Shown here: positions 1 to 38,811 of the stretch, piece after piece
Layout of the letters: every line of letters starts with the position of its first letter
Numbering within the stretch: the stretch's first letter is position 1
Assembly (NCBI GenBank): GCA_016879935.1
Contig: JAACJQ010000204.1
Span: 1 to 38,811 of the forward strand
Source of the DNA: Archangiaceae bacterium
GTDB lineage: Bacteria > Myxococcota > Myxococcia > Myxococcales > Myxococcaceae
DNA length: 38,811 nt
Direction: 5' to 3'
The notes under the pieces: model-generated
The model's database searches: none
Told to the model about the DNA's origin: nothing
Seen by the model: the letters and a program-made list of their open reading frames with translations, nothing else
Made by a program: the position numbers and the translations under genes

Positions 1-287
1 ACCCCGAGGCGATCATGGAGTGGGCGAAGGGCAACGGCGTGAACGGCGGCTACGACGAGGTGGTGAAGGACCCCCGCACCCACGCGCTCATCAAGCCCTT
101 CATCCAGGACCTCAACAAGGGCCTCGCCAGCTACGAGTCGATCAAGAACTTCGCGATTCTGCCGAAGGACCTCACGCTCGACGCCGGCGACCTCACGCCC
201 AGCCTCAAGGTGAAGCGCAAGGCCGTCGAGACCAAGTACAAGGACATGATCGAGACCTTCTACGCGGGCAACGTCGCCGAGGTGTGA
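1..287 (+). CDS. Long-chain acyl-CoA synthetase (AMP-binding), C-terminal fragment
   Basis: Only the last ~95 residues lie in the window; the frame is open from base 3 and the start is upstream. The product would activate fatty acids to acyl-CoA through an acyl-AMP intermediate. The C-terminal end matches the FadD15/FAA1 type of long-chain acyl-CoA ligase: a helix ending in NKGLASYE, then the strand FAILPKD, and the motif LTPSLKVKR, whose first Lys is the catalytic lysine of the mobile C-terminal domain in this superfamily. The stop overlaps the next start as TGATG, so the downstream lipoprotein is probably co-transcribed. Identification rests on the C-terminal motifs only; substrate chain length cannot be judged. 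Confidence 0.85.
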   Translation, partial: PEAIMEWAKGNGVNGGYDEVVKDPRTHALIKPFIQDLNKGLASYESIKNFAILPKDLTLDAGDLTPSLKVKRKAVETKYKDMIETFYAGNVAEV

Positions 288-1168
288 TGCGCGGCGCGTT
301 CGTCACGCTCCTCGCGCTCTCGGCCTGCTCGGGCGGCGGCACCAAGTCGCTCGAGCTGACCCTCACCCTGCCCAACGGCACGGTGCAGCAGAAGACGTTG
401 AACGACGACACGGGCTTCCTCTTCGAGGGCTCGGGCACTCGCGCGACCGCGTCGTTTCCCGACGTCGCCGAGTGGAACAAAGACGTGCCGCTGGGCGTGT
501 CGATGTCGATCGCTCCCCTGCAGCCCGGGCGCTACGGCTCGAGCGGCAAGCTGCACCTTGGTGGTGACACCGTCGCGTCGGCGAAGTCGCTCACGCTCTC
601 GCTCGTCGTCGACCGCGTGCGCTGGCAGAACGACGGCGCCCACCCCTTCCGCATGGAGGGCACGATCACCGGCACCTCGCCAGAGAACCACAAGGTCGAC
701 GGCCGCTTCAGCACCACCACCAACGACTGCTCCGACAAGGTGGCCGCGAACGCGGGGTCGTTCCTCTGCGGCACGCCCTTTCCCACCAGGAACCTGACCG
801 AGCAGACGTGGAACATCGACCGCTGGGTGACCGAAGGCGACTGCCCCGACGCCATCTTCAAGCGCTACGCAGGCGGCCCCCGCTACACCGTGAGCAGCCG
901 GTTCGCGTCGGCTGGCGGCAAACAGGTGCGCTGCGTCGTCACCTACGCCGCGGGCTTCAAGACCATCTGCGGCGACAGCGAAGAGAACGTCGAGGCCGAT
1001 GGCTGCACCTGGTCGATCTCGATGTACTCCACGCCGGGCATCGTCTCGGTGAGCAGCCCCCGCATCGGCATCTTCGCGGGCACCACTGGCACCTCGTGCC
1101 CACCGAAGCTCTGCTCGATGTACCCCGAGAGCCTCACGCACGTGTCCGGCGCCACCGCGCAGGACTGA
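287..1168 (+). CDS. Hypothetical lipoprotein with Cys pairs
   Basis: 293 residues. The ATG shares one base with the upstream stop (TGATG), which fixes the start and suggests coupling to the acyl-CoA synthetase gene. The N-terminus is a short lipoprotein signal with lipobox LSAC (Cys14), then a Gly-rich spacer, so the protein is expected to be lipid-anchored in the envelope. The body looks beta-rich, with Cys residues spaced through the C-terminal half (CSDK, FLCG, GDCPD, VRCVV, TICGD, DGCTW, SCPPKLC), probably disulphide-bonded. A C-x-DGC-x-W arrangement near the end recurs in the lipoprotein at 5994-6569, so the two may be distant relatives. I do not recognise a family or a function. Confidence 0.75.
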   Translation: MRGAFVTLLALSACSGGGTKSLELTLTLPNGTVQQKTLNDDTGFLFEGSGTRATASFPDVAEWNKDVPLGVSMSIAPLQPGRYGSSGKLHLGGDTVASAKSLTLSLVVDRVRWQNDGAHPFRMEGTITGTSPENHKVDGRFSTTTNDCSDKVAANAGSFLCGTPFPTRNLTEQTWNIDRWVTEGDCPDAIFKRYAGGPRYTVSSRFASAGGKQVRCVVTYAAGFKTICGDSEENVEADGCTWSISMYSTPGIVSVSSPRIGIFAGTTGTSCPPKLCSMYPESLTHVSGATAQD

Positions 1169-1171
1169 GCG

Positions 1172-1918
1172 TCACGCGAAGGTCTTCACGAAGAACGCGA
1201 TGGTGATGGTCCACCCCAGCACCACCACGACCCGCTTCACCACGCGCACGTCGAACCTCAACGCGAAGCGCGCCGTGACGTAGCCGCCGATGGTGGAGGC
1301 GACCGCCATCGCCAGCGCCCGTGGCCACTCCACCTGACCCGAGATGATGAACGTGAGCGTGGCGGTGAGGTTGATGGCGAGGCCCAACACCGACTTGAGC
1401 CCGTTGAGCCGGTGGAGATCTCGACCACCGAGCAACGTGAGCGCCGCCAGCATGAGCAACCCGATGCCGCCGCCCAGGTAGCCGCCGTAGAGGCTGATCG
1501 GCACCTGCGAAAGCACGACGACCCACAGCGGTGGTTTGCCGAACCGCTCGAGCCACCTGCGCAGACGATCGCCGAAGGTGAAGAGCACCGCGCCGAAGAG
1601 CACCAGAAACGGCACCACCTTCGCGAACGTGTCACCGGGCGTCGCCAGTGCAGCCAGCGCACCGACGAGCCCGCCCACGAGGCTGACGATGATGAGCGGA
1701 ACCAGCGAGCGCCGCTCCTCGTTCATCACCGAGCGGTAGCCCCACGCACTCGCCACCGAACCGGGCCACAACGCCACCGTGCTCGTCGCGTTCGCTGCAA
1801 GGGGAGCCGTGCCGGTGAAGACGAGCGCGGGAAAGGTGAGACACGTGCCACCGCCCGCGATGGCGTTGAGGCCTCCCGCGAGAAAGGCAGCTCCCGTCAG
1901 CAGCACCCAGGTGAACAC
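1172..1918 (-). CDS. TSUP (TauE/SafE) family membrane permease
   Basis: 248 residues with a GTG start. TSUP proteins are inner-membrane carriers associated with sulfite, sulfonate or other organic anion transport. The first helix ends in the family signature AGGLNAIAGGG followed by a Pro-Ala-Leu strand break, and the second half repeats the pattern (YLGGGIGLLML), giving about 8 membrane segments in two repeats, the usual size and plan. It converges with the upstream lipoprotein gene (3 bases apart) and diverges from the phosphatase gene at 1957, so it is its own transcription unit. The substrate cannot be read from sequence. Confidence 0.85.
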   Translation of the reverse strand: MFTWVLLTGAAFLAGGLNAIAGGGTCLTFPALVFTGTAPLAANATSTVALWPGSVASAWGYRSVMNEERRSLVPLIIVSLVGGLVGALAALATPGDTFAKVVPFLVLFGAVLFTFGDRLRRWLERFGKPPLWVVVLSQVPISLYGGYLGGGIGLLMLAALTLLGGRDLHRLNGLKSVLGLAINLTATLTFIISGQVEWPRALAMAVASTIGGYVTARFALRFDVRVVKRVVVVLGWTITIAFFVKTFA

Positions 1919-1956
1919 GTGCTGTCAGTTAACACGCCCGCGCCGTCGCGCCGGGA

Positions 1957-3012
1957 ATGCAGCAGAATCGCCCCATGCGTCACGTCGCCATCGGAGATCC
2001 GCAGGCCCCGTTCGAGACCTTCCTGCGCATTCTCGATGGCCACCGGCTGCTGGCAGACGATGGGCGTTTGCGCCCCGACGTGCACCTCGTCTCGATGGGC
2101 GATCACTTCGACTACGGCAAGCCCGAGCTGCGGGAGCGCGCGGCGGCAGAGGGTGAGTCGATTCTCTCGTGGCTCGCGTCTCACCCGCCCGAGCAGGTGA
2201 CCATTCTGCTCGGCAACCACGATCTCTCGCGCGTCTGCGAACTGTTTCCCTTCACCGACGAGTCCTTTCTCGAGGCGCACGGGGAAGCACGGGCGCTGTA
2301 CGTGGCGAACGCTCCGGCCGATGCGTTCCTCGCGAAGTACCCGTTCGTGCCCGACGCCGAGTGCCTCGCGCGCGACTACTCGTGCTTCGCCGCCTCTCAA
2401 CGCGTGCTGGTGACGGAGCTGCTGCGCACGAAGCGTCTGCGCCTCGCGGCCCATCATCGGGGCCTCCTGCTGGTGCACGCTGGCGTGACGACGCAAGACC
2501 TCGAGCTGGCCGGTATCGCGCCCACCGACGCCGCCGTGGTGAGCGATGGACTCAACGCCTTCCTCGACGAACGGCTCTCACGCTGGAGCGACGGCCCGCT
2601 CGACCTCGCCCCACTCCATCGGCCCGGAACCGCTGCGACGGGAGAAGGCCGCGGCGTGCTCTACCACCGCCCCTGCGACCCCTCGACGCAGCCGCCCGCG
2701 AGAATGGAGGGACCGCCCCGACGACGGTTCGACCCGCGCGATCTGCCCGCCACCTTCCCTCAGGCCATCGGCCACATTCGTGATGGAAAGTGCCGCGAGC
2801 TGATGCCGTCGTGGAGCCCCGAGGGAAAGGGCGCAGATGGGCCGCTCCGTACGCTGAAGGTCGAGGGAACGAACGTCACCTACGCCATGGGTTGTCTGCC
2901 CGGCGCACGGCTCTTCTTCACCGACGGCGGCATGTTCCACACCGCGCCCGAGAACTACGAGCTGTTCGATCTCGACGCGCGCGCGCCCCTCAGCCGGGCT
3001 CGAAGCTCGTGA
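1957..3012 (+). CDS. Calcineurin-like metallophosphoesterase
   Basis: 351 residues from the first ATG; an ATG at 1975, directly before the first conserved strand (RHVAIGD), is the likelier true start (345 residues). The metal-binding motifs are in the usual order: GDPQAP, GDHFDYG, GNHD, and a late HAGV. The first motif has Gln where most PPP-like enzymes have His (GDxH), an uncommon variant that still supplies the metal-binding Asp. The product is probably a cytoplasmic phosphatase related to the Ser/Thr protein-phosphatase and diadenosine-tetraphosphatase group; the substrate is unknown. The 3' end overlaps the convergent EEP gene by 23 bases. Divergent from the TSUP gene with a very short shared upstream region. 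Confidence 0.82.
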   Translation: MQQNRPMRHVAIGDPQAPFETFLRILDGHRLLADDGRLRPDVHLVSMGDHFDYGKPELRERAAAEGESILSWLASHPPEQVTILLGNHDLSRVCELFPFTDESFLEAHGEARALYVANAPADAFLAKYPFVPDAECLARDYSCFAASQRVLVTELLRTKRLRLAAHHRGLLLVHAGVTTQDLELAGIAPTDAAVVSDGLNAFLDERLSRWSDGPLDLAPLHRPGTAATGEGRGVLYHRPCDPSTQPPARMEGPPRRRFDPRDLPATFPQAIGHIRDGKCRELMPSWSPEGKGADGPLRTLKVEGTNVTYAMGCLPGARLFFTDGGMFHTAPENYELFDLDARAPLSRARSS

Positions 3013-3916
3013 TGAGCGGCACGTGATCGGAGAGGCCATGAAATGGGCTCGTCTCGTCGCCGAACGCTCGCGTGTCGTCGAGATCGGCGAACTCGATGCC
3101 CCTGCCGAAGATGTGATCGAGGTGCATTCGAAGCCGCATGAAGCCCGCGGTCGAGAACGAGTCGGGCCGGCTCGCGTCGATCTGCTTCAGTGACTCCTGC
3201 GCACCGAGCAGCTTCGCGTCGCCCGTGAACAGCTTGTACACGGGCGTCGATGGCGCCGAGTTGAAGTCCCCGACGACGAGGTACGGCTCGCTGCGCGCGA
3301 CGTGCTGCGCGTAGTCGGTCACCGCCTTCGCCTCGGTGAGCTGGTTCTTCCCGTGGCCCATCTTCACCTTCTGGCTCCAGAACTCCTTCGCCCAGGGCGT
3401 CGGCAGCGAGAGGTGCGTGTTGAAGAGGTGAAACGGTCTGCCGCTCGTGTCTTCGAGGTGCAGGTGCGCCGCGATGCGCGTCTGCTTGATGCGCTTGATG
3501 GTCGACGGGGAGCGGTGGGTGATGTCGAAGGGCTGATCAGAGTTGCCCTTGAGCACGTTGCACGTCTGCTGGTTCACCAGAATCGCGAGCCCGGTCGTGT
3601 ACACCTTGAGCGGGCCCACGCCGTACACGTGCGCGGGGAAATAGAAGGCCCGGTACGGCATCGCCACGCCGCGCCGCTGCATCGAGCCCCCGAGGTGCCG
3701 CATGAAGGCTTCCAGCTGCGTCTCGGAAGGAACACCTCCTCGATGCGCGGCCGACGAACGAATCGACTTCGTCTCGACCTCCTGCAGCGCGATGACGTCT
3801 ACCATCGGCGCGAGGTTCGCGATGGCGTCGGCGATGTCCTGCTTCGAGGTCGCGGTGCTGGCCAGGCCCTTGAGGGCGTGACCGAAGTAGCGAACGTTGT
3901 AGCTGACGAGTCGCAT
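2990..3916 (-). CDS. Endonuclease/exonuclease/phosphatase (EEP) family protein
   Basis: 308 residues starting MRLVSYNVRYFG. All the EEP catalytic signatures are present: an Asn in the first strand (SYNVR), the metal-binding Glu in ALQEVE near residue 46, the GDFN motif (VVGDFNSAPS) and the C-terminal SDH (LSDHVPLI). The fold hydrolyses phosphodiester bonds in DNA, RNA, inositol phosphates or sphingomyelin, and the motifs alone do not choose among them. There is no signal peptide, so it is probably cytoplasmic. It starts 15 bases after the TfuA stop on the same strand and is probably the last gene of the ycaO-tfuA unit. Its 3' end overlaps the convergent phosphatase gene. Confidence 0.85.
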   Translation of the reverse strand: MRLVSYNVRYFGHALKGLASTATSKQDIADAIANLAPMVDVIALQEVETKSIRSSAAHRGGVPSETQLEAFMRHLGGSMQRRGVAMPYRAFYFPAHVYGVGPLKVYTTGLAILVNQQTCNVLKGNSDQPFDITHRSPSTIKRIKQTRIAAHLHLEDTSGRPFHLFNTHLSLPTPWAKEFWSQKVKMGHGKNQLTEAKAVTDYAQHVARSEPYLVVGDFNSAPSTPVYKLFTGDAKLLGAQESLKQIDASRPDSFSTAGFMRLRMHLDHIFGRGIEFADLDDTRAFGDETSPFHGLSDHVPLITSFEPG

Positions 3917-3931
3917 GGTCTCTTTCGCAGT

Positions 3932-4930
3932 CTAACGCCCACGCCACCGGCCGCTGAGCTTCGCTTCGAGCGCGAGCCCTTCCAGCCAGGTGGGGCCGTC
4001 GGCCACGAAGCGCTCCGGCGCCGAGAGCACGAGCCCTTCGAGGGCCGCAACCTCTGCGTCGCTGAGCGCCTCGTCGACCGCCCCATGGCGATTCGCCGTG
4101 ACCGAGACCGACAAGCCAGCCTGCTTCGCGAACGCGGCCAGGAGCAGTCGACGAAGGCCCTGCTTCGCGAGCGCGTCGGCGTCGGGCAGTCGTTGGAGGC
4201 GCTCCAGCTCGGAGCCATGCGCGTCGAGGAGCCGACGCCGCCGCACGAAGGAGCTCAAGGTGAGGGGGCTCGATGGGCGAGGTGGTTTGCGGAGGAGTTG
4301 CCGAGCGACCTTCAGCGCCGCGAGGGCATCGAGCGCTTTCTGATCGACCAACTGCTCGCGCAGCCAGGTGAACGTCGCCGAGCGCCGCGCCTCGGGGAGC
4401 GCGGTCACGATGGCTCGCCAGGTTCGACGCTTGAAGAAGAGCCCGCGCGCGGCCTCGAGCAGCCGACTCGCTTCACGCTCCGAGACCACGCGCCGTCGCT
4501 TCGCCTCGGCCACGGTCGCTTCCACGTTCACGAGCGGAACCGTCAGCGCCTGGTACTGCGAGTCGGAGTCACCGTGCAGCAAGACCACGTCGGCGTCGTC
4601 GACTCGTGCACCTGAGACGTAGTCGCCCGCGATGCGGCCGACCGGGAGCATGCCTTCTTGATGGAGCTCGGCTGCTCGCAACGCTCCCATGCTCGAGGCG
4701 CCGATGACGTGCACACCGCTGGCGAGCGCGGCGCGCAGCTCGTGGTGCCACACCGAGGGCACCGCCTCGAACACGCCGTCGATGAGCACGATGACGCGCG
4801 GGCGATCGGGCAAGACCCGAAAGACGTCGCCCTGCCTCGCGGGCGGCAGGTAGGTCGCCTTCAGCGTTCGTTTCGCCGTCGCCACTGGCAGCGTCGGCCC
4901 GAGAAACACCACCACCTCACGCGCGCTCAT
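3932..4930 (-). CDS. TfuA domain protein, YcaO partner
   Basis: 332 residues. The N-terminal ~150 residues carry the TfuA signature in order: a first strand ending FLGPTLP, the YLPPARQGD segment, VLIDGVF near residue 48, and the nearly invariant SSMGALRAAEL around residues 79-89, followed by the Asp-rich segment RVDDADVV. TfuA proteins work with YcaO enzymes; in methanogen methyl-coenzyme M reductase and in some ribosomally made peptides the pair converts a backbone amide to a thioamide, TfuA being thought to handle the sulfur donor. The ATG overlaps the ycaO stop (ATGA), so the two are translated together. The C-terminal ~180 residues are Arg/Leu-rich, helical and not recognised. No sulfide-donor or precursor gene adjoins. 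Confidence 0.88.
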   Translation of the reverse strand: MSAREVVVFLGPTLPVATAKRTLKATYLPPARQGDVFRVLPDRPRVIVLIDGVFEAVPSVWHHELRAALASGVHVIGASSMGALRAAELHQEGMLPVGRIAGDYVSGARVDDADVVLLHGDSDSQYQALTVPLVNVEATVAEAKRRRVVSEREASRLLEAARGLFFKRRTWRAIVTALPEARRSATFTWLREQLVDQKALDALAALKVARQLLRKPPRPSSPLTLSSFVRRRRLLDAHGSELERLQRLPDADALAKQGLRRLLLAAFAKQAGLSVSVTANRHGAVDEALSDAEVAALEGLVLSAPERFVADGPTWLEGLALEAKLSGRWRGR

Positions 4931-5946
4931 CGCAGCAGCTCCGACTCTTCGAGGTCGATGCCGATGGCCTTCACGACGTGCAACGGAGCCTCACGCACGG
5001 TCACGAGCACGACGGCGTCGGCGATCACCTTCGGCCAGCCCTTCACCGCTGCACCTCGACGAAGCGGAGCAGGCCTGAGCGTCGAGAAGAAGCGCTGCAA
5101 CTCCGCACCTGCCTCGCGCTCGCCGGTGGCGACGTCGTCGCGGGCGCCATGAATCTCGGTGAGCCGGGACTGCGCGGCCTCGAGCAGCGCGGCTTCGAGG
5201 GCCTCGGGCATCGTCCGCCGACAGGCGTACCCCGCCGTCAGCGGAACCGAGGGTTCGTCGAGATCGAAGACCAACGCGCCCGCGAGCGGCAGTGGTGTGG
5301 CCTGCAGGGCACAACACGCGACGTGAAAGCCGTTGCGGCGCAGCGAGTCGACCAGCGGTGAGCGCCACTCCACCAGCGAACGCTCGAGCGCCTCGGCCGT
5401 CCATCCCTCGGGCAACACGCGCGTCAACGCATGCCGCTCCCAGACCTCGAGCACTGCGTGCTCCGTCGCCTTGCCCTTCACCGAATGGGCGCCGAAGCCG
5501 TTGCTCGACCACGACGTCGTCGAAGGGCCGAGCCACGCCGACCCCGAAGGCCCGCAGAACACGCGCTCGGCGGCCAGCCACACGGGTGCGCCATCGGCGA
5601 GTCGTCGGCCCACGACCCAGGCGCGCCGCAACCCATCGTCGTCGAGCACCGCGCCATCGAGTTCGCCGGCCTCGCAAAACCGGAGCATCGAGGGTCGTGG
5701 CTGCTCGGCGGCGTGCAGCTCGGCGGCCTCTCCGACGGCGCTCCACGCGGCCTGCTCGAACGTCGTGCCCTTCCCCTGCGTCACCTGCAGCACGTGCCCT
5801 GTTGGCCGAATCGCTGCGGCCACCTCGACCCCGGCGCGGTCCATGTCCGTCACCCGGGCCAGCCGTGAGATGCGCAGCTCGGCGAGGAGCGAACGGGAAG
5901 GGAGCACCACGGCATCCCACCACTCGACGAACGGGGGCACACGCAC
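4927..5946 (-). CDS. YcaO domain protein (TfuA-associated)
   Basis: 339 residues with a GTG start. YcaO enzymes use ATP to phosphorylate a peptide backbone amide so that a nucleophile can attack it. The ATP/Mg-binding motifs are intact: S69 with E73 and E76 (AVGEAAEL), E167/E170/R171 (LEVWERHA), and the C-terminal block with E256, Q259, R261 and GARDD at 267-271. The proline-rich tail of azoline-forming YcaO cyclodehydratases is absent (the end is ESELLR), and no ocin-ThiF/E1-like partner is nearby. Both facts, plus the overlapping tfuA gene, point to thioamide rather than azoline chemistry (inference). The target peptide or protein is not evident. Its 47-base upstream gap is shared with the divergent lipoprotein. 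Confidence 0.9.
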   Translation of the reverse strand: MRVPPFVEWWDAVVLPSRSLLAELRISRLARVTDMDRAGVEVAAAIRPTGHVLQVTQGKGTTFEQAAWSAVGEAAELHAAEQPRPSMLRFCEAGELDGAVLDDDGLRRAWVVGRRLADGAPVWLAAERVFCGPSGSAWLGPSTTSWSSNGFGAHSVKGKATEHAVLEVWERHALTRVLPEGWTAEALERSLVEWRSPLVDSLRRNGFHVACCALQATPLPLAGALVFDLDEPSVPLTAGYACRRTMPEALEAALLEAAQSRLTEIHGARDDVATGEREAGAELQRFFSTLRPAPLRRGAAVKGWPKVIADAVVLVTVREAPLHVVKAIGIDLEESELLR

Positions 5947-5993
5947 TTTGCAGCCGGCTCGACGAACGGCGGCGCAGGCACTTTGCTGCGCCC

Positions 5994-6569
5994 GTGCGTT
6001 GGCGGCTCTTCATCTTCTGGTTGGTGTCGCTGGGCTGTGGGCGCACCGAGCCGCTGAACGCGACGATCGCTTTCGACGCCGGAGCGAGGGGTGATGCTGG
6101 CCAGACCTTCGACGCAGGCGGCGTTCGCGACGCGGGAGTCGTCAGCCGAGATGCCGGGGCGCCGACCTCCTGCACCAACGCTCCGGGCCCTCAGCGCGGC
6201 CGCCGCTGTCGGCGCACGCTGCGCCTCGAGTCGCTCACGCGGTCGAGCGCCTCGTGCTTCGTCGACGTGCGAATCGACCTCGCCGAAGAGGGCGTGCTCG
6301 AGTGGGAGTGCGATCAACCTGTCGCCCCCGCCGAGGTCCGGTTCAGCCGTGCCCGCTTCACCGGGGTGGTGAGCGGCAACGACGTCGACGTGTGCTTTGG
6401 CTCTGAGTTCGACTGGTCCGACGGCTGCCGGTGGACCTCGGCTCAGGCGCTGCGCGGCTCGCTGACCGAACCGACCCTGCAGCTCACGTACGCCGAGGCG
6501 CCGGTGATGAACCTGGGCTGTCAGACACCATGCGCTGCCGCGGGAGTCGTCACGGTTCTCACGCCCTGA
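5994..6569 (+). CDS. Hypothetical small lipoprotein
   Basis: 191 residues from a GTG at 5994; the frame is open far upstream on the other side of ycaO, but the hydrophobic leader VRWRLFIFWLVSLGC fixes this start. Cys16 follows a hydrophobic stretch, a loose lipobox (Ser at -3). An Asp/Ala/Gly-rich linker with repeated DAG follows, typical of myxobacterial surface lipoproteins, then a compact domain with several Cys (ECDQP, VCFGS, DGCRW, GCQTPC). The DGCxW motif resembles that in the lipoprotein at 287-1168. Divergent from ycaO with only 47 bases between, so promoters may overlap. No function is recognised. Confidence 0.65.
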   Translation: MRWRLFIFWLVSLGCGRTEPLNATIAFDAGARGDAGQTFDAGGVRDAGVVSRDAGAPTSCTNAPGPQRGRRCRRTLRLESLTRSSASCFVDVRIDLAEEGVLEWECDQPVAPAEVRFSRARFTGVVSGNDVDVCFGSEFDWSDGCRWTSAQALRGSLTEPTLQLTYAEAPVMNLGCQTPCAAAGVVTVLTP

Positions 6570-6801
6570 CAGCCCGGCCTCGAACGCCATGTCGTGACCG
6601 TCGGCCTTCGCCTCGTCTTTCGGCAGCCGCTTTCGAGGGCTTCGTCGCCGGCACGCTCGACGCAGTGACGAAGGGCGAGAGCAAGGTTCCGGGCGACTTC
6701 GACCTGCTCAGACCGCGAGGCTTTCGCGTGGAGCGCCACAGGAGCACGAGGCGACGCTTCTCGCTCCGCCAGGTCCCCAGCTCTGAGCTACAGCTCCGCG
6801 C
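6570..6801. other. Intergenic stretch without a recognised gene
   Basis: 232 bases between the lipoprotein gene and the transporter gene. Small frames exist on both strands here but none has a ribosome-binding site or a recognisable product. The transporter promoter is presumably here, but I could not define boxes. Confidence 0.4.
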
Positions 6802-7659
6802 GTGAACTCCTCACGCGCCGTGGGCATCCTGGTCGTCGCGCTCGCGGCGTCGTGCTGGGGCACGTGGCCGCTCTACGTGCGCGCTGGAGGACAGAGCGGG
6901 CTCGTCGTCGGGTTCCTCACCATGGCAGTGATGGCGCTGCCGTCGCTGTTCCTCGTTCGCCGCTTCCGCACCGACGACCGCGGTGCCCTCGCCGCCCTGG
7001 CCGTCATCGGGTTCGCCGACGCGGGAAACGTCGCGCTCTACTTCTCGGCGCTCGAGACCGGGCCAGTCGTCGTGGGCGTGATGACGCACTACCTCGCGCC
7101 CCTGCTGGTGGCCCTCGCCGCGCCACTGCTGCTCCGGGAGCGCCGATCGCGACGAGCGCTCGTCTCGCTGCCCGTCATTCTCTTCGGCTTGTTCCTGGTG
7201 CTGCCCTCGATTGGCGCCAGTGGCTCTGCGTGGCAGGCCGGGCTGCTCGGTGCGGGCTCGGCGATCTTCTACGCGGCGCTCGTGCTCGCGACCCGGCGCG
7301 CGTCGGTGGCGTTTCCACCGCTCGCCGTCACGTCGTTTCACGCGGTGCTCTCGACGTTGCTGCTGCTCGCCGTCTTTCGCGAGCGCGCGCTGCCGACGCA
7401 GGTCGACGCCGGTCTCGCCGTGCTCGTTGCGGGCGCGGCCATCAACGGCTTGCTGGGCGCATTTCTCTTCAACTTCGGCCTGCCGCGAATCGGCGCGCAG
7501 CTGACGGGCGTGCTCACCTATCTCGAGCCGCTCGTTGCCGCGTTGCTGGGCGTGCTGATTCTCCACGAGGTCGCGACGCTCTCGACGCTCGCGGGCCTCG
7601 CCTTGATGCTCGTCGCGGGAGCGTGGACGGCTTCCGAACCGGCACAAGGAGACGCCTGA
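6802..7659 (+). CDS. EamA/DMT-family transporter
   Basis: 285 residues with a GTG start. It has about ten hydrophobic helices in two similar halves, the plan of the drug/metabolite transporter (10-TM, EamA) family. Family landmarks include ASCWGTWPLY in the first helix, ALYFSALE in the third (residues ~75-82), MTHYLAPL at the end of the fourth, and in the second half FNFGLPRIGA and LTYLEPLVAALLG. These proteins export or import small metabolites through the inner membrane; the substrate is unknown. It converges on the outer-membrane protein gene at 7714. Confidence 0.9.
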   Translation: MNSSRAVGILVVALAASCWGTWPLYVRAGGQSGLVVGFLTMAVMALPSLFLVRRFRTDDRGALAALAVIGFADAGNVALYFSALETGPVVVGVMTHYLAPLLVALAAPLLLRERRSRRALVSLPVILFGLFLVLPSIGASGSAWQAGLLGAGSAIFYAALVLATRRASVAFPPLAVTSFHAVLSTLLLLAVFRERALPTQVDAGLAVLVAGAAINGLLGAFLFNFGLPRIGAQLTGVLTYLEPLVAALLGVLILHEVATLSTLAGLALMLVAGAWTASEPAQGDA

Positions 7660-7674
7660 CTCGACGAGGGCTGG

Positions 7675-7708
7675 TTCGTGGCGAGCTCCTCCGGAGCGAG
7701 CACACGAA
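7675..7708. terminator. Candidate bidirectional hairpin between convergent genes
   Basis: Between the converging stops at 7659 and 7714 lies TTCGTG ... CACGAA (7675-7680 with 7703-7708) enclosing a second stem GCTCC-TCC-GGAGC (7685-7697). The position fits a shared terminator, but there is no T run, so it is only a candidate. Confidence 0.35.
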
Positions 7709-7713
7709 TCGAC

Positions 7714-9402
7714 TCAGGGCGTCGCAGGCTGTGCGTTGGAGTCGGGAGGAGGCGCGGGCTGTGACGCAGGATCGGTCGCGGGCGTCGACTCACTCGTCGC
7801 GGGCGCCTCGACAGGCTGGGTCGCCACCGTCTCGCTCTTCTTGCCCTTGAACTCGTACCCAATCTCCACGTCGACGACGAAGCCCAGCTGGCTGTCGTAG
7901 CGGCGCACCTCGGGGTTCAACCGGAACGTCTGGTACGCGCGCCCGTTCACGAAGAGGAACGGCAGAATGCGAAGCCGCGCACCCGCGTAGAAGACCGTGT
8001 CGGGCGTCTGCGGGTCGATGCGGAAGATGGCCGCCGCCGAGGTGATGCCGCGCTTGTAGTAGCTGCCGAACACCTGCACGAAGTCGAGCACCGGCACCTC
8101 GAGGTGCGCGATGAGGTTCGTGTTCGGCGCGTTCGACACGCCCTCTGCTGCGAGCGTCAGGCCGACCTTGCCGGGAATGCCCCAGCTCGCCTCGAGGTAG
8201 TAGCCGACGCGCTGACCGAGCCCGCGCTCCATGACGAACTGCTGCCGGGTGAGCGCGTTTCTCGCCGCCTGCCCGGGCACCTCTTCGCTGGCGAAGATGA
8301 AGCGCTCGATCTCGTAGAACGTGTCGAAGTAGCTCGGCATGTACCGGTTCCCCAGCACGCGGAACTCTCCGACGAAGCGAAACGCGTTCACGATGTCGGT
8401 GCCCACGTTGAGGCGCGCCAGCAGACCCGCCGTGAGGCCGCCGTCACCGCCGAGCAGCATCGAGTAGTCGAGGTACGGCTTGAGGTCGACGTTGCGCGTC
8501 TTCACCACCTTCACCTCGGCGTCGATGCCCACCAGCCCCACCGGCCGCGTCTGCGACAACAATCGCCCCTGGCCGTCGATCTGCCGCAGCCCCGACGCGT
8601 CGGTCGTCAGCTGGTACGGCGCACGCCAGTCGGTCGCACCGCTCACGCCCACCGAGAGCGACTTCGCGAGCAGGTTCTCGCTCTTGAGGAACGAGAGCGG
8701 CTTGATGAAGGCGATGCCCGCGAGCGTGTTCCACTCGAGCAGGTCGTTGGTGAAGAGCTCGAAGCCGCCGAAGTCGTTGTACGCGTCGACCTGCGCCGAC
8801 GCGCGCGGGTAGTCGATGTCGATGTTGGGCGCGTACCGGCGAACGAGTGAACCGTGGCCGATCGACGACGCGTACCGCTGCCCAGCCGAGATGTAGAGCG
8901 GGTCTTCCTTGCGGCCCCACGTCACGTATTTCAGCAGACGGCCGAAGTCGTGAACGCTGTCATAGTCTTCGGTGCGCACCCGACCCAGGCGCTTGGTCAG
9001 CAGCGGAGAGCCGGTCGCGGGGTCGGTCGCGAAGTTCACCAGCTCGAGCCGCAGCGGCACCCCGAACCCCAGGCCCAGCTTCCCTTCGAAGAAGCGCAGG
9101 TCGACCATCGGCTCGACGAGCAGGTAGAAGGCCGTCTCGAAACGATCGAGACCCGCCGACACGCCGATGCGGTTGTTCTTCACCACCAGGCGGTCACTGC
9201 CCAGGTACACCGACAGCTCGCCCTTCACGAAGCCGCCCGTCGGCGCCTTGGTCTCGCCGGTGCTCTCCGTGGTGACGGCCAACGGTTCGGCGACGGGGGC
9301 GTCAGCCGGAGCTGTCGTGACGACAGCCTCTCCGGGCGACGACACCTCGGCTCCGCCGTCGAGCTGCGCGACGGCCGACAACACCACCAACGTCCACACC
9401 AT
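7714..9402 (-). CDS. Outer-membrane beta-barrel protein, hypothetical
   Basis: 562 residues. A short hydrophobic leader (MVWTLVVLSAVAQ) is followed by an Ala/Pro/Thr-rich linker to about residue 55, then about 450 residues of alternating amphipathic strands with frequent Tyr, Arg, Asn and Phe (KGELSVYLGSDRLV, YYLEASWGIPGKVGL, FVNGRAYQTFRLNP), the look of a porin-like barrel. The last ~35 residues are a Pro/Ala/Thr-rich tail, unusual for a barrel that should end in a strand with a terminal aromatic, so the barrel ends before it. No family is recognised. It is the last gene of the minus-strand run that includes the Tad-like set, 39 bases after the preceding gene. Confidence 0.7.
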   Translation of the reverse strand: MVWTLVVLSAVAQLDGGAEVSSPGEAVVTTAPADAPVAEPLAVTTESTGETKAPTGGFVKGELSVYLGSDRLVVKNNRIGVSAGLDRFETAFYLLVEPMVDLRFFEGKLGLGFGVPLRLELVNFATDPATGSPLLTKRLGRVRTEDYDSVHDFGRLLKYVTWGRKEDPLYISAGQRYASSIGHGSLVRRYAPNIDIDYPRASAQVDAYNDFGGFELFTNDLLEWNTLAGIAFIKPLSFLKSENLLAKSLSVGVSGATDWRAPYQLTTDASGLRQIDGQGRLLSQTRPVGLVGIDAEVKVVKTRNVDLKPYLDYSMLLGGDGGLTAGLLARLNVGTDIVNAFRFVGEFRVLGNRYMPSYFDTFYEIERFIFASEEVPGQAARNALTRQQFVMERGLGQRVGYYLEASWGIPGKVGLTLAAEGVSNAPNTNLIAHLEVPVLDFVQVFGSYYKRGITSAAAIFRIDPQTPDTVFYAGARLRILPFLFVNGRAYQTFRLNPEVRRYDSQLGFVVDVEIGYEFKGKKSETVATQPVEAPATSESTPATDPASQPAPPPDSNAQPATP

Positions 9403-9441
9403 GAGACCCCCCGACGTTCTGTGCTGCTGACGACTGCGGCT

Positions 9442-10146
9442 TCAGTGGCCGCAGGGATTGATCGGCTTGAGGAACTTCGCCAGCTCGGCTTCGTCAGCCA
9501 CGGTGCCCGTCAGCTCCAGCTCTGATGCAGCCTTCTCGGGCGCTGGATCACGCATCGACCAGACACCGACGTGCAGCTGATCTCCCGCGCAGTCGAACAG
9601 CACCGAAGCGTTCAGGCCCTCTTCCGTGCCGCTGTTGTTCGCCATGCCGAACGAGCCGCGCGCCACGACGTAGTACATGCGCCGACCGTCGACCGTGAGG
9701 TTGCCGCGCTTGATGACGTCGCGCGCGTCGATGGCGATGCCGTTGCTGCGCAGGTGGTTCACGTCACCTTCGCCCGTGGTGAAGAACGTCTTCGTCTTCT
9801 TGTTCTCTTCGTTCGCCATCACCCGCAGGTACGTGAACATGCGCTGGCCGAGCTCGAAGCCGCCATCGGGCAGAATCGGCGTGTCGGTGAGAATGGCCGT
9901 GTCGACGAGGCCGAACACGCTCATCGACATCGCGGGGTAGTAGCCGGGGGGAATCTGGCCCAGCATCTTCTTCGCGTTCTCTTCGCGCGTCTTCGGGTCG
10001 GTCACCCCAGCCACCATGTCGCTCGTCTTCTTGGCCACCACGCCGAAGAAGATCGCCATGCCCAGACACGTGAGGGCCGCGAAGCCGCCACACCCGAGAA
10101 GAACGTAGACCCACGGCGAGCGCTGCTTCGGAGCGGCTTGTTCCAT
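9442..10146 (-). CDS. Hypothetical single-span membrane protein
   Basis: 234 residues. One membrane segment near the N-terminus (SPWVYVLLGCGGFAALTCLG and onward, residues ~10-40), then KKTSDM and a ~190-residue soluble domain, presumably periplasmic. Beta-strand patterns around residues 120-215 (LTVDGRRMYYVVARG, LFDCAGDQLHVGVWS) suggest a compact sandwich. No family recognised. It follows the Flp-like gene by 41 bases on the same strand, so it may belong to the Tad-like operon. Confidence 0.7.
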   Translation of the reverse strand: MEQAAPKQRSPWVYVLLGCGGFAALTCLGMAIFFGVVAKKTSDMVAGVTDPKTREENAKKMLGQIPPGYYPAMSMSVFGLVDTAILTDTPILPDGGFELGQRMFTYLRVMANEENKKTKTFFTTGEGDVNHLRSNGIAIDARDVIKRGNLTVDGRRMYYVVARGSFGMANNSGTEEGLNASVLFDCAGDQLHVGVWSMRDPAPEKAASELELTGTVADEAELAKFLKPINPCGH

Positions 10147-10187
10147 GGCCTCGGCTTAGCCGAACCCGCTCACGGTGCAACAGCGCT

Positions 10188-10415
10188 TCAGACCGCGCCC
10201 ATCGCGAGCACCGTGTAGACACTCTTGAGGTAGGTATCGAGCGCGTCGAACAGCCTGAGGTACTGCGAGATGCCCATCACGGCGCCGCTGCCGAGGAGCA
10301 ACAGCGCGTGACTGACGATGCTGTACTCGACCATCGACTGACCGCGGCGAAGGCGCTGCTTGAGCGAGCTGCGACGGCGGGAGCTGGGCTGCGTCTGGAG
10401 CATGGTGGTGGTCAT
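10188..10415 (-). CDS. Flp-like (type IVb) prepilin
   Basis: 75 residues. The ATG at 10415 is chosen because a clear GGAGAG ribosome-binding site precedes it; a longer frame runs upstream through the neighbouring gene. The leader is basic (SSRRRSSLKQRLRRG) and ends in the type IVb processing motif G-QSMVEY: Gly at -1, Glu at +5, Tyr at +6, cut by a TadV/CpaA-type peptidase. A 20-residue hydrophobic helix and a short amphipathic tail follow, the normal Flp size. Known Flp proteins polymerise into Tad pili for adhesion or predation contact. No peptidase or Tad ATPase gene is in this window, so its export partners must be elsewhere. Confidence 0.8.
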   Translation of the reverse strand: MTTTMLQTQPSSRRRSSLKQRLRRGQSMVEYSIVSHALLLLGSGAVMGISQYLRLFDALDTYLKSVYTVLAMGAV

Positions 10416-10426
10416 GATCTCTCCGT

Positions 10427-10669
10427 TCAGAAACTGTTCGTGTTCGCCGGCTTCTTCGGCTTCTGGCCCGTGGCGCACGACTGCATGCACTGTTGCTCGG
10501 CTTTCTTGAGCACGGTGGCGCACCCGGCCTTCGCGTCGGGCGTCTGCGCGCCCTCTTTGCACTGCTTCTCGAAGTTCTTGAGCGCCGTCTGACAGTTCCG
10601 AACACAGTCGGCGCGGGCCTCGGCGAGCGTTGCCAGACACAGGAGCGAGAGGGTGAGGAGCCGCTTCAT
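10427..10669 (-). CDS. Small secreted Cys-rich protein
   Basis: 80 residues. Signal peptide MKRLLTLSLLCLATLAEARA, cut before DCVRN. The mature ~60 residues have six Cys in the spacing C-x3-C, C, C, C-x3-C (DCVRNCQ, KQCKEG, AGCAT, QQCMQSC), suggesting a helical hairpin pinned by disulphides. The tail is Lys/Pro-rich (KPKKPANTNSF). The start overlaps the stop of the upstream gene (ATGA) and is preceded by AGGAAG, and the stop is 11 bases from the Flp-like start, so it is firmly within the pilin operon. No family recognised; a periplasmic chaperone or minor pilus-associated factor is possible. Confidence 0.75.
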   Translation of the reverse strand: MKRLLTLSLLCLATLAEARADCVRNCQTALKNFEKQCKEGAQTPDAKAGCATVLKKAEQQCMQSCATGQKPKKPANTNSF

Positions 10670-11538
10670 GGAGACTTCCTTTCGGTTTCGAGGCTGTACA
10701 TGAGGCTGACCTCGCCAGCACCCATGGTCGCCGAGACGGACTGCGAGGCGCCCGCTTTTCGGCCGATGATCGACCGGCTGCTCTCGCCTCCCATCACTTC
10801 CTCCACCGCCCAGCCGTCCTTGCGCATGAGGCTGACGATCTCGTCGATGGTTCCATTCAGCTCGCCGCGCCGACGGGTGGTGACGATGCTGCGCGTTCGG
10901 CCCTCGAGCGCCATCTGCACCACCTGCGGCGGGGTGACCTCTGCCGGCAACGCGAGCCCGCCGGGAACGTCACGGCGCGCATCGAGCAACCGCTGAGGCC
11001 GTGAGGCAGAGACGAACACCATCGTCTCGGTGGAGCTGGGCGTGTTCTTCAGCACCGAGACCATGTGAATCATGCCCTCGGCAATGCCGCCGTCGACCCG
11101 CTCCTCTTCGAGCCAGGCCACGTAGCCCATGTCACGGCTGAACATGTGGCTCACGATGGGCACCCCGGCGTCGAGGTACGTGAACTCGTAGTGCTCGATG
11201 ACCTGCTCGGGTTGATCTCTCGTCGCGAACCACGACGCCACCAACGGCATGCCCAGCACCTGGCTGATGTCCGACAGGCGTCGCGGTTGAGCGTTGGGGT
11301 ACGGGGGAATGCCGCGGAGCGAGCGCGGGTCGGCCGCCATCGGGTCGGGCCCCTTCGGTTGCATTGGAGCGCCCATCGGGATCAATCGGTCTGCGGTGTC
11401 ATCGGCCTGCGCGAACATGGCCTCGGCTTCGTCTTCGTCAGGCGCCGGCCTGCTCCCCAGCACCGCTCCCATCGCGACACCCACCACCGCTGCGCCCAGC
11501 AGCAGCACCACGATGTTGACGGAGCGCTTCTTCGCCAT
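10666..11538 (-). CDS. Hypothetical N-terminally anchored protein of the Tad-like cluster
   Basis: 290 residues from the ATG at 11538, six bases after the TadE-like stop; an upstream in-frame start would run into that gene. MAKKRSVNIVVLLLGAAVV and onward is an uncleaved membrane anchor (residues ~7-28), followed by an acidic linker (DEDEAEAMF) and a ~230-residue periplasmic region with no clear Cys pattern. The N-terminal anchor, position among Tad genes and size recall CpaB/RcpC, but I do not see the SAF domain motif and do not make that call. Its stop overlaps the start of the small Cys-rich gene, so the two are translationally coupled. Confidence 0.75.
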   Translation of the reverse strand: MAKKRSVNIVVLLLGAAVVGVAMGAVLGSRPAPDEDEAEAMFAQADDTADRLIPMGAPMQPKGPDPMAADPRSLRGIPPYPNAQPRRLSDISQVLGMPLVASWFATRDQPEQVIEHYEFTYLDAGVPIVSHMFSRDMGYVAWLEEERVDGGIAEGMIHMVSVLKNTPSSTETMVFVSASRPQRLLDARRDVPGGLALPAEVTPPQVVQMALEGRTRSIVTTRRRGELNGTIDEIVSLMRKDGWAVEEVMGGESSRSIIGRKAGASQSVSATMGAGEVSLMYSLETERKSP

Positions 11539-11543
11539 ACTGC

Positions 11544-12632
11544 CTACTGCTGCAGCCCGAAGTAGCCGTTCTGCCGGTTGTTGTAGGTCTGCTGCACGCG
11601 GTTGTCGCCCCACTGCGCCGCCCAGTGATCACCGAACTCCTGGGTGTTGCTCTTGCCCTCGAACGCCGCCGCCGCCGTCGTCAGGTTGTCGCCCTGCCCG
11701 TCCTGACGCGAGCTGCCGCTGATCATCTTCTGGTTCTCGATGGCCTTGTTCCAGTCTTCGGCCTTGTCGGTCGCGCTGCTCTGGGTCTTGTAGGCCGCCG
11801 AGATGCGCGCGTAGAGCGGGTTGTTGTTGTTGAAGGCCGACGGCACGTTCGGGTTGATGTTCGGAATGTCGTTCTTGCCGCCCTCGAGCCCCAGCGCCCA
11901 CGGGTCGACGAGCATCGCGTGCTCGGTCTTCGCCAGACGCCAGTAGTTCGAGCCCAGCGACGTCTCGCCGTTCTCTTTCGCGTTCATGCGATCGTCGTGC
12001 GCCTGGTCCTGGCTCGGGGCCTGACCGCCCGTGAGATCGACAGAGCCGCCCGTGCCCGCCCAGCGCGACTTCTGACGATCCTTCTTCGTGCCGCTCGCGT
12101 CTTCGTTGACCGCGAAGCCCTTTCCGCCGCGGAAGTTGTTCAGGAAGCTGTTCGGCAGGTAGTAGTTCATGATGCCCAGGCGCGAGCTGCAGGTGACGAC
12201 ACCGCCCTGACCGAAGTTCGCGACCGCCTGAGCCGCAGCACCCGAGGGCGAGAGCTGCTCCGACAACGAGCAACGAACCTGACCGCCGTAGGCCGCAGCG
12301 TCCTTGCCGATCCAGCACTCGTGGGCCGTCATCGCCTTGTGGTGCACCACGTCCTGGCAGTCGTAGTCGCGATCGTACGAGTCGTACGCCGCGCTGTGGT
12401 CGCAATAGGTGAGGCGACTGAAGCGGGCGATGCCGTCGGCTTCGACCTTGCTGCCGTAGTCGAGCACCGTGAAGTCCCACGACGCCTGAACGGCCGCCTC
12501 CTGGCCGTTCAACTTCATGATCAGCATCTCCTGCAGGAAGATCATGTACATGATCAGGGGCACGAGAAAGATCATCGAGACGGCGAGCTCGACGGCTGCG
12601 GCACCACGACGGCGACGATTGAGCGCGTTCAT
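11544..12632 (-). CDS. TadE-like pseudopilin, long form
   Basis: 362 residues. ATG at 12632 chosen over the GTG at 12638 because AAGGAG lies 5 bases before it. The N-terminus RRRRGAAAVELAVSMIFLVPL is a TadE-type leader with Gly at -1 and Glu at +5, running into a ~22-residue hydrophobic helix. The remaining ~320 residues are periplasmic, Gln/Asn/Ser-rich, with Cys at CDHSAA, DCQDV, HECWIG and RCSLS. TadE/TadF proteins are processed pseudopilins of Tad machines, usually 150-220 residues, so this is an enlarged form. It follows the TadG-like gene with a 2-base gap. Confidence 0.78.
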   Translation of the reverse strand: MNALNRRRRGAAAVELAVSMIFLVPLIMYMIFLQEMLIMKLNGQEAAVQASWDFTVLDYGSKVEADGIARFSRLTYCDHSAAYDSYDRDYDCQDVVHHKAMTAHECWIGKDAAAYGGQVRCSLSEQLSPSGAAAQAVANFGQGGVVTCSSRLGIMNYYLPNSFLNNFRGGKGFAVNEDASGTKKDRQKSRWAGTGGSVDLTGGQAPSQDQAHDDRMNAKENGETSLGSNYWRLAKTEHAMLVDPWALGLEGGKNDIPNINPNVPSAFNNNNPLYARISAAYKTQSSATDKAEDWNKAIENQKMISGSSRQDGQGDNLTTAAAAFEGKSNTQEFGDHWAAQWGDNRVQQTYNNRQNGYFGLQQ

Positions 12633-12634
12633 GA

Positions 12635-14215
12635 TCACTCCACTCCTTCGACAGGACCCTGAACGTTCGCGTTCGAGTCACCAGCCATGCTCAGCACCTG
12701 CCTGAGCTCATCACGCTTGAACGGGTGCAGCTTCGCCCGCCAGAACGGGTCGAAGCCGTTGGGGGGCAGCTTCCAGTCTCCACCGAGCTGATGGAAGTAG
12801 GCCTTCGCCTTGCCCACCGCCACGCCTTCGGTCTGCGGCACGAGCGTGATCTTCCGCTGCTCGTCACCGATGCGAATGTTGATGGTGCCCGTCTTGTTCA
12901 CCTCGAACGCCCCCTTGCCGCCCTTCTGGAGCAACCGCAGGTCCTGGGTGACGGCGCCGTAGGCGTTGGGCTGGCCCCAGTCGTTGTTCGACGACGGGCT
13001 GCTGTGTGCGTTGAAGCTGATGTACGTGGCTTCGTTGTCGTTGAGCGCGATGGTCTTGAACTCGGAGTGATTGTCGCCGACCGCGCCCGTGTGCTCGCCA
13101 CCGTTCTGCGACGAGAACACGCTCGACCCGAGGAACCAGACGCCCTGCCCGTGCCGCCAGTCGACGCTCACGAAACCGAAGCCACTGGCCGAGCCGACGT
13201 TCGCTGCCGTCTCGCCGTTGTCCGAGCTCTTGCTGAACTCGCTGTCACCGACACGCGAGGAGAACGCGCCAGGAATGTACATGGCGTTGTAGGAACCCTC
13301 ACTTTGGATATCCATCATCTTGTTCGGGTTGCGCACCATGAAGGGCGACTGCGCGTTGAAGTCGTCGTGATCGAGCTTGGCGCCACCGTTCATGATCGGC
13401 ATTCGGTTGAAGAGGCTGCGCGCGGCGTTGGCCGAGTTCTGCATGGCCTTCGAGCGCTCCGACGCTGGCTGACGTGAGCGCTGGAACACGAGAGGCTCGG
13501 AGCCGTTGCAGGCATCGACCGCGCCCTGCGGCCCATCGAGCGTGCACATGAAGTTCTGAACGTTGATCGAGTCGAGGGCGGTCGCGTACTTCGCCTGAGG
13601 CGCCGTCTTCTTGAGCATGTCCTTCAAGATGTTGCCGCCGTTGATCTCGCCCTTGATCTTGCTGACCAGGTCCTTCTCCTGACCGTAGAGGGCCTTCTTC
13701 GCGTCGTAGAGCGCCTTCACGGCCTCGTTGAACTGCTGCTCCTTGCCCTCGAGCTTGTCGTTGTAGTCGTTCTTGTTGTTCAGGTAGTCGAGGGCGATGA
13801 AGAAGGCCTCGATCGCGTCCCAGCAGTGCTGCGGCTGGTAGATCGAACACTTGCTGGCTTCGGTGCCTGACACCTGGAGAAACGCGAAGAAGCCTGCGTT
13901 CAGCATGTCGACTTCGTGCGAGGCGATGGTGTTCCACGCGTGCAGCGACATCTGCGCGACCGTGAGCGCCGCGATGGCTCGGTTGAGCACCGCGTTCACG
14001 TTCATCGCGCGAGCCTGCAGCACCGCCACGCTGTACGCCTGCGCGTCGGCAGCCTGCTGAATGCGAATGCGCTCGTGCGCGGTGTGGGCGACGTTGAACC
14101 CGATCGCCATCATCAGCGCGAGAATGAGCATGGTGACGACCGACAACACCATGGTCTGCCCACGACGGCGGGAGTGACGGACCTGCATCTGAGTCGCGAA
14201 GGTCTGAGCGTTCAT
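12635..14215 (-). CDS. TadG-like protein
   Basis: 526 residues from the ATG at 14215, which gives a short basic leader (VRHSRRRGQTMVL) before the hydrophobic segment SVVTMLILALMMAIGFN. The next block, AHTAHERIRIQQAADAQAYSVAV, is the hallmark of the TadG N-terminal (DUF2134-type) region: a helix with the Q-xx-ADAxA pattern. The ~430-residue periplasmic remainder has no von Willebrand A motif that I can find, unlike many TadG proteins. Thought to be a minor pilin or tip/anchor factor of Tad systems. Lies between two TadE-like genes on the same strand (16-base gap upstream). Confidence 0.75.
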   Translation of the reverse strand: MNAQTFATQMQVRHSRRRGQTMVLSVVTMLILALMMAIGFNVAHTAHERIRIQQAADAQAYSVAVLQARAMNVNAVLNRAIAALTVAQMSLHAWNTIASHEVDMLNAGFFAFLQVSGTEASKCSIYQPQHCWDAIEAFFIALDYLNNKNDYNDKLEGKEQQFNEAVKALYDAKKALYGQEKDLVSKIKGEINGGNILKDMLKKTAPQAKYATALDSINVQNFMCTLDGPQGAVDACNGSEPLVFQRSRQPASERSKAMQNSANAARSLFNRMPIMNGGAKLDHDDFNAQSPFMVRNPNKMMDIQSEGSYNAMYIPGAFSSRVGDSEFSKSSDNGETAANVGSASGFGFVSVDWRHGQGVWFLGSSVFSSQNGGEHTGAVGDNHSEFKTIALNDNEATYISFNAHSSPSSNNDWGQPNAYGAVTQDLRLLQKGGKGAFEVNKTGTINIRIGDEQRKITLVPQTEGVAVGKAKAYFHQLGGDWKLPPNGFDPFWRAKLHPFKRDELRQVLSMAGDSNANVQGPVEGVE

Positions 14216-14231
14216 GGTCGGTCTCCCGGCG

Positions 14232-15122
14232 TTACTTGGTCTTCCAGGGAATGCGGCACTGGCTGTCGGACTTGCCGGTGTTGGTTCCGTTGCCGCCACC
14301 GTTGGGCAGGGCGGAGTGAGCGTTCTGGCTGAAGTTCGACTGCATGCGCATCGCGTAGCTGGTGCGAATCGGCATGATGTACTTGCGCTGATCAGCCAAC
14401 GACACGAGGCGGCTCTTGAGCGTCTTCGACTCGGGGTTGTTGGGGTCCTTCTTCCACCCGAGCCAGCGCATCTTCTTCGGGCTGCCCGTCTCTTCACCGA
14501 CGGCGAGGCGGAAGACCATCCAGTTCGCGAACGGAATGTACATTCTGTAGAAGACGGTCAGCTGAATCTGCATCTTCGTCGCGTTGAAGCCCTGCCAGCC
14601 GAAGTTCTGGGCAGAGCCGACGCCAGGAGACGGCAGGCTGATGCCGCCACCACCGCTCGTGTCGGGAGCGGTCGGGTCGTTGCCGCCCGACGCTTCGTTG
14701 TTGCCGCTGCCCTGCCCCTGCGAGTCACGCGGGTCGTCGAAGTTGCCGTCCTGCTTCACCTGGCTGCGCTTGGGGTTGCAGACGACGACCTCGACGAACT
14801 TCACGCTGTCTTGCTGGTTGTTCTTCAGGTTGTTCCAGCCCGTGTTGTACGCGCCCGTGCTGTCGGTCTTGTTCGGAGCACCCGCCGAGCTGTTTCGTCC
14901 CAGTACGGGCACCAGCACCGCGAGCGCCGCCTTCTCCATCACTTCTTTCTCGCCGCGGTTGAGCGAGCCAGCGCGCACCGCTTTGTACGCTGCGTACTTC
15001 GCCATCACTCGGGCGTGGTGCATGAGGCCGAGCTGCAACAACCCGAGGATCAGAAAAACGAACACCGGCATGATGATGGCCGTCTCGACGACGACCTGGC
15101 CCCGCGCAGCACGTGCTCGCAT
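14232..15122 (-). CDS. TadE-like pseudopilin
   Basis: 296 residues from the ATG at 15122 (MRARAARGQVVVETA); an in-frame ATG at 15200 would add a 26-residue leader and cannot be excluded. GQVVVETAIIMPVFVF is a canonical TadE N-terminus: Gly at -1, Glu at +5, then a hydrophobic helix rich in Phe/Leu. The region after it (YAAYKAVRAGSLNRGE) fits the helical stalk of the family. The rest is a ~240-residue periplasmic domain with a Gly/Asn/Ser-rich middle (residues ~130-185). First of the pilin-type genes after the FHA gene, separated from it by 160 bases. Confidence 0.78.
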   Translation of the reverse strand: MRARAARGQVVVETAIIMPVFVFLILGLLQLGLMHHARVMAKYAAYKAVRAGSLNRGEKEVMEKAALAVLVPVLGRNSSAGAPNKTDSTGAYNTGWNNLKNNQQDSVKFVEVVVCNPKRSQVKQDGNFDDPRDSQGQGSGNNEASGGNDPTAPDTSGGGGISLPSPGVGSAQNFGWQGFNATKMQIQLTVFYRMYIPFANWMVFRLAVGEETGSPKKMRWLGWKKDPNNPESKTLKSRLVSLADQRKYIMPIRTSYAMRMQSNFSQNAHSALPNGGGNGTNTGKSDSQCRIPWKTK

Positions 15123-15282
15123 GCGGTGATTGTCTCGTGGAGCGCCGCCGCTTGCGAGGGGCGCGGCCAGCTGACCGATGCGCGCAGTTCGTTCCATCAT
15201 GAGGCGATTGTCGGAGCTGTGCGCTCACCCGACCATCCGTCAGGTGGACGGCAGAAACCGCCAGTGATTTCGATGGGTTTGA
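15123..15282 (-). promoter_or_regulatory. 160-base gap between FHA gene and pilin-type genes
   Basis: The only sizeable gap in this minus-strand run, hence the likely place for an internal promoter of the pilin-type genes. A small CCGTC-AGGTG-GACGG hairpin lies at about 15237-15251. No promoter boxes could be assigned. Confidence 0.25.
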
Positions 15283-17010
15283 CTACTCGACGGCCTCAGG
15301 CCCAGCGGCTTCGAAGTCGTCGAAGCCGTCCATCGTGCGCAGGAGCGCCCGCGAGTAGTTGTAGCAAGGGTGTTCGCGTGTAGGGAAATGCTCGGGAATG
15401 TTCTCGAGCACCTGGCGCCCTTCGGCATACGCGCCGGGCCGGGTGTTCACGATGCCCTTGAACTTGATGATCATCGCGTTGCACTTGCGATCGAGCTCAG
15501 GGCGAATCTCTTTCATGCGCGTTCGCGAGAGCGTGAGCAGCTCGGCAGGCGCGTCTGGCGTCGCCTCGAGCAGCAGCCATGCCTCGCGGTAGATCTTCCA
15601 CGCGCGAAACAGGTTCGCGGCGCCGACCTCGCGAAGCTCCCAGGCCTTCGTCGCCTTTTCGATCTCACCCTGCGCCCGCCGCCGCGCCTCCTCGGCCGAC
15701 ATCTCGGGCACCGGAATGATCTCGACCCACAGGTTCCAGATCTTCCAGTCCTCGTCGCCGGGCGGGTTCTTCGTGTTGTCGAAGACGATCAGGTTCTCGT
15801 CACGGGGTTTGAGCACCGAGGCGGGCAAGATCATCTCCACCTCGCGCGAGTCGACGTCGATGTTGTCGGGAGGAACCGTGCCCAGGTCTTGCCCGTTCAG
15901 GTTCAGCGTCACCTCGTCGGTCGAGATGTTGGCCGCCTGATAGTGGAGGACTCCGACGATGCGGGTCGGCGAAGTGGCGGTGAACGTGAACGACTTCTGA
16001 TCGGGCGTTCGGAAGGTGACGTTGCCCTGCCCGAAGCTGTCTTCGATGAGCGTTCCGTCGGCCGCGAAGCTCTTGGGCTCGGGTCGATTCACCTTCGTGC
16101 GCGGCCACACGACGTACCCCGCGAGCCCCACCGTGCCGACGATGAGCAACGTCCCGAAGACGGCGAGCAACGCCCGCGCGGGCTTCGGAAGATCCTGCCA
16201 CAGCAATTGAACGCGGCCGCCCGTCGACTGTTGGAGCTGGCGCCGCATGCGCGCCTTCTCGGCCGCCGTCAGCTCGACGACCTCGGAGTCTTCGCCCTCC
16301 GCCTTGGCCAGCGCGCGCGAGGACCTGCGCTCGAGGCCGCCACGCGAGGCGCGCTCGGGGCCCGACGCTCGTGGCGGAACGGCGCTGGCCCGTGAGGCTC
16401 GCTGAGCGAGGGCCTTGGGCTTGGGCACGTCGACGAACATCGTCGAGTCTGCCTGCTCTTCGCCCCCCACGTCGCCGGTGGAGTCCGGCTCGCCGTCGTC
16501 ACCACCGGTGTCGCTCGGCTCGCCCTCTGCGATCTCGTCTTCGTCACCCTCCGCATTCGTCGCGTCCGGGCGCGCGACTGCAGCAAGCTTCCGAGACGCG
16601 ATCGGCTTCGACGGGCTCGACCTCGTGGGGAGCCGCGTCACGTTCGGGTCGTCGTCGGCGGGCGGCTCGTCGGCTGAGTCGTCCATCGTGCCCGAAGGCG
16701 CGGGAGCCATCGTCTCGTCGAGCGCGAGCTCGAACTTGAAGACGGTGTCACCGATCATGATCGAGTCGCCGCTCTTCAACTCCCTGGCCTGTTTGATGGC
16801 AGCGTTGTTCAGGCGCGTTCCGTTGGCGCTGCCCAGATCTTCGACGAAGTACTTGCCGCCCTTCTCGAAGACGCGCGCATGACTGCGCGACGCGGCGCCG
16901 TCTTTGACGACGACGTCGTTGTCTGCCGTGCGGCCAAACCGAGCCTCGTCGGTGAACGAGAACTCCTCGCCCGCGCCAGCGCCTTTCGAGACCTTGAGAT
17001 GGAAGGCCAC
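15283..17010 (-). CDS. FHA domain protein with a membrane span and C-terminal periplasmic domain
   Basis: 575 residues with a GTG start. Residues 1-95 are an FHA domain, which binds phosphothreonine: FGR at 25-27, SRSH at 41-44 and NGT at 63-65 are the conserved binding residues. A ~150-residue acidic and then Arg/Ser-rich disordered linker (~100-250) follows, then one membrane span (LLAVFGTLLIVGTVGLAGY, ~282-300) and a ~270-residue C-terminal domain starting with a beta-rich part and ending in helices (RRRAQGEIEKATKAWELRE). So the protein reads phospho-Thr in the cytoplasm and reaches the periplasm. FHA proteins often accompany Tad and type VI machines as kinase-controlled regulators; that role here is inference from position. 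Confidence 0.82.
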   Translation of the reverse strand: MAFHLKVSKGAGAGEEFSFTDEARFGRTADNDVVVKDGAASRSHARVFEKGGKYFVEDLGSANGTRLNNAAIKQARELKSGDSIMIGDTVFKFELALDETMAPAPSGTMDDSADEPPADDDPNVTRLPTRSSPSKPIASRKLAAVARPDATNAEGDEDEIAEGEPSDTGGDDGEPDSTGDVGGEEQADSTMFVDVPKPKALAQRASRASAVPPRASGPERASRGGLERRSSRALAKAEGEDSEVVELTAAEKARMRRQLQQSTGGRVQLLWQDLPKPARALLAVFGTLLIVGTVGLAGYVVWPRTKVNRPEPKSFAADGTLIEDSFGQGNVTFRTPDQKSFTFTATSPTRIVGVLHYQAANISTDEVTLNLNGQDLGTVPPDNIDVDSREVEMILPASVLKPRDENLIVFDNTKNPPGDEDWKIWNLWVEIIPVPEMSAEEARRRAQGEIEKATKAWELREVGAANLFRAWKIYREAWLLLEATPDAPAELLTLSRTRMKEIRPELDRKCNAMIIKFKGIVNTRPGAYAEGRQVLENIPEHFPTREHPCYNYSRALLRTMDGFDDFEAAGPEAVE

Positions 17011-17120
17011 GGCCCGAGCGAATACGCCCGCAGCGATCAGGTCAAGCCTCGCCTGTCGGACGGCTCCCTTTCTTTCGACCCACTTGTCCCCGGCCGCCGT
17101 TCGTGGCTTGCGGTTGCCCC

Positions 17121-17852
17121 ATGCGCTCCGTCATCGCAGGTCTCGACGTCGTGACCGTTCAGCACAAGCCGCAGGTGCCACCCGATGGCGTGGTGGTGCT
17201 CTGCCACGGCTTCGGAGCCCCCGGCACCGACCTGGTCGGACTCGCCGAGGCCCTCGTTGCCATCGAGCCTTCACTTGCAGCCGTGCGGTTCGTCTTCCCG
17301 GCAGCCCCGCTCGATCTCGCGAACCTCGGCTACGGCCATTCGCGCGCATGGTGGATGATCGACTTCGACGTGATCGCTCAGCTGAGAACCGCGAGCCCCG
17401 AGGCCCTGCGCGAGTTCAGAAAGAACGAACCAGAAGGAATGCCGGCGGCCCGAAAAGCCGTCCACGCGCTCGTCGGCGAGGTGATGAATGCCTCGCGGCT
17501 GCCGTATTCGAAGCTCGTGCTCGGCGGCTTCTCACAAGGGGCGATGATCTCCACCGACGTCGCCCTGCGCCTCGAAGAGGCGCCTGCAGGGTTGGCCGTG
17601 CTGTCAGGAACCCTTTTGACCGAGGACGTCTGGCGGAAGAAGGCGACAGCGCGCGCTGGCCTGCCCGTGTTTCAGTCACACGGCCGCGTTGACGCCGTGT
17701 TGCCGTTCACCGCCGCGCGGTGGCTCGAGCAACTGCTCGTCGAGGCCGGCCTCGCCGTCGACTTCACCGAGTTCGAGGGCGGTCACGAGATTCCACTCGA
17801 GGTTCTCCACCGCCTCGCCGCGTTCTTGAACCAGACCCTGAAGCTTCGTTGA
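17121..17852 (+). CDS. Phospholipase/carboxylesterase family alpha/beta hydrolase
   Basis: 243 residues from the ATG at 17121; a GTG at 17103 would add six residues. The oxyanion-hole motif HGFGAPG is at 29-35, the nucleophile elbow GFSQG puts Ser138 in place, and Asp191 (GRVDAVLP) and His222 (EGGHEI) complete the triad. Length and order match the esterase group that includes bacterial carboxylesterase and acyl-protein thioesterase homologues. No signal peptide, so cytoplasmic. Divergent from the FHA gene, and 67 bases before the hydroxylase gene on the same strand. Confidence 0.9.
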   Translation: MRSVIAGLDVVTVQHKPQVPPDGVVVLCHGFGAPGTDLVGLAEALVAIEPSLAAVRFVFPAAPLDLANLGYGHSRAWWMIDFDVIAQLRTASPEALREFRKNEPEGMPAARKAVHALVGEVMNASRLPYSKLVLGGFSQGAMISTDVALRLEEAPAGLAVLSGTLLTEDVWRKKATARAGLPVFQSHGRVDAVLPFTAARWLEQLLVEAGLAVDFTEFEGGHEIPLEVLHRLAAFLNQTLKLR

Positions 17853-17919
17853 TGGCCATCAACCCATCGAAAACGCTGGGGTTGCTTGCGTCATCAGGGC
17901 TCGGCTATGTGGCGCGCCC

Positions 17920-18549
17920 ATGAACACCTCGGACCCGATGCGCGACTACGTTCGCCACACGCAGGGACGGATGTACCAGAGCGACTTCTTCGAGTTCTTC
18001 TCGAAGGTGCACCCGTCGATGCCGTTCCTCTTCTGGATCCCCATGGTGGCCTACGTGATGGGCTCGTCGCTGATGAACGGCACGACGACCTGGCAGATCA
18101 CCCTCGGAGCCATTCCGCTGGGCTTCCTCACCTGGCAGTTCCTCGAGTACTTCGTTCACAAGAACATCTTCCACCTCTGGCCTGGCTGGACGGGCCATGG
18201 GTTTCATCACAAGTACCCGGACGACCCCGCGCGACTGGTGATGCCGCTCCCCGTGAGCATCGCGTTGGCGAGCATCATCGCGGGGCTGCTGTGGCTGGTG
18301 GGCCGGCCCGACCTCACCGTTCCCTTCTGGAGCGGCATCGTCGTCGGATACCTCTGGTACGACTTCATGCACTGGTCCACGCACTACCGCCCCCCCAGCA
18401 CCGAGCGCGGAAAGGCGCTGCGTGCTCACCACATGGCGCACCACTTCGCGGACCCCGACAAGAACTTCGGCATCAGCCATATGTGGATGGACGCGCTGCT
18501 CGGCACCTCGCTCAAGCGCAGCGGAGACGACGAGAAGGCCAAGAGCTGA
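17920..18549 (+). CDS. Sterol desaturase/fatty acid hydroxylase superfamily protein
   Basis: 209 residues. Di-iron His motifs are complete and in order: H80xxxxH85 (EYFVHKNIFH), H93xxHH97 (HGFHH), H151xxxH155 and H170H171xxH174H175 (HHMAHH), with another His at 187. Three or four hydrophobic segments surround them, making an integral inner-membrane O2-dependent hydroxylase or desaturase acting on a lipid. The size is close to the short fatty-acid 2-hydroxylase-like and carotene-hydroxylase-like members. The exact lipid is unknown. A strong terminator follows at 18574. Confidence 0.88.
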   Translation: MNTSDPMRDYVRHTQGRMYQSDFFEFFSKVHPSMPFLFWIPMVAYVMGSSLMNGTTTWQITLGAIPLGFLTWQFLEYFVHKNIFHLWPGWTGHGFHHKYPDDPARLVMPLPVSIALASIIAGLLWLVGRPDLTVPFWSGIVVGYLWYDFMHWSTHYRPPSTERGKALRAHHMAHHFADPDKNFGISHMWMDALLGTSLKRSGDDEKAKS

Positions 18550-18573
18550 ACCTCCGATTGCTGGGTGACAGGA

Positions 18574-18602
18574 GGGCCCGTCGGAGACGACGGGCCCTTT
18601 TT
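18574..18602 (+). terminator. Rho-independent terminator
   Basis: A perfect 10-bp stem (GGGCCCGTCG with CGACGGGCCC), a GAGA loop and five T residues directly after it, 24 bases past the hydroxylase stop. It ends the plus-strand unit. Confidence 0.93.
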
Positions 18603-19646
18603 CGTTCTCACGAACGAAGAGAGACGCGGCAGCTCAGTCGGGCCCGCGGAGGCGAAGCAGGTCGTGGAGCGTGGCGCCTCGAGCCGGCCGCCGATTCTCG
18701 TGGACGAGCGCTTCCTTTGCGCCGAGCCGGTGATGTCCTTCAGCAACGCAGGCTCCACCGTCAGCATGAGCGGCGCGGTGCTCGGCGGGCACAGCGGGAA
18801 CGTCGTCTTGACGAGTCTCGGTTCGTCGAAGCAACGGCCTCGATGCGCGGCGAGTGCGTTCGAGCGCCACGTGACGCCCCCAGCCGTGCTCACCCAGCCA
18901 GAGCAGCATCAGATCACCCGTTCGGTTTGGGCAGTTCGAAGTCGAGGAGCCCACGACGCGAAGCTGCGACGTGAGGTGTCACCGCTGGTACACCGGTCGC
19001 GCCCACGCGCTTCGGCTGGGTCAAGGCAACAGAGAAGCGGGTGCAGGCTCTGCGAGATGGCCACGAGGTCGTGTCTCGGCAGGCCCGCGGGCAAGTCGTG
19101 CAGGACGGCCTCGACGAACGAGATGTGCTCGACATGTGCGGCCTGCACTTGAGATCGCAGGGCTGATCGAGGGCGCTCCGAAGCATCAGGTGAAAGTCGG
19201 TCGCGAAGAATCGGGCGACGTCCGCGATCGATGACCGCGAGCGGGCAGGGCTCGCACCCTCTGGCCCATGTGTGGTGACTTCTCCTCGAGAAGGTCCGAC
19301 CACAATGGGTGTCTCGCCCCTTTCATCTCGGTCGCGCCACCGGCATGAAGACTCGTTCGCCGCCGACCCAGGGCCGTAGGCGTCGGTCGCGATCACGTCG
19401 TTGTTCGCACTGGCCGGGGCGGCCTCGCCGGTCCCTCCGAGTAACGCCCGTCAAGTTGCTCGTAGTCAGCGGGGAAGCGCGTACACCGGCGACCAACGCC
19501 GACAGGTCACGCGCGTCGACACACCACCAACGGGCAACTGTCGAAGCCGCAGTAGACGTGCTTCCACGGCCGTTGAGGGTTGAGACAGAAAGGCAGAGAC
19601 CGCCGCGTCGAGTTCGCCCGTGGGGTCGAGCCGCTGAGAGGGCCGG
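18603..19646. pseudogene. Gene-free region with decayed coding sequence
   Basis: About 1.04 kb lie between the terminator and the convergent OPX gene with no intact gene. Coding-like third-position GC bias appears in patches. On the minus strand, a patch reading DVARFFATDFHLML continues after a frame change as HISFVEAVLHDLPAGLPRHD (about 19,240-19,010) and returns to the first frame for an end reading GLLDFELPKPNG with a stop at 18,914. Another minus-strand patch near 19,450-19,600 has an in-frame TGA. Around 18,640-18,840 both a plus frame and a minus frame share biased third positions, so the strand cannot be decided. This looks like one or two genes inactivated by frameshifts and stops. 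No family is recognised and no insertion-sequence ends were seen. Confidence 0.45.
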
Positions 19647-20258
19647 CTAGAGGAAGCCTTCGGGAACGAAGACGATGTCACCAGGCTGCAGGGCGAAGTT
19701 CTTCTCGCTGCCATTGATGATGTCCTCGACCTTCACGGGAACGCGTGTCTCGCGACCCTCGATCAGTCGGGTGACGTTCACTCCGTTGCGGGCGGCGGTG
19801 CGATTGAAGCCTCCGGCGGAACTCACGGCGGCGACGATGGTCATTCCCTCTTCGTAGGGGAACGAGCCCGGCTTCGAGACATCACCGAAGACGAAGATCC
19901 GCTTGGAGTTGAACTCCTTCACCATCACCGTCACCTGCGGACGGCGCACATAGCCTTGCTTCAGGCAGCCAGTGATCGCGTCAGCCGCCAGGCTCGGCGT
20001 GAGCTCAGAGACGCGAACCTTTCCGCAAAGCGGGTAGTCGATCACGCCTTCTGGGGAGACTCGGTAGATGCCGGAGAGATCAGGCTCCTGGTAGACGCGA
20101 ACTTCCAGGAAATCGCCCGTGCCCAGCGTGTTGGCCCGAATGCCGCCATCGGGAATGGGCAGGTCCTCGGGGCGAAGCTGACCGCCAAGAGGTCGCGGAG
20201 TACGGCACGCTGTTGCCGCAAGCAGGAGCAGGCTGAAAACGAAGAGGAGCTGACGCAT
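19647..20258 (-). CDS. Short outer-membrane polysaccharide export (OPX, Wza-like) lipoprotein
   Basis: 203 residues from the ATG at 20258; the lipobox AATAC places the lipidated Cys at 18. The Poly_export domain spans about 44-118 (TLGTGDFLEVRVYQEPDLSG, then FNSKRIFVFGDV), followed by one SLBB domain (~130-195: PGSFPYEEGMT, SSAGGFN, LQPGDIVFVPEGF). E. coli Wza (~380 residues) has extra SLBB repeats and a C-terminal helix that forms the outer-membrane pore; both are missing. In Myxococcus, short OPX proteins of this kind act with a separate beta-barrel. The gene directly upstream (7 bases) encodes such a barrel. Confidence 0.88.
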   Translation of the reverse strand: MRQLLFVFSLLLLAATACRTPRPLGGQLRPEDLPIPDGGIRANTLGTGDFLEVRVYQEPDLSGIYRVSPEGVIDYPLCGKVRVSELTPSLAADAITGCLKQGYVRRPQVTVMVKEFNSKRIFVFGDVSKPGSFPYEEGMTIVAAVSSAGGFNRTAARNGVNVTRLIEGRETRVPVKVEDIINGSEKNFALQPGDIVFVPEGFL

Positions 20259-20265
20259 CGGACCT

Positions 20266-21519
20266 TCAGTACCGGAAGGTGAGCCGAAGGTTCGCCTCAT
20301 GTCGCACGAAGTTGATTCCGGTCTGCGTGCTCTGCGTCGAGGAGCGGTAGCCGAGGCCGTACGTCGCGCTGATGACGAACCACGACGTGACCGTGAAGGC
20401 GGGGCCAACGTTGAGGCCGACGAGCAGGTCGTTTCGGTTTGCCACGGCGCCCATCGGCGCGAAGAACGTGAAGTAGTCGACCGATGCCGTGCCGTTCAGC
20501 GTGAGGCGATCAGAGAAGAACCCGAGCCGAGCGTTGAGATAGCCACGGTCGTTGGCGAACGTGCCGTAGGCGGGCACCGGCATCATGTCGCGGAGGTACC
20601 CGATGGCGACCGAGGTCGAGTCGCCGACCAAGTAGGTCAGCTCTGCCTGCCCGATGGGAGCTGCGCGTTGAGTCGCACCGAAGTCGTAGGCGGCACCGGC
20701 GAGCAACGTGAGCGAGAACCTCGGCGTGATGAGACCCGCCAAGCCGGCGCGCCCACGAAGAATGTTGGCGGGCTGATTGGTCGAGGCGGTGTTGAAGTAG
20801 GTGCGGTAGTCGAAGTTGACGTCGAGAATCGCAGCGGTCTTCGGAAGAAACCTGAACCGCGAACCAAGGGCGAAGTTCAGGTTGCTGTAGTTCATGTTGG
20901 CGACGAGTGCGGGGTCGCACGTGATGTCGCCAGCCGGGCATGTGGTGAGTCCGGTCAACAGCGGCTCGAAGAACTCCACTGACCACGTGACACGTGGCGT
21001 GAACTCAAGGGCGCGACCACCCGGACGAATGGGAACGCCCAGGTACAACGAGTTGAAGAGCGACACCACGCCAATGCCTGCAGAAGGATTCTGCGTGCGA
21101 TCAGATCGCGTGAAAGTGTCGCCAATGTCCACCGAGACGGCGCCATCACGATTGAAGGAGGTGTCGAGACCAACCAAGGCCTGCAGGCGCGAGAGACTCC
21201 GTGATGTTGGCGAGAGTATGCCCGAGAAGATCAGGTACTCAGCGTTGCCACCGAACTTCACAAGCGTGGAGGGCGTCTCAAGGCTGTACGAAAGCCCCAG
21301 ACGCGGCACGAACAAGATCTCGGGGCTGGGAACGCCAACTCCGGAGAAGTACCCAACGAGCGAATCGAACCGGCTATCGACCTCGCCCAGAAGATGAAGG
21401 CGACCATCACCGACCTTGAAGCCCACCGGGGCGCCCGCCTGGCCGAACGCAGACGTCGCCACGCACAGTGCCAGCAGCACCGAGATCGCCCCCGGCCTCA
21501 CGAGTCCCCTCCGATTCAT
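20266..21519 (-). CDS. Outer-membrane beta-barrel, probable polysaccharide exit pore partner of the OPX protein
   Basis: 417 residues with a cleavable signal peptide (VLLALCVATSAFGQ, ~residues 14-27). The mature ~390 residues are alternating amphipathic strands separated by short turns and longer loops (RLHLLGEVDSRFDSL, FGGNAEYLIFSG, ATYGLGYRSST), ending in an aromatic strand (HEANLRLTFRY) as expected for a barrel recognised by the BAM machine. The size suits about 16-18 strands. Two Cys lie in one loop (TTCPAGDITCDP). In M. xanthus the EPS, slime-type and biosurfactant pathways each pair a short OPX with a barrel of this size (EpsX/Wzp proteins); assigning this one to a given pathway is inference. 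Confidence 0.8.
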   Translation of the reverse strand: MNRRGLVRPGAISVLLALCVATSAFGQAGAPVGFKVGDGRLHLLGEVDSRFDSLVGYFSGVGVPSPEILFVPRLGLSYSLETPSTLVKFGGNAEYLIFSGILSPTSRSLSRLQALVGLDTSFNRDGAVSVDIGDTFTRSDRTQNPSAGIGVVSLFNSLYLGVPIRPGGRALEFTPRVTWSVEFFEPLLTGLTTCPAGDITCDPALVANMNYSNLNFALGSRFRFLPKTAAILDVNFDYRTYFNTASTNQPANILRGRAGLAGLITPRFSLTLLAGAAYDFGATQRAAPIGQAELTYLVGDSTSVAIGYLRDMMPVPAYGTFANDRGYLNARLGFFSDRLTLNGTASVDYFTFFAPMGAVANRNDLLVGLNVGPAFTVTSWFVISATYGLGYRSSTQSTQTGINFVRHEANLRLTFRY

Positions 21520-21586
21520 CGGTCAGCCGTCCGTAGCACACCCGGCCGGGTGTCCAAGTAGTTTCGAGGTCACGAGAGTCAGCAGG

Positions 21587-22201
21587 TCACATGGTCGGAC
21601 TTGCAGGCGGCGGCCGCGAGTCAACAGTGCGAGAGAAGCCAGTCACCGTCGAGGGATCGCCTTTTGGCAGATAGTCCGGCGTCTCGACTTCGATGGTCGC
21701 GTTTTCGTCCGCGCGGAACGCGAGCTGACCCATGCACTGCTCGGCTTCAGCACGCAGCTGATCGACCTTCGACCGGGCGATCGTCACCTTCGTGAATTCG
21801 TGATCGGCAGACTGCGACTCGCGGCGCGCAACGGCTTCTTGCAGCGCGACATCGGACTGCTCAGAGATTCGAAGCAGCCCTTTGATCTGGGTGAGCTTCT
21901 CGTTCACGCAGGTGAGCTTCACGACGTCCTTCGTGTTGCGTGCCTCTTCGAGCTTCTGAAGAACGTCCTTCAGGGCGGCGCGCATCACCGAGAGAGAATC
22001 GGAGCTGACCTTGAGCTTCTCGTTGTCGGGAACTTTGGAAGCCTCGACCGCCTGCCCAGCAGGCGCGGCAGGAGGCGCGTTCTGCGCGACGGCAAAAGTT
22101 GCCAGCGCGATCACGGCAGCTGCGATGAACCAGCGAGACGACACAGGTACCCCCACCCGGGAGAGACGAAAGAGACTGGAAAACTTAAGGTTCGTCGCCA
22201 T
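21587..22201 (-). CDS. Hypothetical secreted helical protein
   Basis: 204 residues from the ATG at 22201. A basic N-terminus is followed by a hydrophobic segment (WFIAAAVIALATFAVAQ), probably a cleaved signal peptide; an Ala/Pro linker comes next. Residues ~60-160 are strongly helical and charged (LKDVLQKLEEARNTKD, VDQLRAEAEQCMGQL), likely coiled coil, with two Cys (LTCVNEK and EQCMG) placed to bridge the two helices. The tail is Pro/Ser/Thr-rich. It sits between the cNMP-binding and barrel genes, so a periplasmic role in polysaccharide export is possible. No family recognised. Confidence 0.75.
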   Translation of the reverse strand: MATNLKFSSLFRLSRVGVPVSSRWFIAAAVIALATFAVAQNAPPAAPAGQAVEASKVPDNEKLKVSSDSLSVMRAALKDVLQKLEEARNTKDVVKLTCVNEKLTQIKGLLRISEQSDVALQEAVARRESQSADHEFTKVTIARSKVDQLRAEAEQCMGQLAFRADENATIEVETPDYLPKGDPSTVTGFSRTVDSRPPPASPTM

Positions 22202-22257
22202 GTAAGTCAATGGAGGTCGTGCTCCATCAACTTGGTGCCCACCCATGGCTCACCGAT

Positions 22258-22716
22258 TCATGCCTGACGAAGACCTCCACCCGCCAACTTGCTGTTCGCG
22301 TCGCGAAGCCGTGCTGAGAGCATTCTCGCGATGTTGATGACGATGAAGGTGAAGCCGTCTCGGTGGAGACGGCGAAAAGCAGTGAGCTTCTCGCTCGACA
22401 GGTGGAGCAGCTCACAGGCCGTGCGCGCCTTGATCGTCGCCGACCGGTACTCCTTGTCGATCAGGCTCATCTCGCCGAAGAACTGCTGCGGGCCGAGGGT
22501 CGCGATGCACCTGGGCGTTCCGCTCGCGTCCCGGCGAACCACCTCGACCTCGCCCTGTGCCAGCACGAAGACACTGTCTCCAAGCTGACCTTCCTCGAAG
22601 AGCACCTCACCCGCTTCGACCCGCACCTCACTCGCAAGCTGCGCGACGGCTGCGAGCTCCTCGTTCGAGAGCATGTCGAAGAGTGACGAGCCGGAGAGGA
22701 CGGCGACGCGGTCCAT
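22258..22716 (-). CDS. Cyclic nucleotide-binding domain protein (no DNA-binding domain)
   Basis: 152 residues from the ATG at 22716. It is essentially one CAP-family cyclic nucleotide-binding domain: beta-roll strands (GEVLFEEGQLGDSVFVLAQGEVEV), the phosphate-binding cassette FFGEMSLIDKEYRSATIKA with the conserved Glu and the Arg that grips the cyclic phosphate, and a C-terminal helix (~125-145). There is no helix-turn-helix, so it should act by protein contact rather than as a transcription factor. It lies 41 bases after the GltG-like gene and before the barrel/OPX genes, a suitable place to tie cyclic nucleotide level to motility or polysaccharide output (inference). Confidence 0.85.
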   Translation of the reverse strand: MDRVAVLSGSSLFDMLSNEELAAVAQLASEVRVEAGEVLFEEGQLGDSVFVLAQGEVEVVRRDASGTPRCIATLGPQQFFGEMSLIDKEYRSATIKARTACELLHLSSEKLTAFRRLHRDGFTFIVINIARMLSARLRDANSKLAGGGLRQA

Positions 22717-22757
22717 TCGCGGAGGAGTCTGCCAGCATTCCGCTGGAGCCGCGACGA

Positions 22758-24092
22758 TCAGGAGGCCGGAGAGAAGACGAACGGGTACGCGACCGAAACG
22801 TCGCTGTCGGGCTTGAAGGGGAACACCCAACCGCGAATGACGGTCTTGATGCAGCTCGAGACGGCGTCATTGCCCAGCGTGTCCTGCTCGATCTCGATCT
22901 CCGAGGCGCGACCACCGGTCGTGATGGAGAAACGAACGACGACCTTGCCCTTGAGGTTCGGGTTTCGCTTCAGCTCCTTCTCGTAGCAGCCCTGAATCGC
23001 GCGAATGCGGCCGCGGAGGAAGGCGTTGAGCTTGTTGCGGTCGATGTCGGCGCTCTCCACTTCAGGTGCCGCGTCAGCCACCTTGCCACGAATGGCGGCA
23101 GGGCCCTTTTCGGCGAGGTCGACCTTGCCCGTTCCAGAGGTGCCGAGCGAACCGATGTCTGCGGCGGAGCCGGTGCCGCTACCCTTGGGTCCACCTGCTG
23201 CGAGCGCGTCGGCGGTCGCCATGTTGACGCCGCTGGCGCCAGAGAGCGCACTGGCGACGTCACCCACGCTGTTCGAGCTTCCGAGAACGTCGGCGAAGGC
23301 TCCGTCACCCGAACCAGCAGCGCCGATGATCTTGAGCAGACCTGCACGCGCGACCTTGGCCTGAAGCTCTGCCTTCTTCTCGTTGCTGGTGGCGGCCTTC
23401 TCTTTCTTCTCGCCCTCGGCGACCTTCTCTTCTTTCTTCTCTTCCTTCTTCGGCTCGTCGCCCTTCGCCGTTTCCTTCTTCGGCTCAGGCTTCTTGATCT
23501 CGACGGGCATCATCGCCTTCACGAAACGATCGGGCAGCTCTTCGAGCGAGAGCTCCTTCTCTTCGGGAACAGGCTGGCAGGCGATGTACGAGGCGCCGGA
23601 GAAGTGGAGGAAGACCGAGGCCGCCAGAATCGTGAAGAAGAACTGATCGATCTGGCTGAAGAAGTTGCCTTTGACGGTCGGTGGCAGCTCCTCGCGCTTG
23701 GGCTCGGGCGGAGGCGTGACGAACTGGAAGAGCACCGAGACTTCGCCCAGCGCCACACGCCCCTTCGAGGCGTCGGTGAGGGGAAGTACCAGCACGTCAC
23801 CGCGCGACTTCGCCAGGCCCTTCTCGCGTGCCTGCTGCAGCGTCAACTCACTGCCGTTGACGTTGACCTTGCCCTCCATGCCGGCCTTGAAGACCAGCGC
23901 GTACTGGTTGTTCACCAGCTCGAAGAGGGTGAAGGACGAGGGGAGATTCGAGACAGGAACGACGAGCGTGTTCTTCGCGTCCTGGCCGACGGTGACGGGA
24001 ACACGCCTCTTGAAGGTGCGGTCCTCGGTGATCTTGGAGCCCTGAATGAGGGCGATTCGGAGGTTCTTGCCAGGAGCAGGCGCGGTCGCCAT
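22758..24092 (-). CDS. Gliding motility inner-membrane protein, GltG/PglI-like (AgmX/PglI C-terminal domain)
   Basis: 444 residues. N-terminal ~125 residues form a beta-rich FHA-like cytoplasmic domain (strands at IALIQG, VPVTVGQDAKNTLVV, SFTLFEL), then one membrane span (FFFTILAASVFLHFSGASYI, 151-170), a Lys/Glu-rich periplasmic rod (~200-240), a Gly/Ser/Ala linker, and a C-terminal TonB-like domain (~345-444) with RIRAIQGCYEKELKRNP, GKVVVRFSI and VSSCIKTVIRGWVFP. The paired Cys and this end are the AgmX/PglI C-terminal signature. In M. xanthus such proteins cross the periplasm and connect the AglRQS motor to outer-membrane parts. It is 109 bases after the GltF-like gene. Confidence 0.82.
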   Translation of the reverse strand: MATAPAPGKNLRIALIQGSKITEDRTFKRRVPVTVGQDAKNTLVVPVSNLPSSFTLFELVNNQYALVFKAGMEGKVNVNGSELTLQQAREKGLAKSRGDVLVLPLTDASKGRVALGEVSVLFQFVTPPPEPKREELPPTVKGNFFSQIDQFFFTILAASVFLHFSGASYIACQPVPEEKELSLEELPDRFVKAMMPVEIKKPEPKKETAKGDEPKKEEKKEEKVAEGEKKEKAATSNEKKAELQAKVARAGLLKIIGAAGSGDGAFADVLGSSNSVGDVASALSGASGVNMATADALAAGGPKGSGTGSAADIGSLGTSGTGKVDLAEKGPAAIRGKVADAAPEVESADIDRNKLNAFLRGRIRAIQGCYEKELKRNPNLKGKVVVRFSITTGGRASEIEIEQDTLGNDAVSSCIKTVIRGWVFPFKPDSDVSVAYPFVFSPAS

Positions 24093-24201
24093 GGTGCCCT
24101 CTTCGACAACTCATCGCGGCAGAAGTTCCGCCGCTGAAAACCGTTGATTTCGTGGAAAACGAAGGTCGATTCCTAACCCCGAACAGGGGCTCCCACAAGG
24201 A
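24093..24201 (-). promoter_or_regulatory. Gap between GltF-like and GltG-like genes with small hairpin
   Basis: 109 bases. Just after the GltF-like stop lies CCCC-TGTTC-GGGG (24,177-24,189), a short stem without a T run. It could attenuate transcription or stabilise the upstream mRNA; no promoter boxes could be assigned. Confidence 0.25.
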
Positions 24202-24453
24202 TCAGAACGCCTCTTTCTCGACGCTCTTCTCGACCTTGGGAATGAACGTCTCGGCGCGGTTCAGCTCGTCGAAGTTCAAGGTGGAGCGCTGCAGAATGTA
24301 GAACGCCTGAGGTTTCTGAATGCGTCCCTCGACGGTGATGGCGTCGAGGCGAATGACCTTCTTCTTCTTGCCGCCACCCGCCGGAGCCTGCGCGAGAGCC
24401 ACCGCGCTGACCAGCACCACCATCGCCATCACCAGACGCATTGCGGGCCTCAT
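24202..24453 (-). CDS. Small secreted protein, GltF-like by position
   Basis: 83 residues. Signal peptide MRLVMAMVVLVSAVALAQ, then a Lys-rich stretch (GGGKKKKVIRL) and a mature region of about 45 residues with DAITVEGRIQKPQAFYIL and a helical tail. The start codon overlaps the stop of the TPR lipoprotein gene (ATGA). In M. xanthus a short periplasmic protein, GltF, sits between GltE and GltG; size, export signal and order agree, but I cannot confirm homology by sequence. Because of the overlap, the frameshift in the upstream gene could lower translation of this one. Confidence 0.65.
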   Translation of the reverse strand: MRPAMRLVMAMVVLVSAVALAQAPAGGGKKKKVIRLDAITVEGRIQKPQAFYILQRSTLNFDELNRAETFIPKVEKSVEKEAF

Positions 24454-26275
24454 TTCTCGTCGTCTCCCAGCTTACCGCCACCTGCCGGCGGTTTGGGAGC
24501 GGGCGCAGGTGCGGGCTCCTCATCGGTCAGCTTGGCAGCCGGCTTCTTCTTCGCGTCTTCGGCGGCCTTCTTCTTGGCTTCGGCCTCTGCGGCCTTCGCG
24601 TCGGCAGCGGCCTTCTTCTTGGCCTCTGCTTCGGCCTTCGCAGCGGCCTTCGCGTCTTCGGCAGCCTTCTTCTTCGCCTCGGCTTCGGCCTTCGCAGCCG
24701 CCTTCGCGTCTTCGGCGGCCTTCTTCTTGGCGTCGGCTTCGGACTTCGCGGCCGCCTTCGCATCTTCAGCGGCCTTCTTCTTCGCGTCGGCTTCCGCCTT
24801 CTTGGCGTCTTCTTCGGCCTTCTTCTTGGCGTCGGCCTCGGCCTTGGCTTTGGACTCGGCCTCCGCTTTCGCGGCTGCTTCGGCATCGGCCTTCGCCTTG
24901 GCTTCTGCTTCGGCCTTCGCCTTCGCCTCGTCTTCGACCTTCTTCTTCTCCTGCTCGATCTTGCGAAGGGCGTCCTTCTTGTCGCGCTCGCGCTTGCGCT
25001 CTTCCTTCTCGATGCCCTTGTTCGCGTCCTTCAAGTACTGCTCGACGCGATCGTCTTTGCCGCCCTTCGCGCGATACTGGTTGAAGTAGTCGATGGCAGT
25101 GCGGAAGCGCTGAACGGTGTCGGTCGCGGGGATCTCGGAGTCGAGGTAGGTGATGCCGAGGTTGAAGTAGATGTCGACGTAGTCGGGCCGCGCCTTGAGC
25201 ACCTTCTGGTAGGTCTCGATGGCTTTCGGCAGCTGCTGCTGACCGCGGTAGGCCGAGGCGAGGTTCAGGTACGCGAGCGTGAACTCGGGCGCTGCAGCGA
25301 CGGCAGCCTCGAGCTCGCGCGTGGCCGCTTCGTAGTCCTGGTTCTCGATGAGCACGGCGCCGAAGGCGTTGCGAGCCTCGGCAAAGTCGGGCTGCAGCTG
25401 TGCCGCGAGCCGGAACGACTCGACGGCCTGTGGGCGCTGCTTGAGCTTCAGGTACGCGAGGCCGAGGTAGTACTGGGTGGTGGCCTCTTCGCGATCGATG
25501 TCGCGGGCGTTCTCGAGCACGAGGCGAGCGAGTTCGACCTTGCCCTCCTTCAAGTAGACCTGGGCGAGCAGCTGCATCGCGCGCACGTTGCGTTCATCGG
25601 CCTTGAGCACCTTCTTCGCTTCGGCGGCAGCCGGCTCGTACTTGCTCTGCTGAAGCTGCGCGTAGACGAGAGCGATTCGGGGCCCGAGGGCTGCGGGGTT
25701 CTGTGCGATCGCAGAACGGAGCTCGGCGTCGATGTTCGGGCAGCGGCGCGTGCGGCACGAGAGGCGCGCCAGACGATCCCACGCGGCGTCTTGCACGACG
25801 TTGATGCCCAGCGCTTTGCGGTAAGCCTTTCGGCTCCGTCGAGATCGCCCTTTCGCTCGGCGATGAGGCCGAGGTTGGTCCACGCATGGTCGGCCTGGGC
25901 GTTGCGGTCGAGCACGTCGCGGAAGCCCCGCTCGGCTGCATCAAGGTTCCCTTGCTTCAGCGCCTCAGCAGCCTCTTTGAACCGGGCGCTCGAAGCAGCA
26001 TCGAACTTCGGCTTTGGCGGAGGAGCAGGTTCAGGAGCAGGCGCGGGCTCAGCGGCCGGGGGCTGGCCACCAGTGGCGGGTTGCTCGGCCCTGGGCTGCG
26101 TGGGAGACGGCCCGGGTTCAGCCGGTGACTTCTTCGCCTCGTAGGGGACCTCCGGGGTCTCGGCGGGCGGAGCGGTCGGGTCACCCTCGGGCTTCTTCTC
26201 GGGTGTGGTCGCGCAGGCGCTGACGAACGCGAGCGCGGCCGCGAAGACGACAGGTCTGGCGCGGAGGCGGCTCAC
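24450..26275 (-). pseudogene. TPR lipoprotein, GltE/AglT-like, with a -1 frameshift
   Basis: If the frame is restored the product is about 608 residues. GTG start at 26275 overlaps the upstream stop (GTGA). A lipobox (FVSAC, Cys21) and a Pro/Ala/Glu linker lead to TPR repeats (WTNLGLIAERKGDLDGAE and on through LAYLNLASAYRGQQQLPKAIE), then a very long Lys/Ala/Glu-rich tail. The frame breaks at about 25,828-25,830: GAAAGGCTTACC reads E-R-L-T, whereas one extra A in the A run would read E-K-A-Y-R-K, the normal TPR continuation. The rest of the gene, from 25,827 to 24,450, is open and clearly coding in the new frame. As given, translation stops at 25,550 after 241 residues. AglT/GltE is an outer-membrane lipoprotein needed for gliding in M. 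xanthus. Either a homopolymer sequencing error or a real disruption. Confidence 0.8.
24629..24790 (-). repeat. Three 54-bp tandem repeats inside the TPR lipoprotein gene
   Basis: Copies at 24,629-24,682, 24,683-24,736 and 24,737-24,790 encode an 18-residue Lys/Ala/Glu unit (KAEAEAKKKAAEDAKAAA). They sit inside a longer irregular K/A/E-rich tract (~24,530-25,000) predicted to be a single extended helix. Such a tract could span periplasm or peptidoglycan and is prone to copy-number change. Confidence 0.85.
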
Positions 26276-29200
26276 TTCTCGTCCTCCGACTTGAGCTTCT
26301 GAGCAGCAGCGCGCTCTTTTTCACCATCGATGGTGCCGACCGTTCCGTCGGAGAACGTGCCGTCGCCCTCGATGAGCACTTTCGGCTCCTTGAGCACGGG
26401 GTAGTCCTTCGGGCGGAAGCGGTTGAGCGCCTCGAGCGTCTTCTTCGTCCACTCGTTCGAGATGCGGGCCTTGCGGGCCTCGGCGATGGTGGCGGCGTAG
26501 TTCTCGACGGCCTTGTCTTCGAGCGCGACCGTCTGCGTCGCGAGCATGTCCTGGTAGGTGACGACGGCTTCGTCTCCGAGCCGCTTCACCTCAGGAGGAA
26601 CCGGCGTCTCGAGCACGGCTTGCGCGAACCGCTCGAGGGCGTAGCCCTTGCGGTAGAAGGCAGCCAGCGTCCACTCCACGCGCTTGTATTTGACGACCAG
26701 GTCGTAGGCGGCGTTGACCTTCTTCACCGACTCCTTCTTGTTCTTGAGCGAGTTCTCGAGCGCCTTGCCGGAGCCGGCGATCTTCATCTTGTCGAAGTCT
26801 GCGAAGACGACCTCGGCAAGCTGGAAGCGGCTGTACGCAGCAGCTTCGGCGGCGATGGGGCTGGTCTCTGGCTTGAGCGCACGGCGATCGAACTCGTCGG
26901 CGGCCGACTCCCAGGCCTTGATGGCGTCTTTGTCCTTGTTGAGCTTGTCGTAGGCGTCGCCGATGCGCTTCTTGGCCTCGACCACGAGCTCGGTCTGCTT
27001 GGTGTCCTTCGAGAACTTCTGCACGAACTCGTTGAGCGCGCCGATCTGCTTGTTCCAGTCTTGCGTCTTCTCGTAGACGACCGCGGCGACGAACTGAGCC
27101 TTCGGAGCCTCTTCGCTCTTCGGGTACGCGTCGGCGAAACGGAGGAAGGCGGCGGCGGCTTCGTTGTAGCGCTGGAGCGCCTCGAGCAGACGGGCGGTGT
27201 TGTAGAGCGCGTTCTCGCGATCCTTCGCCTGCGGGTAGTCCTTCACGAGCTTCTGGTACTTCTCGATGGCCTTGTCGTAGTCGTAGGACTTCTCGGCGTT
27301 GACGGCGACGCGGAACAAGGCGGAGTCGGCGAGCTTCGACGTCGGGTACTCGCTGAAGATGCGCTCGTAGATGCGGAGCGCGGAGTCGAAGCGCTGCACG
27401 TTCTCGTAACAGACGGCCGCGTTGTTGAGCGCCTTGTCGGCGAACTCATGCTTCGGGTCGGCCTGCACGAGCTCGATGTACTTCTTCGCCGCCGCGTCGT
27501 ACTCGCCCTTGGCCATCAGCTCTTCGGCGCGCTTGAACTTCGCGCCGAGGTTGAACTTCACGAGTTCGGTGCCGAGCTTCGACTTCGGGTCGATGACGTC
27601 CTTGTTGGCGAGGAACTTCTGGGAGAATTCTTCGACGGCCGTGAAGTTCTTCTCGATGAGGAACGATTCGATCGTGAGGTTCACAGCGTACTGGGCGATC
27701 TCGGTCTTCGGGTAGCCGGCGATGATCGCCTCGAAGCGCTTTCGGGCCTCGTCGAACTGGTTGTGCGTGTAGAAGATCTCGGCCGCGCGATACGCGATGC
27801 CCGGCGCCTTCTCGTCGCCCGCCTTCACTCGCGCGAGGAACTTGTCGGAGTTGTCGACGTACCCCTGCTCGGTCGCGCTGAGCGCGATCGGCTTCGGGAG
27901 CGACTGACCGTCGGCGTAGTCCTTCGAGGTCAGCACCTTCGCGGCCGGCGTCTGGCCCGTCTTGATCTCGAGGTCGAGCTGCTTCTGCCAGGCGAGCACG
28001 GCCGAGTAGGCCGCGTCGTTGAGGTACTTCACGTCCTGGCTGGAGTCGCGAACGGCAGCATAATGTTTGGCCGCTTCGGCGAACTGGAACGAGTTGTAGA
28101 GACACTCGGCCCAGTAGAACTCCATCTCGTAGGCGTTCTTCGAGCGCGGGAAGCGGCCCAGGTACGACTGGTACGCCTTCGCGGCCGTCTCGAAGGCAGA
28201 CTTCGCCTGCTCGAACTTCTGCTCCTGCTTGTAAACGAGCGCCTGCTGGTGGTGATAAATCGCGGTCGAGTACAGGCTCTTCTCGGCGAGGTCGCCGGCG
28301 GCCAGCACCACGTCGGGGTCGCGTTTCCACTTCTCGTGCCACGGCGTACCCGGCACGAACATGTTGGCGAGCTTCGACGACTCCGCGAACGCCTCTTCGA
28401 GTTTGCGGTCGCGCTCGTAGGCCTGAACGATGCGCTGCTGAATCTGCGGAGCGTCCTTGTTGAGCGGGTCCTTCTGCAGCACGAGCCGATACGCCTCGAT
28501 CGCTTCAGGGTGCTTCGTCTGATCGAAGTAGACGTCGGCCATGCGGCGATAGATCTCGGCCTCGTACGGGCGACCGCCGATCTTCGCGAACATCTCCTGC
28601 GCCTTCGCGAGCGAGCCCCACTTCTCGTCGACGAAGCTGATGGCGGTGTACTGCAGCGCCTCGGCGCGCAGATCGCCACCGACCTCTTCTTCACCCTTCT
28701 TCTTCGCCTCGGCCTGGTAGAAATCGGCGAGCAGGAAGAACCGGCTGACAGAGTCGTCGAAGCGGTCCATGCGGTAATAGACCCAGCCCAGCTTGTAGAG
28801 CGCCTTGTCGTAGAGCGGGTGCGTGGTGTCAGCGATCGCGTGCTCGTAGGCGTCGGCTGCCTTCGGGAGCGCATCAGGAATGTCGTACGCGTCGAAGTAG
28901 TACTCGCCGAGACGAACCCACGCCTCGATGGTGAACTTCGACTTCGGGTACGCCGCGATGAGCTGCTCGTAGGCGACCTTCGCGTTCTCGAACTTCTCCT
29001 GCTTCTCTTCGCAGTAGCCGAGCAGGTAGTACGAGGCGTCGTTCAGCTTGTACGCAGGGAAGTCCTTGATGAGCCGCTGGTAGAGCGCGATCGACTTCGA
29101 GAAGTCGATGCGCGGCTCAGGAGGCGGTGTCGGGTTCTTCTCGGGGTCGAGCTTCTTGAGACTCTCTTCGTAGTCGCGCATGGCGACCGTGTGATCGTCG

Positions 29201-29736
29201 GACGAGCGCTCGTAATAGAGCTCGGCCAGACGGAACATGACGTCAGGCGTGTACCGCGCGTCGTTCGGGTAGCGCGTGAGGAACTCTTCGAACGCCGAGA
29301 TCGCGTCGAGGCGTTCCTTGCGCTCGAGCACTTCGAGGTCGCGAATCGCCTTCTCGTACGAGTTGGCGAGCGTGTTGCGCTTCTCTTCGTACTTCTTCTC
29401 GATGAGCAGCTGCACCTCGCGCTTGAACTCGCGCGACTCTTCTTCGTAGGTGGCGAGGGCCTGGCTCACCTCTTCGAGCAGCCGCTTCTCCTGCTCGGTG
29501 CGGCCCATGCCTTCGTAGTAGCGGGTCTTCGGCTTGGCCTCGGCCGGAGGCGTCTCGTTCTTCGCGTCAGACGCACCACCCGACGGCGAGACAGCGGGCA
29601 TCGAAGGCCCGAGCACACCCGCGTCGACAGCAACGCCAGCGTCGGCCTTCTTGTCGGCCTTCTTCGTCTGCGCGTCGGCGATGCCCGCGAGGAGCACGGC
29701 CGCCAGCGACCACGTGAGGAGGGAAGACGTCTTCAC
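26272..29736 (-). CDS. Large periplasmic TPR protein, GltD/AgmU-like
   Basis: 1154 residues from the GTG at 29736 (two bases after the upstream stop); a TTG at 29742 would overlap that stop and add two residues. A signal peptide (LLTWSLAAVLLAGIADA) and a short Lys/Asp/Ala-rich segment are followed by a helical region (~85-145, EEESREFKREVQLLIEKKYEE) and then TPR-type repeats over most of the length: ALYKLGWVYYRMDRFDDSV, IYRRMADVYFDQTKHPEAI, ALNNAAVCYENVQRFDSAL, ALYNTARLLEALQRYNEAA. In M. xanthus, AgmU/GltD is a TPR protein of about this length in the periplasmic part of the gliding machine, next to GltE in the gene order. Its stop overlaps the lipoprotein start. Confidence 0.8.
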   Translation of the reverse strand: MKTSSLLTWSLAAVLLAGIADAQTKKADKKADAGVAVDAGVLGPSMPAVSPSGGASDAKNETPPAEAKPKTRYYEGMGRTEQEKRLLEEVSQALATYEEESREFKREVQLLIEKKYEEKRNTLANSYEKAIRDLEVLERKERLDAISAFEEFLTRYPNDARYTPDVMFRLAELYYERSSDDHTVAMRDYEESLKKLDPEKNPTPPPEPRIDFSKSIALYQRLIKDFPAYKLNDASYYLLGYCEEKQEKFENAKVAYEQLIAAYPKSKFTIEAWVRLGEYYFDAYDIPDALPKAADAYEHAIADTTHPLYDKALYKLGWVYYRMDRFDDSVSRFFLLADFYQAEAKKKGEEEVGGDLRAEALQYTAISFVDEKWGSLAKAQEMFAKIGGRPYEAEIYRRMADVYFDQTKHPEAIEAYRLVLQKDPLNKDAPQIQQRIVQAYERDRKLEEAFAESSKLANMFVPGTPWHEKWKRDPDVVLAAGDLAEKSLYSTAIYHHQQALVYKQEQKFEQAKSAFETAAKAYQSYLGRFPRSKNAYEMEFYWAECLYNSFQFAEAAKHYAAVRDSSQDVKYLNDAAYSAVLAWQKQLDLEIKTGQTPAAKVLTSKDYADGQSLPKPIALSATEQGYVDNSDKFLARVKAGDEKAPGIAYRAAEIFYTHNQFDEARKRFEAIIAGYPKTEIAQYAVNLTIESFLIEKNFTAVEEFSQKFLANKDVIDPKSKLGTELVKFNLGAKFKRAEELMAKGEYDAAAKKYIELVQADPKHEFADKALNNAAVCYENVQRFDSALRIYERIFSEYPTSKLADSALFRVAVNAEKSYDYDKAIEKYQKLVKDYPQAKDRENALYNTARLLEALQRYNEAAAAFLRFADAYPKSEEAPKAQFVAAVVYEKTQDWNKQIGALNEFVQKFSKDTKQTELVVEAKKRIGDAYDKLNKDKDAIKAWESAADEFDRRALKPETSPIAAEAAAYSRFQLAEVVFADFDKMKIAGSGKALENSLKNKKESVKKVNAAYDLVVKYKRVEWTLAAFYRKGYALERFAQAVLETPVPPEVKRLGDEAVVTYQDMLATQTVALEDKAVENYAATIAEARKARISNEWTKKTLEALNRFRPKDYPVLKEPKVLIEGDGTFSDGTVGTIDGEKERAAAQKLKSEDEK

Positions 29737-29738
29737 GG

Positions 29739-32111
29739 TCAATCCACGTCCTTCAGGACTTCCTTGAACTCTTCGTCGAGCTGCTTGAGCTCGCGGTCCT
29801 TGGCGGCCGACTTCTTCTGAATGTCTGCGGTCTTGTCCTGCTTGCGCTGGAAGGAGACGTCGACGACGCCGACGTCGGCCTTGAGCACGAGGTCGTAGAA
29901 GCTCTTCTGCACGCGGCGGAAGCTGTCGAACGCGATGCGGCCGACGAGATTGCGGGTCTCACCGGTGATGGCGTCGGTGTCGCGCGTGAAGCCCTCGAGC
30001 AACGTCGCTTCGGCCAGCACCTGCTCCCGGAGCTTCTGAGCGCGACGTTGCACGCGTTCACGAATGGTCGTCTTGGCGCGCGCGACGCGATCTTTGAGGG
30101 CATCGGCATCGGCACGAACGACGTCGATGCGGCCGAGCAGGCGGCGGCTCTCGTCGGGCAGTCCAGCGCGGAGCTGGTTGTAGATGACGCGCTCCTGGTC
30201 GAGCACCGAGGCGTACTTGCGGCGAAGCGCATCTTCGCCGCTGACCGCCTTGTCTGCGTTGTTGCGCTCGGCGGCGAGGGTCTTCCGCAGGTCGTCGATC
30301 TCGGCGAGCGTCGCGTCGATGCCGTTCTGCTCGTTGGTCACGCGCTCGAGAAAGGCCTTCTCGTCATCGGCAGCGGCCTTGTTGCCTTTGCGCTGCGCCC
30401 GCGTGTCGTCGACGAATTTGCGAATCGCGACGAGCTGGGCGGCCTGCGACTGCAGCTCGATGCTGAGCTGAAACGCCTGCTTCTCGAGCGCGTCGATGGT
30501 CTTCTGAATGCGAACCTTGCGCTCCGAGATCTGCTCGGTCGTGGTCGGCAGCGTGTCGATGCGCGCCTTGAGCGCTTTTTCTTCGGCGCGGGCGGCGTCG
30601 AGCTGCTGCTGCTGCTCTGCCGACAGCTTGCTGCCGACGAGCTCGCCTTCGATGGCGGTGAGCTGCTCCTCGGCGCGCGTCACGGCGGTGTCGACGGCGG
30701 CCGCGCGGCTGTAGCCCTCCTGAAGCAGCGGGAACGAGTCGACGCCGCGCTCGTCGAGTGACTTGAGAATTCGGTCGGCGATGTCTTTCGACTCGGCGAG
30801 CCCACGGCGGCTCTCATCGAGCGCGTTGGTGATGGAGACCGCGTCGGCGACGTCTTCACGCGTGCTCGCCCACTTGAGTGCAGCCGGCGGGAGCAGCTTG
30901 GTGACGTCGAGGCTCTTCTCATTCCGGGCGAGCAGCTCGTCGAAGTACGCGACGGGGTCTTTGTTCACCGTCAACAAGGCGTCGATTTCGTCGCGCACGG
31001 GCGCGTACTCGTTGATGACCCCGTTGTACGTGTCGAGCGCGTCTTCGTACTTCTGCAGTTTCTGGAGCAGCGTGCCCTGGAGAATCTTGGCCTCGGGCGC
31101 GAGCACGGAGTTCTCGGCGACGAGCAGCAGCACTTCGGTCGCGTCCTTCGCTTTGCGCAGCTCGCCCTTGCGCACGTAGCACCAGGCGATCTCGTAGAGC
31201 GAGTCGGGGAAGTTGTCGGACTGCTGGGGAACGCGCGAATAGTGCTCGACCGCCTCGTCGTACTTGCCGACCTCGAAGTAGACACGGCCCAGCGAGACCT
31301 CGGCCAGCTCCTGCACCTGGCGATCGCGGGCGTCACGAGCGGTCATCTTCGTCACCTGCGTGAACGACTCGATGGCCTTGTCCCACGCCTTGAGCCGAAC
31401 GTGGCCCACGCCGATGAAATAGATGCTCTGCAGGCGCAGCGGGCCGCCCGCTTCTTTCGCGAGGCCATCGAACACGGCCTGCGCTTTCGGCACGCGCTCC
31501 TCGACCGAGAGGTCGTCACGGCGGAAGAGCCACTTGCCGTAGACGTACGAGAGCTCGGCAGGCAGCGCACCACCCGAGAGGCCTCGTGCCTGCGTGATGT
31601 AGTCGTCGACGCCGACGAAGAAGTTCAGACGGCCGGCGATCTCGAGGTAGCGGGCGAGCGCCTCTTTGTAGTGCTTGCCGCGAAGATCGAGCAGCTGGCG
31701 CAGGTACAGCCGCGCGCCGAGGTAGTTCTTCATCTCGTACAGCGAGTCGGCCAGGTAGTAGAGCGCATCGACGTAGCGAGGCGTCTTCTGGAAGTCCTTG
31801 TTGGCGACGAGATCGTAGAAGAGGACCGAGGCAGTCGCGTTGTCTCCGAGCAGCTTGCGGATCTCTGCGTCGGAGTAGCGCTGGAGCAGCGCGGCTTCGT
31901 CGCTCGGCTCTTCGACCAGCGTGTACTGCCGCTCGACGAGCTCGACATCGTTCGACGCCGACTTGACGAGACCTGCGGCCGTCTCGGTGCGACCGGTCAA
32001 CTCGGTGATCGACGCCTGCGCCAGTGCGCCAGAGGGCAGCAGCGCGCACACGACGAGCGCCCGCCAGACCGCGGGGACAGCGACGATGGCCCTGTACGAG
32101 GCCCGACGCAC
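29739..32111 (-). CDS. Periplasmic TPR/coiled-coil protein of the motility cluster
   Basis: 790 residues from the GTG at 32111; a TTG directly before it is the alternative. Signal peptide (VWRALVVCALLPSGALAQA). Residues ~70-380 hold degenerate TPRs (DALYYLADSLYEMKNYLGARL, QSIYFIGVGHVRLKAWDKAIE, VSLGRVYFEVGKYDEAVEHY). From ~430 to 720 the sequence is long coiled coil (LTAIEGELVGSKLSAEQQQQ, FQLSIELQSQAAQL), ending in a Lys/Asp-rich helix. No Glt name can be assigned with confidence. It lies between the 242-residue coiled-coil gene and the GltD-like gene in an unbroken run, so it is presumably part of the same envelope assembly, as a scaffold. Confidence 0.75.
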   Translation of the reverse strand: MRRASYRAIVAVPAVWRALVVCALLPSGALAQASITELTGRTETAAGLVKSASNDVELVERQYTLVEEPSDEAALLQRYSDAEIRKLLGDNATASVLFYDLVANKDFQKTPRYVDALYYLADSLYEMKNYLGARLYLRQLLDLRGKHYKEALARYLEIAGRLNFFVGVDDYITQARGLSGGALPAELSYVYGKWLFRRDDLSVEERVPKAQAVFDGLAKEAGGPLRLQSIYFIGVGHVRLKAWDKAIESFTQVTKMTARDARDRQVQELAEVSLGRVYFEVGKYDEAVEHYSRVPQQSDNFPDSLYEIAWCYVRKGELRKAKDATEVLLLVAENSVLAPEAKILQGTLLQKLQKYEDALDTYNGVINEYAPVRDEIDALLTVNKDPVAYFDELLARNEKSLDVTKLLPPAALKWASTREDVADAVSITNALDESRRGLAESKDIADRILKSLDERGVDSFPLLQEGYSRAAAVDTAVTRAEEQLTAIEGELVGSKLSAEQQQQLDAARAEEKALKARIDTLPTTTEQISERKVRIQKTIDALEKQAFQLSIELQSQAAQLVAIRKFVDDTRAQRKGNKAAADDEKAFLERVTNEQNGIDATLAEIDDLRKTLAAERNNADKAVSGEDALRRKYASVLDQERVIYNQLRAGLPDESRRLLGRIDVVRADADALKDRVARAKTTIRERVQRRAQKLREQVLAEATLLEGFTRDTDAITGETRNLVGRIAFDSFRRVQKSFYDLVLKADVGVVDVSFQRKQDKTADIQKKSAAKDRELKQLDEEFKEVLKDVD

Positions 32112-32134
32112 CAAGGTGAAGCCCTCGACGATTG

Positions 32135-32863
32135 CTACGGGTTGGTTGCCGCGCCAGGCTGCGACTGATCACCAGCGGGAGCGTTGCCCTGCTCCTTGGT
32201 GGTGCTGATGTCGTAGCGAATCGCGGGCTTGTCCTTCATCTCGGCGGTGATTCCGCCCTTCTCGTAGCCGACCACCTTCACGGTCGTGATCTTCCCGCCC
32301 TCGGCCGTGAACGTCTGGTTCGACTGGAGCTTGAACTTGTAGCCCTCGGCGTAGCTGAAGACGCCGCCGGCGCCGCGGTAGACCATGCGCACGGCGATCT
32401 GGTGATTGCCGGGCACGATGCGGCCGTTGAAGATCTCGAACTCTTCACGCTTGTTGAGGTCGTCGTTGGTGTCGACCTTGGTGAAGATGGGGGCGCCGTC
32501 GAGCGCGTAGGCGACCGACTCGAGCACGAACTGCGCGCTCATCTCCTTGCGGTGATAGATGATCGCGCGCGCGCCCTGGCTGATGTCGCCGCCGAGCACG
32601 GTCTCCTGCAGCAGCAGCAGGCGGGCCTTGGTGCGGAAGATCTTCTCTTTCAGATCGACGACTTGCTCCTCGAGCTGCTTGACGCGCGTCTGAAACGCTT
32701 CGTCAGCAGTCTGCGGAGCCGCGCCCGGTGCAGCTGGGGCGGCCGTGGTCGTTGCCGGAGCGGGTGAAGGTGTTGCAGCTCCCCCCGGAGCCGGCGTCTG
32801 TGCGAAGGCGGGCGCGAGCGAGACGAGCATCGCGACCAGCCCGACAAGACGACGTGAATTCAT
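32135..32863 (-). CDS. Secreted coiled-coil/beta-domain protein coupled to mglA
   Basis: 242 residues. The ATG overlaps the mglA stop (ATGA), so it is translationally coupled to the polarity GTPase. Signal peptide ([17 protein letters not shown]), an Ala/Pro/Thr-rich linker (24-50), a short coiled coil ([19 protein letters not shown], ~58-80), and a C-terminal beta-rich domain of ~150 residues ([25 protein letters not shown]). The Ala/Pro linker makes such proteins liable to misannotation as acyltransferase components, which I do not support. Likely periplasmic and possibly trimeric. No family name is recognised. Confidence 0.75.
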
Positions 32864-33450
32864 TGTCCACCCTTCTTGAGCTCGGTGAGGACGAGCTTCG
32901 CGACGCCCTTGAGCGTGTCGAAGACGCCGACACCGGTCGGTGCCACGGCCTGATGATCTTGAACGTTGCGCGGGTTGAGCACCTTGCGGAGCTCGTCGAC
33001 GCCGACGGCGTTGGGCAGGTCGCGCTTGTTGTACTGAATGACGAAGGGAATCTTGTTGAGGTCGTAGCCCTGCTCCGCGAGGTTGACGCGGAGGTTCTCC
33101 ATCGACTCGATGTTCGCCTCCATGCGCTCGACCTGCGAGTCGGCCACGAAGACGACGCCGTCGACGCCCTTCAAGATGAGCTTGCGGCTGGCGTCGTAGA
33201 AGACCTGACCGGGCACCGTGTAGAGGTGGAAGCGCGTCTTGAAGCCGCGAATCTCACCGAGCGACAACGGGAGGAAGTCGAAGAACAGGGTGCGATCGGT
33301 CTCGGTCGAGAGCGAGATCAGCTTGCCCTTCGTCTCGGGGTTGGTCTTGTTGTAGATGTACTGCAGGTTCGTCGTCTTCCCGCACAAGCCGGGGCCGTAG
33401 TAGACGATCTTGCAGTTAATCTCGCGGCTTGAGTAGTTGATGAAGGACAT
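32860..33450 (-). CDS. mglA: MglA, Ras-like small GTPase controlling cell polarity
   Basis: 196 residues. MglA in GTP form marks the leading pole and drives assembly of gliding and type IV pilus machines. P-loop GPGLCGKT at 19-26; TVPGQ at 78-82 in place of the usual DTAGQ, the Thr being the diagnostic MglA difference; NKRD at 141-144 for guanine. The N-terminus ([20 protein letters not shown]) and the switch regions follow M. xanthus MglA closely as I recall it. Eleven bases after mglB, and its stop overlaps the next gene, a secreted envelope protein. Cytoplasmic. Identification is very secure. Confidence 0.97.
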
Positions 33451-33461
33451 GGGCGGCCCGG

Positions 33462-33941
33462 TTACTCGCTGAACAGGTTGTCGATGTCGGCATCGGAGAT
33501 CTCCGCGAACGGAGACCCCGCGCCGGGCGCAGCCGAGCGTGCTGCCAGCGCCGCGAAGATCTTCTCGAGCTCGTCCGAAGCCTTCTTGATGCGAAGGCGC
33601 ACGAGGCCCAGTGAGGTGCGGTTGTCGAAGATGACCACCAGCACGACGCGGCCGCCGACCAGGGTCATGTAGAGCGAGTCTTTCGCCCCTTCATGAAACT
33701 GGTTGGGGAACTCGTTCTCGCCGATCAGCTTGGCGAGGCCACCCATCGCCGCGACGTTGCCGGCGGTGAGCGACGCGAGCGAGGTCGTGTCGATGTTGTT
33801 CGTCTGCCCGGCCGCCGAGATGAGCTGGCCGTTCTTGTCGACGAGGAACACCACCTTCGCGTTTGCGTCCTTGGTCAAGCGATCGCACACCGCGTTGATT
33901 CGGTGGAACTCCTCTTCGTACATCACGAGCTGCGAAGCCAT
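33462..33941 (-). CDS. mglB: MglB, Roadblock/LC7 GTPase-activating protein of MglA
   Basis: 159 residues. MglB is the homodimeric GAP and polarity factor that keeps MglA-GTP off the lagging pole. The sequence is a Roadblock/LC7 domain throughout: [55 protein letters not shown] and [15 protein letters not shown], followed by a tail ending in DIDNLFSE, the conserved MglB C-terminus. AGGAG lies about 13 bases before the ATG, a rather long spacing. It precedes mglA in the usual order. Preceded by a 132-base gap after recR, the likely promoter of the motility operon. Confidence 0.97.
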
Positions 33942-34073
33942 GAGGTCGAAGCTCTCCTGAAGGAGAAAAAGACGTGGAAGGTGTAGCAGACGGCGAACGG
34001 CGTTTCACGCTTTATCCCCGCGAAAGGGCTCGGGGTCCACTCCTCTTTCCGAGTCGTGGGTGTGGCGTGTCAG
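33942..34073 (-). promoter_or_regulatory. Gap upstream of mglB, probable promoter region
   Basis: 132 bases between recR and mglB with no gene, the largest break in this stretch. On the coding strand it has a GC hairpin candidate (CCCCG ... CGGGG near 34,019-34,038) that might end the recR transcript, followed by AT-richer sequence (GATAAAGCG, then TCTTTTTCTCC). Promoter boxes cannot be assigned with confidence. Confidence 0.35.
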
Positions 34074-34673
34074 TCACAGCTCGCGGCGTGCGGTGAGCGC
34101 GCGGGCGAGGGTGGCCTGATCGGCGTACTCGAGATCGCCCCCCATGGGGATTCCCTGGGCGAGGCGCGAGACGCGAAGCCCCATCGGTTTGAGCAGGCGG
34201 GTCAGGTAGAGCGCGGTGGCTTCACCTTCGACGTCGGGGTTGGTGGCGACGATGATCTCTTCGACGGCCGAGTCCTGCAGGCGGGAGAGCAGCTCTTTGA
34301 TGCGCAGCTGCTCGGGGCCGACGCCTTCGAGCGGAGAGAGCACGCCGTGGAGCACGTGGTAGCGCCCGCGGAACTCCTTCGTGCGTTCGATGGCGAGCTG
34401 ATCGGAGATGCCCTCGACGACGCAGAGCAGGCGCTCTTCGCGGCGGGAATCGGTGCAGTAGCCGCAGCGGGTGTCTTCGGGCCCGTCGTGCAGGCTGAAG
34501 CAGCGCGGGCACAGCTTGACGCGATCGACCACCTCGACGAGCGCGTTCGAGAGCCCCCGCGCCAGATCGGGCGTGCGGAGCAGATGAAACGACAGCCGCT
34601 GGACCGTCTTCTCACCGATGCCAGGCAGGCGGGCGAGCTGCGCCACCAGCCGGTTGATCGCGTCGGGGGTCAT
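34074..34673 (-). CDS. recR: Recombination mediator RecR
   Basis: 199 residues from the ATG at 34671-34673, the standard RecR length. RecR forms a ring that with RecF/RecO loads RecA at gaps. An N-terminal helix-hairpin-helix (LARLPGIGEKTVQRLSFHLL) precedes the four-Cys zinc site C55, C58, C70 and C73, then the Toprim domain (LLCVVEGISD, RYHVLHGVLSPLEGVGP, EIIVATNPDVEGEAT) and the C-terminal GIPMGGDLEYAD. Ten bases after ybaB, the usual dnaX-ybaB-recR neighbourhood. Confidence 0.97.
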   Translation of the reverse strand: MTPDAINRLVAQLARLPGIGEKTVQRLSFHLLRTPDLARGLSNALVEVVDRVKLCPRCFSLHDGPEDTRCGYCTDSRREERLLCVVEGISDQLAIERTKEFRGRYHVLHGVLSPLEGVGPEQLRIKELLSRLQDSAVEEIIVATNPDVEGEATALYLTRLLKPMGLRVSRLAQGIPMGGDLEYADQATLARALTARREL

Positions 34674-34683
34674 CGAGGTGGGC

Positions 34684-34995
34684 TCAGGTGATGCCGGGAA
34701 TCTTGATGCCGCCCGACACCTTCGCGAGCTCCTTCTGCTGGTGCTCCTTGCTCTGCACGAGGGCTGCGTTGACGGCGGCGGTGACGAGGTCTTCGAGCAT
34801 GGCGAGATCGTCGACGGCCTTCTTGTCGATCTTGATGCTCTTGATCTCCTGCGTGGCGGTGGCGACGACGACGACGAGGCCATCGCCGGCCTTGCCTTCG
34901 ACCGTCTCGGCGGCGAGCTCCTGCTTCCGCTTCTCGATCTTCTCGGTCAGCTTGTTGGCCTGACGGATGAAGTAGTTGAGATCGACTCCAGGCAT
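34684..34995 (-). CDS. ybaB: YbaB/EbfC nucleoid-associated protein
   Basis: 103 residues from the ATG at 34995; a longer frame reaches back over the dnaX stop but MPGVDLNYFIRQ is the normal family start. YbaB/EbfC proteins are small DNA-binding dimers. Signatures: an N-terminal helix (ANKLTEKIEKRKQELA), the central strands GLVVVVATATQEIKSIKID, and the C-terminal helix (TAAVNAALVQSKEHQQKELAKV) ending in a Gly-rich tail. Its place between dnaX and recR is conserved in many bacteria and supports the call. Confidence 0.93.
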   Translation of the reverse strand: MPGVDLNYFIRQANKLTEKIEKRKQELAAETVEGKAGDGLVVVVATATQEIKSIKIDKKAVDDLAMLEDLVTAAVNAALVQSKEHQQKELAKVSGGIKIPGIT

Positions 34996-35057
34996 GAACG
35001 ACTCCGGGTGATGTGAGGCGTGGGGGCGTAGCGGATTCGAAAGGTCCTGAACAGGCG

Positions 35058-35999
35058 TCACTCGTCGTCGGGACTGCTGGCGGTGGGCACGAGAACGGGC
35101 GCCTCTCGAACGGGCTCGAGGTACTGCACGTGCTCGACGGTGCCGCCGAGAATGCGGAGCACGTTTCTGATGGCGGGGTGCTGCGCCACGTGGGCGTCGA
35201 TGGCGGTGTGGCGCGCCGCGGTCTCTTTGGCTTCGTTCTCGGCGATGCTGGGCGCGGCGGCGGCGAGGGCCTGCGAGGTGTTGTCTTCAGCGACCTTCGT
35301 CGGCCGGCCGAAGTGCTTCGTGAGCACCTCTTCGATCAGCTGGCGCGACATGCCGAAGACGGTGGAGCGGTGGAACGCGGCGTCGTTGGGGAAGGCGATG
35401 CGAATGGTGCCTGGCTCCATGCCCACGAAGCGGCCGTGGCTCAGTGACTTGCCGTGCCGGGGAGACGCGACGCGGACGGCTTCGACGGCCACCTTCCACT
35501 GCTCGATCAGACTCGAGGGCGCGGCGGGTCGCGGCGGGTCGACCGGCCTCTGGGCAACGGCAGCGGGCCTCGGAGCCTGGGCAGGCGTCGCAGCGATCGC
35601 CGGCTTCGGCGGCTCGACTGGTTTCTGCGCAGCGGCAGCAGGCCGCGGAGCTTCGGCAGGCATCGCAGCAACTGCCGGCTTCGGTGGCTCGACTTTCTGC
35701 GCGGCCGCAGCGCTCGCTGTGATGGGTGTTCCATCGGGAAGACACTCGCCCGACGCGCACCCTTCAGCGCTGCCTTCGGGAGCGAAGAGCTTCTCGTCGG
35801 GCTCGTCGGGAACGTCGTCGACTGCGGTCGCGGCCGACGGAGGCAGCGTGCGGTTGACGAGGCGAACCTCGGGCTGTGGCGCGGGCTTCGGAGGATCGGG
35901 CGGACGCGCTGGGGCCTTCGCAGGTTCGGCCGGTCGTGGTGCTTCAGGCGCGAAAGGGCGCGGAGGTGGAGCGACCTCCAGGCGCTCCGGCCGCGGGCT
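35058..35999 (-). CDS. dnaX: DnaX tau-specific region, in the +1 frame relative to the start of the gene
   Basis: Open in one frame from about 36,031 down to the stop at 35,058 but with no start codon or ribosome-binding site at its upstream end, so it must be entered from the dnaX frame. It encodes a Pro/Ala/Glu linker (APEAPRPAEPAKAPARP, and repeated PPKPA and APRPAA units), then a folded domain of about 150 residues with SSLIEQWKVAVEAV, IRIAFPNDAAFH and VLRILGGTVEHV, which is the tau-type C-terminal part. An internal ATG at 35663 opens a 201-residue piece, but its position inside the linker makes it unlikely to be a true start. A full tau-like product would have about 691 residues. Confidence 0.75.
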   Translation of the reverse strand, partial: SPRPERLEVAPPPRPFAPEAPRPAEPAKAPARPPDPPKPAPQPEVRLVNRTLPPSAATAVDDVPDEPDEKLFAPEGSAEGCASGECLPDGTPITASAAAAQKVEPPKPAVAAMPAEAPRPAAAAQKPVEPPKPAIAATPAQAPRPAAVAQRPVDPPRPAAPSSLIEQWKVAVEAVRVASPRHGKSLSHGRFVGMEPGTIRIAFPNDAAFHRSTVFGMSRQLIEEVLTKHFGRPTKVAEDNTSQALAAAAPSIAENEAKETAARHTAIDAHVAQHPAIRNVLRILGGTVEHVQYLEPVREAPVLVPTASSPDDE

Positions 36000-37134
36000 G
36001 ACCCGAGGCGAGGCGTTCGACGCGGCTGATCAGCTCGGGAATCGACGCGGCAGGTGACAGGTGCAGCGCTTTGAGCAGCGTCATCTCGAACGCGAGCCGC
36101 GGCTGCGGAGCACGGGCGATCTCCCACACGCCCGAGTGCACGACGTCGAACAGCCTGGCCAGCTGCGCGGCTTCGGCATCACGCGCGAGCGAGACGACCG
36201 CCTCACGATCGGTGTCGGCGAGCTCTTCGGGAGCCGCTCCAGTGGCGCGCGCGACGAACAAGTGCCGCAGCCACCAGGCGAGCTCTTCTGCGAGGCGGCG
36301 CAGATCGACGCCGCGGTTCCACAGCTCCTCGGTGTGCTTGAGCACGGTGGCGGCGTCACGCGTGACCAGCGCCTTCGCGAGCGAGTGCACGACGGTGCGA
36401 TCGATGGTGCCCAGCGCTTCGGCGACGTCGGCGTCTTTGGGTTCGTTGCCGCACGCGCTCAGCACCTGATCGAGCAGCGACAACGAGTCACGCATGCCGC
36501 CTTCTGACTGGCGCACGATGAGCGAGAGCGCGGAGTCGGAGATCTTCACCTTCTCGAGCTCGGCGATCTCCTTCAGCCGCTTGAGCATCGCGGACTGCGA
36601 GATGCGGCGGAAGTTGTGCCGCTGGCACCGCGAGAGGATCGTGTCGGGCAGCTTGTGCGCCTCGGTGGTCGCGAAGATGAACTTCACGTGACCTGGCGGC
36701 TCTTCGAGGGTCTTGAGCAGCGCGTTGAAGGCGGCGCCCGAGAGCATGTGAACTTCGTCGATGATGTAGATCTTGAAGCGGTCGCGCTGCGGTTGGTACT
36801 TCGCGTTCTCGCGAATCTCGCGAACGTTCTCGACGCCGTTGTTCGAGGCGCCGTCGATCTCCTGCACGTCGGTGCTGATGCCGTCGCGAATCTCGACGCA
36901 GGCACGGCAGGTGCCGCACGGAGTCGAGGTGGGGCCCTTCTCGCAGTTGAGGGCGCGGGCGAGCAGGCGGGCGGCGGTGGTCTTGCCGACGCCGCGAGGG
37001 CCGGCGAACAGGTACGCGTGCGCGACGCGATCGAGCTTGATGGCGTTCTCGACGGTGCGAACCACGTGCTCCTGGCCCGTCATCTCTTCGAAGGCCTGGG
37101 GCCGGTACTTGCGTGCGAGAACCGTGTAGCTCAT
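35944..37134 (-). CDS. dnaX: DNA polymerase III subunit gamma/tau, clamp-loader domains (gamma-length form)
   Basis: 396 residues. DnaX is the ATPase of the clamp loader. Walker A GPRGVGKT at 45-52, zinc-binding Cys 64, 73, 76 and 79, Walker B YIIDEVH at 123-129, sensor ATTE at 155-158 and the SRC arginine-finger motif at 168-170 are all present, followed by domain III to about residue 375. The frame then ends at a TGA at 35,944, right after domain III, about where the E. coli gamma form ends (431 residues). The tau-specific region continues directly in the +1 frame. Either a programmed frameshift gives gamma plus tau, or the sequence carries an indel in this region. Confidence 0.93.
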   Translation of the reverse strand: MSYTVLARKYRPQAFEEMTGQEHVVRTVENAIKLDRVAHAYLFAGPRGVGKTTAARLLARALNCEKGPTSTPCGTCRACVEIRDGISTDVQEIDGASNNGVENVREIRENAKYQPQRDRFKIYIIDEVHMLSGAAFNALLKTLEEPPGHVKFIFATTEAHKLPDTILSRCQRHNFRRISQSAMLKRLKEIAELEKVKISDSALSLIVRQSEGGMRDSLSLLDQVLSACGNEPKDADVAEALGTIDRTVVHSLAKALVTRDAATVLKHTEELWNRGVDLRRLAEELAWWLRHLFVARATGAAPEELADTDREAVVSLARDAEAAQLARLFDVVHSGVWEIARAPQPRLAFEMTLLKALHLSPAASIPELISRVERLASGQPAAGAPGGRSTSAPFRA

Positions 37135-37193
37135 GGCGCGCGGGTCTACTCCGAACTCGCGCGCGAGTGCATCGGTTGATCAGGGACCCACTG

Positions 37194-38603
37194 TCACAGC
37201 GTCGCGTAGATGTACGCGAAGCACATCTCGTCCTGGGTGCTCTCACCCCAGCGGATCATTCGCGAGGTCGGGTTGTCCCACGTGCAGGTGAGCGTCACCG
37301 AGCCGGTTGCCGGCACCGTGAACGGCTGCGGGCGGAAGTACTGCGACTGCCAGTGGAAGTCCCACTTGGGAATGTCGACGAGGCACGCATCGCTCGGGCC
37401 CTTGATGGTGATGCGCTTCCCGAGCGTGTGCATGTGCGGCATCAGGCCGTAGACCTTGATGGCGAGCGCGCGGGTCGGGTTCGGGAAGTCCTTGCTGTAC
37501 GTGTAGTCGGTGGAGTTCGGGGGAATCATGAAGCCGTCGCCCACGAGCGGAATCAGGTACGCCGACGTCGGGGTGGTGCCCTGCGGCGCGTACATGAGCT
37601 TCACGGCCGACTGGTCGGGCGTGCGCGTGCCCGAAGTGGTGTTGTAGTGAATCTGCATCGCGAGGGCCTGGTTCGGCTGCAGCTGAATGCCGGTGCCCGT
37701 GGGGTAGATGACGGCGCCCGTGCCGGGAGCCCACGCGCCGATGGGGCCGGGGCTGGTGAGGCCCGAATCGCCGAAGCACGTCCACCCCGGACCGGCCTCG
37801 TTCATGTCCTTCGTGCGGGCTGCGGCGCGATCGACGATGTAGACGATGACGTGGTGCACCTCGGCGGTGACTCCGGGCTGAATGTCGTAGCCGGTGACGA
37901 AGCGCGCGGCAGGCAGCGCGGGGTCGACGAGGAAGCAGCGGTAGTCATCGGTTCGCGTCGATGACGGCGTGTAGGCCTCGGTCATCGTCATGGTGGCGTC
38001 GACGCGAGGCAGCTGACCGACGGGCCCGGGAGCTGCCGGCGCACCGGCCGGGTTCCCTTCAGCGGCGCCTTCGTCGACCCACTTCGCGATGGTGTCGATC
38101 TGTGCCTGCGTGAGGCTGCGATCGTCGACGAAGGGGCCGCCGCACGAGGTGTCGGGCATCCACGGGGGCATTCGTTTCGAGGTGACGGCGACCTTCATCG
38201 CGGCGGCCATGGGCTTCGCCTGTGCGTACGTCTGGAGCGGGAACGGGCCGATGCCTCCGGCCTGGTGGCAGTTCGCGCAGCGCACCTGGGTGATGGGCAA
38301 CACGTCTTTGTACCAGAAGGTCGTGGGCATCACGGCCGTGCCGCCACCGGTGCTGGCCGAGCCTCCGCCCGAGCCGTTGTTGGCTGCGCACGCGCCGCTC
38401 AGACACATCTGGCCCGCGCCGCAGGTGGTGCACGAGGCGCCGTTGGCCCCGCACTGATCAGCCGCCGAGCCGAGCTCGCAGCGACCCGACGACGGGTTGC
38501 AGCAACCGGTCGGACACGACTTCGCGTCACAGGGAAACTTCGTGCCACACGACGCCGCGAGCACGAGGGCTGCGACGAACGAGAGCGTGCGGGGGAAGAA
38601 CAT
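37194..38603 (-). CDS. Copper type II monooxygenase-like protein with c-type haem motif
   Basis: 469 residues. The ATG at 38603 is chosen: GGAG lies 5 bases before it and it opens a signal sequence (FVAALVLAASC) with a possible lipidated Cys20. A Cys-rich segment follows (residues ~24-80: FPCDAKSCPTGCCNP, CGANGASCTTCGAGQ, a knot-like repeat), a Gly/Ser linker, then a c-type haem site (CANCH) and KRMPPWMPD. The C-terminal half resembles the copper type II ascorbate-dependent monooxygenases: HH in VHHVIVYI, the HMH in LMPHMHTLGK, and paired Cys late in the chain. Such haem-plus-PHM-like proteins are common in myxobacteria. The substrate is unknown. It is exported to the envelope. Dense in Cys, so probably disulphide-rich. 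Confidence 0.85.
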   Translation of the reverse strand: MFFPRTLSFVAALVLAASCGTKFPCDAKSCPTGCCNPSSGRCELGSAADQCGANGASCTTCGAGQMCLSGACAANNGSGGGSASTGGGTAVMPTTFWYKDVLPITQVRCANCHQAGGIGPFPLQTYAQAKPMAAAMKVAVTSKRMPPWMPDTSCGGPFVDDRSLTQAQIDTIAKWVDEGAAEGNPAGAPAAPGPVGQLPRVDATMTMTEAYTPSSTRTDDYRCFLVDPALPAARFVTGYDIQPGVTAEVHHVIVYIVDRAAARTKDMNEAGPGWTCFGDSGLTSPGPIGAWAPGTGAVIYPTGTGIQLQPNQALAMQIHYNTTSGTRTPDQSAVKLMYAPQGTTPTSAYLIPLVGDGFMIPPNSTDYTYSKDFPNPTRALAIKVYGLMPHMHTLGKRITIKGPSDACLVDIPKWDFHWQSQYFRPQPFTVPATGSVTLTCTWDNPTSRMIRWGESTQDEMCFAYIYATL

Positions 38604-38717
38604 GTCGACTCCGATGCGGAAGGCCTGAACGGGGAGCCGCACCAAAGCGGAAGTCAGTGGCCAGAAGCAACCAGCCACCGAGCGACGCAAGGCGGACCTC
38701 AGTCTATCGTTCGCGCA

Positions 38718-38811
38718 ATGCGGGTCGGCTTTGCGCTGCTCATCGTGTTTTCAGGTTGTCTGTCAGCGGACCCGGCTGCGACGTATTCCTGTCTTCCTGA
38801 CGGTGGGTGCG
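38718..38811 (+). CDS. Lipoprotein, N-terminal fragment
   Basis: The frame opens at the ATG at 38718 and runs off the window. MRVGFALLIVFSGC is a short lipoprotein signal with Cys14 as the lipidation site; the next residues (LSADPAATYSCLPDGGC) have the Asp-Gly-Gly-Cys pattern common in myxobacterial surface lipoproteins. Divergent from the monooxygenase gene, with 114 bases shared upstream. No function can be assigned. Confidence 0.6.
   Translation, partial: MRVGFALLIVFSGCLSADPAATYSCLPDGGC

Follow-up and report, generated by a model that had tools for sequence, protein, structure and literature searches.

A standalone YcaO-TfuA pair in one myxobacterial order is a candidate for thioamidating a protein encoded elsewhere

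Adjacent ycaO and tfuA genes on a myxobacterial contig form what we regard, with a little better than even confidence, as a self-contained two-gene module for TfuA-dependent backbone thioamidation of a chromosomal protein encoded elsewhere. A substrate encoded away from the pair locus is favoured because no linked substrate was found, the pair is nearly universal as a single copy, and it has been lost as a unit of two genes. We consider a protein a likelier substrate than a RiPP precursor encoded at a distance, as it is rare for RiPP enzymes to be vertically inherited core genes without a linked partner. We infer what reaction the pair carries out, where its sulfur comes from and that its substrate is a protein; thioamidation by this pair and its closest relatives, here termed type I, is proposed on grounds of homology.

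The locus and its genes

The window, by which we mean the whole 38,811-nucleotide stretch of DNA that was analysed, is contig C145 of a 9.5-Mb, 445-contig, 95%-complete myxobacterial metagenome-assembled genome (MAG), in which a PF02624 search of the whole assembly returned one YcaO. The features considered here are the following:

3932..4930, minus strand: tfuA, encoding a TfuA protein of 332 residues (PF07812, E 3.1e-37)
4927..5946, minus strand: ycaO, encoding a YcaO-family protein of the type I clade, 339 residues as called from the GTG at 5946 (PF02624, E 1.9e-30)
4927..4930, minus strand: ATGA stop/start overlap of ycaO and tfuA, read from the sequence
5923..5989, minus strand: tandem 32-nt duplication at the 5' end of ycaO (88% identity between copies)
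2990..3916, minus strand: EEP (Exo_endo_phos) family gene (PF03372, 1e-14), not judged part of the system
6802..7659, plus strand: EamA-type transporter (PF00892), divergent from ycaO, not judged part of the system
1172-1918, minus strand: TauE/SafE-type transporter, within 5 kb of the pair

The initial annotation described an intact YcaO and TfuA overlapping by four bases, and this is borne out by the Pfam matches and by the shared bases 4927-4930. Both genes are intact and both proteins score far above their family cut-offs, at 106.8 bits against 25.7 for PF02624 and 127.4 bits against 30 for PF07812. The same -4 gap separates ycaO and tfuA in 29 of 43 further loci, and the overlap is kept in most loci of another set of homologues.

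The true start of ycaO is probably the GTG at 5910 or 5907 and not that at 5946. We prefer the downstream start because the upstream GTG is supplied by the tandem duplication (5923-5954 / 5958-5989), residues 1-11 of the called protein are disordered in the AlphaFold2 model, and the extra N-terminal stretch has no counterpart in homologues, which begin downstream.

Conserved residues, folds and proposed chemistry

Eight YcaO residues (E73, E76, E167, E170, R171, E256, Q259 and R261, window numbering) are invariant or nearly so across 40 homologues and align with the ATP/Mg residues of the M. jannaschii YcaO MJ1094. Loss of ATP-binding residues from most homologues, which the initial annotation had named as evidence against thioamidation, is thus not what we see. 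The AlphaFold2 model of YcaO (pLDDT 92.4) finds its best fold matches in the M. jannaschii and M. kandleri YcaO proteins (Z 28-30.5), with azoline enzymes lower (Z 19-26) and E. coli YcaO at Z 19. In the TfuA model (pLDDT 87.7), the stretch 1-213 takes the fold of M. acetivorans TfuA (6XP8; TM-score 0.90, normalised by the target). The remainder, from about residue 215 to 332, is an all-helical C-terminal extension of four predicted helices that is conserved across the order and for which the whole-protein structure search returned no fold match.

In the proposed mechanism, YcaO, with ATP and Mg, would turn a backbone amide of the substrate into an activated, phosphorylated amide adduct, TfuA would release sulfide from thiocarboxylated ThiS supplied by thiamine metabolism, and exchange of the amide oxygen for sulfur would add 15.977 Da. 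Studied systems provide the template: YcaO phosphorylates the amide adduct and TfuA frees sulfide from a thiocarboxylated ThiS-type carrier (PMC5589413, PMC13063428), TfuA being a hydrolase that acts with thiocarboxylated ThiS homologues (PMC13063428). ThiS is encoded in the window genome (contig C281, 18277-18468), and of 29 other genomes tested 28 have it as well.

It is also conceivable that the pair has drifted to another YcaO chemistry (amidine or azoline formation, or proteolytic activity) with a changed role for TfuA, an outcome that we consider improbable. Azoline-forming YcaO proteins end in a proline-rich PxPxP C-terminus. The type I YcaO has a shortened C-terminus ending in a nearly invariant SELL, and this feature, the helical domain added to TfuA and the long stem of the type I clade (about 1.0 substitution per site) would all suit such a drift. 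However, almost every locus that has YcaO also keeps TfuA, and the core residues of TfuA do not vary, as would suit a sulfide-dependent reaction; nor is there an E1-like partner.

Gene neighbourhood and the search for a linked partner

Comparison of type I loci revealed no gene besides the pair itself that is shared between families. The window's clade has 12 loci in which the pair is part of a larger block with EamA, EEP and a convergent metallophosphoesterase, and the EamA neighbour is conserved in this clade only. Other Myxococcaceae have an ECF sigma factor, an AhpC/TSA protein, a kinase, DUF2381 and a DNA methylase as neighbours; a third family has an ABC-F ATPase, a Fis-type regulator and an M3 peptidase, and relatives of Anaeromyxobacter have glycogen phosphorylase or an M20 peptidase. 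A lipoprotein-like gene with Asp-Ala-Gly repeats (5997-6569, plus strand), divergent from ycaO, is weakly conserved in the genus.

The EEP gene, which starts 15 bp past tfuA, had been singled out as an unusual companion, a view that does not survive the comparison. One could imagine the pair and this phosphodiesterase as a single functional unit, for instance for a nucleic-acid or lipid-linked modification, given their spacing in the window and the presence of EEP after tfuA in 12 loci. Nevertheless, the whole surrounding block is syntenic in these same loci, and EEP orthologues, found in 44 of 60 relatives, are present where the pair is absent (G002, G007, G008, G011, G015, G025 and G026) and located elsewhere in pair-bearing genomes such as G012, G013 and G016. 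EEP is a core gene whose adjacency to the pair is only a matter of local synteny; we rejected it as a partner because its distribution is independent of the pair, and we regard a joint function as the least probable of the readings considered here. TauE/SafE was likewise rejected as a sulfur link, since it adjoins EEP at loci where EEP lies apart from the pair (L072, L076 and L091).

The same annotation reported no precursor, E1-like or dehydrogenase gene near the pair and no transporter within 5 kb. The first statement holds: we found no E1-like, ocin-ThiF-like or flavin dehydrogenase gene near the pair, including the azoline-type partner whose conservation nearby would have spoken for another chemistry, and no conserved short ORF that is a plausible precursor beside type I pairs in any family. 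The second needs amendment, as the EamA-type and TauE/SafE-type transporters are both present, but they are not peptide exporters and do not track the pair. Most of the short ORFs that gave hits around type I pairs proved to be shadows on the strand opposite a real gene; one of them, F30 near L055, is a low-complexity frame that we judged to be such a shadow. A secreted, Cys-rich ORF of 80 residues (10427-10669, minus strand) was rejected as a precursor, having a Sec-type signal, a distance of 4.5 kb and a distribution confined to the genus. Similar ORFs occupy the syntenic place in L032, L034 and L035. A small Flp/TadE-type pilin-like ORF (10191-10463, minus strand; GQSMVEYSIVSHALLLLG) has relatives near the pair in L032, L034, L035, L037 and L040.

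Distribution, inheritance and natural deletions

A profile of the window YcaO, applied to 195 genomes of the phylum, separates its matches into two groups. A genome with type I has one full-length match of about 390-550 bits, whereas the paralogues that we call type II reach about 170-207 bits and can number several in a genome; fragments at contig ends fall below these values. Within the window's family (f1), 80 of 96 genomes carry a single-copy type I gene, as do 18/24, 8/12 and 1/3 genomes of three sister families (f5, f7 and f9, respectively); one genome (G079) is ambiguous in these counts, and absence from other MAGs can be artefactual. Named members include Corallococcus, Myxococcus, Pyxidicoccus, Archangium, Hyalangium and Anaeromyxobacter, and none of the 195 genomes carries type I outside the order. 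Type I forms a clade with a support of 100.

The inheritance of the pair was assessed by comparing a YcaO+TfuA tree with an RpoB tree in 27 genomes. The two trees have 14 of the 24 YcaO+TfuA splits in common, and among the well-supported splits 11 of 15 are common and only 2 conflict. Patristic distances of the pair and of RpoB are correlated (r = 0.57), with 0 of 5000 permutations reaching as high a value. Evolution of the pair is about 5.7 times faster than that of RpoB, and its dN/dS is 0.11-0.43. Judged from these sequences, the type I pair is constrained and transmitted mostly vertically.

Four complete genomes from the genus-level group of Myxococcus (G051, G153, G155 and G156) carry type II only. 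At the empty site, the approximately 2.5 kb that holds ycaO and tfuA is replaced by approximately 190 bp (L239 compared with L057), while the flanking AhpC/TSA and kinase genes are the same as in G028 and the locus is otherwise intact. Because the flanks are intact and only ycaO and tfuA are replaced, the type I pair has been lost as exactly two genes. In G002, of the same genus as the window genome, EEP and the metallophosphoesterase are kept and the 738 bp upstream of EEP hold no tfuA. Since loss of the pair is patchy, the modification is dispensable.

Nature of the substrate

That the pair acts on something encoded elsewhere, as initially suggested, is supported by the largely vertical inheritance through the order, the lack of a conserved neighbour and the two-gene empty site. 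By analogy with McrA and E. coli uL16, two proteins that YcaO enzymes are known to modify in trans (PMC5589413, PMC13063428), a chromosomal protein would be more likely than a linked RiPP precursor.

The main rival is that the pair modifies a RiPP precursor from a distant locus and so yields a thioamidated secreted product. Most studied bacterial TfuA-YcaO pairs sit in RiPP clusters (PMC8120280, PMC6511847), a RiPP survey (PMC8120280) names Corallococcus as one of the dominant families of TfuA clusters, and the loss of the pair in some species and its fairly fast evolution would fit a dispensable product. On the other hand, no peptide exporter or tailoring gene, any more than a short ORF, is conserved beside type I in any family, and near-universal, single-copy, largely vertical inheritance over several families is unusual for a RiPP enzyme. 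RiPP-type neighbours are found instead at some type II pairs, and a winged-helix recognition domain is not apparent in either the YcaO or the TfuA model. We consider a distant RiPP precursor unlikely.

Another possible target is the ribosomal protein uL16, which the pair might thioamidate near Met82 as E. coli YcaO does (PMC13063428). The protein and its loop are present in every pair-bearing genome tested. Yet the position equivalent to Met82 is Gln in the window genome and in three genomes of the same genus, and Met in others with the pair; the choice of residue is independent of the pair, with Gln also in the pair-less G059, G060 and G183-G186. Moreover, type I YcaO proteins have a pI of 5.4-11.1 and not of about 4.4, none matches the E. 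coli-type YcaO model NF040716, and no TfuA lies near the suspected uL16-modifying YcaO proteins (PMC13063428). We regard uL16 as a very improbable substrate. As a separate observation, G056 encodes a second uL16 (C54:466-843) that scores over the family cut-off and has Gln at the Met82-equivalent position, with Met in the first copy. Second matches to the uL16-loop pattern, again with Gln as against Met in the first copy, lie in G052 (C1:4168129-4168154), G046 (C125:31461-31486) and G087 (C224:22540-22565).

Returning to a chromosomal protein as the substrate, it should be noted that the rate of evolution relative to RpoB, the patchy loss and the scores below cut-off against the closest curated models all count against it, and protein-modifying YcaO has been argued to be slow-evolving (PMC13063428). 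The fuller proposal, that type I represents TfuA-dependent thioamidation of a folded protein of the cell that is conserved across a single myxobacterial order, is put forward as a tentative one, for which our confidence falls somewhat short of even. If true, this would add to MCR and uL16 a third example of backbone thioamidation in proteins, and the first bacterial example to involve TfuA.

TfuA-associated YcaO proteins with unknown substrates have been noted since at least 2015 (PMC4603692), and TfuA clusters of Corallococcus have been counted in a RiPP survey (PMC8120280). We found no published description of the standalone myxobacterial type I clade in the literature searched, a search that left most subscription papers outside. 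Protein backbone thioamides are easily overlooked, as their mass shift resembles oxidation, and only two proteins are known to carry them (PMC13063428). We suggest that a nearly universal, order-specific pair with no linked substrate, together with the natural two-gene deletion in Myxococcus, offers a tractable route to another thioamidated protein, and that some of the myxobacterial TfuA-YcaO 'RiPP clusters' tallied by genome mining may be enzymes that make no RiPP.

Comparison with known systems

The type II myxobacterial YcaO-TfuA paralogues (L062-L067) belong to the same two families and occur in the same bacterial order, often in several copies per large genome, but they have about 30% identity to the window YcaO and fall outside the type I clade. 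Their neighbours, among them genes of RiPP or regulatory type, include a LanM-like enzyme, a JmjC_2 protein with a glycosyltransferase, or a cyclase-AAA regulator. In L065 (G019 contig C11, 4734-10545) a type II TfuA-YcaO lies between a JmjC_2 protein and a glycosyltransferase; JmjC_2 is the domain of the uL16-arginine hydroxylase RoxA. In L067 (8354-13686) a type II YcaO-TfuA follows a LanM-like enzyme with DUF4135 and a LANC-like domain, which suggests a hybrid lanthipeptide-thioamide cluster. The same cyclase-AAA-TPR type of regulator lies directly upstream of YcaO-TfuA in the myxobacterial L062 (3264-10321) and on the Rhizobium plasmid pRL11 (L167, 2899-7813).

In thioamidated RiPP clusters such as those of thioviridamide and thiovarsolin (PMC8120280, PMC6511847), YcaO-TfuA is likewise the thioamide-forming pair, but these clusters carry precursor and tailoring or export genes, of which none is conserved at type I; no conserved short ORF survived inspection there, and the empty site is a clean one of two genes. 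Azoline-forming (TOMM) cyclodehydratases also differ from type I, which has no E1-like or ocin-ThiF-like gene nearby and ends in SELL and not PxPxP. E. coli YcaO, which thioamidates uL16 (PMC13063428), resembles type I as a bacterial chromosomal YcaO without a linked precursor; unlike type I, it is TfuA-independent, strongly acidic and larger (about 570 residues in 4Q84-4Q86), and it is far from type I in sequence and in fold (Z 19 against 30).

The methanogen pair that forms the thioglycine of McrA (M. acetivorans, M. jannaschii; PMC5589413) has adjacent ycaO and tfuA genes with overlapping stop and start codons, provides the closest fold matches for both proteins and does not require a linked substrate gene. 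It differs in its substrate, as the window genome has no TIGR03256 match to McrA (assembly 95% complete, controls positive), and in lacking the extra helical domain of about 115 residues in type I TfuA and the SELL tail of type I YcaO. The curated McrA-system models TIGR03266 and NF033432 give 71.4 bits against a cut-off of 365 and 173.4 against 235.2, respectively. With the McrA-type YcaO profile, type I scores 71-118 bits, a type II paralogue 246, and Rhizobium and Streptomyces YcaO proteins 137-156. We therefore do not take the methanogen enzymes, although the closest structures, as pointing to a protein substrate, since type II and other bacterial YcaO proteins outscore type I on the same model. 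For this reason, the analogy with methyl-coenzyme M reductase drawn at the outset is retained for the mode of action only.
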